NCBI RefSeq assembly: GCF_003052265.1
Contig: NZ_QANS01000002.1
Coordinates: 248,001 to 312,000, forward strand
Origin: Stenotrophobium rhamnosiphilum
GTDB taxonomy: Bacteria; Pseudomonadota; Gammaproteobacteria; Nevskiales; Nevskiaceae
Length of the DNA stretch: 64,000 nucleotides
Reading direction: 5' to 3'
Part shown: positions 1 through 64,000 of the stretch, in pieces
How the letters are laid out: the number at the start of each line of letters is the position of its first letter
Numbering within the stretch: the stretch's first letter is position 1
The notes under the pieces: generated by a model
The model's input: the letters and a program-made list of their open reading frames with translations, nothing else
Told to the model about the DNA's origin: nothing
The model's database searches: none
Translations under genes and position numbers: made by a program

Positions 1-874
1 GATGACCTTGCGATGCATCGTGGTCAAGATCAGTGGTGCCATACACAACAGCGCCTTCCCATGGATACGCAAAGATCGGCCGCTGATCTTTAGGGTGTAA
101 CCAAGACACCGCTCTCTTTACCGGCAGCGTGTCTTTTGAGAAAACAAAATGGCTGCCACGCAGAGGACGCAATTTAGGACTTCCTTCTGGCGCCCCTTGC
201 AGATCACTTGCCCACGCACCGCTGGCGTTGATGACAATACTGCCAGCGATCTCACGCGTTTGGCCTGAAGCCGAATCTGTCAGGCGCACGCCTGTTACTT
301 GCGCACCGCTCATCACCACTTCGGCGCGCACGTAGTTGAGTGCAACAGCGCCAGCATCGACCGCATCACGAATCAAACGCTGAACCAAACGCGCATCATC
401 CGTGCGCGCATCTTCGTAATGCACGGCACCAAGCAAATCTGGCTTGCGCAGATTTGGCTCAATCTTCAGCAATGAATTTTGTGACAACCACCCAGAGACG
501 AAAGTGCCTGCCATCAGATCGTAAATCCATAGGCCCATCCGCATCGTGAATTTGCCGGGCTTGGCACCCTGATACAGCGGCATCAGAAAAGGTTGCGTCT
601 CAACAAGGCCCGGCGCTTCACGTAGCAATCGCTGACGCTCGCGTACCGACTCCAGCGTTAAACGCCACTGCTTGTTCTTGAGATAACGCAAACCACCGTG
701 CACCAACTTTGATGATGCCGATGATGTGCCGGAGGCAAAATCATTTTGTTCAACCAGCAGTACACGCGCGCCGGTGCGTACGGCTTCACGCAGAATTCCG
801 GCACCCGAGATGCCGCCGCCAATCACAATCGCGTCGAAAGATGCTGGCAGCGTATTGAGATCAATGCTTGACAT
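1..874 (-). CDS. Glycerol-3-phosphate dehydrogenase-like flavoprotein (GlpD family), C-terminal part outside window
   Basis: The frame is open for about 291 codons from an ATG at 872-874 to the left edge. The N-terminus has the FAD-binding GGGISGAG motif, followed by the GlpD-type stretch SGTSSASSKLVHGGLRYL. Further on come INASGAWA, LRPLRGSHFVF and YGTTDLDH, all typical of the DAO fold of aerobic glycerol-3-phosphate dehydrogenases, which oxidise G3P to DHAP and pass electrons to quinone at the membrane. It overlaps the upstream small gene by 14 bases and is last of a tight three-gene minus-strand operon with an alkyl-DHAP-synthase-like enzyme, so its DHAP product may matter for that partner (inference). 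The C-terminal domain is not visible, so another FAD-dependent oxidoreductase of the same fold is possible but less likely. Confidence 0.85.
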   Translation of the reverse strand, partial: MSSIDLNTLPASFDAIVIGGGISGAGILREAVRTGARVLLVEQNDFASGTSSASSKLVHGGLRYLKNKQWRLTLESVRERQRLLREAPGLVETQPFLMPLYQGAKPGKFTMRMGLWIYDLMAGTFVSGWLSQNSLLKIEPNLRKPDLLGAVHYEDARTDDARLVQRLIRDAVDAGAVALNYVRAEVVMSGAQVTGVRLTDSASGQTREIAGSIVINASGAWASDLQGAPEGSPKLRPLRGSHFVFSKDTLPVKRAVSWLHPKDQRPIFAYPWEGAVVYGTTDLDHDASQGH

Positions 875-1238
875 GAGGCCCCGTCAATCCTTGTGACGCT
901 AGCTGCTCTGGCATGAGGTGATCTGCAATGGGCGCGAGAAAAGTCGGTGGCCAAGTATCTTCGACCGCATCTAGCATGAGCTGCGACCACATTTCGTCTT
1001 CAGGCTTTTGCTCGCATGAGGCTTCCCAAGATTTCTTGTCCACCCACTGAGCATAAGCAATCCACGTGCCCTGCTCGCTCTTATGCAAGCGCGAACCACG
1101 TGAGCCACGGTTATTCATCTGCAGCAGCGTTAGTCCTTCCCACGCTTTGCGAAATTGCGTCTCTTTGCCTGGCTTGATCAGCCATTGGTAGATCACTGCG
1201 AATTCAGTTTTGTTGTTGCTCACGCGCGCCTCAGACAA
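861..1238 (-). CDS. Small ABM-fold (antibiotic biosynthesis monooxygenase-like) protein
   Basis: This 125-residue protein has no signal peptide. The stretch FAVIYQWLIKPGKETQFRKAWEGLT followed by GSRGSRLHKSEQGTWIAYAQWVDKKSWEAS fits the dimeric alpha/beta-barrel fold of ABM-type proteins: a beta strand, the helix of a K-x-G-x-E-x-x-F-x-x-A-W motif, and a W-x-x-x-A-x-W strand. Many such proteins have no proven reaction. It overlaps the flavoenzyme upstream by 8 bases and the GlpD-like gene downstream by 14, so the three are probably translated together. A cofactor-handling or accessory role in that operon is inference only. Confidence 0.7.
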   Translation of the reverse strand: MSEARVSNNKTEFAVIYQWLIKPGKETQFRKAWEGLTLLQMNNRGSRGSRLHKSEQGTWIAYAQWVDKKSWEASCEQKPEDEMWSQLMLDAVEDTWPPTFLAPIADHLMPEQLASQGLTGPHVKH

Positions 1239-2823
1239 ATAACTTGCCGGGATTCATCATGGCTTGCGGATCAAACTCACGCGCCATTGCGCGGATCAGA
1301 TCCATACCCAGCGCGCCCTTCTCTGCTGGCATATACGGCGCGTGATCGACACCAACGCCGTGCTGATGGCTAATGGTGCCGCCATGCTCAACCATCGTTT
1401 CGCAGAGGCGACTCTTGAGTTTGCGCCAGCGTTCGTAGTCACCTTCAAAGTTACCTGTCGAGCGAAATACGAAGGTGGAATAAATGCTGCAACCCTGACG
1501 ATAGACATGCGACAAGTGCGTGAAGGCGTGAACCTTCTCGTTTTCTTTGCCCAACACATCGCGTGCGGTTTGTTCTATCGCACGCATCAGCGGCGTGACT
1601 TTGTTCCAGTTGATGGCGGTTTCGACTGTGTCGGCTGCGTAGCCTGCTTCCCATAGTGCGTTGCGCAGATAAGGGCCACGGAAACGATTCTTGGCCCATG
1701 CTTTGCCCATGAAGCGGCCCACATGCGCACCCTTAAAGCTCGCGGCAATATCGAGTGCGCGATGACGTGAGTGATTGCATTCAATCTCCGAACCCGTCAC
1801 GCCAATCATCAACATGCATGCGCCTTGACCAATGCCACGCAGACGCAGATAGCGATTCAACCAAGTGAGCGCAGTCTTGTGACCTGCAACGAGTGCGAGT
1901 TGGGTTTCAGTTTCAATTTCGTTGGAGAGACGCAGCATCGACAAGGGCACATCGCTTTGCACCATCGTGCGCACAGCATCGAGGCCAATCTCCCAGCTTG
2001 GGAAAAATACACCGTGAAAATCTTCGCGCTCAGGCAAGCGTCGAACACGCACAGTCGCTTCTGTCAGCAAACCAAACCTGCCTTCTGAACCCATCACCGC
2101 TTCACGCAAATCCTGTCCAGCGCTTGATGCCGGCATGCCACCAACATCCAACTCTCCGCGCGGCGTCACCAGACGCCCAGCAGCAAACATGTTTTCGATG
2201 CGGCCATAACGATACGACTGCTGACCGCTGGAACGTGTAACTACCCAACCACCGAGCGTCGAATATTCATACGACTGCGGAAAGTGGCCAAGCAGATAAC
2301 CATGCGGTTTGAGCAGCGCCTCGACCTGCGGGCCCGGCGTACCTGCGCCGATGGTGGCCAGCATCGAAGTCTCGTCGAGCTTGAGCAGTTTGTTCATCCG
2401 CTCTAGCGAGATGTTCACGACGGGCTGATCGCCTGCCGGAACATTCAGATGCCCGACAACGCTGGTGCCACCGCCGTAAGGAATCACGATGGCGCCGATT
2501 TTTTTGGCTTCTGCCAATGCAACTGCGGCTTCATCGTGCGTCGTTGGAAACGCGACGCCATCGGCATAAGGGCCCATGCGGCCTGAGCGCATCGCAATCC
2601 AGTCTGGAAAACTTTGACCACGCGAGCGATCAAGACGCGTCGCTGCGTCAGTCACAAATAGAGGGGATTTAACTCTGGATTCCGGAACCGTCTTCAACGC
2701 TTGCTCGCGCGTCGCGTCCGTTGACGGAACTCCGTCGCCAACGCGTTCGCGCACAAATGCGCGCGCGTCGTCAGTCAATGCAAATATGTCGCTATCGTCG
2801 CCCCAACCGTTCCAGCGTCTCAC
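1231..2823 (-). CDS. FAD-linked oxidase, alkyldihydroxyacetonephosphate synthase-like
   Basis: The 530-residue protein belongs to the vanillyl-alcohol-oxidase flavoprotein family. The FAD (PCMH) domain carries IVIPYGGGTSVVGHLN near residue 115 and GHFPQSYEYSTLGGWVVTRSSG near 185, the latter very close to the alkyl-DHAP synthase signature. The C-terminus has GGTISHQHGVGVDHAPYM and ends in FDPQAMMNPGKLF, as in AGPS and D-lactate/glycolate oxidases; AGPS enzymes have a histidine cluster at this place. AGPS swaps the acyl chain of acyl-DHAP for a fatty alcohol, the first ether-lipid step. The operon with a GlpD-like gene, which makes DHAP, is compatible with ether-lipid chemistry, but bacterial members also include plain hydroxyacid dehydrogenases. 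It opens the operon. Confidence 0.8.
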   Translation of the reverse strand: MRRWNGWGDDSDIFALTDDARAFVRERVGDGVPSTDATREQALKTVPESRVKSPLFVTDAATRLDRSRGQSFPDWIAMRSGRMGPYADGVAFPTTHDEAAVALAEAKKIGAIVIPYGGGTSVVGHLNVPAGDQPVVNISLERMNKLLKLDETSMLATIGAGTPGPQVEALLKPHGYLLGHFPQSYEYSTLGGWVVTRSSGQQSYRYGRIENMFAAGRLVTPRGELDVGGMPASSAGQDLREAVMGSEGRFGLLTEATVRVRRLPEREDFHGVFFPSWEIGLDAVRTMVQSDVPLSMLRLSNEIETETQLALVAGHKTALTWLNRYLRLRGIGQGACMLMIGVTGSEIECNHSRHRALDIAASFKGAHVGRFMGKAWAKNRFRGPYLRNALWEAGYAADTVETAINWNKVTPLMRAIEQTARDVLGKENEKVHAFTHLSHVYRQGCSIYSTFVFRSTGNFEGDYERWRKLKSRLCETMVEHGGTISHQHGVGVDHAPYMPAEKGALGMDLIRAMAREFDPQAMMNPGKLFV

Positions 2824-2914
2824 AATAGATTCCCCACATGTTATTTGCGAGGAAGTATAGCTTTAGGAACTGTTGCCGCTCAGGGCACAGAGGCGAAATT
2901 TCGCCCCAGCGGCT

Positions 2915-3721
2915 TTATGCCACCAGTGACTCAGGGTCAGCGCTCTTCGGGGCCTCACAGAGCAGCTTAAGCGCGTCAATCGTGACCCAACCATAGCCAG
3001 AGAGTTGGCCCTTGAGCACGCGCGTAGGCGCACCGGGTTCACCTAGGCCACTGACAACGAGTGAGGCTTCGGTGAAATCTTGCTCGATGGTATCGGAGTT
3101 CACCGTAACCACTGCGCGCACACCTGCAGCTGAGGCCGCTTCTAATCCCATCTCGGAATCTTCTAGCGCAACGCATTCTTCCGGCTTTAATCCCAAGCGC
3201 TGTGCGGCAAGTAAATAAATATCCGGTGATGGTTTTTTATTTTTCACTTCTTCGCCACTGGCGATGACTTCAACTTCCGCCATCATCTCGGGACCGAGGC
3301 TGTACTTGAGTACGGGCTCCAAGGTTTTGCGACTGGCGTTAGTAACGATGGCCAAGTGCAATCCCGCTTCACGTGCTTCGCGCATCAAGCGCGCAACGCC
3401 TGGGCGCAGTGGTACGCGACCGCGTCGCATGTAGCGATGAAAATAATGTGATTTCAGTTCATGTACACGAGCGACCCACGCATCGATACCCGCCTTGGCT
3501 TCTTCCTCATGCTCACCAAGTGGCGGATGATATTTGAGAAAAAAATATTTCAAACGCTCACGACCACCTGGTTGCTTCAGCAACTTGCGATAAAGCTTGG
3601 GGCCCCAACGAAATGAAAGACCGAGCTCGCGAAACGCACGGTTATACGCAGGCCGATGGCCCAGCGCTTCGGTGTCGGCAATAGTGCCGTCCACATCAAA
3701 CAGGAGTGCTTGCAGGCTCAT
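2915..3721 (-). CDS. HAD-superfamily hydrolase, CbbY/phosphoglycolate phosphatase-like
   Basis: The 268-residue protein starts with LLFDVDGTIADTEALGHRPAYNRAF: the HAD motif I DxDGT, with the two aspartates as nucleophile and acid/base, followed by the CbbY-type cap entry. Motif II is the T of IVTNAS, motif III the K of KNKKPSPDIYLLAAQRLG, and motif IV the pair in VALEDSEMGLEAASAAGV. CbbY proteins dephosphorylate sugar phosphates such as xylulose-1,5-bisphosphate; beta-phosphoglucomutases and phosphoglycolate phosphatases share the layout. No Calvin-cycle gene lies nearby, so the substrate is unknown. It lies 91 bases upstream of the flavoenzyme operon on the same strand, and the 246 bases on its other side to gluQ are a divergent promoter region in which I found no clear motif. 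Confidence 0.85.
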   Translation of the reverse strand: MSLQALLFDVDGTIADTEALGHRPAYNRAFRELGLSFRWGPKLYRKLLKQPGGRERLKYFFLKYHPPLGEHEEEAKAGIDAWVARVHELKSHYFHRYMRRGRVPLRPGVARLMREAREAGLHLAIVTNASRKTLEPVLKYSLGPEMMAEVEVIASGEEVKNKKPSPDIYLLAAQRLGLKPEECVALEDSEMGLEAASAAGVRAVVTVNSDTIEQDFTEASLVVSGLGEPGAPTRVLKGQLSGYGWVTIDALKLLCEAPKSADPESLVA

Positions 3722-3967
3722 GCTTGCAAGACTCGAACTGCTGACAAAAACTTTAGATGTTCCGTAGGCTTCATGGTCCTAGAAGCGTCCTCTGAATACG
3801 TTTTAATTGTATACAGTTTTGAGATTTGTTGCTAATTTCGCACGTTCGCGAAAATAGCCATTCCATCGTTAAACCCATACTGATCCATCAGCCTGAACCT
3901 ACGCTTAAGCCATGCTCGCCTTTAAAGAAAATTCTCTGCGCTTAAGTGCCGCCAATTGGGTGGCTGC

Positions 3968-4879
3968 ATGAGTTATCGCGGTCGTTTTGCGCCGACACCT
4001 AGCGGCCCTTTGCACATGGGCTCGCTGTTCACTGCCCTAGCCAGCTATCTGCAAGCACGCGCAAGAGGTGGCCAATGGCTAATACGCATCGACGATCTGG
4101 ATATCCCACGCAACGTGCCGGGCGCAGACACCGCCATTCTCAAGCAGTTGGAATCTCACGGACTGCAATGGGACGAAGCCCCGCGCTACCAGTCGCAGTA
4201 CATCCAGCAATACCAACACGCTTTAAATGTGTTGACCGAACGCAAATTGCTCTACGGCTGTACGTGCACGCGAGCAGAATTGGCTGCGACTACGCTCGCA
4301 GGCCCAGATGGGCCGGTATATGCGGGCACTTGCCGCGATAAAAGTGTCGGCGCAGAAAAACACTCACTGCGCGTACGTGCAGATGACAGTTCACTAAGCT
4401 TCGTCGACTTGCTGCTCGGTGAGCAAACGCGACAACTGCACAACGAGATCGGTGATTTTGTTGTGCAGCGCAGTGATGGAATTTTGGGCTATCAACTGGC
4501 CTGCGCTGTAGATGAATTTGAGCAAGGCATTACTGAAGTAATTCGTGGTGCAGATCTGTTGGATTCAACCTTTCGCCAGCTTTACCTGCAACAGCTACTC
4601 GGACTGAAACCTGCGCAATACGGGCATTTGCCGGTGCTGGTGCAAAACGATGGAAAGAAGCTCAGCAAGCAAAATCATGCCGCGCCTATCGACGCAAAAG
4701 ATGCTCCAAGCAATTTGCTGCAATGTCTCACTGCCCTAGGCCAGAACCCACCTACTTCACTGTTCAGCGCCACTCCAGCCGACATCCTGAACTGGGCGAC
4801 TCAGCAGTGGGATATTGCCCATATCCCCAAGAAAACCGCCTTGCAGTGGAGTAATAGTCCGGCTTCTGGCATTCTTTAA
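3968..4879 (+). CDS. gluQ: Glutamyl-Q tRNA(Asp) synthetase
   Basis: This 303-residue protein is a truncated glutamyl-tRNA synthetase that lacks the anticodon-binding domain. It activates glutamate and attaches it to queuosine in tRNA(Asp). RGRFAPTPSGPLHMGSL at the N-terminus holds the HIGH-type motif (HMGS), IDDLDIPR follows, and KKLSKQN is the KMSKS-type motif. C98, C100, Y118 and C122 match the zinc site of the family. An upstream in-frame TTG at 3956 would add four residues, but the ATG at 3968 starts the conserved sequence and is preceded by GGGTGG, so it is preferred. The stop codon is 29 bases from the start of phaR. In many gammaproteobacteria this gene follows dksA; here it does not. 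Confidence 0.92.
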   Translation: MSYRGRFAPTPSGPLHMGSLFTALASYLQARARGGQWLIRIDDLDIPRNVPGADTAILKQLESHGLQWDEAPRYQSQYIQQYQHALNVLTERKLLYGCTCTRAELAATTLAGPDGPVYAGTCRDKSVGAEKHSLRVRADDSSLSFVDLLLGEQTRQLHNEIGDFVVQRSDGILGYQLACAVDEFEQGITEVIRGADLLDSTFRQLYLQQLLGLKPAQYGHLPVLVQNDGKKLSKQNHAAPIDAKDAPSNLLQCLTALGQNPPTSLFSATPADILNWATQQWDIAHIPKKTALQWSNSPASGIL

Positions 4880-4892
4880 CGCAGTGCAACAT
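4880..4892 (+). promoter_or_regulatory. Putative PhaR operator box 1
   Basis: CGCAGTGCAACAT lies directly after the gluQ stop and 16 bases before the phaR ATG. The core GCA(C/G)TGCAACAT recurs at 5508-5519 and 5632-5644. PhaR regulators are known to bind TGC/GCA-rich sites at phasin and phaR promoters and to repress their own gene, so autoregulation is likely (inference). Confidence 0.55.
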
Positions 4893-4908
4893 TTTTTGAT
4901 CCAGAGCC

Positions 4909-5424
4909 ATGTCAGATACGCGCGTTATTAAGAAGTACCCCAACCGCCGCCTTTACGATACCGATATCAGCCGTTACATCACGCTGGAAGAGATTCGCCA
5001 ACTGGTTCTGGAAAACATTAAGTTCCGCGTTGAAGACAAACGCACGCACGAAGACATTACTCGCAGCATTCTTCTGCAAGTAATTGCAGAGCAAGAAGAA
5101 GGCGGCAACCCGATCTTCACCACTGATCTGCTGCTATTCATCATTCGCTACTACGGCGATCCGATGCAGCACAGCATCAGCCGCTACCTCGAACTGTCGA
5201 TTCGCATGTTTGCTCAGAATCAGATGCACTTCACTGAGCAGCTGCGCAATATGCTGGGCCAGGCTCAGCAACCTATGCAGATCCTGAAGGAAATGGCTGA
5301 TCGTCAGATGCCAATCTGGAAGTCGGTACGAAAAGAGTTCATCAAGAACCTTTCCACCAAAAGCAAAGTGCTAAAAACGCTTCGCCCAGGCGAAACCAAT
5401 AACGACGCTCCTCCGTCGCCTTAA
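4909..5424 (+). CDS. phaR: Polyhydroxyalkanoate synthesis repressor PhaR
   Basis: The 171-residue protein begins RVIKKYPNRRLYDTDISRYITLEEIRQLV, the signature of the PHB/PHA accumulation-regulator DNA-binding domain (about residues 5-65). The following PHB_acc region covers about 70-110 (LLFIIRYYGDPMQHSISRYLELSIRMF) and the tail is polar. PhaR binds both DNA and nascent polyester granules: with no granules it represses phasin and its own gene, and granules titrate it away. A putative operator (4880-4892) sits just upstream and two more follow downstream. No phasin, phaC, phaA or phaB gene lies in this window, so its main targets are elsewhere, apart from the candidate RNA at 5639-5765. Confidence 0.92.
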   Translation: MSDTRVIKKYPNRRLYDTDISRYITLEEIRQLVLENIKFRVEDKRTHEDITRSILLQVIAEQEEGGNPIFTTDLLLFIIRYYGDPMQHSISRYLELSIRMFAQNQMHFTEQLRNMLGQAQQPMQILKEMADRQMPIWKSVRKEFIKNLSTKSKVLKTLRPGETNNDAPPSP

Positions 5425-5507
5425 GCTCAAATCCGAGGTTCACTGAATAATCCACCGCATTTATCGCGGCTGAGAGGCTTTGCGCTTTCGATTTGATTAT
5501 TTTTTGC

Positions 5508-5519
5508 GCACTGCAACAT
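5508..5519 (+). promoter_or_regulatory. Putative PhaR operator box 2
   Basis: GCACTGCAACAT matches boxes 1 and 3 over the 12-base core. It lies 84 bases after phaR in AT-rich sequence. I found no convincing promoter elements directly around it, so it may be an auxiliary site for box 3, 112 bases further on. Confidence 0.4.
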
Positions 5520-5603
5520 TTAAAATGACGTTACGGTCATAGTTGACCAGTCATATGCTTATAACTTATTGAAAATAATGCGTTTAAATTTTTTACGCAT
5601 TTA

Positions 5604-5632
5604 TTGACATAGAGGTAAGTCATCTTTATACT
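5604..5632 (+). promoter_or_regulatory. Strong sigma70-type promoter of the candidate small RNA
   Basis: TTGACA at 5604-5609 is a perfect -35 and TATACT at 5627-5632 a near-perfect -10, with an ideal 17-base spacer. Transcription would start near 5639. No open reading frame with a ribosome-binding site follows before the terminator at 5738-5764, and the next gene downstream (pnp) is on the other strand. Confidence 0.75.
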
Positions 5633-5644
5633 GCACTGCAACAT
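5632..5644 (+). promoter_or_regulatory. Putative PhaR operator box 3, over the -10/start of the RNA promoter
   Basis: TGCACTGCAACAT starts at the last base of the -10 element and covers the expected start site. A repressor bound there would block RNA polymerase. The core is the same as in boxes 1 and 2. The PhaR assignment rests on motif identity with the box in front of phaR. Confidence 0.55.
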
Positions 5645-5765
5645 AACCCTGAAATGAAAAACCCGGCTAGGCTGGGTAGCGTAACCGGGTTATCACCAGT
5701 CTCCTCCAGAAAGGCCTAGCGCCTTTCTCGCACTTAACCCCCGGTTTACCGGGGGTCTTTTTTTG
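5639..5765 (+). ncRNA. Candidate small RNA, about 127 nt, three hairpins with CU-rich linker
   Basis: From the predicted start to the T-run there are three stem-loops. Hairpin 1 pairs AACCCGG (5660-5666) with CCGGGTT (5685-5691). Hairpin 2 pairs AGAAAGGC (5708-5715) with GCCTTTCT (5721-5728) around the loop CTAGC. Hairpin 3 is the terminator. The single-stranded linker between hairpins 1 and 2 holds TCTCCTCC (5700-5707), complementary to Shine-Dalgarno sequences, a feature of trans-acting repressor RNAs. The loop of hairpin 2 (CTAGC) is complementary to GCTAG at 5666-5670 in hairpin 1, so a kissing or pseudoknot contact is possible. There is no sensible coding potential. It is not recognised as a known RNA family. 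Confidence 0.6.
5738..5764 (+). terminator. Rho-independent terminator of the candidate small RNA
   Basis: CCCCCGG (5738-5744), loop TTTA, CCGGGGG (5749-5755), then TC and seven T residues. The T-run is on the plus-strand side, so it ends plus-strand transcripts. Confidence 0.9.
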
Positions 5766-5834
5766 TCCGTTATAAATAACGGACTATGTGCAGCACACAT
5801 ATTTCTTGTGCGCCGCTTATTCGGGGTTAAAAAC

Positions 5835-5867
5835 AAGAGGGCCGATTCTGTTAGAACCGGCCCTCTT
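5835..5867 (-). terminator. Terminator of the rpsO-pnp transcript
   Basis: AAGAGGGCCG (5835-5844) pairs with CGGCCCTCTT (5858-5867), with a further inner TTCT/AGAA pairing. Read on the minus strand it is followed by TGTTTTTA. It lies 13 bases past the pnp stop codon. Confidence 0.85.
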
Positions 5868-5879
5868 TATCAACTAGCT

Positions 5880-7976
5880 TTACTCGCCGACGTCGCCGGT
5901 CTTCATCGACAGACGGATACGGCCCTGTTTGTCGACTTCGAGAACCTTGACGCGAACGGTCTGGCCTTCCTTAACGACATCTTCAACTTTCTCGACGCGC
6001 TTGTCGGAGAGCTGCGAGATGTGAACGAGGCCATCTTTGCCTGGCAGAATCGTTACGAATGCGCCGAAGTCCATCAACTTGGCAACCTTGCCTTCGTAGA
6101 TGGTGCCGACTTCAACATCACGCGTCAGCGCGTGGATGCGAGCGATAGCGGCGTCTGCAGCATCCTTGTCGGTTGCTGCAACTTTGACGGTGCCGTCATC
6201 GCTGATATCAATCGAGGTGCCGGTTTCTTCGGTGATCGAACGGATGGTGACGCCGCCCTTACCGATGACTTCGCGAATTTTGTCTGGGTGAATCTTGATC
6301 ACGGTGATGCGTGGCGCAAATGGCGACATGTCGCCACGTGCCTTCGGCATCACTTCAATCATTGCGTCAAGGATGTGCAGACGTGCGTCCAGAGCCTGTG
6401 CAAGCGCGTGGCGCATGATCTCGCCGGTGATGCCGGTGATCTTGATGTCCATCTGGAGGGCGGTAACGCCTTCCTTGGTACCGGCAACCTTGAAGTCCAT
6501 ATCGCCGAGGTGGTCTTCGTCACCGAGAATGTCGGTGAGAACCGCCCAACGATCGCCTTCTTTGATCAGGCCCATTGCAACGCCAGCAACCGGCGCTTTG
6601 ATTGGCACGCCAGCGTCCATCAACGACAAGCAAGCGCCGCAAACGGAAGCCATCGACGATGAACCGTTAGATTCGGTAACTTCCGAAACCACGCGAACAA
6701 CGTAAGGGAATTCTTTATCCAGATCTGGCAGCACAGCAGCAACGCCGCGCTTAGCCAAACGACCGTGACCGATTTCGCGACGCTTCGGCGCATTCATGCG
6801 GCCGGTTTCGCCTACGCAGTACGGAGGGAAGTTGTAGTGGAACATGAAGCTGTCATGCCACTCGCCATCGATTGCGTCGATGACTTGGTAATCCTTGCCG
6901 GTGCCCAGCGTGGTGACTGCGATAACCTGCGTTTCGCCGCGAGTAAACACAGCTGAACCGTGAGCGCGCGGCAGGGTTCCGGTGCTCATTGCCAGCGGAC
7001 GCACGGTGACTTTGTCACGGCCGTCGATGCGTGGCGCGCCATCGAGAATACGGTTACGCACAACCTTGGCTTCGAGCTCATGCAGCTCGGCCTTGATCTG
7101 GTTTTCGGTGAGGCCTTCTGGCTTAGCGGCAACTGCAGCCTTGCGGATATCGCCGATCGCTGAATAGCGGCTCTGCTTGTCCGTGATGTTGTAGGCTTCG
7201 TTGACCTTACCTTCGTAAGGGGCCATGAATGACTTGACGACGCTGGTATCAGCAGCCTTCCAGTCCCACTTGGCCTTGCCGGCTTCAGCAGCAAATTCGT
7301 TGATCGCGATGATCGCGGCCTGCATCTGTTCGTGACCGAACAGTACGGCGCCAAGCATCACGTTTTCTGGAAGCATCTGCGCTTCAGATTCAACCATCAG
7401 CACAGCGTCCTTGGTACCAGCGACGACCAGATCGAGCTGCGAAGTCAGCAGCTGCGTCTTGCTTGGGTTGAGAATGAAGTTGCCGTTTTCATAACCGACG
7501 CGAGCTGCGCCGATCGGGCCTTCGAAAGGAATGCCAGACAGTGCCAGCGCAGCCGAGGCACCGAGCATTGCAGGAATGTCGCCATCCACTTCTGGATTCA
7601 GCGACATCACCATCGCAACGATCTGCACTTCGTTGTAATAGCCTTCTGGGAACAGCGGACGCAGCGGACGGTCGATCAGTCGCGAGGTCAGCGTTTCTTT
7701 TTCAGTCTGACGGCCTTCGCGCTTGAAGAAGCCACCAGGCACGCGACCACCAGCGTAGAAGCGCTCCATGTAATCAACCGTGAGCGGGAAGAAATCCTGC
7801 TCGGGCTTGGCTTCCTTCTTGCCGACGACGGAGACGAAAACAACCGTCTCGTTGATCGTGACGATCACCGCAGCAGTTGCCTGACGCGCTACGGCGCCTG
7901 TCTCGAGAGTTACGGTATGGCTACCGTATTGAAAAGTCTTTTTAACGGGCGTCGCAGGTACGGCAGGAATTGCCAT
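5880..7976 (-). CDS. pnp: Polyribonucleotide nucleotidyltransferase (PNPase)
   Basis: The 698-residue protein has the full PNPase layout: two RNase PH-type domains (the first from [18 protein letters not shown], the second from [26 protein letters not shown]), an all-alpha linker between them, a KH domain ([21 protein letters not shown]) and a C-terminal S1 domain ([34 protein letters not shown]). It degrades RNA 3' to 5' using phosphate and joins the RNA degradosome in many proteobacteria. The start ATG is 64 bases from the end of rpsO, the usual gene pair. PNPase commonly represses itself through the rpsO-pnp leader, but no RNase III-type long hairpin was obvious in the short gap here. Confidence 0.97.
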
Positions 7977-8040
7977 GGGGCATACTCACTTAGTGGTTTC
8001 GGTCAAGCAGGAACAACAACAGCGGAAACGCGCTATATGA

Positions 8041-8310
8041 TTAGCGACGCAGACCGAGTGTGCTGATGAGCTGGCTATAACGGCCTTCATCCTTGCCCTT
8101 GAGATAGTCGAGCATCTGGCGACGCTGGTTGACCATCTTCAACAGACCACGACGTGAGTGGTGATCCTTTTTGTTCTTTTCGAAGTGACCGCTGAGTTCG
8201 GAAATGCGTGCAGACAACAACGCAACCTGAACTTCAGGGGAACCGGTATCGCTCTTGGCGCGTGCGTGCTTAGCGACGACATCGGCCTTCTGTTCAACAG
8301 ACAAAGTCAT
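8041..8310 (-). CDS. rpsO: 30S ribosomal protein S15
   Basis: An 89-residue protein of the exact family length. It starts [36 protein letters not shown] and carries the [24 protein letters not shown] block that binds the three-way junction of 16S rRNA helices 20-22. S15 is a primary binder that nucleates the 30S platform. The leader between truB and this gene (8311-8420) is 110 bases and could carry the usual S15 autoregulatory pseudoknot, though I could not establish one by eye. Confidence 0.97.
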
Positions 8311-8420
8311 TCTTAAAACTCCAAACTCAATTCGATCTTCACGTGAAGTCCATTATTGTAGCTTTCCGCACGCACTTGGGGCAAGCTGTGGCCCGGATTA
8401 TTTGCAGCGAGCGCCCGTAT

Positions 8421-9350
8421 TTAGGCCGTTTCAGCCTCATCCGAGAGCCAGCGCTTGGGCGCAACCAGCCCATCAGCGTCGATTTCAGCGATGCAAAGCA
8501 TCTCGCCAGCCTCATTCAAAACCGCCAACTGGCCCTGATTTGGTGCATCGGCAACTCTAACCGGCTGGCCACTACGCAGGTAAAAGGCGCGGCCAGCATC
8601 AACCCGCACATTCGGCCAATGGCTGAAAGCTTGAGCCAAAGGCGTCAAAAGCGCTTCAAGCGCCGTATATCCTTGTATTGAGGCCTCTTCCACCTCCTCC
8701 ACAGTCACCATCTTGGGAGACAAGAAGGGCGCTACTTCATAGCGGCGTAGCCCGACTAAATGCGTCACCTGCCCGACTGCGGCGGCGATATCTTCGAGCA
8801 AAGTGCGGATATAAGTGCCCTTGGAGCAGCGCACGTCGAGCACAACCTGCCCCTCGCTGAAGTCCAAAAGCTCTAAAGAATAGATCATGACATCTCGCGC
8901 TTCGCGCTCGATTTCGAGCCCTTGTCGGGCCAATTCGTAAAGCCGCTGCCCATCAAGGCGAATGGCCGAATGCATCGGCGGAATCTGTTTAATCGGCCCA
9001 GTAAACGCAGGCAGCGCAGCCACTAGCGCATCACGAGTGAGTGTAGAAGCATCGGAGCGAGCAACGACCTGCCCTTCACCATCACCCGTATTGGTCTTCT
9101 CACCAATCTTGGCGGTGGCGATATAGCGCTTATCGGAATCCAGCAAAAAACCGCTGACTTTGGTGGCGTGACCAAAACAAATTGGCAGCAAGCCAGTCGC
9201 GAGAGGATCAAGGCTTCCGGTGTGCCCGGCTTTTTCCGATTGATAACGGAAACGTGAAAACTGCAGCGCTTGATTCGATGAGTAACCAATAGGCTTATCG
9301 AACAGCAGAATGCCATTCACTTTGCGTTTAAGTCGCCGAGGTTTGCTCAT
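8421..9350 (-). CDS. truB: tRNA pseudouridine(55) synthase TruB
   Basis: The 309-residue protein makes pseudouridine 55 in the T-loop of nearly all tRNAs. The N-terminus has VNGILLFDKPIGYSSNQALQ, then the catalytic motif AGHTGSLDPLATGLLPICFG with D48 as nucleophile, and RCSKGTYIRTLLEDIAAAVG. The C-terminal part (VRVDAGRAFYLRSGQPV, ending CIAEIDADGLVAPKRWL) is a PUA-like domain. It sits between rbfA and rpsO in the classical order, 59 bases after rbfA. Confidence 0.96.
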   Translation of the reverse strand: MSKPRRLKRKVNGILLFDKPIGYSSNQALQFSRFRYQSEKAGHTGSLDPLATGLLPICFGHATKVSGFLLDSDKRYIATAKIGEKTNTGDGEGQVVARSDASTLTRDALVAALPAFTGPIKQIPPMHSAIRLDGQRLYELARQGLEIEREARDVMIYSLELLDFSEGQVVLDVRCSKGTYIRTLLEDIAAAVGQVTHLVGLRRYEVAPFLSPKMVTVEEVEEASIQGYTALEALLTPLAQAFSHWPNVRVDAGRAFYLRSGQPVRVADAPNQGQLAVLNEAGEMLCIAEIDADGLVAPKRWLSDEAETA

Positions 9351-9409
9351 ACACGTTGATGCGATTGAGTCGCTCGCGTAGAGCGCGTGAATAAAGACGC
9401 CGCTGAGAC

Positions 9410-9808
9410 TTACTCAGGCTTGTCGTCACTCTCAGGCTGCGCAGGAATATGTGCGCGATCTTCTGTAACGGCTTTGCGAATGATCTGTGCGATGCGATCG
9501 CCTTCGCGCAACGCAACGTCTGGCTTAAAGTGCAACTGCGGCACAAAGCGCAGGCGCAGGTTCACACCAAGACCGTGACGCAATTTTCCGGCCGCGTGAT
9601 TGAGGGCTTTGACTGCGGCCTTCAACTGATCATCCGGCCCAAGCAAACTGACAGTGACGTTGGCCTGACGCATGTCTGGCGCAACATCAACTGTCGTTAC
9701 TGTTATCCCCACAATGCGCGGATCCGTCAGTTCATGGCGAATCAAAGAAGTCAGCTCGCGCTGAATCTGTACATTGAGTCGCAACTTGCGGGGATATTCT
9801 CTTGGCAT
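9410..9808 (-). CDS. rbfA: Ribosome-binding factor A
   Basis: This 132-residue KH-fold protein starts YPRKLRLNVQIQRELTSLIRHELTDPRIVGITVTTVDVAPDMRQANVTVSLLG, the conserved RbfA core. It binds the neck of immature 30S subunits and helps mature the 16S 5' end, also in the cold. It follows infB by 6 bases, so the two are co-translated. Confidence 0.95.
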   Translation of the reverse strand: MPREYPRKLRLNVQIQRELTSLIRHELTDPRIVGITVTTVDVAPDMRQANVTVSLLGPDDQLKAAVKALNHAAGKLRHGLGVNLRLRFVPQLHFKPDVALREGDRIAQIIRKAVTEDRAHIPAQPESDDKPE

Positions 9809-9814
9809 TAGTAA

Positions 9815-12436
9815 TTAAGCAGCGCCAACCGTACGACGAACCTGAACGCGCTCGAAGCACTCGATCTGATCGCCTGGTTTGATGTCGTTGTAGTTCTTCA
9901 CGCCGATACCGCACTCGGTACCTGCTTCGACCTTGTTAACGTCATCTTTGAAGCGACGCAGCGATTCGAGTTCGCCTTCGTAAACAACCGTCTGGTTGCG
10001 CAGTACTCGGATTGGCTGGCCACGTTGTACGCGACCTTCCATGACCAAGCAGCCGGCAATGTTGCCGAGAATCGATGAGCGGAATACATCGCGGACCTGT
10101 GCGGTGCCGAGAATATTTTCGCGCGTTTCGGTACCCAGCAAACCAGCGATAGCGTCAGTCACATCGTCGATGACGTTGTAGATGATGCTGTAGTAACGCA
10201 TATCAACGCCGGTGTCCTGGATGCGCTTACGCGCAACGCTGTCAGCACGAACATTGAAGCCGATGATGATGGCCTTCGAAGCCAGCGCCAAATCGACGTC
10301 GGATTCGCTGATGCCGCCGATGCTGGCCGACAACACGTTGACCTTGATCTCTGCGCTCGGCAGTTTGCGCAACGCGTCGGCCAATGCTTCTGCAGAGCCC
10401 TGCACGTCGGTCTTGATCATCAGGTTGAGCGACTTCTGTTCGCCGCCGCTGCCATCGCCCATCTGAGCAAAAATCTGATCCATGCGAACAGCTTGGCTCT
10501 GTGCCAGTTTCTGTTCACGCATTTTGGTTTCGCGGAGCAGTGCGAGTTCACGCGCTTTGCGTTCGTCAGCAACCACAACTACGTCGTCGCCAGCATCAGG
10601 AACGCCGGAAAGTCCGAGCACCGCGACAGGAATCGACGGGCCAGCTTCTTTCACCGGCTTACCGGTTTCATCAAACATGGCGCGAACGCGACCAAAGTGT
10701 GGGCCCGTGAGAATCACGTCGCCCTGCTTCAGCGTACCGGCGCGCACCAGAACGGTTGCGACAGCGCCGCGACCTTTCTCAAGTGACGATTCAACGATGG
10801 TGCCACGTGCAGGCACATCGATTGCAGCTTTGAGTTCCAACACTTCGGCCTGAATCAACAGCGCATCGAGCAGTGCATCGATACCTTCGCCGGTGACTGA
10901 AGACACGCCAACAAACTGGACGTCGCCGCCCCAATCTTCTGGCTGAACTTCCAACTTGGAAAGTTCCATTTTGACGCGCTCAGGATCTTTCGATGGCTTA
11001 TCAATCTTGGTCATGGCCACAACGATCGGCGCACCAGCAGCCTTCGCGTGCTGAATAGCTTCTTTGGTCTGCGGCATCACGCCGTCATCGGCGGCAACTA
11101 CAAGCACAACGATGTCGGTGATCTGCGCACCGCGTGCACGCATGCGCGTAAACGCAGCGTGGCCCGGCGTATCGAGGAAGGTGATTACGCCCTTATCGGT
11201 CTTCACATGGTAAGCACCGATGTGTTGCGTAATACCGCCCGCTTCGCCTGCGGCGACGCGAGTTTTACGAATGTAATCGAGCAGCGAAGTTTTACCGTGA
11301 TCGACGTGGCCCATGATCGTGACCACAGGTGCACGCGTAACCTGCGTTGCGCCGGACTGATCACCAGCCACAGCAATAGTGAGGCTATCTTCAACGTCGG
11401 AAGCCTTAACAGCCTTCGCCTGGTGACCCATTTCTTCGACCATCAACATCGCAGTGTCTTGGTCCAAGGTCTGGTTGATGGTGGCCATCACGCCATTCTT
11501 CATCATCACGCGAATCAGGTCGGTAGCCTTTACCGCCATGCGGTTGGCGAGTTCGCCGACCGTGATGGCTTCAGGCACTTCGACTTCGCGCACGATTGGT
11601 GCAACCGGCTTTTCGAAACCGTGTGCATTGTCGACGCGTATACGGCCCGTAGGCTTCTTGCTCTTCTTTTCACGCTTGCCGGATTTACCTTCGGCAACGT
11701 GTAATTCGCTGCGGCCGTGATGACCACCCTTATTACGATCTGGGGCAGCAGTCGTCGTCGTAGCAGCCGTTTTTTCTGGCTTCTTAGCTGGAACTGGCAC
11801 AACCACTGGTGGCGGCGCATTTCTCATCTCAGCGGCGCGACGAATATTTTCTTCTGCACGACGACGCGACTGCTGGGCATCCCAGCTCGCTTTGAAGATT
11901 GGATCGTTCTTGAGGCGATCAGCGTGCTGCTGCTTATCGCGCAGTTCGGCTTCTTCAGCTTCGCGCTTAACGCGGTCGGCTTCTTCGCGTGCGTGACGCA
12001 CAGCTTCTTCTGCAGCGCGGCGCACTTCGGTTTCCGCGGCAACGCGAGCGGCGACAACTTCACGCTCGGCTAATTCTTGCGCAACGCGCGCTTCGGCTTC
12101 TGCAGCAATTTCATCAGCCGCTTCCTGGCTGTCTGCTTTCAGATAAGTGCGACGCTTGCGCACTTCGATGCTGACCGTTTTGGTCGGCGCGCCACGTCCA
12201 CCACCGAGTTTGATCTCGGTTGTTTCCTTGCGCTTGAGCGTGATGCGGCTGGTTGGCGCAACAGCGCCGCCACGGCCTTTCTGCTGGAGATAAACCAGCA
12301 GCGCCTGCTTATCAGCAGCGCTCAATTCGGATTTCTCGCCAGCCACAACTACACCGGCCTCCTTAAGCTGCGTAAGGATTTCCGTGACCGGGCGGCTCAA
12401 TTCAGTGGCGAACTCTTCAACTGTTACCGTTGACAT
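9815..12436 (-). CDS. infB: Translation initiation factor IF-2
   Basis: The 873-residue GTPase brings formyl-Met-tRNA to the 30S P site and promotes subunit joining. It begins with the IF2_N domain ([26 protein letters not shown]), followed by a long charged Ala/Arg/Glu-rich stretch, probably helical, at about 110-215 and a second IF2_N-like motif ([30 protein letters not shown]). The G domain has GHVDHGKTS (G1), DTPGHAAF (G3) and MTKIDK (G4). Domains II-IV end with the fMet-binding region [39 protein letters not shown] second initiation site for a shorter isoform is known in enterics but cannot be placed here. Confidence 0.97.
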
Positions 12437-12470
12437 AGGATTCCGGGTGTAGGAGGTGGCGTGCTAGGGA

Positions 12471-13958
12471 TTAAGCGAATTGGCGAGCGCGAGCTGCCAT
12501 GATTAGCTTCGAAGCCTTGGCTTCATCCAGAGACACTTTTTCGAGCAACTCATCAGTTGCCAGATCAGCAAGGTTTTCGCAGTTGACGATGCCCGCATCT
12601 GCAAGCAGATAGGCGGTGTCATCGTCCATGCCTTCCAGCGCCAACAAATCATCTTCTGGCTTGGAAGTCGCGGCGCGCTCGGCCTTGGCAATTGCCTTGG
12701 TCAGCAACACATCGCGTGCACGGTTACGCAGTTCTTCAACAATCTGTTCGTCGAACTCTTCGATCTGCAGCAGTTCTTCGGTCGGCACGTAGGCGACTTC
12801 CTCAAGCGAGGTGAAGCCTTCTGCAACGAGAATCGAAGCCACTTCGAGATCGACATCCAACTGTTCGTGGAACAGCTGCTGGATCGACTGGTTTTCGGTG
12901 TCTTTCTTGGCTTCGGCATCAGCCGAAGTCATGACATTGAGCACCCAACCGGTGAGCTCAGATGCGAGACGAACGTTCTGACCACCGCGGCCAATCGCCA
13001 TCGCGAGTTTTTCTTCAGATACGCCGATCGTCATCGCGTGGGAGTCTTCGTCCATCACGATGTTTTCGACTTCTGCTGGCGCCATTGCGTTGATTACGAA
13101 CTGGGCGACATTGTCATCCCAAGGCACGATATCAACGCGCTCGCCTGCGAGTTCGTTGGAGACGCTCTGCACGCGCGAACCGCGCATGCCGACGCAAGCA
13201 CCGACTGGATCAATGCGCTTGTCTTTGGCTTGCACTGCAATCTTGGCGCGCAGGCCAGGATCACGAGCAGCGCCTTTGAGTTCAATCAGGCCCTGTGCAA
13301 TTTCTGGCACTTCAAGCTTGAACAGTTCCATCAGGAACTGTGGCAGCGTGCGCGACAGGAACAACTGTGGGCCGCGAGCCTGCGGGCTCACTTCATACAG
13401 ATAACCACGCATACGGTCGCCAGGGCGGACCGGCTCACGTGGGATCACGTGTTCGCGAGGAATGATGGCTTCAGCGTTGTTGCCGAGATCAATGATGATG
13501 GCGCCGCGCTCGATGCGCTTAACCACGCCCATGATCAGCTCGCCAACGCGGCCCTTGTAGGCTGCAACAACCTGTGCACGTTCGGCTTCGCGCACTTTCT
13601 GCACGATGACCTGCTTAGCTTTCTGTGCGCCGATACGACCGAAGTCGACCGACTCAACTTTGTGTTCAATCACTTCGCCCGGCTTGATGTCCGGATATTC
13701 TTTCTGCGCGTAGCTCAGTTTGATCTGGCGCTCGAAGTATTCGAAGTCTTCGCTGTCATCTTCGAGCACAGTCCAGCGGCGGTACGATTCGTACTCGCCA
13801 GTGCTGTGGTCAATGGAGACGCGAACATCGGACTCGTCGCCGTAGCGTTCTTTAGTCGCAGATGCGAGGGCGGCTTCCAATGCCAGGAAAATGGTTTCTT
13901 TATCGACGCCCTTCTCGTTAGAGACGACATCAACCATCAACAGAATGTTCTTGTTCAT
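12471..13958 (-). CDS. nusA: Transcription termination/antitermination protein NusA
   Basis: The 495-residue protein has the N-terminal RNA-polymerase-binding domain (MNKNILLMVDVVSNEKGVDKETIFLALEAALASATKERYG), an S1 domain (RVGELIMGVVKRIERGAIIIDLGNNAEAIIPR), two KH domains (DPVGACVGMRGSRVQSVSNELAGERVDIV and EKLAMAIGRGGQNVRLASELTGW), and two C-terminal acidic helix-hairpin-helix repeats as in E. coli NusA. It modulates pausing, intrinsic and Rho-dependent termination and antitermination. Its ATG overlaps the rimP stop region by 4 bases. Confidence 0.97.
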   Translation of the reverse strand: MNKNILLMVDVVSNEKGVDKETIFLALEAALASATKERYGDESDVRVSIDHSTGEYESYRRWTVLEDDSEDFEYFERQIKLSYAQKEYPDIKPGEVIEHKVESVDFGRIGAQKAKQVIVQKVREAERAQVVAAYKGRVGELIMGVVKRIERGAIIIDLGNNAEAIIPREHVIPREPVRPGDRMRGYLYEVSPQARGPQLFLSRTLPQFLMELFKLEVPEIAQGLIELKGAARDPGLRAKIAVQAKDKRIDPVGACVGMRGSRVQSVSNELAGERVDIVPWDDNVAQFVINAMAPAEVENIVMDEDSHAMTIGVSEEKLAMAIGRGGQNVRLASELTGWVLNVMTSADAEAKKDTENQSIQQLFHEQLDVDLEVASILVAEGFTSLEEVAYVPTEELLQIEEFDEQIVEELRNRARDVLLTKAIAKAERAATSKPEDDLLALEGMDDDTAYLLADAGIVNCENLADLATDELLEKVSLDEAKASKLIMAARARQFA

Positions 13959-14434
13959 GAACCCGACTTCCCCTGCTCATAATCGGGCACTAAACGCGCC
14001 CGTTCGATCTCAGAAAATTCAAACTCAGTATCGCCATCACCGGTATCAATCGTCACCGAATGAGAACTGACTGCTTTGATTGCACCAACATAGCGACGCC
14101 GACCCTTGGTGTTTTCGCGTGCTGCGAATAACTGCAATTTGGCCTGCTCGCCGATAAACTTTTCATAGTGCGCCGCTTTAACCAGAGGACGATCCATCCC
14201 CGGCGACGACACTTCCAACTGATACGCGCCACGGATTGGATCTTCCACTTCCATGACGCCAGATACTTCGCGGCTCACACGCGTGCAATCTTTCACCGTG
14301 ATACCGCCCGGCGAATCGATATACAGGCGCAGCACAGAAGCGCCGAGGCTGGGGCTGTATTCCAGCAGCAGCAACTCGTAGCCCAGTGACTCAATCACAG
14401 GCTCCAACAGAGCAAGTAACTTATCGTGAACCAA
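13955..14434 (-). CDS. rimP: Ribosome maturation factor RimP
   Basis: The 159-residue protein is needed for 30S maturation. Conserved blocks are LEPVIESLGYELLLLEY, LRLYIDSPGGITVKDCTRVSREVSGVMEVEDPIRGAYQLEVSSPGMDRPLVKAAHYEKFIGE and the C-terminal SH3-like region ending EIERARLVPDY. The first codon is a TTG at 14434. It sits seven bases behind AGGA and matches the family length, whereas no nearby ATG does. A terminator hairpin lies between the upstream initiator tRNA gene and this gene, so part of the expression depends on read-through or on a promoter not recognised here. Confidence 0.94.
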   Translation of the reverse strand: MVHDKLLALLEPVIESLGYELLLLEYSPSLGASVLRLYIDSPGGITVKDCTRVSREVSGVMEVEDPIRGAYQLEVSSPGMDRPLVKAAHYEKFIGEQAKLQLFAARENTKGRRRYVGAIKAVSSHSVTIDTGDGDTEFEFSEIERARLVPDYEQGKSGS

Positions 14435-14454
14435 TTCCGTATCCTGAAAAAACT

Positions 14455-14479
14455 AATAAAAAAAGGCCCTAAAGGGCCT
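14455..14479 (-). terminator. Terminator between tRNA-fMet and rimP
   Basis: AGGCCCT (14464-14470) pairs with AGGGCCT (14473-14479). On the minus strand it is followed by TTTTTTTATT. It separates the tRNA from the rimP-nusA-infB genes and probably acts as a partial terminator. Confidence 0.8.
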
Positions 14480-14613
14480 GGGCACCAACACAAATTTTGG
14501 TAGCGGAAACTGATTTGATTATTGGCAAGTTGCCAAAAAGCATCAACATTCAGAACCGCACGCCAAACAGGCGATCAAAACACAACCTGACGATGAATTG
14601 TCAGCACATAAAT

Positions 14614-14690
<77 letters not shown>

Positions 14691-14704
14691 CCAGACAGAC
14701 CGCA

Positions 14705-14733
14705 ATTATACGGGCAGCACGCCCTCAACGCAA
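14705..14733 (-). promoter_or_regulatory. Promoter of tRNA-fMet (and rimP operon)
   Basis: On the minus strand TTGCGT (14728-14733) is followed after 17 bases by TATAAT (14705-14710), 14 bases before the tRNA 5' end. Confidence 0.7.
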
Positions 14734-14854
14734 TGCAACAATGATGAAAATGTTAGTTATTTTCAGCATTTAAACCAACAACATCTAAAACCTTACTCTA
14801 CCTGTCGATTCCCGCGCATCCATGCGCTCATCGACATACCGTACATCCTGTACA

Positions 14855-14887
14855 TAAATAAAAATGGCTGCATTTCTGCAGCCATTT
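14855..14887 (-). terminator. Terminator after tRNA-Leu
   Basis: AAATGGCTGCA (14862-14872), loop TTTC, TGCAGCCATTT (14877-14887): an 11-bp stem that on the minus strand is followed by TTTATTTAT. It ends the transcript that includes secG and tRNA-Leu. Confidence 0.8.
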
Positions 14888-14895
14888 CCATAGTT

Positions 14896-14980
14896 TGGTG
14901 CCGTCGTCGAGACTCGAACTCGAACGGGTTTCCCCGCTACCACCTCAAGGTAGTGCGTCTACCAATTCCGCCACGTCGGC
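14896..14980 (-). tRNA. tRNA-Leu (GAG)
   Basis: An 85-base tRNA with a long variable arm and encoded CCA. The anticodon stem-loop CTACC-TTGAGGT-GGTAG gives anticodon GAG. The T-arm TCGAG-TTCGAGT-CTCGA is perfect. The acceptor stem GCCGACG/CGACGGC has an A5-A68 mismatch. It lies 33 bases behind secG, the usual place (leuU) in gammaproteobacteria. Confidence 0.95.
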
Positions 14981-15013
14981 AATTTAAACTTTTAAAACTT
15001 GGGGGCCGCTATT

Positions 15014-15406
15014 TTACTCCGGAACCTTCGGAGACTCATCTTTTTTCGCAGCCGGCGTAACAGTTACAGCAGGACCATTGCCTTCAACAGGCACTGCCGG
15101 AGCGGCTGGCGCCGAAGGCAGTTCAATAACAGATGAAGCAGGCTTGATCGAATCAACAATCGACTTCGGACCAGCCTGACCATGAACAACATAGGCCAGT
15201 GCCAAGCTCGTGCCGAAAAATGCTGCGGCAAGCCAAGCCGTCGAGCGGCTCAAAAAGTTTGCAGCGCCACGTGAACCAAACACCGTTCCCGAAGAACCGC
15301 TGCCAAAAGCTGCGCCAGCGTCCGCGCCCTTGCCCTGCTGCAAAAGCACCAGAACAATCAGACCGATCGCAACGACAACCTGAACAATGACTAGAACCGT
15401 GTACAT
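15014..15406 (-). CDS. secG: Protein-export membrane protein SecG
   Basis: The 130-residue inner-membrane protein has the two transmembrane segments of SecG (about residues 2-22 and 52-72) around the conserved loop LLQQGKGADAGAAFGSGSSGTVFGSRGAANFLSRSTAW. It is a subunit of the SecYEG translocon. The C-terminal 50 residues are Pro/Ala-rich, a common extension. It follows tpiA by 12 bases. Confidence 0.95.
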   Translation of the reverse strand: MYTVLVIVQVVVAIGLIVLVLLQQGKGADAGAAFGSGSSGTVFGSRGAANFLSRSTAWLAAAFFGTSLALAYVVHGQAGPKSIVDSIKPASSVIELPSAPAAPAVPVEGNGPAVTVTPAAKKDESPKVPE

Positions 15407-15418
15407 GTTTTACTCGCT

Positions 15419-16186
15419 TTAACCCTTCTGCGACTGCGCAGCCGCGCATATCGCTAGAAAATCCGCCGCCTTAAGAGAGGCCCCGCCGATCAAGCCACCA
15501 TCCACATCGGGGCAAGAAAACAACTCAACTGCGTTGTCGGCTTTAACGCTGCCGCCATAAAGTAGGCGCGTCGAGTTTGAAATTTTAGCATTCTTCGCAG
15601 CCAATTGGCCACGGATAAATGCATGAGCATCTTGAGCCTGCTGCGGCGACGCGGTTTTACCCGTGCCAATCGCCCATACCGGCTCATACGCAACAACCGA
15701 GTTGGCAAAAGAATCAATGCCATTCAGGTCCAAAACCGCATTGAGCTGACGAGCCAAAACCGCTTCCGTCTGCCCCGCTTCGCGCTCCTGCAAAGTTTCG
15801 CCTACGCAGAGGATTGGGGTCAGACCCAGACTCTGGGCCGCTTTGAATTTACCTGCGACCACGTCATCGGCGTCGCCATAAAAAGCGCGGCGCTCGGAGT
15901 GACCAACCAGCACGTACTGACAACCAACTTCCTTCAGCATCGTGCCGTGAATTTCGCCGGTGAATGCGCCGGGTTTTTCTTGCTCGGACAAATTCTGACC
16001 GCCAACTTTGATCTTGCCAGCAGCCTGTTGCGCAACCGCATCGATATAAACCGACGGCGGGCACACCAGAATTTCCACTGAAGCATTAGCGGCAACGCCA
16101 GCCAAAATGCCCGTGATGAGTTCGGCATTCGCGGCACGACCACCGTTCATTTTCCAATTGCCTGCAACCAAGTATTGACGCGACAT
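15419..16186 (-). CDS. tpiA: Triosephosphate isomerase
   Basis: A TIM-barrel enzyme interconverting DHAP and glyceraldehyde-3-phosphate. Visible are AGNWKMNG (catalytic Lys), [11 protein letters not shown] (catalytic His), [17 protein letters not shown] (catalytic Glu and flexible loop 6) and [16 protein letters not shown] (phosphate-binding). An in-frame ATG at 16204 would add six residues, but the ATG at 16186 has a perfect GAGGAGA Shine-Dalgarno sequence eight bases upstream, located inside that extension, so the 255-residue form is preferred. Confidence 0.95.
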
Positions 16187-16215
16187 CTTGTTCTCCTCAG
16201 ACATTCAGTATCAGA

Positions 16216-17553
16216 TCAAGCAACCGCAGCGCGTACGCTAGCGGCAATAGATTCAGCCTCGCGGCGCGTTTCCGTTTCGTCTTCAGCTTCAACCATGACG
16301 CGGATCAACGGCTCGGTGCCTGAAGCACGGAGCAAAACTCGACCACGCGAACCCAGTCGTTGAACGCTTTGCTTTTCAGCTTCGCGCACGGCTGCCAATT
16401 CCAAAATAGGTTTGGCCTTGCCCGTCACAGGAACGTTAATCAGCAGCTGTGGAAATTTGTACATGCCAGACACCAACTGCGCCAAGGACTGCTTGGTTTG
16501 CACCATCGCCGCCAATACTTGCAGCGCAGCAACCAAACCATCACCCGTCGTGGTTTTGTCTAGGCAAATAGCGTGGCCTGATGTTTCGCCACCCAAGTTG
16601 CCAGACTTGGCTTTCAGCATTTCCATCACATAACGATCGCCAACATTGGCGCGCTCAAAGCCGAGGCCCAAAGCGGCAATTGCTTTCTCAAGTCCCAAGT
16701 TGGACATCAAGGTTCCGACCACGGGACCTTTCAAAGCGCCGCTGGCCAATTTTGATTTGGCGAGAACGTACATGATCTGATCGCCGTCGACTTCGTTGCC
16801 ATCGGCGTCAACCATCAAGCAACGATCCGCATCGCCATCCAAGGCAATGCCGAGATCAGCTTTCCGCTTTTTGACAGCAGCTTTCAGACTTTCTAAATGC
16901 GTGGAACCGCAGCCATCGTTGATATTGAGGCCGTTGGGTTTGTCGCCGATTGAATCAACCGTCGCGCCCAATTCTTCAAACACGGCAGGCGCAACTTTAT
17001 AAGCAGCACCATGCGCACAATCGACAACCAATTTAATGCCGTTGAGATTTTTTTCGTCGAAGGTGCTTTTGCAAAATTCGATATAACGACCAGGTGCATC
17101 ATTGATACGCTTCACGCGGCCAAGGAGTTCTGGTGCAACGCACTCCATGGGTTGATCGATCATGGCTTCGATCTCAAGCTCAATTTCATCATTAAGCTTG
17201 GAACCATCAGGGCCAAAGAATTTCACGCCATTGTCGTGATGCGGATTATGCGAGGCGGAAATCACCACGCCAGCCTGTGCACGCAACGCGCGGGTCAGAT
17301 AAGCCACGCCCGGCGTAGGCAGCGGACCCAACAAATCGACATCAACACCAGCGCTGGCCAAGCCCGCTTCCAACGCAGATTCAAAAACGTAGCCAGAACG
17401 ACGCGTGTCTTTACCAATCACCACGCGAGCACCTTGGGCTTTACCCAGAACGCGGCCTGCGGCCCAACCTAGTTTGAGGGCGAATTCGGGCGTCATTGGC
17501 TCAACGCCAACGCGGCCACGCACACCATCAGTCCCAAAATATTTGCGGCTCAC
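16216..17553 (-). CDS. glmM: Phosphoglucosamine mutase
   Basis: The 445-residue enzyme converts glucosamine-6-phosphate to glucosamine-1-phosphate for UDP-GlcNAc synthesis. It starts [13 protein letters not shown], and the phosphoserine loop is [20 protein letters not shown]. The metal-binding loop is [12 protein letters not shown], the sugar-binding loop GGETSGHAI, and the C-terminal phosphate-binding loop [15 protein letters not shown]. Its ATG overlaps the folP stop codon (ATGA). Confidence 0.97.
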
Positions 17554-18392
17554 GGTTGAGCTCTCCTTTTATCGCGTAGTGCGGCGGCTACCAGCAGAGC
17601 CTCAGCCGTTGCCCGCACGTCGTGGGCGCGCACTATAGCGGCTCCTTGCCAGACCGCAATAGCGGCCGCTGACAGGGCGGCATTGAGGCGCTGATCAACC
17701 GAAACATCGAGCAACGCCTTAAACATCGACTTGCGAGACACCCCGATCAAGAGCGGGCAATTCAAAGCTTCGAACCATTCCAAATTGGCCAGCAGCTCCA
17801 AATTGTGCGGCAAAGTCTTGCCGAACCCGATACCAGGATCGACAACGATGCGATCCGGTGAAATGCCAGCACCGATGCAAGCACTCACGCGGCTGGTCAA
17901 AAAATCTCGAACTTCGGTCAGCACATCGTCGTAATGCGGTGCGGATTGCATCGTAAGAGGCTCGCCCTGCATGTGCATGAGGCAAACCGCCACTTCGTAG
18001 CGACTAGCGATTTCTATCGCGCCCGGAGCCTGCAGCGCGTTGACGTCGTTGATCATGCTCGCGCCAGCTGCGCAAGCAGCTTCCATCACGGCAGGCTTGA
18101 GCGTATCGATTGAGATAACGCAATCCAATTCTCGAGATAGACATTCGATCACCGGTACAACACGCGCGATCTCTTCTTGCTCACTGACCGGCTGCGCACC
18201 GGGGCGCGTGGATTCGCCACCGATATCAATGATTGCAGCGCCCTCGCCCACCATCTCGCGCGCACGGGCAATAGCTGCATCGAGATTCAAATACTGGCCA
18301 CCATCAGAGAACGAATCTGGCGTGACGTTGAGCACTCCCATCACTACAGGCTTACTCAAATCGAGCGTGGAATTTTTTAGCTTGAGTTGCAT
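17550..18392 (-). CDS. folP: Dihydropteroate synthase
   Basis: The 280-residue TIM-barrel enzyme joins p-aminobenzoate to dihydropterin pyrophosphate; it is the sulfonamide target. Signatures are [66 protein letters not shown] and the C-terminal [17 protein letters not shown]. It overlaps glmM by four bases and is separated from ftsH by 41 bases holding a hairpin. Confidence 0.96.
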
Positions 18393-18408
18393 CGAGCGTG
18401 CAAAGAAT

Positions 18409-18430
18409 TAGGCCGGCTTTCGCCGGCCTA
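18409..18430 (-). terminator. Hairpin between ftsH and folP
   Basis: TAGGCCGGC (18409-18417), loop TTTC, GCCGGCCTA (18422-18430). On the minus strand it is followed only by ATTCTTTG, a weak T-tract, so it may be an RNA-stability or partial-termination element within the operon. Confidence 0.5.
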
Positions 18431-18433
18431 CTT

Positions 18434-20362
18434 TTAAACAGTGCTTGCAGAATTTGGCGTAGCCGGCGGCTGCACCGTGCCACTCTGCCCAGCCGATTTG
18501 CTCGGCGGCGGTGGTGCTGGTGGCTTACCGTCGGTCCAGTTGCCTGGCACGCCGGGATCCTGACCAGCCATGATGCGATGAACCTGATCGGCATCAATGG
18601 TTTCGTACTTCATCAAGGCCTGCGACATCGCATGCAGCTTGTCGATATTTTCGGTAAGAATTTTGTGCGCACGTGCATAGTTGCGCTCAATGATCTCGCG
18701 GATTTCTTTGTCGATCGCCGTCGCAGTGTTATCCGAGAAATGCTTGGTCTGCGTCACGCTCTTACCAAGGAAAACTTCGCCTTCTTCTTCGCCATATGAC
18801 AGAGGACCGAGCGCTTCGGACAAGCCCCACTTGGTGACCATGTTGCGAGCAATTTCAGTTGCACGCTCGATATCGTTCGACGCGCCCGTAGTGACCTTGT
18901 CAGCACCAAAGATCAGCTCTTCAGCGATACGGCCACCGAACAGAACGCTGATGCGGCTGTTGAGACGTTCGCGGCTGGTGCTATAGCGATCGCCTTCTGG
19001 CAGATATGCAGTAACGCCGAGTGCGCGGCCACGCGGAATGATCGTGACTTTGTAGACTGGATCGTGATCCGGAACCACAACACCCACGATGGCGTGACCT
19101 GCCTCGTGATAAGCCGTGTTGCTCTTTTCCTGTTCGCTCATGACCATCGAGCGACGTTCAGCGCCCATGATGATTTTGTCGCGAGCCTTATCGAAATCGT
19201 CTTGATCAACCAAACGCTTGTTGTGGCGCGCAGCAAACAGCGCCGCTTCGTTCACAAGGTTCGCAAGGTCAGCGCCTGAGAAGCCCGGCGTCGCACGCGC
19301 AATGATGTCCGGCTTGACGTTATCCGCCAACGGCACAGCGCGCATGTGCACTTTCACAATCTGTTCGCGGCCACGCACGTCTGGCAATGGCACGACAACT
19401 TGACGGTCAAAGCGACCTGGACGCAGCAGCGCTGGATCCAATACGTCAGGACGGTTGGTTGCAGCGATGACGATAACGCCTTCATTGCCTTCAAAACCAT
19501 CCATCTCAACCAGCATCTGGTTCAGCGTCTGTTCGCGTTCGTCATGACCACCGCCCATACCGGCGCCGCGGTGACGGCCAACTGCATCGATTTCGTCGAT
19601 GAAGATGATGCAAGGCGCGTGCTTCTTGGCCTGCTCGAACATGTCGCGTACGCGGCTAGCGCCGACGCCGACAAACATTTCGACGAAGTCCGAACCTGAG
19701 ATCGTGAAGAACGGCACGCCAGCTTCGCCAGCGATGGCCTTGGCCAGCAGCGTCTTACCGGTACCGGGCGAGCCAACCATCAGCACGCCGCGAGGAATCT
19801 TGCCGCCGAGTTTCTGGAACTTGGCTGGATCCTTAAGGAAATCCACCAACTCACCGACTTCCTGCTTGGCTTCATCTACGCCAGCAACGTCAGCAAAAGT
19901 AATTTTGACTTGGTCAGCCGAGAGCATACGAGCACGGCTCTTGCCGAAGCTCATCGCACCACGGCCGCCTGCACCGCCCTGCATCTGGCGCATGAAGTAG
20001 ACCCACACTGCAATCAGCAGCAGGATCGGGAATGCATTGAATAGCAGCTGCAACAGCAGCGGCGTTTCCTTAGGCAACTGGCCGTCGAACTTCACGTTGT
20101 TTTCGATCAGCGTGCCGATCATGGCGCTGTTGCTGCTCTCAGGACTTACGGCGGTGAACTTGCCACCACCCTTGAGATCGCCCTTGATGTTCTGTTGCTC
20201 GATGATCACATTCGAGACGTTGCCCTGCTTAACCTGAGCAAGGAAATCCGAATAAGCGAGCGTATTAGCCGATTGTCCGCGGCCATTGAACGTCTGAAAC
20301 ACCCCCATCAGGACGACGAGGATGACCACCCACAACAGCATATTTTTTGCCAGATCGTTCAA
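18434..20362 (-). CDS. ftsH: ATP-dependent zinc metalloprotease FtsH
   Basis: The 642-residue membrane protease has two N-terminal transmembrane helices (about 7-25 and 105-125) around a periplasmic segment. The AAA+ domain holds a Walker A motif, written GSPGTGKT where GPPGTGKT is usual, a Walker B region ([11 protein letters not shown]) and the second region of homology ([20 protein letters not shown]). The zinc protease motif is HEAGH. It degrades misfolded membrane proteins and regulators such as sigma32 and LpxC. The C-terminus is Pro/Ala/Ser-rich. It follows rlmE by 34 bases. Confidence 0.97.
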
Positions 20363-20396
20363 CGCTTAATTCCTTTGCAAATCCGCTGTTAGAACC

Positions 20397-21038
20397 TTAC
20401 ACCGCCCTAAAGTTTCTCGCCAGCAAGTAAACCTCTCGGCTACGAGGACGTGAAGCCTTGGGTTTGCGCACTGTGACCGTCTCAAACGTTTGCCGAAGCT
20501 CCTTGAGATACTCATCAAAGCCTTCACCTTGGAAAATCTTTGTTAGAAACATCCCCTTAGGCTTGAGATGTTCCTTTGCAAAATCCAGTGCCAGCTCACA
20601 CAGATAGATGCTGGACACCTGATCTGAAACGTCGATACCTGAAAGATTGGGGGCCATATCCGATAAAACAAGGTCTATCGAGTGAGAACCCACTGAATCT
20701 TCAAGCTGTTGCAGGATTTCGCCTTCGCGAAAGTCCCCCAGAATGAATTCGACATCCGGCACCGGATCCATCGGCAGGATATCCAGCGCAATCAGTCGAC
20801 CTTTAGGACCAAGCAAGGGGCGAGCCAACTGGCTCCAACCACCAGGAGCGGCACCGAGATCAACCACAATCTGACCCGGTCTGAGCAGCTTGTCCTTTTC
20901 GTTGATCTCTTTGAGCTTGTACACCGCACGCGAGCGATAGCCTTGCTTACGAGCCATCTGCACATACGGGTCGTTCTCATGCTCGTTAAGCCAACGAGCG
21001 GAACTGTTACTGCGTCCTTTGCCTACACCTTTACCCAT
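20397..21038 (-). CDS. rlmE: 23S rRNA (uridine(2552)-2'-O)-methyltransferase RlmE
   Basis: The 213-residue Rossmann methyltransferase (FtsJ/RrmJ) modifies U2552 in the ribosomal A loop. It begins [40 protein letters not shown], with [15 protein letters not shown] as the SAM-binding motif. The K-D-K-E catalytic set is visible in [29 protein letters not shown] and SREVYLLA. The frame extends upstream to 21161, but the family-like start is the ATG at 21036-21038, and the longer form would overlap greA by 86 bases. The usual yhbY neighbour is absent. Confidence 0.93.
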
Positions 21039-21075
21039 AAATGCGCTTCTACGCGAGTACCCATTTAGCCAGCAA

Positions 21076-21552
21076 TTAAATGTAGTGAACCTTGATGATT
21101 TCGAGCTCGCGGATACCGCCCGGAGCCTGCACCTGCGCAATATCGCCTTCAGGTTTGCCAATCAAAGCGCGACCAATCGGCGAGCTGTAGGAGACGAGAC
21201 CATGTTTGGAATCGGCTTCATCTTCGCCAACGATCTGATACTTGAACTCATCGCCGGTGTTCACATCGGCCAACTCAACCGTCGCGCCGAATACAACCTT
21301 GCCATTCGCCTGCAAGGTGGTGACGTCAATCACTTGCGACAAGGACAGTTTTGATTCGATTTCGGCAATACGGCCTTCGGTGAAGCTCTGCTGCTCGCGA
21401 GCCGCGATGTACTCAGCGTTTTCTTTGAGATCGCCGTGCGCACGCGCTTCAGCAATCGCAGCGATCACGCGTGGCCGCGTCTCGGATTTCAGAACTCTTA
21501 GTTCTTCGCGCAGCTTGTCAGCTCCGCGCAGCGTCAATGGATGTTTGCTCAT
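21076..21552 (-). CDS. greA: Transcription elongation factor GreA
   Basis: The 158-residue factor has an N-terminal antiparallel coiled coil (about 8-75, with [46 protein letters not shown]) and a C-terminal FKBP-like domain ([23 protein letters not shown]). The acidic tip residues D and E of [10 protein letters not shown], needed for transcript cleavage in backtracked RNA polymerase, are present. Confidence 0.97.
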
Positions 21553-21682
21553 AAATATTCTTGGTGTTGATGGCTACCCGTGACGGCCATGTGCAATACA
21601 AACGACGGGTTTCTCAAAAAATAATGGATGCCTTGTAACAAACATCGCTACGGGCATCCGACGTCACGATACCACTGCTATT

Positions 21683-21717
21683 CCCGAACGGCGAGCCATT
21701 AAGACTCGCCGTTCGGG
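21683..21717 (-). terminator. Strong hairpin after carB
   Basis: CCCGAACGGCGAG (21683-21695) pairs perfectly over 13 bp with CTCGCCGTTCGGG (21705-21717). It lies 7 bases past the carB stop. No T-run follows on the minus strand, so it may protect the 3' end or assist factor-dependent termination rather than be a classical terminator. Confidence 0.55.
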
Positions 21718-21723
21718 TCAGGG

Positions 21724-24700
21724 CTATCGAATTTGAGCGTGTAAATCCTGCAGACGGTTCACATCTTCGTTGTCGAGATGGTCCATCGCCACTGCGGCCG
21801 CCAAAGCGCCGGCAATGGTGGTGAAGTAGCAGATCTTGTGCTGAATCGCAGCGCCACGAATCGAGCGCGACTCTTCAATCGACTTCTTGCCTTCCGTCGT
21901 GTTGGCAATGAAGTGGATCTCGCCGTTCTTGATCATGTCGACGCAATGCGGGCGGCCTTCTTTGACCTTGTTGACGCCTTCGCAAGGAATGCCCGCTTCC
22001 TTAACCAAAGCAGCCGTGCCGTGCGTCGCCAGAACGCGGAAGCCTTTACCTGAGAGCAGGCGCGCCAACTCAACAGCTTTAGGCTTGTCGCCTTCGCGCA
22101 CGCTGATAAATGCCGTGCCGCTACTTGGAACCGTGACGCCTGCTGCGAGCAGTGCCTTGTTGAAGGCTTCGCCAAACACAGCACCAACGCCCATCACTTC
22201 ACCGGTCGAACGCATTTCTGGTCCGAGCAAAGGATCGACAGCTGGGAACTTGGCAAACGGGAACACTGATTCTTTCACCGAGTAATACGGTGGAATCACT
22301 TCGCCAATGATGCCCTGCTCTTTCAGACTCTTGCCTGCCATGCAGCGTGCCGCAATTTTGGCGAGCGGACGGCCGGTAGCTTTCGATACGAACGGTGACG
22401 TACGTGAAGCACGTGGATTCACTTCGAGCAGATAAACCTTCTCACCCTGCACCGCGAACTGTGCATTCATCAGACCAATAACTTTCAGCGCGTGTGCGAG
22501 CTTGACCATCTGGCTGCGAATTTCGTCGAGCACAGATTTAGGTAGCGAGTACGCAGGCAGCGAGCAAGCGGAGTCGCCCGAGTGCACGCCGGCTTCTTCG
22601 ATGTGCTCCATGATGCCGCCGATCACAACATCGGTGCCGTCGGAGAGCGCGTCAACGTCGACTTCAATCGCGTTGTTGAGGAAGCGATCGAGCAGCACTG
22701 GCGAATCATTCGAAACCTTCACGGCTTCGGTCATGTAACGGTTGAGATCGTCATCGTCGTGCACGATTTCCATCGCGCGGCCACCGAGCACGTACGAAGG
22801 ACGCACGACCAGCGGATAGCCAACTTTGTTCGCAACAGCGAGTGCCTGCGCTTCGGAAGTCGCGGTGCCATTAGGCGGCTGCAACAACTTGAGCTTTTCA
22901 ACCAGCTTCTGGAAACGCTCACGATCTTCAGCGAGATCGATCGAGTCTGGCGAGGTGCCGATGATTGGCGCGCCCGCAGCTTCGAGCTGACGCGAAAGTT
23001 TGAGTGGCGTCTGGCCACCAAACTGCACGATCACGCCCTTCGGCTTTTCGAGGTCGATGATTTCCATCACGTCTTCGAACGTCAGCGGTTCAAAATACAG
23101 ACGATCAGACGTGTCGTAGTCGGTCGAAACCGTTTCTGGGTTGCAGTTGATCATGATGGTTTCATAACCATCTTCGCGCAGCGCCATTGATGCATGGACG
23201 CAGCAATAATCGAACTCGATGCCCTGGCCAATACGGTTAGGTCCGCCGCCGAGCACGATGATTTTGTCGCGCGTTGACGGAGCGGCTTCGCACTCTTCGT
23301 CGTAGCTGGAATACAGATACGCGGTGCTCGATGGGAATTCTGCAGCGCAGGTATCCACGCGCTTGTAGACCGGACGCACATTGAGCTTGTGGCGACGTGC
23401 GCGCACGGAATCTTCTTTCACGCCCATCAACTTGGCGAGGCGACGATCCGAGAAGCCGAGACGCTTGTAGCGACGCAGATCAGGCTCTTCGACCTTGCTA
23501 ATCATGTGATGCGCAATTTCATCTTCGGTCTTGATCAGCTCTTCGATCTGCTCGAGGAACCAAGGATCAATCTTCGACAGACGGAACACTTCCGACACGC
23601 TCATGCCTGCGCGGAATGCATCGCCGACATACCACAGGCGCTTAGCACGAGCGGTGATCAGCTCTTCGCGAATCTTCGAGATCGTGGTTTCATTGAACTC
23701 GGAAACCTGCGGATCAAAACCGTCAGAGCTGACTTCCAAACCACGCATCGCTTTCTGCAGCGACTCTTGGAAGTTGCGGCCGATGGCCATGACTTCGCCG
23801 ACCGACTTCATCTGCGTCGTTAGACGCGAATCAGCCTGCGGGAATTTTTCAAACGTGAAGCGAGGAATCTTAGTAACAACGTAATCGATGCTTGGCTCGA
23901 ACGACGTTGGCGTGATGCCGCCAGTGATTTCGTTACGCAGTTCGTCCAGCGTGTAGCCAACAGCCAGCTTTGCGGCGACCTTGGCAATCGGGAAGCCCGT
24001 TGCTTTTGAAGCCAGTGCCGATGAACGCGACACGCGCGGATTCATTTCGATCACGATCATGCGACCGTCTTCGGGGTTGATCGAGAACTGTACGTTCGAA
24101 CCACCCGTATCCACGCCGATCTTACGCAGCACCTTGATGCTGGCGTCACGCATGATCTGGTATTCCTTGTCCGTCAGCGTCTGCGCAGGCGCAACGGTGA
24201 TGGAGTCGCCGGTGTGCACGCCCATCGGATCAAAGTTTTCGATCGAGCAGATGATGATGCAATTGTCCTTGCGATCACGCACCACTTCCATTTCGTACTC
24301 TTTCCAACCGAGCAGCGATTCTTCAATCAGCACTTCAGTGGTTGGTGAGAGATCGAGACCACGCGTCACGATCTCTTCGAATTCTTCTACGTTGTACGCC
24401 ACGCCGCCGCCCGTACCGCCGAGCGTGAACGAAGGGCGAATGATCACCGGATAACCGATGGTCGTTTGAATTTTGCGTGCTTCTTCCATCGTGTGAGCAA
24501 CGCCCGAACGCGCTGAACCCAAACCGATCTCGGTCATCGCATCGCGGAATTTCTGGCGGTCTTCAGCCAGATCAATTGCGTGCTCGTTGGCGCCAATCAT
24601 CTGCACGCCAAATTTATCCAGCACGCCGTGGCGCGACAGATCGAGTGCGCAGTTCAGTGCGGTCTGGCCGCCCATCGTTGGCAGCAGCGCGTCTGGGCGT

Positions 24701-24942
24701 TCTTTCTCAATGATGCGCGCGACGGTTTCCCAGCGAATCGGTTCGATGTATGTCGCATCCGCAGTTTCCGGATCCGTCATGATCGTTGCTGGATTCGAGT
24801 TCACCAGAATGACGCGATAGCCCTCTTCGCGCAGTGCCTTACAGGCCTGTGCGCCGGAGTAATCGAACTCGCAGGCCTGACCAATCACAATCGGACCCGC
24901 GCCGATGATCAGGATGCTTTTAATGTCGGTACGTTTTGGCAT
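21724..24942 (-). CDS. carB: Carbamoyl phosphate synthase large subunit
   Basis: The 1072-residue synthetase makes carbamoyl phosphate from bicarbonate, ATP and glutamine-derived ammonia for arginine and pyrimidines. Two homologous ATP-grasp halves are visible: [45 protein letters not shown] and [58 protein letters not shown]. The C-terminal MGS-like allosteric domain runs from about 940 ([25 protein letters not shown]), which binds UMP and ornithine in enterics. It is separated from carA by 145 bases. Confidence 0.98.
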
Positions 24943-25087
24943 CGTTCACTCACTCAATTGGCAGCCGGGCTCAAAAGCCCGGTGCTAAAACTAAAATTCT
25001 TTGGCATCCGACCCTGCGGGCCGGGCAGCACAACAGTAATCACCACTCCAATTAAGTAAGTGGTGATGTCTGTCATGCGAAACACGT
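24943..25087 (-). other. carA-carB intergenic region with two hairpins
   Basis: AGCCGGGCT and AGCCCGGT pair at 24961-24984, and ATCACCAC (25038-25045) pairs with GTGGTGAT (25061-25068). Neither is followed by a good T-run on the minus strand. The gap carries no gene. In Pseudomonas a gene is inserted at this position; here there is none. Confidence 0.5.
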
Positions 25088-26218
25088 TTAGGCCTTGTCC
25101 GCCAGCAGGCGAACGAACTGGTCGAACAGATAGTCGACGTCGCGTGGACCGGGGCTGGCTTCCGGGTGACCCTGGAAGCTGAATGCCGGCGCATCGTTCA
25201 AACGAATGCCTTGTAGCGAACCATCGAACAATGATTTGTGCGTGATCACAACGTTGGCAGGCAGCGTTGTTTCATCCACCGCAAAACCGTGGTTCTGGCT
25301 GGTGATCAGCACGCGACCGGATTCAATGTCCTGCACCGGGTGGTTAGCACCGTGGTGGCCGAACTTCATCTTCAGCGTCTTTGCGCCGCTAGCCAGACCA
25401 AGAATCTGGTGGCCGAGGCAGATGCCGAACAGCGGAATTTTCTTGGCGATAAACACGCGCGCCGCAGCGATTGCGTAGTCGCAAGGCTCTGGATCGCCAG
25501 GGCCGTTGGAGAGGAACACGCCATCTGGCTTCAACTTCAGAACGTCTTCAGCGCTGGTCTGTGCAGGCACAACGGTGACCTGGCAACCACGATCAACCAG
25601 CATGCGCAGGATGTTCTGCTTCACGCCGAAGTCGTATGCCACCACGTGATACTTGCTCGTCACCGGCGCGCGATTTTCATCGGGGCCAATCCAGGTCGGC
25701 TGCGTCCAGTTGTAAGACTTGGTCACGCTGACAACCTTCGCCAGATCCATGCCCTTAAGGCCTGGGAACATCTGTGCGGCTTTGAGTGCGGCGGCTTCAT
25801 CAACTGTGCCAGCCATGATGCAACCGTTCTGCGCGCCCTTGTCACGCAGAATGCGCGTGAGGCGGCGCGTGTCGATGCCAGCGATGGCGACGACGCGGTT
25901 CTGCTTCAGGTATTCGCTGAAGTCTTGAGTAGAGCGGAAATTGCTGTGAGGACGCGGCACTTCGCGAATCACGAGGCCTGCGAGCTGCACTTTTTCCGAT
26001 TCAGCATCTTCGGCATTGGTGCCGACGTTGCCGATGTGCGGGTAAGTGAGAGTGACGATCTGTTCGCGGTATGAAGGGTCCGTGAGGATTTCCTGATACC
26101 CGGTCATGGCGGTATTAAAAACAACTTCGCCTGAGGTTTGACCCTCAATACCAATAGAAACGCCTTTAAAAATGCTGCCGTCGGCGAGGGCAAGAATGGC
26201 CGGCTTTAGATGGGTCAT
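25088..26218 (-). CDS. carA: Carbamoyl phosphate synthase small subunit
   Basis: The 376-residue glutaminase subunit hydrolyses glutamine and channels ammonia to CarB. The N-terminal domain has [21 protein letters not shown], and the class I amidotransferase domain has [34 protein letters not shown] (nucleophilic Cys) and the [10 protein letters not shown] His/Glu pair. The 5' leader contains two hairpins (26241-26284). Confidence 0.97.
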
Positions 26219-26240
26219 CTGCTCATTACTTTAGTAGGTC

Positions 26241-26284
26241 TAATCCGTGGATTACACATAGAAATGGGGGCGTTGAGCCCCCAT
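26241..26284 (-). promoter_or_regulatory. Two hairpins in the carA leader
   Basis: TAATCC/GGATTA (26241-26254) lies 23 bases before the carA start and ATGGGGGC/GCCCCCAT (26264-26284, 8 bp) just upstream of it. On the minus strand the GC-rich hairpin is followed by TTCTAT, too weak for a clear terminator. A role in translation or attenuation control of carAB is possible but not shown. Confidence 0.4.
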
Positions 26285-26363
26285 CAGGATTAGGCGGGCA
26301 TTTTACGTTCCGAAGCCCTTCCCGTCTATCTAAATTGGTGCAAAAAACGAAACAAACTTATCT

Positions 26364-26629
26364 AGAACCTGTTCATAGCCATTTCATCCCTGCGCTGCCC
26401 CCTCAAAAATTGCCAGGCTAGGCGCGACGGAGGAGGTTTAGCCATCTAAATGACGGAGTCGCAACGACGCATGGCAATTTTTGAGGCGGCAGCCCTTCGG
26501 GGCGGGAGCCATTGGGCACATGGCGGCGTCATCGGTCGCTTGCATAGAGTCACTATGCGGCGCTTCCTCTTTCTTGCCCTGCACCCAATGGCTATCGCCG
26601 CAGGGATGAAATGGCTATGAACAGGTTCT
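26364..26629. mobile_element. 266-bp MITE-like palindromic element with 31-bp terminal inverted repeats
   Basis: The ends are perfect 31-bp inverted repeats (26364-26394 and 26599-26629), beginning AGAACCTGTTCATAGCC. Inside are two more perfect inverted pairs: CCTCAAAAATTGCCA (26401-26415) with its complement at 26472-26486, and AGCCATTGGG (26507-26516) with its complement at 26584-26593. The element holds no sensible open reading frame. No clear target-site duplication is visible. The structure suits a non-autonomous transposable element or a dispersed intergenic repeat, lying between carA and the radical SAM gene. No related copy was noticed elsewhere in the window. Confidence 0.7.
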
Positions 26630-26645
26630 TAAGCTTAAAACGGGC

Positions 26646-27728
26646 TCAAAAACCCAAACCCATCTGGTCGCCAGAACGGGGCGGAACCTTGAATTGAGTG
26701 GTATCTAGCCGCCAAACCGCCCGGTTTTGTAGCTGATGACGGCGACAAGTCAGCAGAAAACGCTGCTTGATCAGGTCGGCAAACACGCCCTGCCCGCGCA
26801 TGCGCTGGCCCCATTCAGAGTCGTAATCCTTACCGCCGCGGGACTGCTGGACGAGGCTCATCACATGCTCAGCCTTTTGCGGAACATGGGCTTGCAGCCA
26901 CTCTCTGAAGATTTCCTTTAACTCGTGCGGCAGCCGCAGGAACACATAGTTGGCACCCTGAGCGCCCGCCTCGGCAGCCTGTTTGATCACCTCTTCTAGC
27001 TCCGAGTCATTCACAAACGGAATGACTGGCGCGAACAGAACAAATACCGGAATCCCCGCATCACGCAGTCGACGCACCGCTTTGAAGCGCGCGGCGACAG
27101 AGGCGGCACGAGGCTCCAGAGTGCGTTTGAGGTCGTCCCGAAGGCTGGTGATGGAAATAGCGACTGAGACCAATTGCTTCTGCGCCATCTCGGCCAGTAG
27201 GTCGATGTCCCGTTCCACCATCGCCGATTTGGTCAGCACCGTCGCCGGATGCTGGAAACGAGCTAGCACCTCCAATAGCGAGCGCGTCACCATCAGCTTT
27301 TTCTCGATCGGCTGATAGGGGTCTGTGGCGGAGCCCAGATTAATGGAAGAGCAAACGTAACCAGGCTTGCTCAGCTCCTTCTCCAACAGCTCCGCCGCGT
27401 TGTGCTTGTAGAACAGCTTGGTTTCGAAATCGAGCCCAGGGGAGAGATTCAGATATGAGTGAGTTGGCCGAGCAAAGCAGTAGATACAGCCGTGCTCACA
27501 ACCACGATAAGGATTAATCGACTGATCGTAAGGAATGTCCGGCGATTCATTACGCGAGATGATGGATTTCGCAGTCTCACGGCTCACCGTCGTTTGCGGT
27601 GCAGACGGCAGCTCTTCCAGCAAATCCCAACCATCATGCACGTTTTCAACACGCAGGGACTCGAAGCGCCCCTCAGAATTACTGACCGCGCCGCGTCCTT
27701 TAATGGGCTGGTCAGGATTTCTTTTCAC
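26646..27728 (-). CDS. PA0069-family radical SAM protein
   Basis: The 360-residue protein carries the radical SAM cluster motif CEHGCIYCFA with C77, C81 and C84. It also has NPYRGCEHGCIYCFARPTHSYLNLSPGLDFETKLFYK and GSATDPYQPIEKKLMVTRSLLEVL, typical of the PA0069/Rv2578c family related to spore photoproduct lyase. The reaction is unknown; a DNA-repair link is sometimes suspected from the relationship. It stands on the minus strand between the MITE-like element and a 72-codon gene, 12 bases downstream of the latter. Confidence 0.88.
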   Translation of the reverse strand: MKRNPDQPIKGRGAVSNSEGRFESLRVENVHDGWDLLEELPSAPQTTVSRETAKSIISRNESPDIPYDQSINPYRGCEHGCIYCFARPTHSYLNLSPGLDFETKLFYKHNAAELLEKELSKPGYVCSSINLGSATDPYQPIEKKLMVTRSLLEVLARFQHPATVLTKSAMVERDIDLLAEMAQKQLVSVAISITSLRDDLKRTLEPRAASVAARFKAVRRLRDAGIPVFVLFAPVIPFVNDSELEEVIKQAAEAGAQGANYVFLRLPHELKEIFREWLQAHVPQKAEHVMSLVQQSRGGKDYDSEWGQRMRGQGVFADLIKQRFLLTCRRHQLQNRAVWRLDTTQFKVPPRSGDQMGLGF

Positions 27729-27740
27729 AGATCGCAGTTA

Positions 27741-27959
27741 CTAGACTTCATTTGGTGTCAATTCCACAAAAAGCTCAGTGTGATACCCAGAGAAAAGCTG
27801 CCCAGACGAACTGTCTGCCACGACACAGTGACCCGGCATATTGGCAAGCTCACCTAGGAATACATAAGAGCGCTTCGACTTAAACGGATACTTCATGGAA
27901 CTGCCTGCAGCGCTTGGAGAAACGAACCGGACCAAACTCAGCTTCCGCGGCTTCTTCAT
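27741..27959 (-). CDS. Small protein of unknown function (72 aa)
   Basis: I do not recognise a named family. After a basic N-terminus the sequence SYVFLGELANMPGHCVVADSSSGQLFSGYHTELFVELTPNEV looks like a compact folded domain and not random translation. It lies between dapB and the radical SAM gene on the same strand with gaps of 21 and 12 bases, so it is probably expressed with them. An internal ATG (residue 22) is an alternative start just before the compact part. Confidence 0.6.
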   Translation of the reverse strand: MKKPRKLSLVRFVSPSAAGSSMKYPFKSKRSYVFLGELANMPGHCVVADSSSGQLFSGYHTELFVELTPNEV

Positions 27960-27980
27960 GCTTTTATCCCTAGCAGACTA

Positions 27981-28790
27981 CTAAAGCCCCAAGACATCCC
28001 GCATTTCATACAAACCGGGAGTGCGGCCGCTTAACCAAGCTGAGGCCTTCACCGCGCCGTTGGAGAAATTCATGCGGCTGGTGGCTTTGTGGCTGATCTC
28101 GACGCGCTCGCCATCACCGAGGAACATTACGGTGTGATCGCCAACAACATCGCCACCACGGATCGTGGCAAAGCCAATGGTCTTGCCATCACGCGCGCCA
28201 GTGTTGCCGTAGCGCTCGTAAACAGCGCAGTCATTAAGATCACGACCCAAGCCTGCTGCCACAGCCTCGCCCATGCGCAACGCAGTGCCGCTCGGTGCGT
28301 CGACCTTGTGCTTGTGATGCGCTTCGACAATTTCAACATCGTAATCATCGCCCAGCGTCTTGGCAGCCAGCTCCAGCAAACGCAGCGTCACGTTGACGCC
28401 AATGCTGTAGTTGGCCGAGAGACAAATCGGAATCTGCTTGGCAGCAGCGCCAAGTTCCGCCTTTTGCTCAGGCGTAAAACCCGTCGTACCAATGACCAGA
28501 CCCTTGCCATGCTTGAGGCACAGCGGCAGCACAGCCAGCGTGCCTTCCGGACGTGAGAAGTCGATCAGCACATCGAAGTCGTTGATCGCAGCAGCGAGGC
28601 TGTCCGTTACCAGCACGCCAGAAGCAGGCAGACCCGCGAGCGCAGAAGCGTCCTGACCCAGCAGCGGATTACCTTCGCGATCCAGCGCCACGGCAAGTTT
28701 CACCTGCGAGTTCTGCGCGGCAGCTTGGATAATGGCGCGGCCCATGCGGCCGGTGGCGCCGAGTACGGCGATGCGAATTGGATTGCTCAT
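27981..28790 (-). CDS. dapB: 4-hydroxy-tetrahydrodipicolinate reductase
   Basis: The 269-residue enzyme reduces HTPA with NAD(P)H in lysine/diaminopimelate synthesis. It starts [16 protein letters not shown] with the Rossmann GxxGxx[11 protein letters not shown] and GTTGFT follow, and [20 protein letters not shown] carries the catalytic His and Lys and the substrate-binding DAPSGT. The frame is open further upstream to 28865, but the ATG at 28790 starts the Rossmann fold. In Pseudomonas dapB lies between dnaJ and carA; here it is about 18 kb from dnaJ. Confidence 0.96.
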
Positions 28791-28870
28791 AAACGTCACT
28801 GAATTTGAAGGCGCACAGGATAACCGCCTAGCCCGACTAAGGGGATAGGCAGTGCAAAATTTCAAGGAAA

Positions 28871-29815
28871 TCAGACGTCGAGTTCGTGCGGCTGTGCCGC
28901 AAACGCAAAGGCCAGCGAGCCTTCACCGACATTCACGCCGCCGGTGATGCTCATGATGCTCTGGAAGACCTCAATCCCATGCTCACGGCAGATCTTCATT
29001 AGCTCGTCGTAGCCGGGCAGCTTTTCCATCTCAGTCAGTTCACCGCCGTAGCAAAGGCTCAGCGTTGGTGTCAGCAATTGGTTTTGAGTGATGCGTCGGC
29101 CGATATAGGCAAAGCAACGTTCGGCGCTGTCATCAAAGTGGCGCAGCTTGGCGACTGGCCCGGTCTCGTTTCGATATGCACGCAGTAGCGGTTTGATATC
29201 CAGCGCCGTACCCAGCACAGCGCTCACCCAGCCAACGCTGCGATCACCTTTTTTCTGTGCACGCGCACGAATGTAATGAAGATTGCGCGGGATCATGTAG
29301 CCGTAGGTGTTTTGCACAAGAGACTCAAGTCGCTCACGAATCTTGTTGGGATTCGGATTGGTCTTGATCATTCGCACGGCTTCGATAGCCAGCAAACCCT
29401 GCCCTGCAAATAAGTTCTGCGTATCAATCACACGCAGTGCGAATGGCCCAGATACACCGGCCTGCGCTCGCGGCGCTTTGTATTCACTCAGAATCGCAAA
29501 AGATGCCTTGACCGCGTTTTCATAAATCGGGCTGCGGCTGCTGGCAATCGTCAGGCAAAAAACAAAATCGTAATCCAGTACAAGCCGCGTCAAAAAAACT
29601 TTTTTGATCTGCTCGACGGTGAATGGAGAAGTGCCCGCATCGCTGGCACTGGTTTGATGTTGCCTGTAGAAATTGAGTGTCGCTTCCGGGTCGCGCGTAT
29701 CCACCAGATCTTGCTGACCCAAATGAATAGTGATCGGCAGAATCTGGATATTGTTTTCACGAATAAAGTCCGGCGGGAGATCGCACGCCGAATCTACGAC
29801 GACACCAATACGCAT
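28871..29815 (-). CDS. DegV family protein, probable fatty-acid binding
   Basis: The 314-residue protein starts [32 protein letters not shown], the DegV N-terminal signature with the DSACDL loop. It also has [16 protein letters not shown], the lipid-binding TSxP region, and ends in [18 protein letters not shown]. Members of the family bind long-chain fatty acids; in some bacteria they hand the acyl chain to a fatty-acid kinase. No kinase partner (FakA) is nearby. Confidence 0.87.
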
Positions 29816-29865
29816 GCTCCTCTCCTCAATAGTTATATCGCCGGAGGACTTCTAACGAAGCGGCC

Positions 29866-30246
29866 CTATTTTGGGTCCTGCTTTCGTTCACGCATTTTGG
29901 CTTCCTGCCAAAGCGCCTCCATAGCATCCAAGCGCTGAGGATGGCCGATTGGGGGCAGTTGTTCAACACTCTCAAGAATGAAGCCAAAACGACGGCTGAA
30001 CTTGGCATTGGCCTCATTCAAAGCCCGGGCCGGATCAACTTTTAAATGCCGCGCCAGATTGACGGCCATAAACAGCAAATCGCCCAACTCGTCGCGTGTA
30101 CGATCAGGGCCTTCAGAGACCGCCTCTTTTAGCTCGCCGACTTCTTCAGCCAACTTGTCCCAGAGTTCTTGAAGCTCACGCCAGTCGAAGCCGAGCTTGG
30201 CCGCGTCAAGCTGGATGCGCATTGCCTCATTCAGCGGCTCAACCAT
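29866..30246 (-). CDS. Short MazG-type nucleotide pyrophosphohydrolase
   Basis: The 126-residue protein has the all-alpha NTP pyrophosphatase motif: E35xxE38 in KLAEEVGELKEAV and E53xxD56 in RDELGDLLFMAVNLARHL, which bind magnesium. It continues ALNEANAKFSRRFGFILESVEQ. It resembles only the second half of the two-domain MazG of E. coli (263 residues). Its ATG overlaps the stop region of the preceding nudL-like gene by 8 bases, suggesting coupled translation. A role in removing abnormal nucleotides is likely. The frame is open upstream, but that part lies inside the other gene and looks non-coding. Confidence 0.8.
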   Translation of the reverse strand: MVEPLNEAMRIQLDAAKLGFDWRELQELWDKLAEEVGELKEAVSEGPDRTRDELGDLLFMAVNLARHLKVDPARALNEANAKFSRRFGFILESVEQLPPIGHPQRLDAMEALWQEAKMRERKQDPK

Positions 30247-30871
30247 TGAAGGCAGTCCATTTCTGCGAGAGATTCCACAACATACCCGCCGTTGCGCCCC
30301 AGATGCGATGCGAGCCAAAGTTGAGCTCAAAGAACGGCACCTTGAGGCCGCTCTGCATAAAGAATTTGCGCTCATAGCTATCGGGTGCCAGCACCATTTC
30401 CAAAGGCACTTCGATGAGCTCCGCCACTTCAGCTTCGTGCGGAAATAGCGGCGGCTCGCCGCTGACAATGCCAACCACGGGCGTAACCATGTAACGGGTG
30501 ATGGTGGGATAGTCATCCAGATAACCAATCACTTCGACGCTCTCAGGCGGCAGCGCGACTTCTTCTTGTGCTTCGCGCAGTGCATTCGCCGCGACAGAGA
30601 CATCTTCTTCATCACGTCGTCCGCCGGGGAAACTGATCTGGCCTTTGTGCGAACGCAGATGATCCGCACGACGCGTCAGCAAAACCGTATATCCGCTTGG
30701 GCGCTGTATCACCGGCACCAGAACCGCCGCAGGACGCAGGCTGCGCATCAATGCTGGCGTCAGAATTTTTTCCATCTTGAACGGCAATTCGAAAGCCGAC
30801 ATCGGACGCGGTGCGACATCGCTCGTATCGGCCAGCGCTGCACGCAGTTTTTGTTCCAGAGCCTCAGACAT
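30239..30871 (-). CDS. CoA pyrophosphatase-type Nudix hydrolase (NudL-like)
   Basis: The Nudix box reads GGRRDEEDVSVAANALREAQEEVAL. The final Gly of the general consensus is Ala, as I recall for E. coli NudL. The preceding HKGQISFPGG is part of the CoA-pyrophosphatase signature. Such enzymes cut CoA and acyl-CoA to 4'-phosphopantetheine derivatives and 3',5'-ADP. An in-frame TTG nine codons upstream (30898) is an alternative start; the ATG at 30871 is preferred (210 residues). It faces the thioesterase genes divergently across about 140 bases. Confidence 0.85.
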   Translation of the reverse strand: MSEALEQKLRAALADTSDVAPRPMSAFELPFKMEKILTPALMRSLRPAAVLVPVIQRPSGYTVLLTRRADHLRSHKGQISFPGGRRDEEDVSVAANALREAQEEVALPPESVEVIGYLDDYPTITRYMVTPVVGIVSGEPPLFPHEAEVAELIEVPLEMVLAPDSYERKFFMQSGLKVPFFELNFGSHRIWGATAGMLWNLSQKWTAFNG

Positions 30872-31009
30872 CAACGAATCCCCAAGCACTTCCACCAAAC
30901 AGTCTCTTCATTTTTTCTCGCACCGATCAATATTTAATCGGGCCAATGAGAGTGTACGCGATGAACGCGCCGCATCCTCTACAATGCAGGCTCTGATCTT
31001 CGGCCATTC

Positions 31010-31459
31010 ATGTCCCTAACTTCCCCCTATCACCAAGCGCTCACGGAACGCTTCATGCAAGTGGTTCCGCATGTGCGTGAACTTGGTATGCAGATAGTTG
31101 ATCTGCAAACTGAAGGCATCCATATCCGCCTGCCCTATCGTGAAGAATGGCTCGGAGATGTTGTGCACGGACTGATCCATCCCGGCATCATCAGCACGCT
31201 CGTTGATAGCGGCAGCGGCCTCGCCGTATTGGCACGCCTCGAAAATCCCGAACCCATCGCTACGCTGGATTTGCGCATGGACTATCAACGGCCCGCACTC
31301 AAAGATCTCAGTCTGGACTGTCGCGCCGAAGCCTATCGCGTGACGCCGCATATCGTGTTTGTACGCGCCAAGGTTTGGCAGACGGATGAAGACAAACCGA
31401 TTGCGTTGTCGCAATTAGCGTTCATGCGTTCGTCCACCAGCAAAAAGCGTGTCGTATGA
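31010..31459 (+). CDS. PaaI-type hotdog-fold thioesterase 1
   Basis: The 149-residue protein has the hotdog-fold pattern: LGMQIVDLQTEGIHIRLPYREEWLG, then VVHGLIHPGIISTLVDSGSGLAVLARLE around the active-site helix with its Asp, then ATLDLRMDYQRPALKDLSLDCRAEAYRV. The usual HGG is IHPG here. PaaI-type enzymes hydrolyse acyl- or aryl-CoA thioesters. Its stop overlaps the start of a second thioesterase by four bases; the pair may form a heteromer or be recent paralogues with different substrates. Confidence 0.85.
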   Translation: MSLTSPYHQALTERFMQVVPHVRELGMQIVDLQTEGIHIRLPYREEWLGDVVHGLIHPGIISTLVDSGSGLAVLARLENPEPIATLDLRMDYQRPALKDLSLDCRAEAYRVTPHIVFVRAKVWQTDEDKPIALSQLAFMRSSTSKKRVV

Positions 31460-31902
31460 GCAACGCATTTTCAGAAGCACGCCGCATTGCACGCGAAAGT
31501 AGAAATTACGACGCACTGACGGCGCTGATGCCTTACGCACGTTTCATCGGCGTGAAATTGGTAGAGGTCGATGGCCAACCGCGCGCGCAGTTGCCTTATC
31601 GCCCTTCACTCATTGGCAACGCTCAAATGCCTGCGTTGCACGGCGGCGTCACCGCAGCCTTTATGGAAAACGCAGCGCTCATGCAATTGCTGTTACAACT
31701 GGATGAAACTCGCGTGCCAAAAAGCATCGACTTCGCCATTGATTATTTAAAACCTGGCCGCCCAGAAGATATCTATGCTGACTGCAAGATTTCACGCTTG
31801 GGCCAGCGTGTTGCACATGTCGCGATCAACTGCTGGCAGCGTTCGCCAGATCAAGTGATCGCTGTCGCCCGCGGGCATTTCTTACTGACATCAACAGAAT
31901 GA
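31456..31902 (+). CDS. PaaI-type hotdog-fold thioesterase 2
   Basis: The 148-residue protein has the classical active-site stretch MPALHGGVTAAFMENAALMQLL, where the acidic residue after HGG is Glu (FMEN). SIDFAIDYLKPGRPEDIYADCKISRLGQRVAHVAINCWQ follows. It is coupled by ATGA-type overlaps to the gene before it and the one after it, making a three-gene unit. The substrate is unknown. Confidence 0.87.
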   Translation: MSNAFSEARRIARESRNYDALTALMPYARFIGVKLVEVDGQPRAQLPYRPSLIGNAQMPALHGGVTAAFMENAALMQLLLQLDETRVPKSIDFAIDYLKPGRPEDIYADCKISRLGQRVAHVAINCWQRSPDQVIAVARGHFLLTSTE

Positions 31903-32159
31903 GCACAGACCCTAGGTGGTACACCGTTCGCGAGATCGACGAGCGACTCGATCTCCCTAAAGGCAGCGCCTTTCGCCGGTTCAAAAAAATCGAACCTTTC
32001 TTGGAAGAAGGCGAAGATTTTCTCGTTCTACACCACGAACACGATCGTGCAGCGATTGAGCCTTTACGTGCGGCAGACCGCATATACGAGGCCAGCATCA
32101 ATATCGTATTGATCGATAAAGAGACCTATGAACGCAGCATGAAAGCCGAGCCACAGTAA
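31899..32159 (+). CDS. Small protein of unknown function (86 aa), MerR/excisionase-like N-terminus
   Basis: I do not recognise a named family. The N-terminus WYTVREIDERLDLPKGSAFRRFKKIEPFLEEGEDF has the look of a small helix-turn-helix reader (a VREID helix and a short turn followed by a basic helix). The rest is LRAADRIYEASINIVLIDKETYERSM. It starts inside the last codons of thioesterase 2, so it is part of that operon. A regulatory role is conjecture. Confidence 0.65.
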   Translation: MSTDPRWYTVREIDERLDLPKGSAFRRFKKIEPFLEEGEDFLVLHHEHDRAAIEPLRAADRIYEASINIVLIDKETYERSMKAEPQ

Positions 32160-32272
32160 AGGCTTTGAAATGGCATAGCCGTAATCGATATTTCCTAATT
32201 CGTTTTTCGTTGCTATGACACGGCAGTGGGGGTACGATCCCGACTCCACTTTTTAGTACTAAGGTAATTCCA

Positions 32273-32593
32273 ATGTCCGTCGCTCTCGACCTGATCAAGA
32301 AACTCCCTGCCGCATTCAACGCTGACGGCGCTGCCGGCACCAACGCCACCATTCAGTTCAACACCTCGACGCCTGCTTACGTTGCTATCGCTAACGGCGA
32401 ATGCACCGCCAGCGAAGGCACCGCTGCAAACAGCGACGTCACCATCACCATGGAAGACGACGATTTCGTTGCCCTGATGAAAGGCGAACTCAACGGCATG
32501 ACCGCATTCATGACCGGCAAACTGCAGCTCGACGGCGACATGATGCTTGCTCAGCGCATGCCTGCTTTCTTTGATGCCAGCAAGCTTGCCTAA
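32273..32593 (+). CDS. SCP2 sterol-binding domain protein
   Basis: This 106-residue single-domain protein starts ALDLIKKLPAAFNADGAAGTNATIQFN and ends DDDFVALMKGELNGMTAFMTGKLQLDGDMMLAQRMPAFF, the SCP2 lipid-transfer core. Such proteins bind fatty acyl chains or sterols in a hydrophobic tunnel. A strong TAAGGT Shine-Dalgarno sequence precedes the ATG. It follows the thioesterase operon by 113 bases, which suggests lipid or acyl-CoA handling. Confidence 0.9.
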   Translation: MSVALDLIKKLPAAFNADGAAGTNATIQFNTSTPAYVAIANGECTASEGTAANSDVTITMEDDDFVALMKGELNGMTAFMTGKLQLDGDMMLAQRMPAFFDASKLA

Positions 32594-33329
32594 GAACGAA
32601 CACGTCCGCGTGATCGAAACCCTGGGCCCAACGGCTCAGGGTTTTTCATTTGCGCTTGAAGAAGCTCAAGAAGAATCTGAACAGCGCATTCAGCTACGCG
32701 CCCTGCACCTGCCGGACTACGGCCCGATCTACGCTGACTGGCTAGGCAATGAAGTAAAACGCCGTATCGCCGCAGGCCGCAATCAACTCGTAGCGCGTGC
32801 TGTCGGCATGCGCAAAGCCGTTGATCTGAAAATTCTCGATTGCACTGCCGGCCTTGGACGAGACAGCTTTACGCTCGCTGCGCTAGGCGCTCAAGTCACC
32901 ATGACCGAGCGACATCCGTTGATTTTTGCTTTGCTGCAAGACGCAAAAAAGCGTGTTGAGAACAGCGACCAATATGCCGCCGCCATCAAGCGTGTCGAAC
33001 TGCTGAACTGCGATGCCGTCGATGTGATCAATCGCGAAGCCTGGGACGTTATTTATCTCGACCCCATGTATGAGCATCAAGGCAGAACCGCGCTGCCACA
33101 GAAAGAGATGCAGATCTTTCACGACCTCACAGTTGGCTCACCCGATGCCACGCCGCTTCTTATTGCCGCACGTAATAGCAGCAGCAAACGCACGGTCGTA
33201 AAGCGAGCAGCAAAAGCTGAATGCCTAGGCAATATAAAACCCGATCTTGAACTCGCAGGCTCACAAGCGCGTTTTGATATTTATCTAAAAAAAGAACCCA
33301 TCGGCATGGGTAAGTTTCTCATCCGCTGA
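32574..33329 (+). CDS. rsmJ: 16S rRNA (guanine(1516)-N2)-methyltransferase RsmJ
   Basis: The protein has VKRRIAAGRNQLVARAVG, the SAM-binding motif ILDCTAGLGRDSFTLAALG and the catalytic-loop motif VIYLDPMYEHQGRTAL, followed by KEMQIFHDL and KRTVVKRAA, the order seen in RsmJ (YhiQ). It methylates G1516 of 16S rRNA. The start is uncertain: the ATG at 32574 overlaps the SCP2 gene by 20 bases, and a GTG at 32610 (12 codons further in) lies just past the SCP2 stop and may be the true start. Confidence 0.88.
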   Translation: MPASLPKNEHVRVIETLGPTAQGFSFALEEAQEESEQRIQLRALHLPDYGPIYADWLGNEVKRRIAAGRNQLVARAVGMRKAVDLKILDCTAGLGRDSFTLAALGAQVTMTERHPLIFALLQDAKKRVENSDQYAAAIKRVELLNCDAVDVINREAWDVIYLDPMYEHQGRTALPQKEMQIFHDLTVGSPDATPLLIAARNSSSKRTVVKRAAKAECLGNIKPDLELAGSQARFDIYLKKEPIGMGKFLIR

Positions 33330-33335
33330 TACGCC

Positions 33336-33830
33336 ATGCGAACGCTCACAATCATTCGCCACGCCAAATCTTCTTGGGAACAGGAAGGGCTTAGCGATTT
33401 CGAACGTCCACTGAATGAGCGTGGACGGCGTGATGCGCCAGTGATGGCAGCACGGCTAAAGAAAGACGCAGCTCAACCTGACTTACTGGTTTCAAGTCCT
33501 GCACTACGCGCCATCACAACCGCACGCGTGTTTGCAGATGTCTTAGGCATTCCAACAGAAAACATTCAGCTGCAAGCCAAGATTTATGACGCATCGCTAG
33601 GCACACTGCTGAACGTCGTTCAAAGCCTAGATGATCAGTACCCGCACATCGCATTGTTTGGGCACAACCCCGGCCTGAGTCAATTAGCGCAACGGCTAGC
33701 TGAATGTAACGTTGATGAGCTACCTACCTGCGCCATCGTGCAAATTTCATTGCCGATAAAACACTGGCGCGACGCAGGTGCCGAGATCGGCACGCTCAGC
33801 TATCGCAGTTGGCCCAAGGATCAGAGCTAG
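33336..33830 (+). CDS. SixA-type histidine phosphatase
   Basis: The 164-residue protein begins LTIIRHAKSSW, with the RHxK variant of the RHG phosphohistidine motif (H9). It continues with RPLNERGRRDAPVMAARL, SPALRAITTARVFADVLG and the second catalytic His in ALFGHNPGLSQLAQRL. SixA-type enzymes remove phosphate from phosphohistidine, for example of phosphotransfer domains. It is convergent with the carbonic-anhydrase-like gene, the stop codons overlapping by four bases. Confidence 0.85.
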   Translation: MRTLTIIRHAKSSWEQEGLSDFERPLNERGRRDAPVMAARLKKDAAQPDLLVSSPALRAITTARVFADVLGIPTENIQLQAKIYDASLGTLLNVVQSLDDQYPHIALFGHNPGLSQLAQRLAECNVDELPTCAIVQISLPIKHWRDAGAEIGTLSYRSWPKDQS

Positions 33831-34351
33831 TTACACAGGGCCTTGAGCTGGGTTTGATAACGCAGCGCATTCTGAACGTAATTCATCGACATCATTTTGA
33901 TCACCTGCACTTCTTGCGGCGTTAGCTCGCGCGTAACTTTTGCAGGTGCGCCCATGATCATGGAGTTGTCGGGGAATACTTTGCCTTCAGTCACCAAAGA
34001 ATTAGCGCCGACAATGCAATTCTTGCCAATGCGTGCGCGGTTCAGCACGACGCTTTTAATGCCGATCAAAGTGTTGTCGCCAATATCGCAACCATGCAGC
34101 ATCACCAGATGACCGATGGTGCAATCACGGCCAATGCGCAATTTAAGGCCGGGGTCGGTGTGCAGCACAGAACCGTCTTGCACATTGCTGTTCTCGCCCA
34201 CGATGAGATCATCGTTATCACCACGCAGGGTGCAGTTAAACCAGACGTTGGCATTTTTTTCTAAGATAACGGATCCGATCAAGGCAGCATTGTCAGCAAC
34301 CCAAGCACCTTCTTTTATCAGTGGCTCGCGTGGCCCTAAGCTATAAAGCAT
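33827..34351 (-). CDS. Gamma carbonic anhydrase-family protein
   Basis: The 174-residue protein is a left-handed beta-helix made of hexapeptide repeats. It reads VADNAALIGSVILEKNANVWFNCTLRGDNDDLIVGENSNVQDGSVLHTD, then IGRDCTIGHLVMLHGCDIGDNTLIGIKSVVLNRARIGKNCIVGANSLVTEG. The three metal-binding histidines of the family are present in LHTD, IGHL and LHGC. Members such as YrdA often have no proven carbonic anhydrase activity, so the reaction is open. Confidence 0.9.
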   Translation of the reverse strand: MLYSLGPREPLIKEGAWVADNAALIGSVILEKNANVWFNCTLRGDNDDLIVGENSNVQDGSVLHTDPGLKLRIGRDCTIGHLVMLHGCDIGDNTLIGIKSVVLNRARIGKNCIVGANSLVTEGKVFPDNSMIMGAPAKVTRELTPQEVQVIKMMSMNYVQNALRYQTQLKALCN

Positions 34352-34387
34352 GATGAACTCCCAATCTCAAAAGATTTCGACAAGATA

Positions 34388-35020
34388 ATGCGCGCGACTA
34401 TGCAGCCCATGACGAGACTCATGCAAGCACTGATCTTGCTGCTGGCACTCAGCGCTTGCGGCGGAGAAAAAGTACCGCAACTTCCACGCCTTGCGAGCGA
34501 TGCAACCGTGCTCGCTTTTGGCGATAGTCTGACCTATGGCACAGGCGCTAAAACTGAAGAAGCCTATCCCGCACGCTTGGCCCAGATCACCGGACTCAAC
34601 ATCATCAATGCGGGAATCCCAGGCGAAACAAGCGCCGAAGGACTCGCACGTTTGTCCTCAGTTTTAGATGAGACAGAACCCGACTTGGTGATTCTCTGTC
34701 TGGGCGGCAATGACATGTTGCGCAAGCTCGATCTGATGAAGATGCAGAGCAACCTCAGTCAAATGATTCGCGAGATTCAGGGCCGCAAGATTGCTTTGAT
34801 CTTATTGGCAACGCCAAGGCCGAGCATTTTGAATCTCAAATCAGATCCAGTTTATGCGGCCTTAGCTAAAGAAAATAAACTGCCGATTGAAAATGAAATC
34901 TTCGCCGAGGTCATTGCCGACAGCAACACGAACTCAGATCACATTCATCCCAATGCTCGTGGCTATCAAAAAGTTGCTGAAGCTATCGCCGAGCTCATGC
35001 GTAAAGCTGGCGCGATTTAG
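34388..35020 (+). CDS. SGNH-family arylesterase/lysophospholipase (TesA-like), probable lipoprotein
   Basis: The 210-residue protein has an N-terminal hydrophobic segment ending in a lipobox (LALSAC), so it is probably a lipoprotein exported by Sec. The catalytic blocks are AFGDSLTYGTG (Ser), NAGIPGETSAEGLARL (Gly), LGGNDMLR (Asn) and SDHIHPNARGYQ (Asp and His). TesA-like enzymes cleave aryl esters, lysophospholipids and acyl thioesters in the periplasm. Three ATGs at 34388, 34400 and 34409 are possible starts. It is divergent from the gamma-CA gene and its stop overlaps the mipA-like stop. Confidence 0.88.
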   Translation: MRATMQPMTRLMQALILLLALSACGGEKVPQLPRLASDATVLAFGDSLTYGTGAKTEEAYPARLAQITGLNIINAGIPGETSAEGLARLSSVLDETEPDLVILCLGGNDMLRKLDLMKMQSNLSQMIREIQGRKIALILLATPRPSILNLKSDPVYAALAKENKLPIENEIFAEVIADSNTNSDHIHPNARGYQKVAEAIAELMRKAGAI

Positions 35021-35871
35021 AACTGATACCCGACTGTGAATGTTGTGGCGAACTGAAGACGATCCAGCGTTAACGGACTATCCGCTGCGTCAGACAGCAG
35101 TCGCTGACCGCCGGCCAGAACATTGATTACCCAATGATCCGTGACCAACCACGTGACACTGCCGCCAGCGTTGACTGATTTGAGCCCTGCATGTGCGGTG
35201 TACGTCGGATAACCCGACGACGCAGATTGCGCTGGCGTCACGCCAAAATAGCGCGACATATATGCGTCATCAGCCAAGGTCACGCTGGGGCCGATAAAGA
35301 CGAAAAATGTTTTCTTGCCGTAGACCGGCATGTACGCGCTGACGTCGGCGATCCAGCCATTGTGTCCGCCCAAACCACGGCGTGCGTCGGCGCGTAGCAC
35401 CACGGGGAACAGTAAATATTCGCCGAAGAATTTGATCTCTGGCGCAGTGTTGACGTTGCCCAGACCATTGGTGTCATCGCTATCTACAGCGCGACGTCCC
35501 AGATCAAAAACCATCGCTACACCTGCACGATAATTTTTATCACGCAGAAGATTTACGCCGATGCCCTCGCCAGTCGAAGCAAAAGCGATATCGCGATATC
35601 GGATGGATACGGTTGGACCGCCCATCACATGCTGCTCATCCGAGCCGTCGTAGCGTGGGCCGAAGGCCACGCTGGCACCACCAAAAACGGACCACTTGGG
35701 AATCGTCGGACTCATGCTGGTTCGCATCAACTCACCAGCTGAATACGTCCACTCTGGCAATGGCGAAGGAGTCTGTGCTTGAACAAGCTGCGGCAAACAC
35801 AGCAGCAATACGCAAAGAACGGAGCGAACAATTTTAGTCTTGAGCAATTTCAACTTCGGGTACTGATGCAT
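35017..35871 (-). CDS. MipA/OmpV family outer-membrane protein
   Basis: The 284-residue protein has a signal peptide ending QLVQAQ (about residue 33). SVFGGASVAFGPRYDGSDEQHVMGGPTVSIRYRDIAFASTGEGIGVNLL matches the MipA/OmpV start, and it ends with an aromatic residue (TVGYQF) as outer-membrane barrels do. MipA was first linked to a murein-hydrolase complex, OmpV to unknown permeation roles. Its neighbour on the same strand is a periplasmic thioredoxin-like gene 18 bases upstream. Confidence 0.88.
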   Translation of the reverse strand: MHQYPKLKLLKTKIVRSVLCVLLLCLPQLVQAQTPSPLPEWTYSAGELMRTSMSPTIPKWSVFGGASVAFGPRYDGSDEQHVMGGPTVSIRYRDIAFASTGEGIGVNLLRDKNYRAGVAMVFDLGRRAVDSDDTNGLGNVNTAPEIKFFGEYLLFPVVLRADARRGLGGHNGWIADVSAYMPVYGKKTFFVFIGPSVTLADDAYMSRYFGVTPAQSASSGYPTYTAHAGLKSVNAGGSVTWLVTDHWVINVLAGGQRLLSDAADSPLTLDRLQFATTFTVGYQF

Positions 35872-35889
35872 GCAGGCCTCCCGAGAAAA

Positions 35890-36429
35890 TTACGGCGCGG
35901 TCTTCTGTGGCACAGCCTTCTGTTGTTTCAGCAGATTAAGAATGCGCTGTCGCAGGTCCGTGGTAAAGCCCGGGCCGTAGCCATGATAGATGTAATGGAT
36001 ATGCCCATCCTGCTGAATCAGGAAGGTCGCGGGAAGTCGCCAAATGCCATACGTCTTGGTTGAAACACCCAGCACATCATCGACCACCGGGTAACTCACC
36101 GGCACACGCTCAAGAAAACGCTTAGCCAGTTTGACGTCGTTATCGATGCTCACGCCCAGTACTTCGAAGCGATCGCCGTAACCTTCGCGCACCAAATCAT
36201 TGCGCATGCCATTGAGTTCGGGAATCGCCTCGATGCAGGGCCCGCACCACGAAGCCCAGAAATCCACGACGACCACGCGGCCCGGCGTTCTGAGCTTGCT
36301 GAGCTTGATGCCTTCGGGTCCTTGCAAAACAACGCCCGCAGCTTCAGGTGCCAGTTCACCGGGATCAATTGCAAAAGCAGAGAGCGGCAACAAAGCAGCA
36401 AAAGCCAGTAGCAAACGCGAGATCAGCAT
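35890..36429 (-). CDS. TlpA-family thioredoxin-like disulfide reductase
   Basis: The 179-residue protein has a Sec signal peptide (LLLAFAALLPLSAFA) and a thioredoxin domain with the active site FWASWCGPCIEAIPELN (WCGPC) and the cis-proline in WRLPATFLIQQDG. TlpA/ResA-type proteins reduce periplasmic disulfides, for example in cytochrome maturation. No cytochrome genes are near. It lies 18 bases before the mipA-like gene and 12 bases after a DUF1249 gene, all on the minus strand. Confidence 0.9.
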   Translation of the reverse strand: MLISRLLLAFAALLPLSAFAIDPGELAPEAAGVVLQGPEGIKLSKLRTPGRVVVVDFWASWCGPCIEAIPELNGMRNDLVREGYGDRFEVLGVSIDNDVKLAKRFLERVPVSYPVVDDVLGVSTKTYGIWRLPATFLIQQDGHIHYIYHGYGPGFTTDLRQRILNLLKQQKAVPQKTAP

Positions 36430-36441
36430 GGAAGTTCTACT

Positions 36442-36927
36442 TTAAGCGGCGGCAGGTACGCGCGGGCGCTGCGCCATACCGAAGCCATGACCACGCTCAA
36501 GCAAGTAATCCAGCCATTTGCCGAGCATTAAATTGCGTCCCCACTGATGGTTGAGGAAACGACCCACTTCCGGATCGCCGCCCTCCGCCGCCAGCCAAGG
36601 TGGCCGGTGACTGCACTCCAGCGCTTCAACAACCTCAGCATCACGATACACGCGTATCCACAAGTCCGGATGGTGCTTTACACCGTCCTCACTGATGAAT
36701 TCATACGTTAATTTTACGGTGAGTGTGTAGCGATCACGCGCCAGCACCGTCAGATGCAAAGGCGGGTCTGTTTCGCTGGTGGAAATTGCTTTCTCGAACG
36801 GCGGATTGAGTTCTGGCAACAACTGCTGCAACAGACGGAAATTACGTTCGTAGATTTCCATCAGGTGCGCCAAGCGTCGCGGCTTGCCGCAGCAGGGACA
36901 GATGTAATCGGTGCTCGTGATTTGCAT
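36442..36927 (-). CDS. DUF1249 (YqiB-like) protein
   Basis: The 161-residue protein has an N-terminal CPCC cluster (C10, C12, C13) in YICPCCGKP, then LMEIYERNFRLLQQLLPEL, LHLTVLARDRYTLTVKLTYEF and HHPDLWIRVYRDAEVVEALEC. This is the DUF1249 order seen in YqiB of enterics. The function is unknown; in E. coli the gene lies near nudF and cpdA, absent here. The start ATG at 36927 is divergent from pgm. Confidence 0.85.
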   Translation of the reverse strand: MQITSTDYICPCCGKPRRLAHLMEIYERNFRLLQQLLPELNPPFEKAISTSETDPPLHLTVLARDRYTLTVKLTYEFISEDGVKHHPDLWIRVYRDAEVVEALECSHRPPWLAAEGGDPEVGRFLNHQWGRNLMLGKWLDYLLERGHGFGMAQRPRVPAAA

Positions 36928-36974
36928 TTGTGGACTATAAGATATCGAAAGCCAACCCTACAACGAAGAACATC

Positions 36975-38606
36975 ATGGCCGTACGTGAAATTGCGACGAA
37001 AGCATACTTAGACCAGAAATCCGGTACTGCTGGGCTCCGCAAAAAAGTGGCCGTCTTTCAGCAGCCACACTATCTGGAAAATTTCCTACAGTCAGTTTTT
37101 GACTGCGCACCAGAACTCAAAGGCCAAACCCTAGTACTAGGCGGTGACGGTCGTCACCACAACCGCGCCGCAATCCAAACTGCAATCGCGATTGCCGCAG
37201 GCAATGGCATTCAGCGCGTCATCGTCGGACAGGGCGGCCTGCTGTCGACACCTGCGGCCTCACACCTCATTCGCCTGCGCAAAGCGGCGGGCGGCCTTAT
37301 TCTCACTGCCAGCCACAACCCTGCAGGACCAGATGGGGACTTTGGCATCAAATTCAATATCGGCAACGGTGGCCAAGCCAGCGAGAGTCTGACCGATCGT
37401 ATTTACGAGCAAAGCAAAGTGCTTAGCCGCTATCGGATTTTTGAAGGCAGCTATGTCGATATTGATCGTCGCGGCCTGCAAACCATCGGCGATATGGAAA
37501 TTGAAATCGTCGATTGTGTCGACGACTACGCCGCATTGATGCAAGAGATGTTCGACTTCGATCGCATCCGCGAATGGTTGCGCAAAGGCCACAGCATTCG
37601 CTTTGACGCCATGCACGCTGTCACCGGCCCCTACGCACAGCGCATTTTTGTCGAGATGCTTGGCGCGCCGCTGAACTCCATCGTTAACGCCAGTCCGCTG
37701 GAAGATTTTGGTGGCGGGCATCCCGACCCGAATCTGATTTACGCAAAGCCGCTCGTCGATTTGTTGTTCGGCGATCGCGCACCAGATTTTGGTGCTGCAT
37801 CTGACGGCGACGGTGATCGCAATATGATTCTCGGCCGCGGCATCTTCATCTCGCCGGGCGATTCACTGGCGATGCTCGCTGCGCACCTCAACAAATTGCC
37901 CGGCTACAAAGATGGCATCGCGGGCATCGCACGCTCCATGCCGACCTGTCGCGCAGCAGACAAAGTCGCCAAGGCCATGGCCGTGCCGATGTACGAAACA
38001 CCCACCGGCTGGAAGTTCTTCTGCAATCTGCTCGAGACCGGGCGCATCACCATCTGCGGCGAAGAAAGCTTCGGCACCGGCTCTAGCCACGTTCGTGAAA
38101 AAGACGGCCTCTGGGCGGTGTTAGCTTGGTTGAATGTGCTTGCAGTCACTGGCCTGTCAGTGAAAGAAATCGCAGAAGCGCATTGGAAACACTACGGTCG
38201 CCACTACTACGCGCGTCACGACTACGACGAACTCTCCGCAGCAACCGCCACGCAAGTCATGCAGCATCTCGCTGGCCTTGGCACCGAACTGCCGGGTCAG
38301 AAATTTGGCGACTGGACGGTGACACAGGCGGATGAGTTCAGCTATCAAGATCCGCTTGATGGCAGCATCGCCGCCAATCAAGGTCTACGCATTGTGTTTG
38401 GCGATGATGCACGCATCATCCTGCGACTCTCGGGCACCGGCACCAAGGGCGCAACGCTGCGTCTTTATCTGGAACGCTACGAGCAACATGAATCTTCACT
38501 TGCATGGAAAACCAACGAAGCGCTCGCGCCACTGGTCAACATCGCGGACAAGATCATCAAGCTTGGCGAAATCACTGGACGCAAAGCACCGAGTGTCATC
38601 ACCTGA
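36975..38606 (+). CDS. pgm: Alpha-D-glucose phosphate-specific phosphoglucomutase
   Basis: The 543-residue enzyme interconverts glucose-1- and glucose-6-phosphate, linking glycolysis to UDP-glucose and glycogen. It starts VREIATKAYLDQKSGTAGLRKKV. The phosphoserine loop is GGLILTASHNPAGPDGDFGIKFN, the metal loop SDGDGDRNMILG, the sugar loop CGEESFGTGSSHVREKDG, and the phosphate loop RLSGTGTKGATLRLY. The frame is open from a TTG at 36930, but the ATG at 36975, after AACGAAGAA, begins the family sequence. Confidence 0.95.
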   Translation: MAVREIATKAYLDQKSGTAGLRKKVAVFQQPHYLENFLQSVFDCAPELKGQTLVLGGDGRHHNRAAIQTAIAIAAGNGIQRVIVGQGGLLSTPAASHLIRLRKAAGGLILTASHNPAGPDGDFGIKFNIGNGGQASESLTDRIYEQSKVLSRYRIFEGSYVDIDRRGLQTIGDMEIEIVDCVDDYAALMQEMFDFDRIREWLRKGHSIRFDAMHAVTGPYAQRIFVEMLGAPLNSIVNASPLEDFGGGHPDPNLIYAKPLVDLLFGDRAPDFGAASDGDGDRNMILGRGIFISPGDSLAMLAAHLNKLPGYKDGIAGIARSMPTCRAADKVAKAMAVPMYETPTGWKFFCNLLETGRITICGEESFGTGSSHVREKDGLWAVLAWLNVLAVTGLSVKEIAEAHWKHYGRHYYARHDYDELSAATATQVMQHLAGLGTELPGQKFGDWTVTQADEFSYQDPLDGSIAANQGLRIVFGDDARIILRLSGTGTKGATLRLYLERYEQHESSLAWKTNEALAPLVNIADKIIKLGEITGRKAPSVIT

Positions 38607-38729
38607 GAACTCGCCTAGCCTCGGTTCGTTAGCGCACTGACGCTGTAATAACTCATCGCATAGCATGCTCGACCCTGAAATGTGCCGATGCACGATTGAG
38701 AATGTGATCGACACATTGGAGCTTTAAAA

Positions 38730-39545
38730 TTGAAGGATCGACAGCCTCGCTGGGCAGGATGCCTATTGCTTGCGTTTATAACGCTGGCCATGAGCGGCTG
38801 CGTGATTACATCCATGCCACGCGTTCAGAGCGAAACCAAACCCTTCAACTTCGAACGTGATGCCTTGTCGTTTCCCAATGAATTGGATTGGGTTTATCGC
38901 GAGAATGCTGAAACCGGCAAGATGAATTTTGCTCAGGTTGATCCAGCACCGGATTACATTCATCACTGTTTTGTAGTGGTGAGAGTCGCTAAACAATTTT
39001 TCCTTCACGCCCGCTTTGACGCTAGCGCAGAGAAAGTTGATCAGAAAACTTATCGCGAGCTGGTGCGTGAAGTTTTGTCGCGCAGCCCACGTGATCTTGA
39101 ACCGGATCCACGGCGTGTGGTGATCCCCGGCTTTGCTGACCTACGTAGCTTTAGCACCGCTTGGAAAACCTTAATCAAGGATGAAGCGGGTGGCTCGTGG
39201 CAAAGTTACGTACAGCTTGGAAACTGGCGCATGATTCTGCCGTTCACGCGCAACGGCCATCAAAGAACAGTCGATCAGTTACTGACAGAACTCAAAGCAG
39301 ATTGGCCGCCGATCGTGCATATCGTGACCTTCCCCATCATCACGATTAATCACGCATTGCTGATCTACGCCGCACATGAAACGGACACGACGATTTTGTT
39401 TGACGTCTACGATCCGAATAATCCAGCAGAGTCCGGAAAGCTAACTTACGATCGTGCCACCCGCACTTTCATCTTTCCGGCAACAAATTATTTTGCAGGC
39501 GGCCCCGTCAATGTTTACGAGGTCTATCACGGCCTTTATTTCTGA
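38730..39545 (+). CDS. Putative lipoprotein of unknown function (271 aa)
   Basis: I do not recognise a family. The N-terminus has a transmembrane-like export segment and a lipobox LAMSGC with C24 as the lipidated residue. The mature part contains NHALLIYAAHETDTTILFDVYDPNNPAESG, which resembles the His- and Asp-containing end of papain-like (C39/NlpC-type) folds: a His in NHALLIY followed by an Asp in DVYDPN. A Cys earlier (IHHCFVVVRV) might be a partner, but this is speculative. The start is a TTG with GGAG upstream. It stands alone between pgm and the convergent ppsR. Confidence 0.65.
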   Translation: MKDRQPRWAGCLLLAFITLAMSGCVITSMPRVQSETKPFNFERDALSFPNELDWVYRENAETGKMNFAQVDPAPDYIHHCFVVVRVAKQFFLHARFDASAEKVDQKTYRELVREVLSRSPRDLEPDPRRVVIPGFADLRSFSTAWKTLIKDEAGGSWQSYVQLGNWRMILPFTRNGHQRTVDQLLTELKADWPPIVHIVTFPIITINHALLIYAAHETDTTILFDVYDPNNPAESGKLTYDRATRTFIFPATNYFAGGPVNVYEVYHGLYF

Positions 39546-39551
39546 CGCCGC

Positions 39552-40376
39552 TTAGAACGACTGGCGGCGCAGATCTTTTTCCTGCATCACTAAGGTCGCC
39601 ATTTCTTCAATCGACATTGCCGCAGAGCTGATGAAAGGAATGTTGAAGCGGCGATACAACTGCTCAGCCTGACGCAACTCGTAAGAGCATTGCGCCAACG
39701 ATGCGTATTTAGAACCGGGACGGCGTTCGCTACGAATCTGCGACAGACGCTCCGGATCAGACGTTAGCCCGAAGCATTTATCCGCCAGACCGTCCAGCGA
39801 CTTAGGCAACTTCATATGCTCAAGGTCGTCTTCAGTCAGCGGGAAATTAGTGGCGAACAAGCCGTGCTGTAGCGCCAGATAAAGGCTGGTCGGCGTTTTA
39901 CCGCAGCGCGAAGGCGCGATCAGGATCAGGTCGGCGCGCGAAAGGTCGCGCGTGGACTGGCCATCGTCATGCTCCATCGCGTAATTCATAGCAGCAATAC
40001 GCGTGTTATAGCGTTGTGAATCGGCCAAACCGTGTGCGCGGCCCTGCGCATGGGTCGATTTCTGCTGCAACTCGCCTTCTATTGTGTGGACGAAACCATC
40101 GAACAGATCGAGGAAAAGGCAGTTACAGGCGCGCAGAATCGCACGAATTTCGTCGTTAACCGTGGTGCTGAACACCAAGGGACGCGCCTCCTGACGGGCA
40201 GAAAGCTGATTAATCAGGTCTACCGTCGCCTGCGCCTTCTCTGTTGTGTTGATGAAAGGCAGGGTGGTCTTCTTAAAATCGACCGTATCAAACTGTGTCA
40301 GCAGGGTATTGCCCAAGGTCTCGGCGGTAATGCCGGTTCCATCAGAAACAAAAAAAACAGTTCTTGGTTGCCCCAT
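39552..40376 (-). CDS. ppsR: Phosphoenolpyruvate synthase regulatory protein (PSRP, DUF299)
   Basis: The 274-residue bifunctional kinase/pyrophosphorylase has FFVSDGTGITAETLGNTLLTQF at the N-terminus, the P-loop-like LILIAPSRCGKTPTSLYLA and the C-terminal SAAMSIEEMATLVMQE. It inactivates PpsA by ADP-dependent phosphorylation of a threonine next to the catalytic His and reverses this with phosphate. It is divergent from ppsA across about 160 bases. Confidence 0.95.
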   Translation of the reverse strand: MGQPRTVFFVSDGTGITAETLGNTLLTQFDTVDFKKTTLPFINTTEKAQATVDLINQLSARQEARPLVFSTTVNDEIRAILRACNCLFLDLFDGFVHTIEGELQQKSTHAQGRAHGLADSQRYNTRIAAMNYAMEHDDGQSTRDLSRADLILIAPSRCGKTPTSLYLALQHGLFATNFPLTEDDLEHMKLPKSLDGLADKCFGLTSDPERLSQIRSERRPGSKYASLAQCSYELRQAEQLYRRFNIPFISSAAMSIEEMATLVMQEKDLRRQSF

Positions 40377-40534
40377 CGATGAATCCCTTACAATTTGCGC
40401 CGAATTGAGGCGATCTTACCGAATCGGCCGCCGGCCATGCTCCGTTTTAATGAGGCGGGCGGAAAGCGTCTCAATCATCATGGACAGATAACCCCGCGGC
40501 GCTCCGCTTTCCGGCAGGGCGGCCATTGGGACTA

Positions 40535-42934
40535 ATGAATCAGAAACCGGGAAACAACGTGAGCAATAACGTTCTGTGGTACTCCGAGCTAGGCATGCAC
40601 GACGTCGAAATCGTCGGCGGCAAAAATGCCTCTCTGGGCGAGATGATCCGCAACCTCGCTACCTCTGGCGTCAAAGTGCCAGATGGCTACGCCACCACCG
40701 CTTCAGCCTATCGCGAGTTCCTCGCACACGAAGGCCTCGCTGATCGCATTAATGCCATGCTCGATGCACTGGACATTGAAGACGTTCAGGCGCTCGCCAA
40801 AACCGGCAAGACCATTCGCGAAGCCGTGATCAAAGCGCCCTTCCCGGCTGCGCTTGAAGCAGACATCCGTAGCGCTTACGACAAACTGGTTGCTGACTCC
40901 GGCGCAGAAATCTCGGTTGCCGTGCGCTCATCCGCAACTGCAGAAGATTTGCCAGACGCATCCTTCGCTGGTCAGCAAGAAACCTTCCTCAATGTCAACG
41001 GCATTGAGAATGTTCTGCACGCGATCAAAGAAGTTTTCGCATCGCTGTACAACGACCGCGCCATTTCCTACCGCGTGCATCACAATTTTGTGCACTCGGC
41101 TGTTGCGCTCTCCGCTGGCGTACAGCGCATGGTGCGTTCGGACAAAGGCTCATCGGGCGTGCTGTTCACGATGGACACCGAATCCGGTTTCCGTGATGCC
41201 GTGTTCATCACCGCAAGCTATGGCCTCGGCGAAGCCGTGGTGCAAGGCGCAGTGAACCCAGACGAGTTCTACGCTTACAAACCCAACCTGCTTGCTGGCA
41301 AGCCTGCCGTGCTCAAGCGCGGCCTTGGCGAAAAAGCCAAGAAGATGATTTACACCGCAGATCGCTCGCTCGGTAAAACCGTTGAGTTCGTCGCGGTGCC
41401 GCCAGAACAGCGCAATCAGTTCTGCTTGAGCGATGCCGATGTCGAAGCACTCGGCCGCCAGGCGCTGATCATCGAAAAACATTACGGCCGCCCGATGGAT
41501 ATCGAGTGGGGTAAAGATGGCATTGATGGCCAGCTCTACATCCTGCAAGCACGTCCAGAAACCGTGCAGTCACGTGCCGCCGCCAACACGCTGCGTCGCT
41601 ACAAACTCAAAGGCAAGAGCGAAATCCTCGCTGAAGGCCGCGCCATTGGTCAGAAGATCGGCGCCGGTCCTGTGCGTCTGCTCAAGTCCATCAGTGAAAT
41701 GAATCGCGTACAGGCTGGCGATGTTCTCGTCACCGACATGACGGATCCAGATTGGGAACCGATCATGAAGCGCGCCAGCGCGATCGTCACCAATCGCGGC
41801 GGTCGTACTTGCCACGCTGCAATCATTGCGCGTGAACTTGGCATTCCTGCGGTCGTTGGTTGCGGCAACGCCACTGAAATTTTGAAAGACGGCGAGCACG
41901 TCACCGTGTCTTGTGCCGAAGGCGACACCGGCCACGTTTACAAGGGCAATATCGATTTCGCAATCGATGAAGTCGCGCTCGACAAGATGCCGGACATCCC
42001 AGTCAAGATCATGATGAACGTCGGTACGCCAGAGCAGGCATTCGACTTCGCCGCACTGCCGCACAAAGGTGTAGGCCTCGCGCGTTTGGAGTTCATCATC
42101 AATCGCCAGATCGGCATTCACCCGCAAGCATTGCTGGAACTCGACAAGCAGAGCCCAGACGTGCGCCGTATGATCGATCAGATGATCGCGCCTTACGGCA
42201 GCCCAACTGACTACTTCATCAAGCGTCTCGCCGAAGGCATCGCCACCATCGCTGCAGCGTTCGCGCCAGAGCCAGTGATTGTGCGCATGTCCGATTTCAA
42301 ATCGAACGAATACGCCAACCTCATCGGCGGCAAGCGTTATGAGCCGCACGAAGAAAATCCGATGCTCGGTTTCCGCGGCGCATCGCGTTACATTTCACCA
42401 ACATTCCGTCCTTGCTTTGACATGGAATGTAAGGCGATGAAATATGTGCGCGACGAAATGGGCCTGACCAATATCAAGGTCATGATTCCTTTCGTTCGCA
42501 CCATTGGCGAAGCCAAGCGCGTTAACGAAATTCTTGCTGAGAACGGTTTGAAGCGCGGCGAGAACGGCCTGCAAGTCATCATGATGTGCGAGCTGCCATC
42601 CAACGCGATTTTGGCTGAACAGTTCCTCGAACACTTCGATGGTTTCTCCATCGGCTCCAACGACATGACGCAGCTGACGCTGGGTCTGGATCGTGACTCC
42701 GGCCTGATCGCACATCTGTTTGATGAGCGTGACGATGCTGTCAAAGCAATGTTGAGCATGGCGATCAGTGCTTGCCGCAAGAAAGGCAAATACATCGGCA
42801 TATGCGGCCAGGGCCCATCGGATCATCCGGAACTCGCGAAGTGGCTGCTGGATCAAGGTATTGAATCCATGTCACTGAATCCGGACACTGTGGTTGAAAC
42901 TTGGCTGTTCCTCGCAGGACAAACCGCACACTAA
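40535..42934 (+). CDS. ppsA: Phosphoenolpyruvate synthase
   Basis: The roughly 800-residue enzyme makes PEP from pyruvate and ATP for gluconeogenesis. It has an N-terminal ATP-grasp domain ([42 protein letters not shown]), the swivelling phosphohistidine domain with [21 protein letters not shown] (catalytic His; the preceding Thr is the PpsR target), and a C-terminal TIM barrel with [28 protein letters not shown] and [11 protein letters not shown]. The start is uncertain: an upstream TTG at 40526, the ATG at 40535 chosen here, or a GTG at 40559. Confidence 0.96.
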
Positions 42935-42945
42935 GAGATCACGTC

Positions 42946-43596
42946 ATGCTGCTACGCGCCGCCTTCGCTGCACTGTTGCTCTGCCTAAGCGCATGCGCGC
43001 GGGCAGAAGATGCACAGCCCGCATCGCCGGCGGCGCAAGCAGCAGCGGCACTCCCGTTTGATTACTGGTTGCTGTCGCTATCGTGGTCCCCGCAGTATTG
43101 CCGCGATCATGTTGGCGATCCGCAATGCCTGCGGCCTTACGCCTTTGTTGTTCATGGCCTGTGGCCGCAGAACGAAGTGGGTTATCCCAAAGACTGCGGA
43201 CGCAGCGACTTGGTGAGTCAGAAGTGGTTGAAGCGCATGTTGCCGATCATGCCGAGCGCCAAATTGATTCAGCACGAATGGCGCAAACATGGTGTGTGCA
43301 GCACGATGTCGATGGATGAGTACTTCATGACCGTCGAGCGTTCTTATCGCAACATCGCAATTCCTTTGATCTACCAAGAGCCCAAGGAATACATCAACAC
43401 GACGGCCGAAGAAATTCAGCGCAATTTTCTCGCCGTTAATCCCGGCCTCACCGCGGATCGCATCGCACTGCAATGCTCTGGGCGTTTCCTTAAGGAAGTT
43501 CGCGTCTGTTACGACAAGAATTTCCAATTCCGTAGCTGCGGCTCCGATATTGAAGACCGCTGCCGCGATCAAATTACTTTGCGCTCTACGCGTTAA
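42946..43596 (+). CDS. Secreted ribonuclease T2 family protein
   Basis: The 216-residue protein has an export signal whose end reads LLLCLSACARAEDA; both a lipobox (LSAC) and a Sec cleavage after ARA are possible. The two conserved active-site segments of RNase T2 are intact: FVVHGLWP and EWRKHGVC, each with a catalytic His and the second with Glu and Lys. Several cysteines (CRDH, QCLRPY, DCG, GVCS, QCSG, CYDK, SCG, RCRD) suit disulfides. It degrades RNA outside the cytoplasm. It starts 12 bases past the ppsA stop. Confidence 0.92.
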   Translation: MLLRAAFAALLLCLSACARAEDAQPASPAAQAAAALPFDYWLLSLSWSPQYCRDHVGDPQCLRPYAFVVHGLWPQNEVGYPKDCGRSDLVSQKWLKRMLPIMPSAKLIQHEWRKHGVCSTMSMDEYFMTVERSYRNIAIPLIYQEPKEYINTTAEEIQRNFLAVNPGLTADRIALQCSGRFLKEVRVCYDKNFQFRSCGSDIEDRCRDQITLRSTR

Positions 43597-43607
43597 AGCC
43601 CGCTGCG

Positions 43608-44705
43608 ATGTCATCAATCACACTTGATGACCTACGTCGCTACGCTGTCGCCCGCACACTCTTCACACCGACTACCTTAGCCAAGGCAATTGAACGTCTT
43701 GGCTTTGTCCAGGCCGATCCCATTCGCGCTCCCGCACGCGCGCAGGATTTAACGCTGCGTCATCGTGTGCGCGACTATCGTGCCGGTGATCTCGAACGCA
43801 GCTACGCAAAGCTGGCGATTGAAGAAGATCACTTCGTCAATTACGGCTTTATGTCACGCGAGCACGCGGCCTTGATGCACCCACGTCTCACCGACAGAAA
43901 GTGGGATGCCAAAACAAAACGCCAAGCCGCCGACATTCTGAGCTTTGTACGCGAGCGCGGCGCGGTGCATCCACGTGAATTGGAGCAGCACTTTGCGCAT
44001 GGCCGCGTAAAGAATTATTGGGGCGGCAGCAGCAACGCCGGCACAAAAATCATGGGCGGCCTGCATTACCGCAGCCAGCTGCGTGTCGCACGACGCGATA
44101 ACGGCATCCGACTTTACGAAGCATTGCCCGAGAGCTTCGGCGCAATCCACACACTTGATGATGCACAGCGAGCCGCACAATTGGTTGAGCTGCTGATCCG
44201 CAAATACGCGCCACTCCCCGCCGCCAGCCTGACTTATCTCGTGCGCCTGCTGGTCAACTACGGCGCACCGCATTTGGTCTCGCAGGCACAGCAAGCGATG
44301 CGCACTGCACACGAACTGCTCGCTTCATCCAGTATTGATGGCACGACTTGGTATTGGCCCGCTGATGAAAATCCCGCCTCTGCCCGTCACAAAGTTAAAG
44401 ATGAAGTGCGTTTACTGGCACCGTTTGATCCCGTCGCGTGGGACCGCCGCCGCTTTGTGCTGCTGTGGGATTGGACCTATAAGTTTGAGGCTTACACCCC
44501 GCCCGCCAAGCGTCAGTTCGGTTACTACGCGCTGCCGCTGCTGTGGCGTGACCAAGTCATCGGCTGGGCAAACGTGTCGATGGACAATGGCCAACTCCAT
44601 GCCGACTTTGGCTATGCCAAGAGCAAACCGCGCGAAGCGGCATTCAAGACCGCATTAGATGAAGAGTTGCAGCGCATGGCGCAATTCCTGATCCCTCGCA
44701 GCTAA
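43608..44705 (+). CDS. YcaQ-like winged-helix DNA glycosylase (HTH_42)
   Basis: The 365-residue protein starts ITLDDLRRYAVARTLFTPTTLAKAIERLGFVQADPIRAPARAQDLTLRHRV. The Q35-A-D37 triad fits the QxD catalytic motif of YcaQ/AlkX proteins, which unhook interstrand DNA crosslinks, as opposed to the QxQ motif of AlkZ. Three tandem winged-helix units are predicted. LLAPFDPVAWDRRRFVLLWDWTYKFEAYTPPAKRQFGYYALPLLWRDQVIGWANV is the conserved C-terminal block. It follows the RNase T2 gene by 11 bases. Confidence 0.88.
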   Translation: MSSITLDDLRRYAVARTLFTPTTLAKAIERLGFVQADPIRAPARAQDLTLRHRVRDYRAGDLERSYAKLAIEEDHFVNYGFMSREHAALMHPRLTDRKWDAKTKRQAADILSFVRERGAVHPRELEQHFAHGRVKNYWGGSSNAGTKIMGGLHYRSQLRVARRDNGIRLYEALPESFGAIHTLDDAQRAAQLVELLIRKYAPLPAASLTYLVRLLVNYGAPHLVSQAQQAMRTAHELLASSSIDGTTWYWPADENPASARHKVKDEVRLLAPFDPVAWDRRRFVLLWDWTYKFEAYTPPAKRQFGYYALPLLWRDQVIGWANVSMDNGQLHADFGYAKSKPREAAFKTALDEELQRMAQFLIPRS

Positions 44706-44738
44706 TGAAAATATTGATGAAATCACTGCTTTATTTCT

Positions 44739-44766
44739 TTGCATTATCTAAACGCTTCTATATAAT
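44739..44766 (+). promoter_or_regulatory. Promoter of the tRNA-Ala-tRNA-Glu operon
   Basis: TTGCAT (44739-44744), 16-base spacer, TATAAT (44761-44766), then a GC-rich discriminator GCGTCCCG, as at stringently controlled stable-RNA promoters. Confidence 0.75.
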
Positions 44767-44784
44767 TCGCGTCCCGTACAAAAC

Positions 44785-44860
<76 letters not shown>

Positions 44861-44890
44861 GTTACACAGTTTCGTTTTAAAGGTCTTTAC

Positions 44891-44966
44891 GTCCCCATCG
44901 TCTAGAGGCCTAGGACATTACCCTTTCACGGTAAGTACCGGGGTTCGAATCCCCGTGGGGACGCCA
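44891..44966 (+). tRNA. tRNA-Glu (TTC)
   Basis: A 76-base cloverleaf: acceptor GTCCCCA/TGGGGAC, anticodon loop CCTTTCACG with anticodon TTC, T-arm CGGGG-TTCGAAT-CCCCG and encoded CCA after G73. It is 30 bases behind tRNA-Ala and shares its promoter. Confidence 0.97.
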
Positions 44967-44975
44967 GTCAACAAA

Positions 44976-44997
44976 AAACCCGCCGAAAGGCGGGTTT
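44976..44997 (+). terminator. Terminator of the tRNA operon
   Basis: AAACCCGCC (44976-44984), loop GAAA, GGCGGGTTT (44989-44997), then CTTG. It could also serve the convergent SH3-like gene on the other strand, where TTTTTTG follows. Confidence 0.8.
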
Positions 44998-45028
44998 CTT
45001 GTATCTGCAGCTTAAAGACTGCAGCGAA

Positions 45029-45421
45029 TTAGGGATCTAGATCAAGCTCATACATCCAACCATTGATGCCATCGCGCGTTTCGATATGGCGCCAAGAGCC
45101 GTTGGCATTGACGATCTGACGCTTGCTCTTCCGCAGGACTGTTCCTGCTGGCAAGACATTGCCCTTGGTCGCCTCACCAGTCGGCCGGCCATGGATGTAG
45201 GCGTCTTTCTTCAAAATCACCTCATCACCGGACTGCTTACGGTCAGTCGCAGCCTGCAGCACGGCAGCTAGGCGAGCGAGGTTGATGGTGTTTGCGGGAG
45301 TTGTTTTGGTTGAGTTAGGAGGGCTTACTGCGTCTTCGGCCCAAACTAGCGGGGATACCGCGATCATTGCAGCGACGATTGACGCCCTGCGCAAACCCCT
45401 TTTCTTACGTTTTTGAACCAT
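45029..45421 (-). CDS. Exported SH3-like domain protein
   Basis: The 130-residue protein (ATG at 45421; an in-frame upstream ATG at 45454 is less suited) has a basic N-terminus and a signal peptide ending SPLVWAED. The C-terminal half, DAYIHGRPTGEATKGNVLPAGTVLRKSKRQIVNANGSWRHIETRDGINGWMYELDLDP, has the pattern of a bacterial SH3 domain with the closing G-W motif. Such domains often bind peptidoglycan or peptides. The 170 bases upstream, to the AAA+ gene, carry no clear motif. Confidence 0.75.
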   Translation of the reverse strand: MVQKRKKRGLRRASIVAAMIAVSPLVWAEDAVSPPNSTKTTPANTINLARLAAVLQAATDRKQSGDEVILKKDAYIHGRPTGEATKGNVLPAGTVLRKSKRQIVNANGSWRHIETRDGINGWMYELDLDP

Positions 45422-45624
45422 GTACCTAACTGCCTCCATGCATCTGCATGGCAATTTAGCATCGTCCTTTACGTGATGTAAGAGTAAAAACAGCGTAGGT
45501 GAAAACTATATTTCACTGTCCGTGATTGCCGCTTTACATCAATATACTGTTTCCAAATCTATTCCTATAATTTTAAAAGCTAATACTTTTTCACAATCAA
45601 ATTAGCTCGGCGATATCGCCAAAA

Positions 45625-46944
45625 CTAGTTCGTCGCATAAATCTGGTGACTGTGGTGACTCTTAGGCTCCCAGAGCTCGATGCCCTGCTCGACTTCATGA
45701 GCCTGAATCAGGCTTGAGCCACTGCCGGTGGTGGTGTCGACGAAGGCCGACTCCAACACTCGAATCAATCCGCGGATATTGCCGTGCCAGCGGCAGTCAC
45801 GAATACGTGCCCAAGCTTCGCGGCTCAAGCCGGTAGGTGCAGTCCACGTTGTGCACTTGGAACCGAGACGCGCCAGTGCGGTTGCAACGACAGCAATCAT
45901 GTCCTCTTCGCGCTTGGCAAGTTCCGGCACCTGCAAAATCGCCGCACCCATGCGCGTGAACTCATCGAGATTCACGGCGTTCTGTAAATGTTCCCAACTG
46001 CGGTTGCTGGCAAACAGCAGCGCGCAATCCAGTTGCTGTTTAGCCGAAGCACCAAACGGCAAGTACTGACCGTTATCGAGCGCTTCCATCAGCACTTCCA
46101 TCACCGCGCCTTTAACGCCGTGGCTTTCATCGAGGAACGTTACGCCATCACGTGCGTGCGTAAATGCGCCGGTACGAGCGCCCGCGCCAGGGAATGCGCC
46201 AGATACATGGCCGCAGAGCAAAGATTTAATCGCTGACTTATCGCCGGTGTTTTCAGCAGAAAGGTTGATCGAAACAAAGCGACCTTTATCGCGTACCAAA
46301 TAGTAGTAATACGCCAGTGTGGTTTTGCCGCTGCCGGGGCCACCGAGCAAGCAAGCGCGGGTGACACCGTTGAGTGCAAAGCCGCGAATACGTGCGACCA
46401 GCGCCTGCAACTCTGGGCTGAACACAAAGAAACTTTTGAATGCACTGTTCTCGATTTCTGTCGTGACCGGCATGCGGATCACGTTGGCTTCTGTCGGATG
46501 TTGCAATCGCTTGCTCAGCTGCTCTCCAACGTCAACGCTGTCATGCGCAAGAATCAAACGGATGCCGCCGAGCTTGCCATCCGACGCGCGTCGATCCAGC
46601 CATTTGCCTAGGCTCACAAGCTGCGTGCCGCTGATCGCAATAATGAGTGTTGCGGTCTTGCCGTTTTGTCGAGCGAGCAGCACTTTGTCGGCGATGCCGT
46701 CGAGCTGCGCCGGATCGATAAACATGGTCATGACGAAATCGCTGTCGATGCGAATCGCATCGGCCTTTTCAGGCAACACAGAAAAATCAACGCGACGACT
46801 TTCTGGAAGTGATTTGCGGATGGCGTCTGCGGCATCGCCGCCGGCCATGACGAGACGGTCACCAAAAACCCGAAGGTAGAGACCTGACGTCGCCTCTGAA
46901 CCCCAGCTCGATTCCACGGGTTTTCTGTTGTCTTTGAAAAACAT
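45625..46944 (-). CDS. Atypical sigma54-type AAA+ ATPase, GAFPGA loop, no DNA-binding domain
   Basis: The 439-residue protein has an N-terminal region (1-165) I do not recognise and a sigma54-activator-type AAA+ domain (about 170-405). Walker A is GGPGSGKTT (201-209), the loop usually reading GAFTGA is GAFPGA (249-254), Walker B is VTFLDES (268-274) and sensor I FASNRS (311-316). The arginine-finger and following region is EFTRMGAAILQVPELAKREEDM (328-349), and sensor II is WHGNIRGLIRVLESA (386-400). There is no Fis-type helix-turn-helix at the C-terminus. The GAFTGA Thr contacts sigma54 in true activators, so this protein may not activate sigma54 promoters. It is flanked by the SH3-like gene and the dnaJ terminator. 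Confidence 0.8.
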   Translation of the reverse strand: MFFKDNRKPVESSWGSEATSGLYLRVFGDRLVMAGGDAADAIRKSLPESRRVDFSVLPEKADAIRIDSDFVMTMFIDPAQLDGIADKVLLARQNGKTATLIIAISGTQLVSLGKWLDRRASDGKLGGIRLILAHDSVDVGEQLSKRLQHPTEANVIRMPVTTEIENSAFKSFFVFSPELQALVARIRGFALNGVTRACLLGGPGSGKTTLAYYYYLVRDKGRFVSINLSAENTGDKSAIKSLLCGHVSGAFPGAGARTGAFTHARDGVTFLDESHGVKGAVMEVLMEALDNGQYLPFGASAKQQLDCALLFASNRSWEHLQNAVNLDEFTRMGAAILQVPELAKREEDMIAVVATALARLGSKCTTWTAPTGLSREAWARIRDCRWHGNIRGLIRVLESAFVDTTTGSGSSLIQAHEVEQGIELWEPKSHHSHQIYATN

Positions 46945-47063
46945 GCCGACCTCCCTGTGCGCATTGACGAAGCAAGGATAGGCCCGCGTTACGCGCCACT
47001 AGAGATAAAACCGACCGACGGACTAAACGCGGATGAAATACGGTCTTAAGTTGCTTCTGAGCC

Positions 47064-47090
47064 AAAAAAACGCCCCAGCTAGTGGGGCGT
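47064..47090 (-). terminator. Terminator after dnaJ
   Basis: AACGCCCC (47069-47076) pairs with GGGGCGTT (47084-47091 region). On the minus strand it is followed by TTTTTTGG. It lies 11 bases past the dnaJ stop and isolates the heat-shock genes from the AAA+ gene. Confidence 0.85.
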
Positions 47091-47101
47091 TTTGAGGATG
47101 C

Positions 47102-48232
47102 TTAGACTTTCTCGAAGAACTTTTTGGCCTTACTGAGCCAAGATGAAGTCTCAGGCGTGTGACGACCGCCCTCGCCTTGCAACGATTCCCCAAACTGGCG
47201 CAGCAATTCTTTTTGCTGCTTGTTGAGCTTCACCGGCGTTTCGAGCACGACCGTGCAAATTAGATCGCCGACCGGGCCACCGCGCACAGACTTAACGCCC
47301 TTGCCGCGCAGCTTGAACTGTTTGCCGTTCTGCGTGCCTTCACCAATGTGCAGCGACTCTTTGCCGGTGAGCGTTGGCACTTCTTGATCACCGCCCAAGG
47401 TCGCCGTGACCAGCGAGATTGGAATCGTGCAGAACAGATCGCTACCTTCGCGCTCAAAGAATTCGTGAGGCTTTACGTTGATCTGCACATACAGATCACC
47501 GGCTGGCGCGCCGGGGCCACCACGTTCGCCTTCGCCACTTAAACGAATACGATCGCCTGTATCGACGCCCGCAGGAATTTTCACTTCCAAAGTTTTTTCG
47601 CGACGAACCTTGCCCGCGCCGCGGCAGGTCTTGCAAGGATCGGTGACAACAACGCCACGCCCACGACAATGCGGGCAAGACTGCTGCATCACGAACGGCC
47701 CTTGACGCATGCGCACTTGGCCCGAGCCGTGGCAGGTTGAACACTCGGACGGCTTCTTGCCGTTCGCAGTGCCGTGACCTTTGCAATCACCGCAATCATC
47801 CATCGTTGGAATACGGATATTTTCGGTAGAACCGAACACCGCTTGCTCCAACGACAGCTCCATCACATAACGAAGATCAGAGCCGCGACGAGGACCACCG
47901 CGTCCGCCACCACCGCCGCCAAAGATGTCGGAGAACACATCGCCGAATAAATCGGAAAAACCACCAGCGCCACCAAAATCGCCGAAGCCGCCGCCGCCAC
48001 CGCCACGCTGCATACCTTCGTGACCGTGTCGATCATAGACCGCGCGTTTGTTAGCGTCGGTCAGCACTTCGTAGGCTTCGTTCGCTTCTTTAAATTTTTC
48101 TTCAGCGGTGTGATCGCCCGGATTACGGTCCGGGTGAAACTTCATCGCCAATTTGCGATAAGCCTTTTTCAGGTCATCGTCGCCCGCTTCTTTGCTGACG
48201 CCGAGAACTTCGTAATAGTCACGCTTACTCAT
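47102..48232 (-). CDS. dnaJ: Chaperone protein DnaJ
   Basis: The 376-residue Hsp40 has the J domain ([38 protein letters not shown], with the HPD motif), a Gly/Phe-rich linker and four zinc-binding CxxCxGxG motifs ([32 protein letters not shown]). The substrate-binding C-terminal domain follows. It stimulates the DnaK ATPase. The true start is the ATG at 48232, not the longer frame to 48313: the preceding gene's TGA overlaps it as ATGA, so translation is coupled to the TMEM175-like gene. Confidence 0.97.
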
Positions 48233-48807
48233 GCAGAAATAACCTTTTCGATGCGACGGTCTGGAATAAACCAGATGGCCGCCACCAGGACGTACAGAGC
48301 GTCCGAAATCCATTGATTGTAGAAAGCGAGCGGGATTGCCGCCGCGTATAGAACTGGTGAAATCTTGCCTGCGAAATCCTTGCCAAGTGCGCCTGCCAGT
48401 TCAGATTCAGCGCCACCATTCACGCGAATGATTGCGCGCTGGAGAATGAAAAAGGCGATGGACGCTGCGAGCAGTACGACGCCGTAAGCTGCAGTCGGTA
48501 ACGCTGCAAAATGATTTTCGCCCATCCAACCCGTCGCGAAAGGAAACAGCGAGAGCCAGAACAACAAGTGCAAATTGGCCCACAGCACACGTCCATCAAC
48601 GCGATGCGAAACGTGGAGCAAGTGATGATGGTTGTTCCAGTAAATGCCGACATAGATAAAGCTCAGCACATAACTCAGGAACACCGGCACCAACTCAGCA
48701 AGCGCAGCCAGATCCGTGGCGTGCGGCACCTTCATCTCCAGCACCATGATGGTGATGATGATGGCGATGACACCGTCGCTGAATGCTTCTAGCCGCCCTT
48801 TGCCCAT
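48229..48807 (-). CDS. TMEM175-family potassium-channel-like membrane protein (DUF1211)
   Basis: The 192-residue membrane protein begins [25 protein letters not shown], the TMEM175 signature (FSDG in helix 1, followed by the hydrophobic filter region). It has about six transmembrane helices, with [21 protein letters not shown] and [23 protein letters not shown] typical of the family. Bacterial members form tetrameric, weakly K+-selective channels. The gene stands between dnaK and dnaJ, which are normally adjacent: its stop overlaps the dnaJ ATG, and its ATG is only about 24 bases from the dnaK terminator stem. An ATG at 48834 in the same frame would lie inside the hairpin and is rejected. Confidence 0.88.
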
Positions 48808-48830
48808 ACTCAGCCCCTTATTACACAAAA

Positions 48831-48858
48831 ACACAGGCGCCCATTCGGGCGCCTGTGT
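48831..48858 (-). terminator. Terminator/attenuating hairpin after dnaK
   Basis: ACACAGGCGCCC (48831-48842), loop ATTC, GGGCGCCTGTGT (48847-48858): a 12-bp stem. On the minus strand it is followed by TTTTTGTGTAA. It separates dnaK from the TMEM175-like gene and dnaJ and would lower their expression relative to dnaK. Confidence 0.85.
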
Positions 48859-48879
48859 CTTACGAACTAACCGCTAGCC

Positions 48880-50811
48880 TTACTGCTTGTCTTTGACTTC
48901 AGTGAACTCAGCATCGACGACATCGCCGTCTTTGCCGCCAGCCGCCGCGCCAGCTTCAGCGCCGCCTGCTTCGCCACCGGCCGCATCAGCGCCCTTCTTG
49001 GCGTAGACGCGTTCCATCAACTTTGCCGAAGCCTGAGCCAGTGCTTCGCTCTTGGCGTTGATCTCGGCAATTTCACCGGACTTCACTACATCACGCAGTG
49101 CAGTCACAGCGGCTTCGATCGAGGTCTTCTCTTCAGCCTGTACTTCTTCGCCCAGATCCTTCAGCGCTTTTTCGGTGCCGTGGATCAGCTGGTCGGCCTG
49201 GTTGCGGGCCGTGATCAGCTCGTTGAACTTCTTGTCTTCTTCAGCGTTGGCTTCAGCGTCCTTGATCATGTTCTTGATCTCTTCGTCGCTCAGGCCAGAG
49301 TTGGCCTTAACAACGATGGACTGCGTTTTGCCGGTGGCCTTGTCCTTGGCGCTAACGTTCAAGATACCGTTAGCGTCGATGTCGAAGGTCACTTCAACCT
49401 GCGGCACGCCGCGTGGTGCTGGTGGAATGTCCTGCAAGTCGAACTTGCCGAGCGACTTGTTGGCCTGCGCGATTTCGCGCTCGCCCTGCAACACATGCAC
49501 CGTCACTGCGCCTTGGTTGTCTTCGGCGGTGGTGAAGGTCTCGCTCTTGCGGGTCGGGATCGTGGTGTTCTTCTCGATCAGCTTGGTCATCTTGCCGCCG
49601 AGGGTTTCGATACCCAGCGACAGCGGCGTGACATCGAGCAACAACACGTCTTTCACATCGCCTGACAACACAGCGCCCTGAATCGCAGCGCCGACGGCCA
49701 CGGCTTCATCCGGGTTCACGTCTTTGCGCGGCTCGCGGCCGAACAGTTCTTTAACAACGTCCTGCACCTTCGGCATACGCGTCTGACCGCCGACCAAGAT
49801 CACTTCCTGAATTTCGGAAGCGTTGAGGCCTGCGTCTTTCAGCGCGGTGCGGCAAGGGCCGAGGGTTTTCTCGACGAGGTCTTCCACCAACGACTCCAGC
49901 TTGGAGCGCGTCAGCTTCATGTTGAGATGCTTAGGGCCGCTCGCATCTGCCGTCACGTACGGCAGGTTGATGTCGGTCTGCGTGGTCGACGACAGTTCGA
50001 TCTTGGCTTTTTCAGCAGCTTCTTTCAGACGCTGCAATGCCAGCGCATCTTTCTTGAGGTCGATGCCGGATTCTTTCTTGAATTCGGTTGCGATGTAGTC
50101 GATCACGCGCATGTCGAAGTCTTCGCCACCAAGGAAGGTGTCGCCGTTGGTCGACAGCACTTCAAACTGGTGCTCGCCGTCGACTTCTGCAATTTCGATG
50201 ATCGAAACGTCGAAGGTGCCGCCGCCGAGGTCATACACAGCGATCTTGCGGTCGCCCTTGACCTTGTCCATGCCGAATGCGAGTGCAGCTGCGGTGGGTT
50301 CGTTGATGATGCGCTTCACTTCGAGGCCAGCAATCTTGCCGGCGTCTTTCGTCGCCTGACGCTGGGCGTCGTTGAAGTAAGCAGGCACGGTGATCACGGC
50401 CTCGGTCACTTTCTCGCCGAGATAATCTTCAGCCGTCTTCTTCATCTTGAGCAGGATCTGCGCGGAGATTTCCGGCGCTGACATTTTCTTGCCCTTGGCT
50501 TCAACCCAAGCGTCGCCGTTGGTGGCCTTAACGATTTTGTAAGGCACCATGCCAATGTCTTTCTGCACAACGCTGTCTTCGAAACGGCGACCGATCAGGC
50601 GCTTCACGGCGTAGATCGTGTTGTGCGGGTTGGTGACAGCCTGGCGCTTAGCCGAGCGGCCGACAATGATCTGACCGTCGTCTGCGTAAGCGACGATTGA
50701 AGGCGTGGTGCGCTCGCCTTCTGCGTTTTCAATAACCTTGGTGTTTGCGCCGTCGAGAATCGCGACGCAGCTATTGGTGGTGCCGAGGTCGATGCCGATA
50801 ATCTTTGCCAT
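48880..50811 (-). CDS. dnaK: Chaperone protein DnaK (Hsp70)
   Basis: The 643-residue chaperone has the actin-like ATPase signatures [32 protein letters not shown] and [14 protein letters not shown], and the interdomain linker [18 protein letters not shown]. The substrate-binding domain and helical lid follow, then a Gly/Ala-rich tail ending [13 protein letters not shown], close to the EEVKDKK-type end of proteobacterial DnaK. It folds and refolds proteins with DnaJ and GrpE. It is preceded by a sigma32-like promoter at 50862-50889. Confidence 0.98.
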
Positions 50812-50861
50812 GGTACTGCTCCAAAAAATTAGGTTTACGTGTACTGCCTTGATGACACTTT

Positions 50862-50889
50862 ATTTGTGGGTGCCTTAGCTCAATTCAAG
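50862..50889 (-). promoter_or_regulatory. Putative sigma32 promoter of dnaK
   Basis: On the minus strand CTTGAAT (50883-50889), a 12-base spacer and CCCACAAAT (50862-50870) resemble the heat-shock consensus CTTGAAA-N11-16-CCCCATnT. It lies directly after the grpE stop codon and 50 bases before the dnaK ATG. Confidence 0.6.
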
Positions 50890-50891
50890 AG

Positions 50892-51437
50892 CTAGGACTG
50901 TGCTGGGGCCTTCGCCACCACCACCATCGCAGGGCGCAGCAAGCGCTCGTGCAACTTGTAGCCCTTCTGCATCACAGCCATCACGTGGTTAGGGGCCACA
51001 TCGGCCGATTCCACCATCGTCATCGCTTGATGCGCATCTGGGTTGAATGCTTCGCCGATCGGATCAACCGTGCGCACGCCATTCTTTTCCATGAAGGCCA
51101 TCAACTGGCGATAAGTCAGCTGCATGCCTTCGACCAATGCTTGCACCTGTGCATCCGGTGCTTCGCTCGCCTTGATACCCAGCTCAAGGCTGTCGGTGAT
51201 TGCCAGCAAGTCACCCAGTAATTTCTCGGAAGCGTACTTACGGGTGGAGTCCGCATCGCGCTCAAGGCGGCGACGGGTGTTTTCAGCTTCAGCAGCGCCG
51301 CGCAACTGCGCATCACGCGCGGCAGCAACCTTGGCTTCGGCTTCGACCAGCTGCGCTTTGAGCGCGGCGATCTCAGCTTCAGGGCCAACAGGGCCTTCAG
51401 GCTGTTCAATAATTTCGGTTTCGATGTTGTCGCTCAT
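50892..51437 (-). CDS. grpE: Nucleotide exchange factor GrpE
   Basis: The 181-residue protein has a long coiled coil (about 20-85, EAEIAALKAQLVEAEAKVAAARDAQLRGAAEAENTRRRLERDA) and the C-terminal beta domain with GVRTVDPIGEAFNPDAHQAMTMVES and VMAVMQKGYKLHERLLRPAMVVVAK. It releases ADP from DnaK and acts as a thermosensor. The frame extends to 51476, but the ATG at 51437 gives the family-like start MSDNIETEI. A strong sigma32 promoter lies 142 bases upstream. Confidence 0.95.
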   Translation of the reverse strand: MSDNIETEIIEQPEGPVGPEAEIAALKAQLVEAEAKVAAARDAQLRGAAEAENTRRRLERDADSTRKYASEKLLGDLLAITDSLELGIKASEAPDAQVQALVEGMQLTYRQLMAFMEKNGVRTVDPIGEAFNPDAHQAMTMVESADVAPNHVMAVMQKGYKLHERLLRPAMVVVAKAPAQS

Positions 51438-51578
51438 GTCTCTAGCCAAGCTCGTTTTCACACCCATACCGCCCAAAAGCGGAATAGATTGTGATTAAGT
51501 GTTTAATTAATTAAAAAGTAACAACAAAATCGCGCAAGAACCCAGCTGCGAACCGGTTAATCGCCACGACTACACAAC

Positions 51579-51607
51579 ATTTGGGGTCCAACTGGTCGCT
51601 TTTCAAG
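51579..51607 (-). promoter_or_regulatory. Sigma32 promoter of grpE
   Basis: On the minus strand a perfect CTTGAAA (51601-51607), a 14-base spacer and CCCCAAAT (51579-51586) match the heat-shock sigma32 consensus closely. Transcription would start near 51572, leaving a leader of about 135 bases before grpE. Confidence 0.75.
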
Positions 51608-51696
51608 CCCTTAGCCCCCACGGCGTCAGCGAAAAGCGGCGGAATGATACGGGGAGTTAGCGTGGGGCGCGAGTCGGCAGCAGAAATGGCTGTGAT

Positions 51697-51784
51697 CGTA
51701 GGCTGGGTTACCGCGAAGCCAAACCCAGCATTTCGCAAATCGAGAGTTGTTGCTGGGTTTCGCTACGCTCCAACCCAGCCTACG
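51697..51784. repeat. Intergenic inverted repeat A (REP-like), hrcA-grpE gap
   Basis: CGTAGGCTGGGTT (51697-51709) and its inverse AACCCAGCCTACG (51772-51784), with a second inner pair AAACCCAGCA/TGCTGGGTTT (51721-51730 and 51751-51760). GTAGGCTGGGTT-type units are common dispersed extragenic repeats in proteobacteria (established knowledge); no other copy was noted in this window. They form the middle of a 439-base gap without a gene that also holds the sigma32 promoter. Confidence 0.65.
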
Positions 51785-51792
51785 CACTTTCA

Positions 51793-51857
51793 CGTAGCCC
51801 GGGTGAAACCCGGGATGTGCGCCAATTACAAAAGACCCGGGTTGCACCCGGGCTACG
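51793..51857. repeat. Intergenic inverted repeat B (REP-like), hrcA-grpE gap
   Basis: CGTAGCCCGGGT (51793-51804) is the inverse of ACCCGGGCTACG (51846-51857). Inner copies of CCCGGG (GTGAAACCCGGG and GACCCGGGTTGCA) make a compound hairpin. It lies 20 bases past the hrcA stop and could act as a 3' transcript-end structure. Confidence 0.65.
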
Positions 51858-51876
51858 TCACTCACAGATTTGGTTC

Positions 51877-52914
51877 TTACTCAGCCTTCAACCCAGCCGA
51901 CAGCAACCTAGCCGTCTCCGACACAAGCGGAATAATCCGGTGATAAGCCATACGCGTAGGTCCAATCACGCCGAGTACGCCAGCGACCTGCCCGTCCACG
52001 TAATAAGGCGAAGTCACCACGCTGCACTCATCGAGCACTTTGTAGCCTGACTCTTCGCCAATAAAAATCTGCATGCCTTGGGCATTTAGGGTTTGGTCGA
52101 AGAGGCTCAGCAAATCCTGTTTGCGATCCAGCGCGTCGAACAGATTGCGCAGGCGCGAGACGTCGGTCATTTCTTGGAAGCCAAGCAAGTTTGAACCGCC
52201 GGCCAAAACGTAATCTTGTTGCTGCTCGTGGCCGGACAATGCTTGCTCGGCCATCGTTGCTGCATCACGCAGCGTTTGATTGACGCGGGATTGGGCGTCG
52301 ACGACGTCGTCTTGCAGTGCGCGGCGCAGGCTTACCAACTCGCGACCGGCATAGCGTTCGTTCAGTGCGTTGGCATAACGCTCTAACTCGTCAGCGCCAT
52401 AATCGCGATCGACATTAATGATGCGGTTTTGCACTTCGCGTTGATTGACGACGAGGATCGCGAGGACGCGACGATCGGACAGCGGCAGAAAATCAATGCG
52501 GCGCAGAACGGCGAGATTGCGGCGCGGCACGGTGACGACACCGGCCATGCGAGAGACGGATGAGAGCAGTGTGCTGGCGGCTTGCACCAGATTCTCGGGG
52601 GCGCGATCGCGTGGCAGCAGTTCGTCGGCGAGGCTGGCGTAGATATCTTGCGATAGCGATTCGGGCGCGAGCAGGCTGTCGACGAAGTAGCGGTAACCGC
52701 GATTGGTCGGAATGCGGCCGGCGGAAGTGTGCGGCGAAGCAACAAAGCCGAGCTCGTCCAAATCCGACATCACATTGCGGATGGTGGCAGCGGACACACC
52801 CATGCTGGCCATGCGTGAGAGCGTGCGGGAGCCGACGGGCTGGCCGTCATGGATATAGCGCTCAACTAAAAGCTTGAGGAGTTCAGCGGCGCGGGGATCG
52901 AGTGGATTGGACAT
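51877..52914 (-). CDS. hrcA: Heat-inducible transcription repressor HrcA
   Basis: The roughly 345-residue repressor has a winged-helix N-terminus (AAELLKLLVERYIHDGQPVGSRTLSRMASMGVSAATIRNVMSDLDELGFVASPHTSAGRIPTNRGYRYFVDSLL) and a GAF-like dimerisation region ending VLGVIGPTRMAYHRIIPLVSETARLLS. It binds CIRCE elements (TTAGCACTC-N9-GAGTGCTAA) and is activated by GroEL. No CIRCE element was seen in this window, so its targets, probably groESL, lie elsewhere, while dnaK/grpE look sigma32-driven. The ATG at 52914 is chosen over one at 52935. Confidence 0.95.
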   Translation of the reverse strand: MSNPLDPRAAELLKLLVERYIHDGQPVGSRTLSRMASMGVSAATIRNVMSDLDELGFVASPHTSAGRIPTNRGYRYFVDSLLAPESLSQDIYASLADELLPRDRAPENLVQAASTLLSSVSRMAGVVTVPRRNLAVLRRIDFLPLSDRRVLAILVVNQREVQNRIINVDRDYGADELERYANALNERYAGRELVSLRRALQDDVVDAQSRVNQTLRDAATMAEQALSGHEQQQDYVLAGGSNLLGFQEMTDVSRLRNLFDALDRKQDLLSLFDQTLNAQGMQIFIGEESGYKVLDECSVVTSPYYVDGQVAGVLGVIGPTRMAYHRIIPLVSETARLLSAGLKAE

Positions 52915-52944
52915 TTGATGACAGTACCGTAACAAGCCACATCG

Positions 52945-52973
52945 TATAAAGGGCGATTCCTTTCGACAAGACC
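52945..52973 (-). promoter_or_regulatory. Possible sigma70 promoter of hrcA
   Basis: On the minus strand TTGTCG, a 17-base spacer and TACGAT lie about 30 bases before the hrcA start, in the gap shared with the divergent nadK. The match is moderate (4/6 and 5/6). Confidence 0.4.
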
Positions 52974-53017
52974 GATGCGAACCGCTACTTTATACGCATC
53001 TTCCTGCAGTTACTTCC

Positions 53018-53902
53018 ATGCTCATCTTTCAGACCGTTGGCATCATCGGCAAAAAACGTGACGCGCGCGTCGGCCCGACACTGGCTCGACTCGCTGCTTT
53101 ACTGCGCAAACTCGACTGCACGGTGCTGGTCGATGCGGCCAGCGCTGACCATATCGATGACCCGTCTTGCCGCTACGCCACCGTTGAAGAACTGGGCGCA
53201 CGCTGCAATCTCGTCGTTGTAGTAGGCGGCGATGGCAGCCTGCTCTCCGCCGCCCGCTCGCTTGCGCACACCGGCGTGCCCATTCTCGGCATCAACCAAG
53301 GCCGTCTCGGCTTTATGGTCGATATCAATCCCGACGAAATGGAAGCAACGCTGGCGCAGATTTTTGCTGGCGACTACGTCAACGAAGATCGTTTACTGCT
53401 CAGCGCGCGCATCGTACGCAATGACGGCCAATCAATTGATGGGCCTTTCCTCGCGATTAACGACGTCGTAATCCGCAACCAAGCGGCCGTTCGCATGTTG
53501 GATTTCTCGACCTGGATCGGCAACGAGTTCATCAGCCAGCATCGCGCGGACGGCTTCATCGTGTCGACGCCGACGGGCTCGACCGCTTACGCATTGTCTG
53601 GCGGCGGCCCAGTTCTGCACCCTTCCCTGCAAGCGCTGGCGCTGGTGCCAATTTGCCCGCACACCTTGTCGGATCGTCCTATTGTTGTTGGCAGTGATCG
53701 CACCGTTCGCATCATTCTCGGCGGCGGCGAAGGCACGCGCGCAATGTTCACTTGCGACGGCCAAACCAACGAGAGCATCAACCCCGGCGATGCGATTGAG
53801 ATCAGCCGCGCATCAGAATCACTGCGCTTGATCCATCCGGCGAATTACAATTACTTCAATATTCTTAGAAACAAACTTCACTGGGGCCGCGCGCCTGCCT
53901 GA
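53018..53902 (+). CDS. nadK: NAD kinase
   Basis: The 294-residue enzyme phosphorylates NAD to NADP. Visible motifs are LVVVVGGDGSLLSAAR (GGDG), ILGINQGRLGFMVDI, FLAINDVVIRN, GFIVSTPTGSTAYALSGGGP and PICPHTLSDRPIVV. It is divergent from hrcA and 8 bases before recN, in the order grpE-nadK-recN common in gammaproteobacteria, with hrcA interposed here. Confidence 0.97.
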   Translation: MLIFQTVGIIGKKRDARVGPTLARLAALLRKLDCTVLVDAASADHIDDPSCRYATVEELGARCNLVVVVGGDGSLLSAARSLAHTGVPILGINQGRLGFMVDINPDEMEATLAQIFAGDYVNEDRLLLSARIVRNDGQSIDGPFLAINDVVIRNQAAVRMLDFSTWIGNEFISQHRADGFIVSTPTGSTAYALSGGGPVLHPSLQALALVPICPHTLSDRPIVVGSDRTVRIILGGGEGTRAMFTCDGQTNESINPGDAIEISRASESLRLIHPANYNYFNILRNKLHWGRAPA

Positions 53903-53910
53903 CGCGCCAC

Positions 53911-55593
53911 ATGCTTAAACATCTAAACATTCGCAACCTCGCAATCATCGATGAGCTAGAGCTCGATTTTGCTGCGGGCTTTACCACGCTCACCGGCGAA
54001 ACCGGCGCGGGTAAATCTATTTTGATCGACGCCATTGGCCTCGTGATCGGCACACGTGCGGACAGCGCGCTGGTGCGTGTAGGCCAAGAGAAAGCTGAGA
54101 TCAGCGCCGAATTTTCTTTAAGCGATTCTGCGGAAGCACACGCTTGGCTCGGCGAGCAGGAAATGCTCGATGCCGATGACAAAAACCTCTGCGTGATCCG
54201 TCGCGTCGTCTACGCCGAAGGCCGTACACGCGCTTTCGTGAATGGCAACGCCGTCAACGCCGGACAGCTCCGTGAGCTAGGCGAAACGCTGATTGAAATT
54301 TTCGGCCAGAGTGAAAGCCAAACGCTGTTGCGTGGTGACGTACAGCGCCGACTGCTCGATGATTTTGGTAGCTACACCAACGCACTTGAGGCCGTTGCAA
54401 AAGCCGCACGCGCGCATGCTGAGATTGAGCGCAGCATCGAACGCATTCGCAATGCAGGCGAACGCGATCCGGCACAGATCGACTATCTGCGATTCCAACT
54501 GCGCGAACTCGAAGCGCTGAATCTGCAAGAAGGCGAACTCGAACAACTCGAAACCGATCACAAGCGCCTTGCGAATGCAGGCAAGTTGATTGGCGATGGT
54601 GGTCAGGCACTGGATCTGTTGTACGGCGGCGAAAGCAGTCTTTATGACCAGCTCAGCAAAGTCAGCAGTCTGCTCGGCGCGCTCGCGCCGATTGATGAAG
54701 GCTTCAACGATGCCCTCGCGCTTTCAGACGCTGCGCAAGCGCAAGTACGTGAATCCGCTGACGCGCTGCGTCGCGTGCTCGACAAACTTGAGCTTGATCC
54801 CGATCAGCTCGCGCAGATGGAACGCCGTCTCGCCACTGTTCACGAACTCGCACGCAAGCACCGCATCAAAGCCGCGGAATTGCCTGAGCGTTTAACGTCG
54901 CTGAAAACTGAACTCGACGAACTCGAACACGCCGCCACTCGCTTGAACGAACTCGAAAGTCAGCGCGATGCTGCACTGAAGACGTATCGCACGGCCGCGC
55001 AGAAACTCAGCAACGAACGTACTAAAGCTGCAAAGAAATTCAACGACGGCGTTACCACCATCGTTCGCCAACTCGGCATGGCTAACGCGCAATTCATCGC
55101 CGCAATTGAGAACAACGCTGGCGACAAGCCACGCGCACATGGCGATGATGAAATTCGTTTTGATTTTTCCGCTAACCCCGGCCAACCGCCACGCGCGCTT
55201 GCCAAGGTTGCATCGGGCGGCGAACTCTCACGCGTCTCGTTGGCGATTCAAGTCGTCGGCAGCCAGAACGGCGGCGCGGCAACGATGATCTTTGACGAAG
55301 TCGATGCGGGTATCGGTGGCGGCACAGCCGAAATTGTCGGCCAGAAACTGCGCGCACTCGGCAGCAGTCGCCAAGTGCTGTGCGTCACGCACCTTGCGCA
55401 GGTGGCCGCTCAAAGTGCCAATCACTTTGGAATCCGCAAAGAAATTAAAACCGGTCAGACCTTCACGCGTGTACGTCCGCTGGCAGACAAAGATCGCGTG
55501 GAAGAATTGGCGCGCATGCAAGGCGGCGTAGAAATCACCGCCGCGGCATTGAGTCACGCGAAAGAACTGCTGAAGAACGCCGCGAAAGTCTAA
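53911..55593 (+). CDS. recN: DNA repair protein RecN
   Basis: The 560-residue SMC-like ATPase acts in double-strand break repair. It has Walker A (GFTTLTGETGAGKSILIDAIGLVIG), a central coiled-coil pair with a short hinge (about 150-380), an ABC signature (LAKVASGGELSRVSLAIQVV), Walker B (ATMIFDEVDAGIGGGTAEIVGQKL) and the His switch (QVLCVTHLAQVAAQS). It follows nadK by only 8 bases, and I saw no LexA-box-like palindrome in that gap. Confidence 0.96.
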   Translation: MLKHLNIRNLAIIDELELDFAAGFTTLTGETGAGKSILIDAIGLVIGTRADSALVRVGQEKAEISAEFSLSDSAEAHAWLGEQEMLDADDKNLCVIRRVVYAEGRTRAFVNGNAVNAGQLRELGETLIEIFGQSESQTLLRGDVQRRLLDDFGSYTNALEAVAKAARAHAEIERSIERIRNAGERDPAQIDYLRFQLRELEALNLQEGELEQLETDHKRLANAGKLIGDGGQALDLLYGGESSLYDQLSKVSSLLGALAPIDEGFNDALALSDAAQAQVRESADALRRVLDKLELDPDQLAQMERRLATVHELARKHRIKAAELPERLTSLKTELDELEHAATRLNELESQRDAALKTYRTAAQKLSNERTKAAKKFNDGVTTIVRQLGMANAQFIAAIENNAGDKPRAHGDDEIRFDFSANPGQPPRALAKVASGGELSRVSLAIQVVGSQNGGAATMIFDEVDAGIGGGTAEIVGQKLRALGSSRQVLCVTHLAQVAAQSANHFGIRKEIKTGQTFTRVRPLADKDRVEELARMQGGVEITAAALSHAKELLKNAAKV

Positions 55594-55653
55594 ACTGGCG
55601 ATGTCGTGCTTAAACGACACCTTTTCGATCATTAATCAATAATAAAAAACAAA

Positions 55654-55680
55654 CCCCCAATGGCCATCAGCCATTGGGGG
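55654..55680 (-). terminator. Terminator between recN and the 11-residue-repeat gene
   Basis: CCCCCAATGG (55654-55663), loop CCATCAG, CCATTGGGGG (55671-55680). On the minus strand TTTGTTTTTTATT follows, so it terminates the minus-strand gene; it may also slow plus-strand recN transcripts. Confidence 0.85.
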
Positions 55681-55731
55681 CGATTTGAGTGCCCGCGAAC
55701 CGCGCTTAAGGCGCAGCCACTAAGAACAAAT

Positions 55732-56109
55732 TTACTCTTTGACTTCGTTAACGGCATCGCGGGTGGCATGACCGACGTCTGTCGCTGCATCTTTAACGCC
55801 GTGCCCCACATCTTTAGCCACGTCGCGAGACTTGTGGCCGACGGTCTTGGCCGCATCACGCGTTCCGTGACCGATTTTCTTGGCGACATCACGGGTGCCA
55901 TGACCAATCTTTTTGGCGACGTCGCGCGTACCGTGGCCGATAGCCGTTGCGCCTTTCTTGATGGCGTGGCCGGTACCGACGGCGGCATCTTTAACGCCAT
56001 GCCCAACTTCGGTCGCACCCTCTTTGATCTGCTCGCCCGCGGTTTCTTCCGCAAAGGCAACAGATGAGACCACTAACAAAGCAGCAGCAAGCTGAAATTT
56101 AATCGACAT
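55732..56109 (-). CDS. Exported protein made of 11-residue repeats (LEA-like)
   Basis: The 125-residue protein has a signal peptide (cleavage after AFA, about residue 20) followed by about eight units of 11 residues. Examples are VGHGVKDAAVG, IGHGTRDVAKK (twice identical), IGHGTRDAAKT, VGHKSRDVAKD, VGHGVKDAATD and VGHATRDAVNE. The 11-residue period and Lys/Arg/Asp/Ala make-up resemble group-3 LEA and similar stress proteins, which form amphipathic helices on drying or at membranes. At DNA level the repeats are 33-bp tandem units. No known domain is recognised. It lies 26 bases past the fur stop on the same strand. Confidence 0.75.
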   Translation of the reverse strand: MSIKFQLAAALLVVSSVAFAEETAGEQIKEGATEVGHGVKDAAVGTGHAIKKGATAIGHGTRDVAKKIGHGTRDVAKKIGHGTRDAAKTVGHKSRDVAKDVGHGVKDAATDVGHATRDAVNEVKE

Positions 56110-56135
56110 GGCGTTCTCCTATCTAAAACGAAGGA

Positions 56136-56552
56136 TTAGTTACCGCTTCGGCAGTTTTTGCACTCGCCGTACATGATCAGGCTGTGTTCGCGCAGGCTAA
56201 AGCCGAGTTCCTTGGCTTTTTCGTGCTGGCGCTTCTCGATGACGTCGTCTTGGAACTCAACAACCAATCCGCACTTGATGCAGACCATATGGTCATGATG
56301 GTTGCCACGTTCCAATTCAAATACGGCATGGCCGCCTTCAAAGTGGTGACGGCGGACAAGGCCAGCGGACTCAAACTGCGTAAGTACGCGATAAACAGTG
56401 GCCAGACCGATATCGTCCTGCCCGTCTAAAAACTGCCTATAGATGTCTTCAGCCGACATGTGACGCGTCGGGCTGTGCTCCAGCATTTCTAGGATTTTGA
56501 GGCGCGGCAGCGTGACTTTGAGGCCAGCGTTACGAAGGTCAGAAGATTCCAC
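56136..56552 (-). CDS. fur: Ferric uptake regulator Fur
   Basis: The 138-residue repressor has the winged helix (LKVTLPRLKILEMLEHSPTRHMSAEDIYRQFLDGQDDIGLATVYRVLTQFESAGLV) and metal ligands in HHFEGGHAVFELERGNHHDHMVCIKCGLVVEF, with the CxxC pairs CIKC and CKNC for structural zinc. Iron-loaded Fur represses iron-uptake genes. It is divergent from bamE across 71 bases, as in Pseudomonas. Confidence 0.97.
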   Translation of the reverse strand: MESSDLRNAGLKVTLPRLKILEMLEHSPTRHMSAEDIYRQFLDGQDDIGLATVYRVLTQFESAGLVRRHHFEGGHAVFELERGNHHDHMVCIKCGLVVEFQDDVIEKRQHEKAKELGFSLREHSLIMYGECKNCRSGN

Positions 56553-56623
56553 GGTATAAGCCCATGTCGAGGTGGATTTTGGGTATTATCGCATTCCCTT
56601 AGCTACGATCACCATCATTACTC

Positions 56624-57103
56624 ATGCGTTCCTTCCTGATTCTGTTTGCGGCTCTTTCTCTAGGCGCCTGCGCCACCGCAAGCAATGTGGTGAATCGTGT
56701 GGTTTACAAACTACCCACTCGCCAAGGCAATGTCATTGATCAGAAGCAGCTGGATCAGCTGCAAGTCGGCATGACGCGCGATCAGGTTAAATTCCTGATG
56801 GGCACTGCAGTCGCCACTGGCCCATTCTCAGAAGACCGCTGGGATTACATCGGTTACTACAAATCACCGCGCGGCGAAGTCAGCGAGCGTACGGTGACGC
56901 TATATTTTGATGCCAATAAGCTGAACAAGATGGAAGGCGTCCAGATCGCTGGTGGCGCCGCCGATAACCTTGGCATGCAGCCACCTAATGCGAAGGCTGT
57001 GATTGATCAGCAGAAGAAAGAACATATGGAAGACACTCGCTCACAGAACGAGCGCGTAACGGAAAAGGGCGATCCTTCAACGCCTACAAACCAGGCTCCT
57101 TAA
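56624..57103 (+). CDS. bamE: Outer membrane protein assembly factor BamE
   Basis: The 159-residue lipoprotein has a signal peptide with lipobox (LGAC, lipidated Cys 16). The BamE/SmpA fold follows: LPTRQGNVIDQKQLDQLQVGMTRDQVKFLMGTAVATGPFSEDRWDYIGYYKSPRG and VTLYFDANKLNKMEG. It is an accessory subunit of the BAM complex that inserts beta-barrel proteins. A polar C-terminal extension of about 45 residues makes it longer than the E. coli protein (113). Its stop region overlaps the convergent rnfH by 20 bases. Confidence 0.95.
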   Translation: MRSFLILFAALSLGACATASNVVNRVVYKLPTRQGNVIDQKQLDQLQVGMTRDQVKFLMGTAVATGPFSEDRWDYIGYYKSPRGEVSERTVTLYFDANKLNKMEGVQIAGGAADNLGMQPPNAKAVIDQQKKEHMEDTRSQNERVTEKGDPSTPTNQAP

Positions 57104-57401
57104 GCCCAAGTTTCCGCTTCTTCGCAACACGCTCCCGCCGTACCACTTTGGGGTCGGCGGTGAGCTCGCGGTAAATCTCCACACGGTCACCGGCTCGCAG
57201 CGCTGAATCCAGCGGGACAATGCGACCGAATACACCAACCTTCACCGTCGCTAAATTAATCTGCGGATATTGCGCCAGCACGCCGCTGCTTCCGATTGCT
57301 GCGCGCACGGTTGCGTCTTGCGGCAAGTTGATCGCGAAGATGCGTTGCTCAGTCGGCAAGGCATACACAACTTCCACTGCAATCACTTCAAGACTTGCCA
57401 T
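57084..57401 (-). CDS. rnfH: RnfH family protein (UPF0125)
   Basis: The 105-residue ubiquitin-like fold protein starts LEVIAVEVVYALPTEQRIFAINLPQDATVRAAI and has FGRIVPLDSALRAGDRVEIYRELTADPKVVRRERVAKKRK. The ATG at 57401 is chosen because it is the family start. The function is uncertain; the name comes from linkage to rnf genes elsewhere. Its start lies 14 bases inside ratA. Confidence 0.92.
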   Translation of the reverse strand: MASLEVIAVEVVYALPTEQRIFAINLPQDATVRAAIGSSGVLAQYPQINLATVKVGVFGRIVPLDSALRAGDRVEIYRELTADPKVVRRERVAKKRKLGLKEPGL

Positions 57402-57825
57402 AGACGACTTCAGCACGCTGCTTGAACGCATCCATCACGCTGCCAATGGCGCTGTTGATCAGCGGCGCTAACGTGCCTTCCATGATTCGGCTGCCGAATT
57501 CCAAAGAAATTTTCAGTGTGACTTTGCAGGCGCGCTCAGCGAGTGGTTGAAACTCCCAAACACCGCTGAGTTGTTTGAACGGACCGTCGAGCAATTTCAT
57601 GTGAATGCGCGTGCCGTGCTCCATCCGGTTCTCGGTGGCAAAGCTGTCTGACAAACCTTTCACACGGAAACCCACACGCGCGCGCACCAATGTTTCGTCT
57701 GCGGATTCCACACGCGCTGAAACACAGCCAGGCAAAAATTGAGGGTATGACTCGATATCCGCAACGAGCCGGTAAAGTTCATCAGCGCTGAAAGTCAGTA
57801 GCGCTGAGCGTTCGAGTTTCGCCAT
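57388..57825 (-). CDS. ratA: RatA-like START/COQ10-domain protein
   Basis: The 145-residue protein has the START-like fold: LERSALLTFSADELYRLVADIESYPQFLPGC, then VGFRVKGLSDSFATENRME and LAPLINSAIGSVMDAFKQRAEVVYG. In E. coli RatA can block 70S assembly when overproduced, but the homologous COQ10 proteins bind ubiquinone, which is the more likely native role. It is coupled with rnfH by overlap. Confidence 0.92.
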   Translation of the reverse strand: MAKLERSALLTFSADELYRLVADIESYPQFLPGCVSARVESADETLVRARVGFRVKGLSDSFATENRMEHGTRIHMKLLDGPFKQLSGVWEFQPLAERACKVTLKISLEFGSRIMEGTLAPLINSAIGSVMDAFKQRAEVVYGKS

Positions 57826-57828
57826 CGA

Positions 57829-59214
57829 CTACAAACCCCAAAGTGACGTTAGCCAATCCAGCAATCCTGCTGAATACACCAGCACCACAATCAAGAAAAT
57901 ACGAGCCGGATAACGCAGCATCGATTTCCATGCGCCGTAGAGCCAAGCGTCACGTTCACCAAAGGCGGCTCGTGACATTTCTTCCGGCATGATGCGCGAA
58001 GCAAAAATGCACAGCAGCAGGCCGCACGTTGGCGCAAACCAATTCGACGTCAGAATTTGCAGCCACTCAAAGAAGTTGCGGTTGAGCACGCGCACGTCTT
58101 GCAGCACGCTGAAACAAAGCAGCGAGAAAATGCCGATCAGCCAAATGATCACTGCACTCCACACCGCAGCAAATGCGCGCGTGGTGCGTTGCCAGTCAAC
58201 GATAAAGCGCGCGACAGGTTCCAGCAGCGTGACTGCCGACATCAAAGTCGTTGTCAGTAGCATCACGAAAAACGCGACGCCAACAAAAGTACCTGCAGGC
58301 CCCGCTGGCAAAGCGCGTGGCAACACTTCAAAGATCAATGCCAAACCAGGCGTTGGTTGCAGATTCGCGCTGAAGATCAGCGCAAACACCGCAACGCCGG
58401 CAACGAGGCTGTAAATCGTGTCCATCATGATGACGGTGAGCGCCATGCGCTTGAGTGGCGCGCTCGCGGGCAGATAGCTGCCCATTGCCATCATCACGCC
58501 CATGCCCAGACCCAGCGTGAAGAAAGCCTGATTGAGCGCAACCACCGCGCCGCGCCAGCCGAATTTGTGGAAGTCCGGCGTCAATAAATAAGCCAAAGCC
58601 GCCTTGCCATCGCCGTGCAATAGCGCGTAGCCGCAGATCAGCAGACTCAAAATAAATGCGGTCGGCACCAAACGACGCGCCGCTTGCTCAATGCCATCAC
58701 GCACGCCTTGCGCAACAACGATGCAGGTCACCACCATAAACAGCGTGTGCCAAGTCAGGCTGCGCTCGGGATCCTGCGCCAAATGTAGGAACGTGGCGTG
58801 CGCGCGCTCAGCATCAGCACCGCTCAATACGCCACCGGCCACACGCGCCACATAAGCAGCGCTCCACCCCGCGACCACACTGTAGAAAGACAGAATCAGC
58901 GCCGCACCCACCAGCGACAGCGCGCCAATCACGATCCAAACACGTTGTGCCTTGGCCGTCTCAACAAGTCGGGCAAAACCGTTGACGAGGTCGTCACGCA
59001 TCCAACGACCGAGCATCCATTCAGTAGTCAGCAGCGGCAACCCGACCAGCAGTAGCGCAATCAGATAAGCGCCCAAAAAGACCACGCCGCCGTACTCGCC
59101 CATCAGGTAAGGCAGTCGCGCAACGTTACCAATACCCATAGCCGCACCACCCGCCACCCATAGGAAGGCGCGGTTGGAGGACCAGTAGCCGTAGCTGCTT
59201 TCGCGGATATTCAT
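57829..59214 (-). CDS. Sodium-dependent transporter (NSS/SNF family)
   Basis: The 461-residue membrane protein has about eleven or twelve transmembrane helices of the LeuT fold. [54 protein letters not shown] is the NSS helix 1-2 signature with the unwound GxxxGxGN-type sodium site. Members take up amino acids or osmolytes with Na+. The substrate is not evident. It stands between ratA and smpB, 4 bases from ratA. Confidence 0.9.
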
Positions 59215-59250
59215 AGACGTAGTTTATCCATAGCCACCTATAATGTGCGG

Positions 59251-59730
59251 ATGAGCAAGAAGAAAGAAGAAAAAGAAGCGCCGCGCCTGATCGGCGTGAA
59301 CCGACGCGCTCGCTATGAATACTTCATAGAAGCGACGTACGAAGCCGGTATCTGTCTCATGGGCTGGGAAGTCAAAAGCCTGCGCGACGGTAAGTGTCAG
59401 ATTACTGAGGCTTACGTGATTCTCAAGAACCGCGAAGCGTTTTTGATTGGCGCGCACTTTACGCCGCTGCGTAGTGCATCTACGCACGTCAACCCGGATG
59501 CCACTCGTTCGCGCAAATTACTGCTGCATGAGCGCGAACTCTCGCAGCTGGTCGGCAAAGTTGAGCGCGCGGGTTACACCGTAGTGCCGCTGGACATGCA
59601 CTGGAGCAATGGCCGCGCCAAGCTTCAGATCGGCTTGGCAAAAGGCAAGAAACTGCATGACAAACGCGCCACCGAAAAAGATCGTGACTGGGGCCGTGAA
59701 AAAGCCCGCGTGATGCGTCACGATCGCTAA
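59251..59730 (+). CDS. smpB: SsrA-binding protein SmpB
   Basis: The 159-residue protein binds tmRNA and places it in the stalled ribosome. It has [69 protein letters not shown] and the C-terminal basic tail ([27 protein letters not shown]). A GTG at 59245 is an alternative start; the ATG at 59251 is preferred. It stands just before its RNA partner ssrA. Confidence 0.96.
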
Positions 59731-59797
59731 GGCACATCACGGAACCAAAGGGCTTCGTGGTACTCTAACGTTGTACATGTTGCTTTAAACCGCTTTC

Positions 59798-60152
59798 GGG
59801 GCCGACTTGGATTCGACGGTGATTGGAAGGCTGACGTGCATGCCGAGGTGCAGTGGTCCTCGTAAAACTCTTCTGCAACTAAGCTAGTTGCTAACGACGC
59901 AAACTACGCCCTCGCCGCTTAAGCGGTGAGCGTTTGACCAGGTGGTGTTGGTACCCCTGAATCAGACGTCGACTCTTACCAAATCGCGCAGCGGAGGGCT
60001 ACTGGCCAAAGCGTTAAATCCAAAAAGTAGATAAGCGTTAGCGTTCCGTGCCCATTCGGCAGCTAACGACGAAAAATAATAATCGGGCTACGCATGTAGA
60101 TCGAATGTTGGAAGGTTATCGGACGGGGGTTCAATTCCCCCCGGCTCCACCA
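59798..60152 (+). ncRNA. ssrA: Transfer-messenger RNA (tmRNA, ssrA)
   Basis: The 355-base RNA starts GGGGCCGACTTGGATTCGAC and ends GGGGGTTCAATTCCCCCC GGCTCC ACCA, forming the tRNA-Ala-like domain. The tag frame at 59890-59922 reads GCT AAC GAC GCA AAC TAC GCC CTC GCC GCT TAA, giving ANDANYALAA (E. coli: ANDENYALAA after the charged Ala). Pseudoknot-forming stretches lie between. It rescues stalled ribosomes with SmpB. Its 3' end is duplicated downstream (60311-60330). Confidence 0.97.
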
Positions 60153-60161
60153 ATTAAAAAC

Positions 60162-60183
60162 ACCGCCGCAAGGCGGTTTTTTT
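60162..60183 (+). terminator. Terminator of ssrA
   Basis: ACCGCC (60162-60167), loop GCAA, GGCGGT (60172-60177), then a run of T residues. Confidence 0.9.
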
Positions 60184-60206
60184 ATGGTGATGAATAAAGT
60201 CATTGA

Positions 60207-60304
60207 ACCCCGCAGGGGTCACCGGTTTGCAGGAGCAAACCGGCACATCAACGCATGGCGTTGATGCCCCGAGTACAGCGAGTGGGTGGAGCACATGGAT
60301 GTGC
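60207..60304. repeat. Four stem-loops in the spacer of the duplicated ssrA end
   Basis: ACCCC/GGGGT (60207-60219), CCGGTTTGC/GCAAACCGG (60222-60243), CATCAACGC/GCGTTGATG (60246-60266) and GCACAT/ATGTGC (60291-60304) are perfect hairpins with short loops, making this spacer almost entirely structured. Confidence 0.6.
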
Positions 60305-60337
60305 TGAATCATTCCCCCCGGCTCCACCAAACAAATG

Positions 60338-60360
60338 AGCCACCGCAAGGTGGCTTTTTT
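60338..60360 (+). terminator. Second terminator, after the duplicated ssrA end
   Basis: AGCCACC (60338-60344), loop GCAA, GGTGGCT (60349-60355), then T residues. It is a near-copy of the ssrA terminator. Confidence 0.85.
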
Positions 60361-60383
60361 ATTCGTGGCGACTGCTGACAGCT

Positions 60384-60746
60384 CTAGCGCTTGGTTGGCT
60401 TCGGTCGTCCGAACAATGCATTGAGACCGGTCTCAACAATACCAGCGCCAAAATCCTTACCCACGCTGACGACTTTAGCGGTTTCTTCCATCAGGCCTGC
60501 AGTGTGCGACTGCGAAAGCGCATCAACAAAGCCTAACTTCACCTGCTCACGCAAATCCGGCAGCAATTCTTGCCCCGCCGCGTACACGCCGCTCTTCACG
60601 CGCGATTCAAACTCAATCTGCAATTGATCGAGTCGCTTATCCAGCTGCGGCTCCCAGTGCCAACGAAACAGCACATAAGCCAACAACAGCGTGATGACGC
60701 TGCTCGCGAGTGCGGTCAGTAATATCGGCAAGGCATCGTGCAGCAT
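60384..60746 (-). CDS. Small single-pass membrane protein of unknown function (120 aa)
   Basis: The protein has one N-terminal transmembrane helix (ILLTALASSVITLLLAYVLF), then a charged helical stretch (LDKRLDQLQIEFESRVKSGVYAAGQELLPDLREQVKLGFVDAL) and a Gly-containing C-terminus ending RPKPTKR. I do not recognise a named family. It ends close to the ssrA repeat region and is divergent from the MMPL transporter. Confidence 0.65.
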   Translation of the reverse strand: MLHDALPILLTALASSVITLLLAYVLFRWHWEPQLDKRLDQLQIEFESRVKSGVYAAGQELLPDLREQVKLGFVDALSQSHTAGLMEETAKVVSVGKDFGAGIVETGLNALFGRPKPTKR

Positions 60747-60909
60747 GTAATTCTCCTACTCATTCAAGCGCTATAGCGACATATTCTGCGCGTAAGCTGC
60801 GTTTACGGCTATATCGTGGCACGGCTGCGGTAATTCACTCAGAATGCTGGCTATAAAGAGCGCTCGAATATGCCCGACTCAGAGCGCCGTTAAATTGCGT
60901 GGAGGTTGT

Positions 60910-63291
60910 GTGGCGACTGCTGACAAAATTTTGAACGGCGTCATTCCGCTGGTTTATGCCAAGCGTTGGCTGACGTTTGGTTTGCTGATGTTGGCTACGA
61001 TTGGTCTGTTCATTGCAGCACTGGGCCTTAAACCTGACGCGGGTTACGAAAAGCAGATCCCGCTTGATCACCCGTTCATGCAGGTCTTCAAAAAGTACGA
61101 GAAGGCTTTTGGCGGCGCCAATCTGATCTCGATTGCTCTGATTCAAAAAGATCGGCAGAAAGACATCTATAACGAACACTTTCTCGACAAGCTGAAGAAA
61201 GTCACTGACGAAGTTTTCTTTCTCCCCGGCGTTGATCGCTCTCGCGTGCAATCACTTTTCACGCCTGGCGTGCGCTACGTTGAGATTGTTGAAGATGGCT
61301 TTGCGGGTGGCGATGTTATTCCACGCAATTACTCACCCAGCCCAGAAACATTCAATCTGATCCGCGCCAACGTCGGTAAAGCGGGCGTGATTGGTCGACT
61401 GGTTTCCGGCGATCAACGCGGCGCACTGATCACGGCTGAATTGCTGGAGCATGATCCCAGCACTGGCGAGCGACTCGACTATCGCAAAGTCGCGCAGCAG
61501 ATGGAGGACATTCGCAGTAAGTTCCAGGATGCAGGCGTCGACATCCGCATCATTGGCTTTGCCAAAGTCGTTGGCGACGTCACCGATGCCAGCGTTGAAG
61601 TGGTTGGATTCTTTGTTATTGCTCTAGTACTGACGCTGGGCTTGCTGTGGTTGTTCTGCGGCTCGTTGCGACTCTCGCTGCTGCCACTTTCTGCAGCGAT
61701 TACCGCGGTGATATGGGAGCTGGGCTTGCTCAAACTGGCAGGCTTTGGACTCGATCCTTTTGCGATTCTGGTGCCGTTCTTAATTCTCTCGATTGGCGTC
61801 TCGCACGGCGTGCAGTACATCAATGGCTGGGGCAATGAAGTCGCGGTGAACGAGCGCACGCCTTATGAGGCTTCGGTCGAAACATTCCGTCGCCTATTTA
61901 TTCCCGGCAGCGTTGCCATCATCACCAACGTGATTGGCTTTGCGACGCTGACGTTTATCCAGATTGAGATTGTGCAAGAGATGGCGATCAACGCTGCGCT
62001 CGGCATGACGGCTGTCATCATCACCAACAAAGTGATGCTGCCCATCGTGCTGACGTGGGTGAAACTGGAAGACGCCGCTAAATTCCGCGAACGGCAGAAA
62101 CTGCGCCAAGATCTCGGCGACAAACTCTGGCGTCACGTCGCAAAGTTCAGCACACCTAAATTTGCACTGCCAACTTTAGGTATCGCCCTACTCGCGCTGG
62201 CGTGGGCAATCTGGATGTATCCGAAGCTGATCATCGGCGATCAACAAATTGGCGTGCCTGAGCTGCGCCAAGACAGTCGCTACAACCAGGACTCGCGGGC
62301 CATCGCGCAAAATTTTGTGATTGGCGTTGATCTGCTGAAGGTTATTGCTGAAGGCAAACCCTATGGCTGCGTCAATCACGACACGATGGCTGTGATAGAT
62401 CGCTTTGCATGGCATATGCAAAACACGGAAGGCGTGCTGTCGGTGATCTCGCTGCCCACCATCGCCAAATCGCTGAACGTTGCCGTGCATGAAGGCTCAC
62501 CGGATTGGTACGTACTGCCACGCAATCAAGGTGGACTCGCACACATCATCGGGCCCGTGCCCTCCTCTGCTGGCTTGCAGAATCCGGATTGCTCGGTGAT
62601 GCCAATCTTGATCTTCACGCAAGATCATCGTGCCGAAACCATTAGCCGCATCATTGCAGCAGCAGAAAAATTTAATGCCGATAACAAAACTGACGGCGTG
62701 AATTTTGCACTGGCCTCCGGCAACGTTGGTGTGATGGCCGCAACCAACGCTGAGATCAAAGCGCGTGAGATTGTGGTGATTGTTTGGGTTCACCTGACAC
62801 TGCTGATCTTTGTATGGATTTCTTTCCGCTCACTAGCTGCAGTGGTCTGCATCATTGCGCCGCTGGTGCTGTGCTCCTTACTCACCTATGGCGGCATGGC
62901 GACGATTGGTATTGGCATGAAAGCGGCGACGCTGCCGGTCGCTGCATTTGGCGTCGGCATTGGCGTTGATGACGGCATCTATTTATGGAGTGTGCTGGCG
63001 ATCTATTTAAAGCAAGGCATGCCGCTGCGCGAGGCTTATTTCCAAGCCTTGCGTCATACCGGCAAGGCCGTGGTGTTTACATCGCTATCCCTGATTGTTG
63101 CCGTCTTCACGTGGCTGTTCTCGGATCTGCAGTTCCAAGCTGACATGGGCATGTTGCTGTTGTTCATGTTCACCACCAATTTGTTTGGCGCAGTGCTGTT
63201 GCTGCCCGCGCTGGCGTGGATCATGGTGCGGCAGGACAAAACGCCCGAACCGAACCCAGAACCGAACGTTGTCACCGCGCAAAAGTCTTAA
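60910..63291 (+). CDS. MMPL/RND-superfamily transporter
   Basis: The roughly 793-residue protein has the RND layout of 12 transmembrane helices in two halves, each starting with one helix followed by a large periplasmic domain. SSD-like blocks are visible (LILSIGVSHGVQYINGWGNE in the first half and AAFGVGIGVDDGIYLWSVLAIYLK in the second). Such proteins move lipids or hydrophobic compounds, probably using the proton gradient. The frame is open from 60844, but a GTG at 60910 with GGAGG four bases upstream is the likely start. It is followed by a DUF1329 gene, a frequent partner. Confidence 0.88.
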   Translation: MATADKILNGVIPLVYAKRWLTFGLLMLATIGLFIAALGLKPDAGYEKQIPLDHPFMQVFKKYEKAFGGANLISIALIQKDRQKDIYNEHFLDKLKKVTDEVFFLPGVDRSRVQSLFTPGVRYVEIVEDGFAGGDVIPRNYSPSPETFNLIRANVGKAGVIGRLVSGDQRGALITAELLEHDPSTGERLDYRKVAQQMEDIRSKFQDAGVDIRIIGFAKVVGDVTDASVEVVGFFVIALVLTLGLLWLFCGSLRLSLLPLSAAITAVIWELGLLKLAGFGLDPFAILVPFLILSIGVSHGVQYINGWGNEVAVNERTPYEASVETFRRLFIPGSVAIITNVIGFATLTFIQIEIVQEMAINAALGMTAVIITNKVMLPIVLTWVKLEDAAKFRERQKLRQDLGDKLWRHVAKFSTPKFALPTLGIALLALAWAIWMYPKLIIGDQQIGVPELRQDSRYNQDSRAIAQNFVIGVDLLKVIAEGKPYGCVNHDTMAVIDRFAWHMQNTEGVLSVISLPTIAKSLNVAVHEGSPDWYVLPRNQGGLAHIIGPVPSSAGLQNPDCSVMPILIFTQDHRAETISRIIAAAEKFNADNKTDGVNFALASGNVGVMAATNAEIKAREIVVIVWVHLTLLIFVWISFRSLAAVVCIIAPLVLCSLLTYGGMATIGIGMKAATLPVAAFGVGIGVDDGIYLWSVLAIYLKQGMPLREAYFQALRHTGKAVVFTSLSLIVAVFTWLFSDLQFQADMGMLLLFMFTTNLFGAVLLLPALAWIMVRQDKTPEPNPEPNVVTAQKS

Positions 63292-63354
63292 GTAGCGACG
63301 CTCCCCAATTCGGGAGCTCGCGCTCAGTACGAATACAGAACTTGAGTGTTACTA

Positions 63355-64000
63355 ATGAATACCAAAAACAATATAAGTAAATATATTTGCACATTCTTGC
63401 TTCTGGTCCCCGCAATCGTCAGCGCTAAAGTCTCGCCTGACGAAGCGGCCAAGCTAGGCCAAGAACTGACGCCCATCGGCGCAGAAGCCGCCGCCAACAA
63501 AGCCGGCACGATTCCCAAATGGGAAGGCGGCCTGCCGCAAAAAGACATGCCGCGCGGCTCCAATCCCTTCGCTGCGGATAAACCGCTGTACACCATCACC
63601 GCTTCGACGGTCGATAAGTACAAAGACGTGCTGACGGAAGGTTACAAAAATCTGTTCAAGACCTATCCCGATTACAAGATGAATGTGTATCCGACGCGCC
63701 GCAGCGCTTCGTACCCGCAGTGGTTTTATGACGCCAGCAAAAAGAATGCGACGACGGTTGAGCTGACCAACAACGGTTACGGTTTTTGCTGCACGACCAG
63801 TGGCTATCCATTCCCGATTCCCAAGAACGGCACCGAGGTGATGTGGAATCACATCATGCGTTACAACACCAAAGGCTTCCGCGGATTTGTCGATGCTGCC
63901 GCCACGCAAGCTGATGGCTCGTATGTCGTTCAGCGCGACTACTTCGAACTGTCTTACGTCTACAACAACCCCAAGACCACGCTCGACAACATGAAGGGCA
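63355..64000 (+). CDS. DUF1329 protein, C-terminal part outside window
   Basis: An ATG at 63355 opens a frame that runs to the right edge (215 codons visible). After a signal peptide ending VSA (about residue 24) come VSPDEAAKLGQELTPIGAEAAANKAGTIPKWEGGLP, YPDYKMNVYPTRRSASYPQWFYDAS, GYGFCCTTSGYPFPIPKNGTEVMWNHIMRY and RDYFELSYVYNNP, the DUF1329 pattern of outer-membrane-lipoprotein-sorting-like proteins. Such genes often accompany MMPL/RND transporters and DUF1302 proteins. Envelope lipid handling is the likely area. Confidence 0.85.
   Translation, partial: MNTKNNISKYICTFLLLVPAIVSAKVSPDEAAKLGQELTPIGAEAAANKAGTIPKWEGGLPQKDMPRGSNPFAADKPLYTITASTVDKYKDVLTEGYKNLFKTYPDYKMNVYPTRRSASYPQWFYDASKKNATTVELTNNGYGFCCTTSGYPFPIPKNGTEVMWNHIMRYNTKGFRGFVDAAATQADGSYVVQRDYFELSYVYNNPKTTLDNMKG

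Follow-up and report, generated by a model that had tools for sequence, protein, structure and literature searches.

Several systems already described, as presented in excerpts of the cited papers, bear on the findings below. The RNAs of Rfam family RF02278 (Betaproteobacteria toxic small RNA) in Burkholderia cenocepacia contain CU-rich unpaired stretches, and three of the four share an upstream motif; three of them rise 8.0-, 6.9- and 4.3-fold in glucose medium, overexpression of one (ncS27) slows growth, and their regulator is stated there to be unknown (PMC5688073). The NmsR sRNAs of Neisseria lower translation by means of anti-Shine-Dalgarno (anti-SD) sequences (PMC5362039). For the repressor PhaR, footprints and alignment gave the consensus TGCRNYGCASMA in Bradyrhizobium (PMC6201568), and YTKNTGCRNYGCANMAR is the consensus in Ralstonia eutropha (PMC12849132); PHB takes PhaR off DNA in R. 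eutropha and H. seropedicae. In Sinorhizobium, the ppdK promoter holds a 12-mer, TGCACTGCAACA, identical to the box described below and efficiently shifted by PhaR in gels, while a consensus-like site at guaB was not bound; PhaR control of an sRNA, MmgR, is likewise already known from this genus (PMC12542648). New among the literature matches listed are the Nevskiales sRNA family described here, the predicted PhaR control of RF02278 RNAs and the copies lying in phasin 3′UTRs.

The window analysed here is a 64,000-nt stretch of the Stenotrophobium rhamnosiphilum genome. On sequence evidence we consider it probable that the interval 5604–5764 is the gene of a trans-acting, anti-SD sRNA under direct PhaR repression and induced by PHB.

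The predicted sRNA locus between phaR and pnp

The sRNA locus (5604–5764) sits between phaR, which lies upstream, and the convergent pnp gene. Its features are as follows.

4880–4891, +: PhaR-like box CGCAGTGCAACA upstream of phaR (the motif scan gave 4881–4891; the first base was read from the sequence)
4909–5424, +: phaR, PHA synthesis repressor (TIGR01848, E 6.9e-42; PF07879/PF05233)
5507–5518, +: second PhaR-like box CGCACTGCAACA, ~125 nt upstream of the main box
5604–5609, +: −35 element TTGACA, conserved among copies
5627–5632, +: −10 element TATACT, conserved among copies
5632–5643, +: PhaR box TGCACTGCAACA over the start region (consensus from PMC6201568, PMC12849132 and PMC12542648)
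5638–5764, +: predicted sRNA, ~125 nt, its start placed from the −10 spacing
5660–5691 (extended 5649–5699), +: hairpin 1, which differs between genera
5700–5707, +: unpaired anti-SD linker TCTCCTCC, invariant in 43 aligned copies
5708–5728, +: hairpin 2, 8 bp, paired in 43 aligned copies
5737–5764, +: intrinsic terminator, a hairpin (5737–5756) plus a T run
5835–5867, −: terminator-like hairpin of pnp
5880–7976, −: pnp, polynucleotide phosphorylase, the convergent neighbor

The initial annotation had described this interval as a near-perfect sigma70 promoter followed by three stem-loops next to phaR, and the layout holds up well. TTGACA, a 17-nt spacer and TATACT give 11 of 12 promoter matches, and the upstream gene is identified as phaR by the TIGR01848 match given above. 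A promoter scan of positions 4500–7000 returned three promoter-like sites where 2.2 were expected, so the assignment rests on conservation rather than on the scan. The search pattern left bases 3 and 4 of the −10 free; among 43 promoters, base 3 is T in 41 and base 4 is A in 42. The conservation of the −35 reflects a pattern that itself required most of TTGACA. The minimum free energy (MFE) fold of 5640–5765 contains hairpin 1, hairpin 2 and the terminator at −47.5 kcal/mol (z = −3.58), and none of 200 shuffles was equally stable. All of the linker at 5700–5707 is single-stranded in this fold, as had been claimed. The absence of an ORF was likewise confirmed, the sole listed ORF of at least 80 aa that touches the interval starting at 5763, antisense to pnp.

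Two points of the earlier description stood only in part. The proposed contact between the CTAGC loop of hairpin 2 and GCTAG in hairpin 1 is present as a complement in the window but is not conserved: of 46 copies, only 4 have a 5-nt complement linking the hairpin-2 loop with the 5′ part, and we rejected the contact as a conserved feature. The box (5632–5643), said to cover both the −10 and the start, overlaps the −10 at its final T only and therefore covers the start region, not the whole −10.

An Rfam scan of the sRNA interval returned no family at its gathering score; the best sub-threshold matches over the RNA by E-value were ncS54 (23.6 bits), anti-hemB (21.0 bits) and RF02278 (21.9 bits). 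The window also contains a tmRNA and three tRNA genes (59798–60152, 44785–44857, 44891–44963 and 14617–14690).

Conservation of the RNA

A search at the DNA level recovered the element from 58 of 61 genomes, the window's own included. A covariance model of 66 positions was built from 43 of the 47 distinct copies, the other four being kept out of alignment A1 as near-identical. It matched 80 of the 85 genomes of the order, again counting the window's own, with 124 copies at one to five per genome; the covariance search proposed for related genomes returned homologues in most Nevskiales genomes. Within the class, 11 of 369 genomes were matched, 4 of those 11 belonging to the order. Hairpin 2 is paired in all 43 aligned copies and nearly invariant, with a loop that is variable and not CU-rich. 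The initial annotation had named a lack of compensatory base changes in relatives as one refuting outcome; two of the eight hairpin-2 pairs are changed on both sides, and all 344 cells pair. These sequence comparisons strongly support a conserved sRNA gene whose anti-SD linker does not vary and whose start carries a PhaR-type operator.

Tandem sRNA copies occur in some Nevskiales (e.g. G015), while the window genome has one copy. In loci L006, L010, L024, L026, L027 and L043 such copies lie a few hundred bases apart near phaR, and tandem paralogues with a weakened PhaR box may answer to another signal. The spacer between −35 and −10 (5610–5626 in the window) carries a partly conserved AGTMAGTYA-like motif in many copies, possibly the site of a second regulator.

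Eight covariance-model matches lie outside Nevskiales. Locus L131 has the order phaR-sRNA-pnp with a TATGAT-box promoter (phaR by Pfam, pnp by eye). In L128 and L130 a small alanine-rich gene, with two or more PhaR boxes in its promoter, immediately precedes the RNA, and in L128 this gene follows phaR (recognized by eye). The alanine-rich protein (L128:1044–1385 and its L130 counterpart) had no Pfam or NCBIfam match and may be an unclassified phasin. The other five matches (L123, L124, L129, L132 and L133) have no box within 500 nt upstream. L131 also contains an rsmX match on the minus strand (1882–1995) that is below threshold, at 30.5 bits against a gathering score of 56.

The PhaR-type box at sRNA promoters

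The PhaR core consensus TGCRNYGCANMA is present at the sRNA promoter of the window. The strict pattern TGC[AG]N[CT]GCA[ACG][CA]A was found in 41 of the 47 distinct copies, always at one offset starting from the last base of the −10, compared with 26 of 1026 flank windows and 1 of 47 for the reversed motif, which upholds the PhaR-type box seen at the sRNA start by the initial annotation. Six copies do not match: in L026 and L027 the first copy still satisfies the looser Ralstonia consensus, L039, L043 and L024 deviate by one or two bases with the position unchanged, and L011 has lost the box. Further upstream, 30–230 nt ahead of the transcript start, 11 of 46 copies have a strict box, and the CGCAGTGCAACA box before phaR may reflect autoregulation.

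The window genome contains GCACTGCAACA 15 times without mismatch. Two of these sequences stand at the sRNA and one at a phasin promoter, nine fall within ORFs, two immediately precede other genes and one lies beyond the end of a gene. The phasin gene is identified by PF09361 (E 1.6e-7), and its promoter reads TTGACA-17-TATGAT-box, the same layout as the sRNA promoter. With up to one mismatch the 11-mer occurs 188 times genome-wide versus 143 for its reversed pattern, so mild an enrichment that single boxes elsewhere mean little. PhaR itself is near-universal, being found in 80 of the 85 genomes of the order (relatives among named GTDB genomes include Solimonas, Fontimonas, Sinimarinibacterium, Nevskia, Hydrocarboniphaga and others) and in 60 of 60 genomes of the family sampled for RF02278, and its co-occurrence with the sRNA therefore gives no independent test.

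That sample comprised 60 genomes of 60 genera from a family whose name, Burkholderiaceae-like, we infer; the plasmid phasins nearest to one of its phasins belong to Polaromonas, Cupriavidus, Caballeronia and Paraburkholderia. RF02278 matched 51 of the 60 genomes, 40 of them over threshold. Among the 67 listed matches, a strict PhaR box lies at most 160 nt upstream in 38 of the 43 scoring at least 50 bits (L185, with 37 nt of upstream sequence, being scored as a miss) and in 8 of the 24 weaker ones; the controls gave 2 of 612 flank windows and 1 of 67 for the reversed motif. In 26 of 28 box-bearing loci a −10-like element follows the box at a distance of 9–11 nt, another usual repressor position; this count omits L185 as well as L189, which has no strict box. 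The PhaR box thus keeps company with the RNA though its promoter position shifts, from the start in Nevskiales to before the −10 in RF02278 loci. Of the weaker matches, five follow a phasin gene recognized by Pfam, at distances of 7–98 nt, and another two follow phasins recognized by eye. Plasmid searches with two RF02278 loci returned no matches.

Across the class, RF02278 matched 82 of 274 genomes, 2 over threshold. A strict box was found in 3 of 30 RF02278-like loci (L093, L103 and L108), and the wider RF02278-like group is therefore mostly not PhaR-linked. The gammaproteobacterial loci L094–L121 (e.g. L095, L100 and L105) carry an RF02278-like RNA of the form CTCCTCCATCCTCCTTTGGTGG-terminator; most of these RNAs score under the Rfam threshold and most lack a PhaR box, and they are perhaps an unnamed sister family.

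The window RNA scores 21.9 bits with RF02278 against a gathering score of 50, which by Rfam's rule leaves it outside that family; the family model gives 31.5 bits on L021 (one of six Nevskiales loci given) and 28.0 on L128. In the opposite direction, the Nevskiales model R1 was run on 20 of the 30 long RF02278 loci and found 19 at the sRNA (16.8–23.4 bits, E 0.0024–0.075), L184 being the miss. Each match is weak, and we therefore regard a single distant superfamily of window and RF02278 RNAs, suggested by these sequence scores, as likely but not proven.

We regard as unlikely the alternative in which the sRNA is real but the box serves as an element of the promoter or of the initially transcribed region, or is bound by a regulator other than PhaR. 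Every Nevskiales copy that has the box has it in contact with the −10, which an initiation element might also show, and the partly conserved spacer motif could serve a second regulator; against this, the same consensus takes up its other promoter position in the RF02278 group, recurs at phasin or phasin-like promoters and matches the PhaR-bound sites of other species. We think it very unlikely that the element is a structured 3′UTR and terminator of the phaR mRNA with no role in trans. In 68 of the 76 genomes that have both genes it does follow phaR in the same orientation, 427–937 nt from the matched PhaR domain, but the RNA has its own conserved promoter, and its linker is invariant whereas hairpin 1 varies. 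Moreover, 44 of the 124 copies were not scored beside phaR (contig breaks being scored as not beside), and among the copies read, the seven that are clearly elsewhere all keep promoter and box, a count that omits two further box-bearing loci, L058, which starts within phaR, and L017, which sits at the end of a contig.

The two remaining alternatives concern what the transcript does. Hfq binding through U-rich terminator tails is common to many sRNAs, and the tail of this RNA could bind Hfq; the single-stranded stretch that never varies is CU-rich rather than GGA, and we give very little credence to titration of a protein (CsrA/RsmA or Hfq) in place of pairing. Still more improbable is that the interval encodes a small protein. 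The ATG at 5655 opens a frame of ~21 codons, but it is kept in 3 of 17 aligned full-length copies and has no Shine-Dalgarno sequence before it, and this ORF was rejected as a candidate.

Proposed circuit and relation to known systems

For the preferred reading, an anti-SD sRNA repressed by PhaR, the analysis shows the sequence, the structure, their conservation and the position of the operator, and from these we infer transcription, PhaR binding, linker pairing, the targets and the sign of control. When no polyester is present, PhaR would occupy TGCACTGCAACA over the transcription start and block the sRNA. As PHB accumulates, PhaR is predicted to shift to the granule, as described for other species, and the sRNA would then be made together with the phasin, the two promoters being alike in layout. 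The open UCUCCUCC linker could pair with purine-rich Shine-Dalgarno regions and lower the translation of a set of mRNAs, probably those for the uptake and breakdown of further carbon substrates. This chain, from PHB through departure of PhaR and synthesis of the sRNA to repression of targets with strong Shine-Dalgarno sequences, draws on the RF02278, NmsR and PHB/PhaR literature. The RF02278 "toxic" double-hairpin sRNAs would be distant relatives, predicted to be under the same PhaR control.

Candidate targets were taken as genes with GGAGGAGA before the ATG in six Nevskiales genomes (128 places), of which 106 proteins were kept after removal of duplicates, proteins under 80 aa and unplaced ones; the control sequence AAGGAGAA gave 81 places, 80 fetched and 59 kept. 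The 106 include seven TonB plug, five Rieske and three DUF1302 proteins, none of which families is among the 25 of 84 listed for the controls, and blastp of these 15 proteins found no relative among the 59 controls. The three families are weakly suggested as target classes by this sequence comparison, in which the families were chosen after looking and the two Shine-Dalgarno types may differ for other reasons. In this linker-based target prediction, a check proposed at the outset, signal-peptide-like starts were not enriched (41 of 106 targets versus 17 of 59 controls, p = 0.24). Among genes with long flanks, a strict PhaR box was found in 0 of 36 targets and 0 of 20 controls. One DUF1302 gene (L168:1–1503; G000 C18:24476–24533) contains GGAGGAGAC, a perfect 9-nt complement to the sRNA linker, and an 11/12 PhaR-like box ~47 nt before its ATG, and offers a lead.

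The proposal names a candidate regulator and signal for a widespread family of sRNAs, the control of which is stated to be unknown in the excerpted text of PMC5688073. If true, it couples the storage of carbon to post-transcriptional regulation across many PHB producers, and these sRNAs should go up in phaR mutants and down in phaC mutants. We lean, with modest conviction, toward a broader view, in which one ancient circuit has PHB-sensing PhaR release an anti-SD sRNA superfamily that throttles carbon uptake and breakdown when stores fill. Its members would be the Nevskiales family, the Burkholderiaceae RF02278 RNAs and the phasin-3′UTR copies, and both the shared upstream motif and the glucose response in Burkholderia would be due to PhaR.

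Among known RNAs, the RF02278 members ncS03/05/27/62 of B. cenocepacia resemble the window RNA in having a GTCTCCTCC stretch, a short hairpin and a terminator, and like the Nevskiales RNA they often occur in several copies per genome and have a PhaR box in the promoter; cross-matches between the two are weak both ways. The window RNA differs in its extra 5′ hairpin, in the sequence of hairpin 2 and in the box, which overlies the start instead of preceding the −10. The Burkholderia families RF02871 (ncS54) and RF02837 (anti-hemB) show similarity over the linker, hairpin and terminator that is sub-threshold, at 23.6 and 21.0 bits under gathering scores of 43 and 49.5. The NmsR sibling sRNAs, as excerpted from PMC5362039, share with the window RNA three stem-loops and an anti-SD linker between SL1 and SL2, and with some Nevskiales, such as G015, tandem copies. 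They differ in RelA control and in a second anti-SD sequence in the SL2 loop, a trait absent from the hairpin-2 loop here, which is non-CU in the window and variable and not CU-rich in the aligned copies. MmgR of Sinorhizobium meliloti (alpha-r8), in the excerpted reports, is an sRNA linked to PHB, and PhaR shifts a PhaR (AniA) site in its promoter (PMC12542648, PMC8401924). It is an alphaproteobacterial RNA that also answers to nitrogen, and the likeness noted here is one of regulation; as such it is a functional precedent for a PhaR-controlled sRNA, one that the circuit proposed here would generalize.
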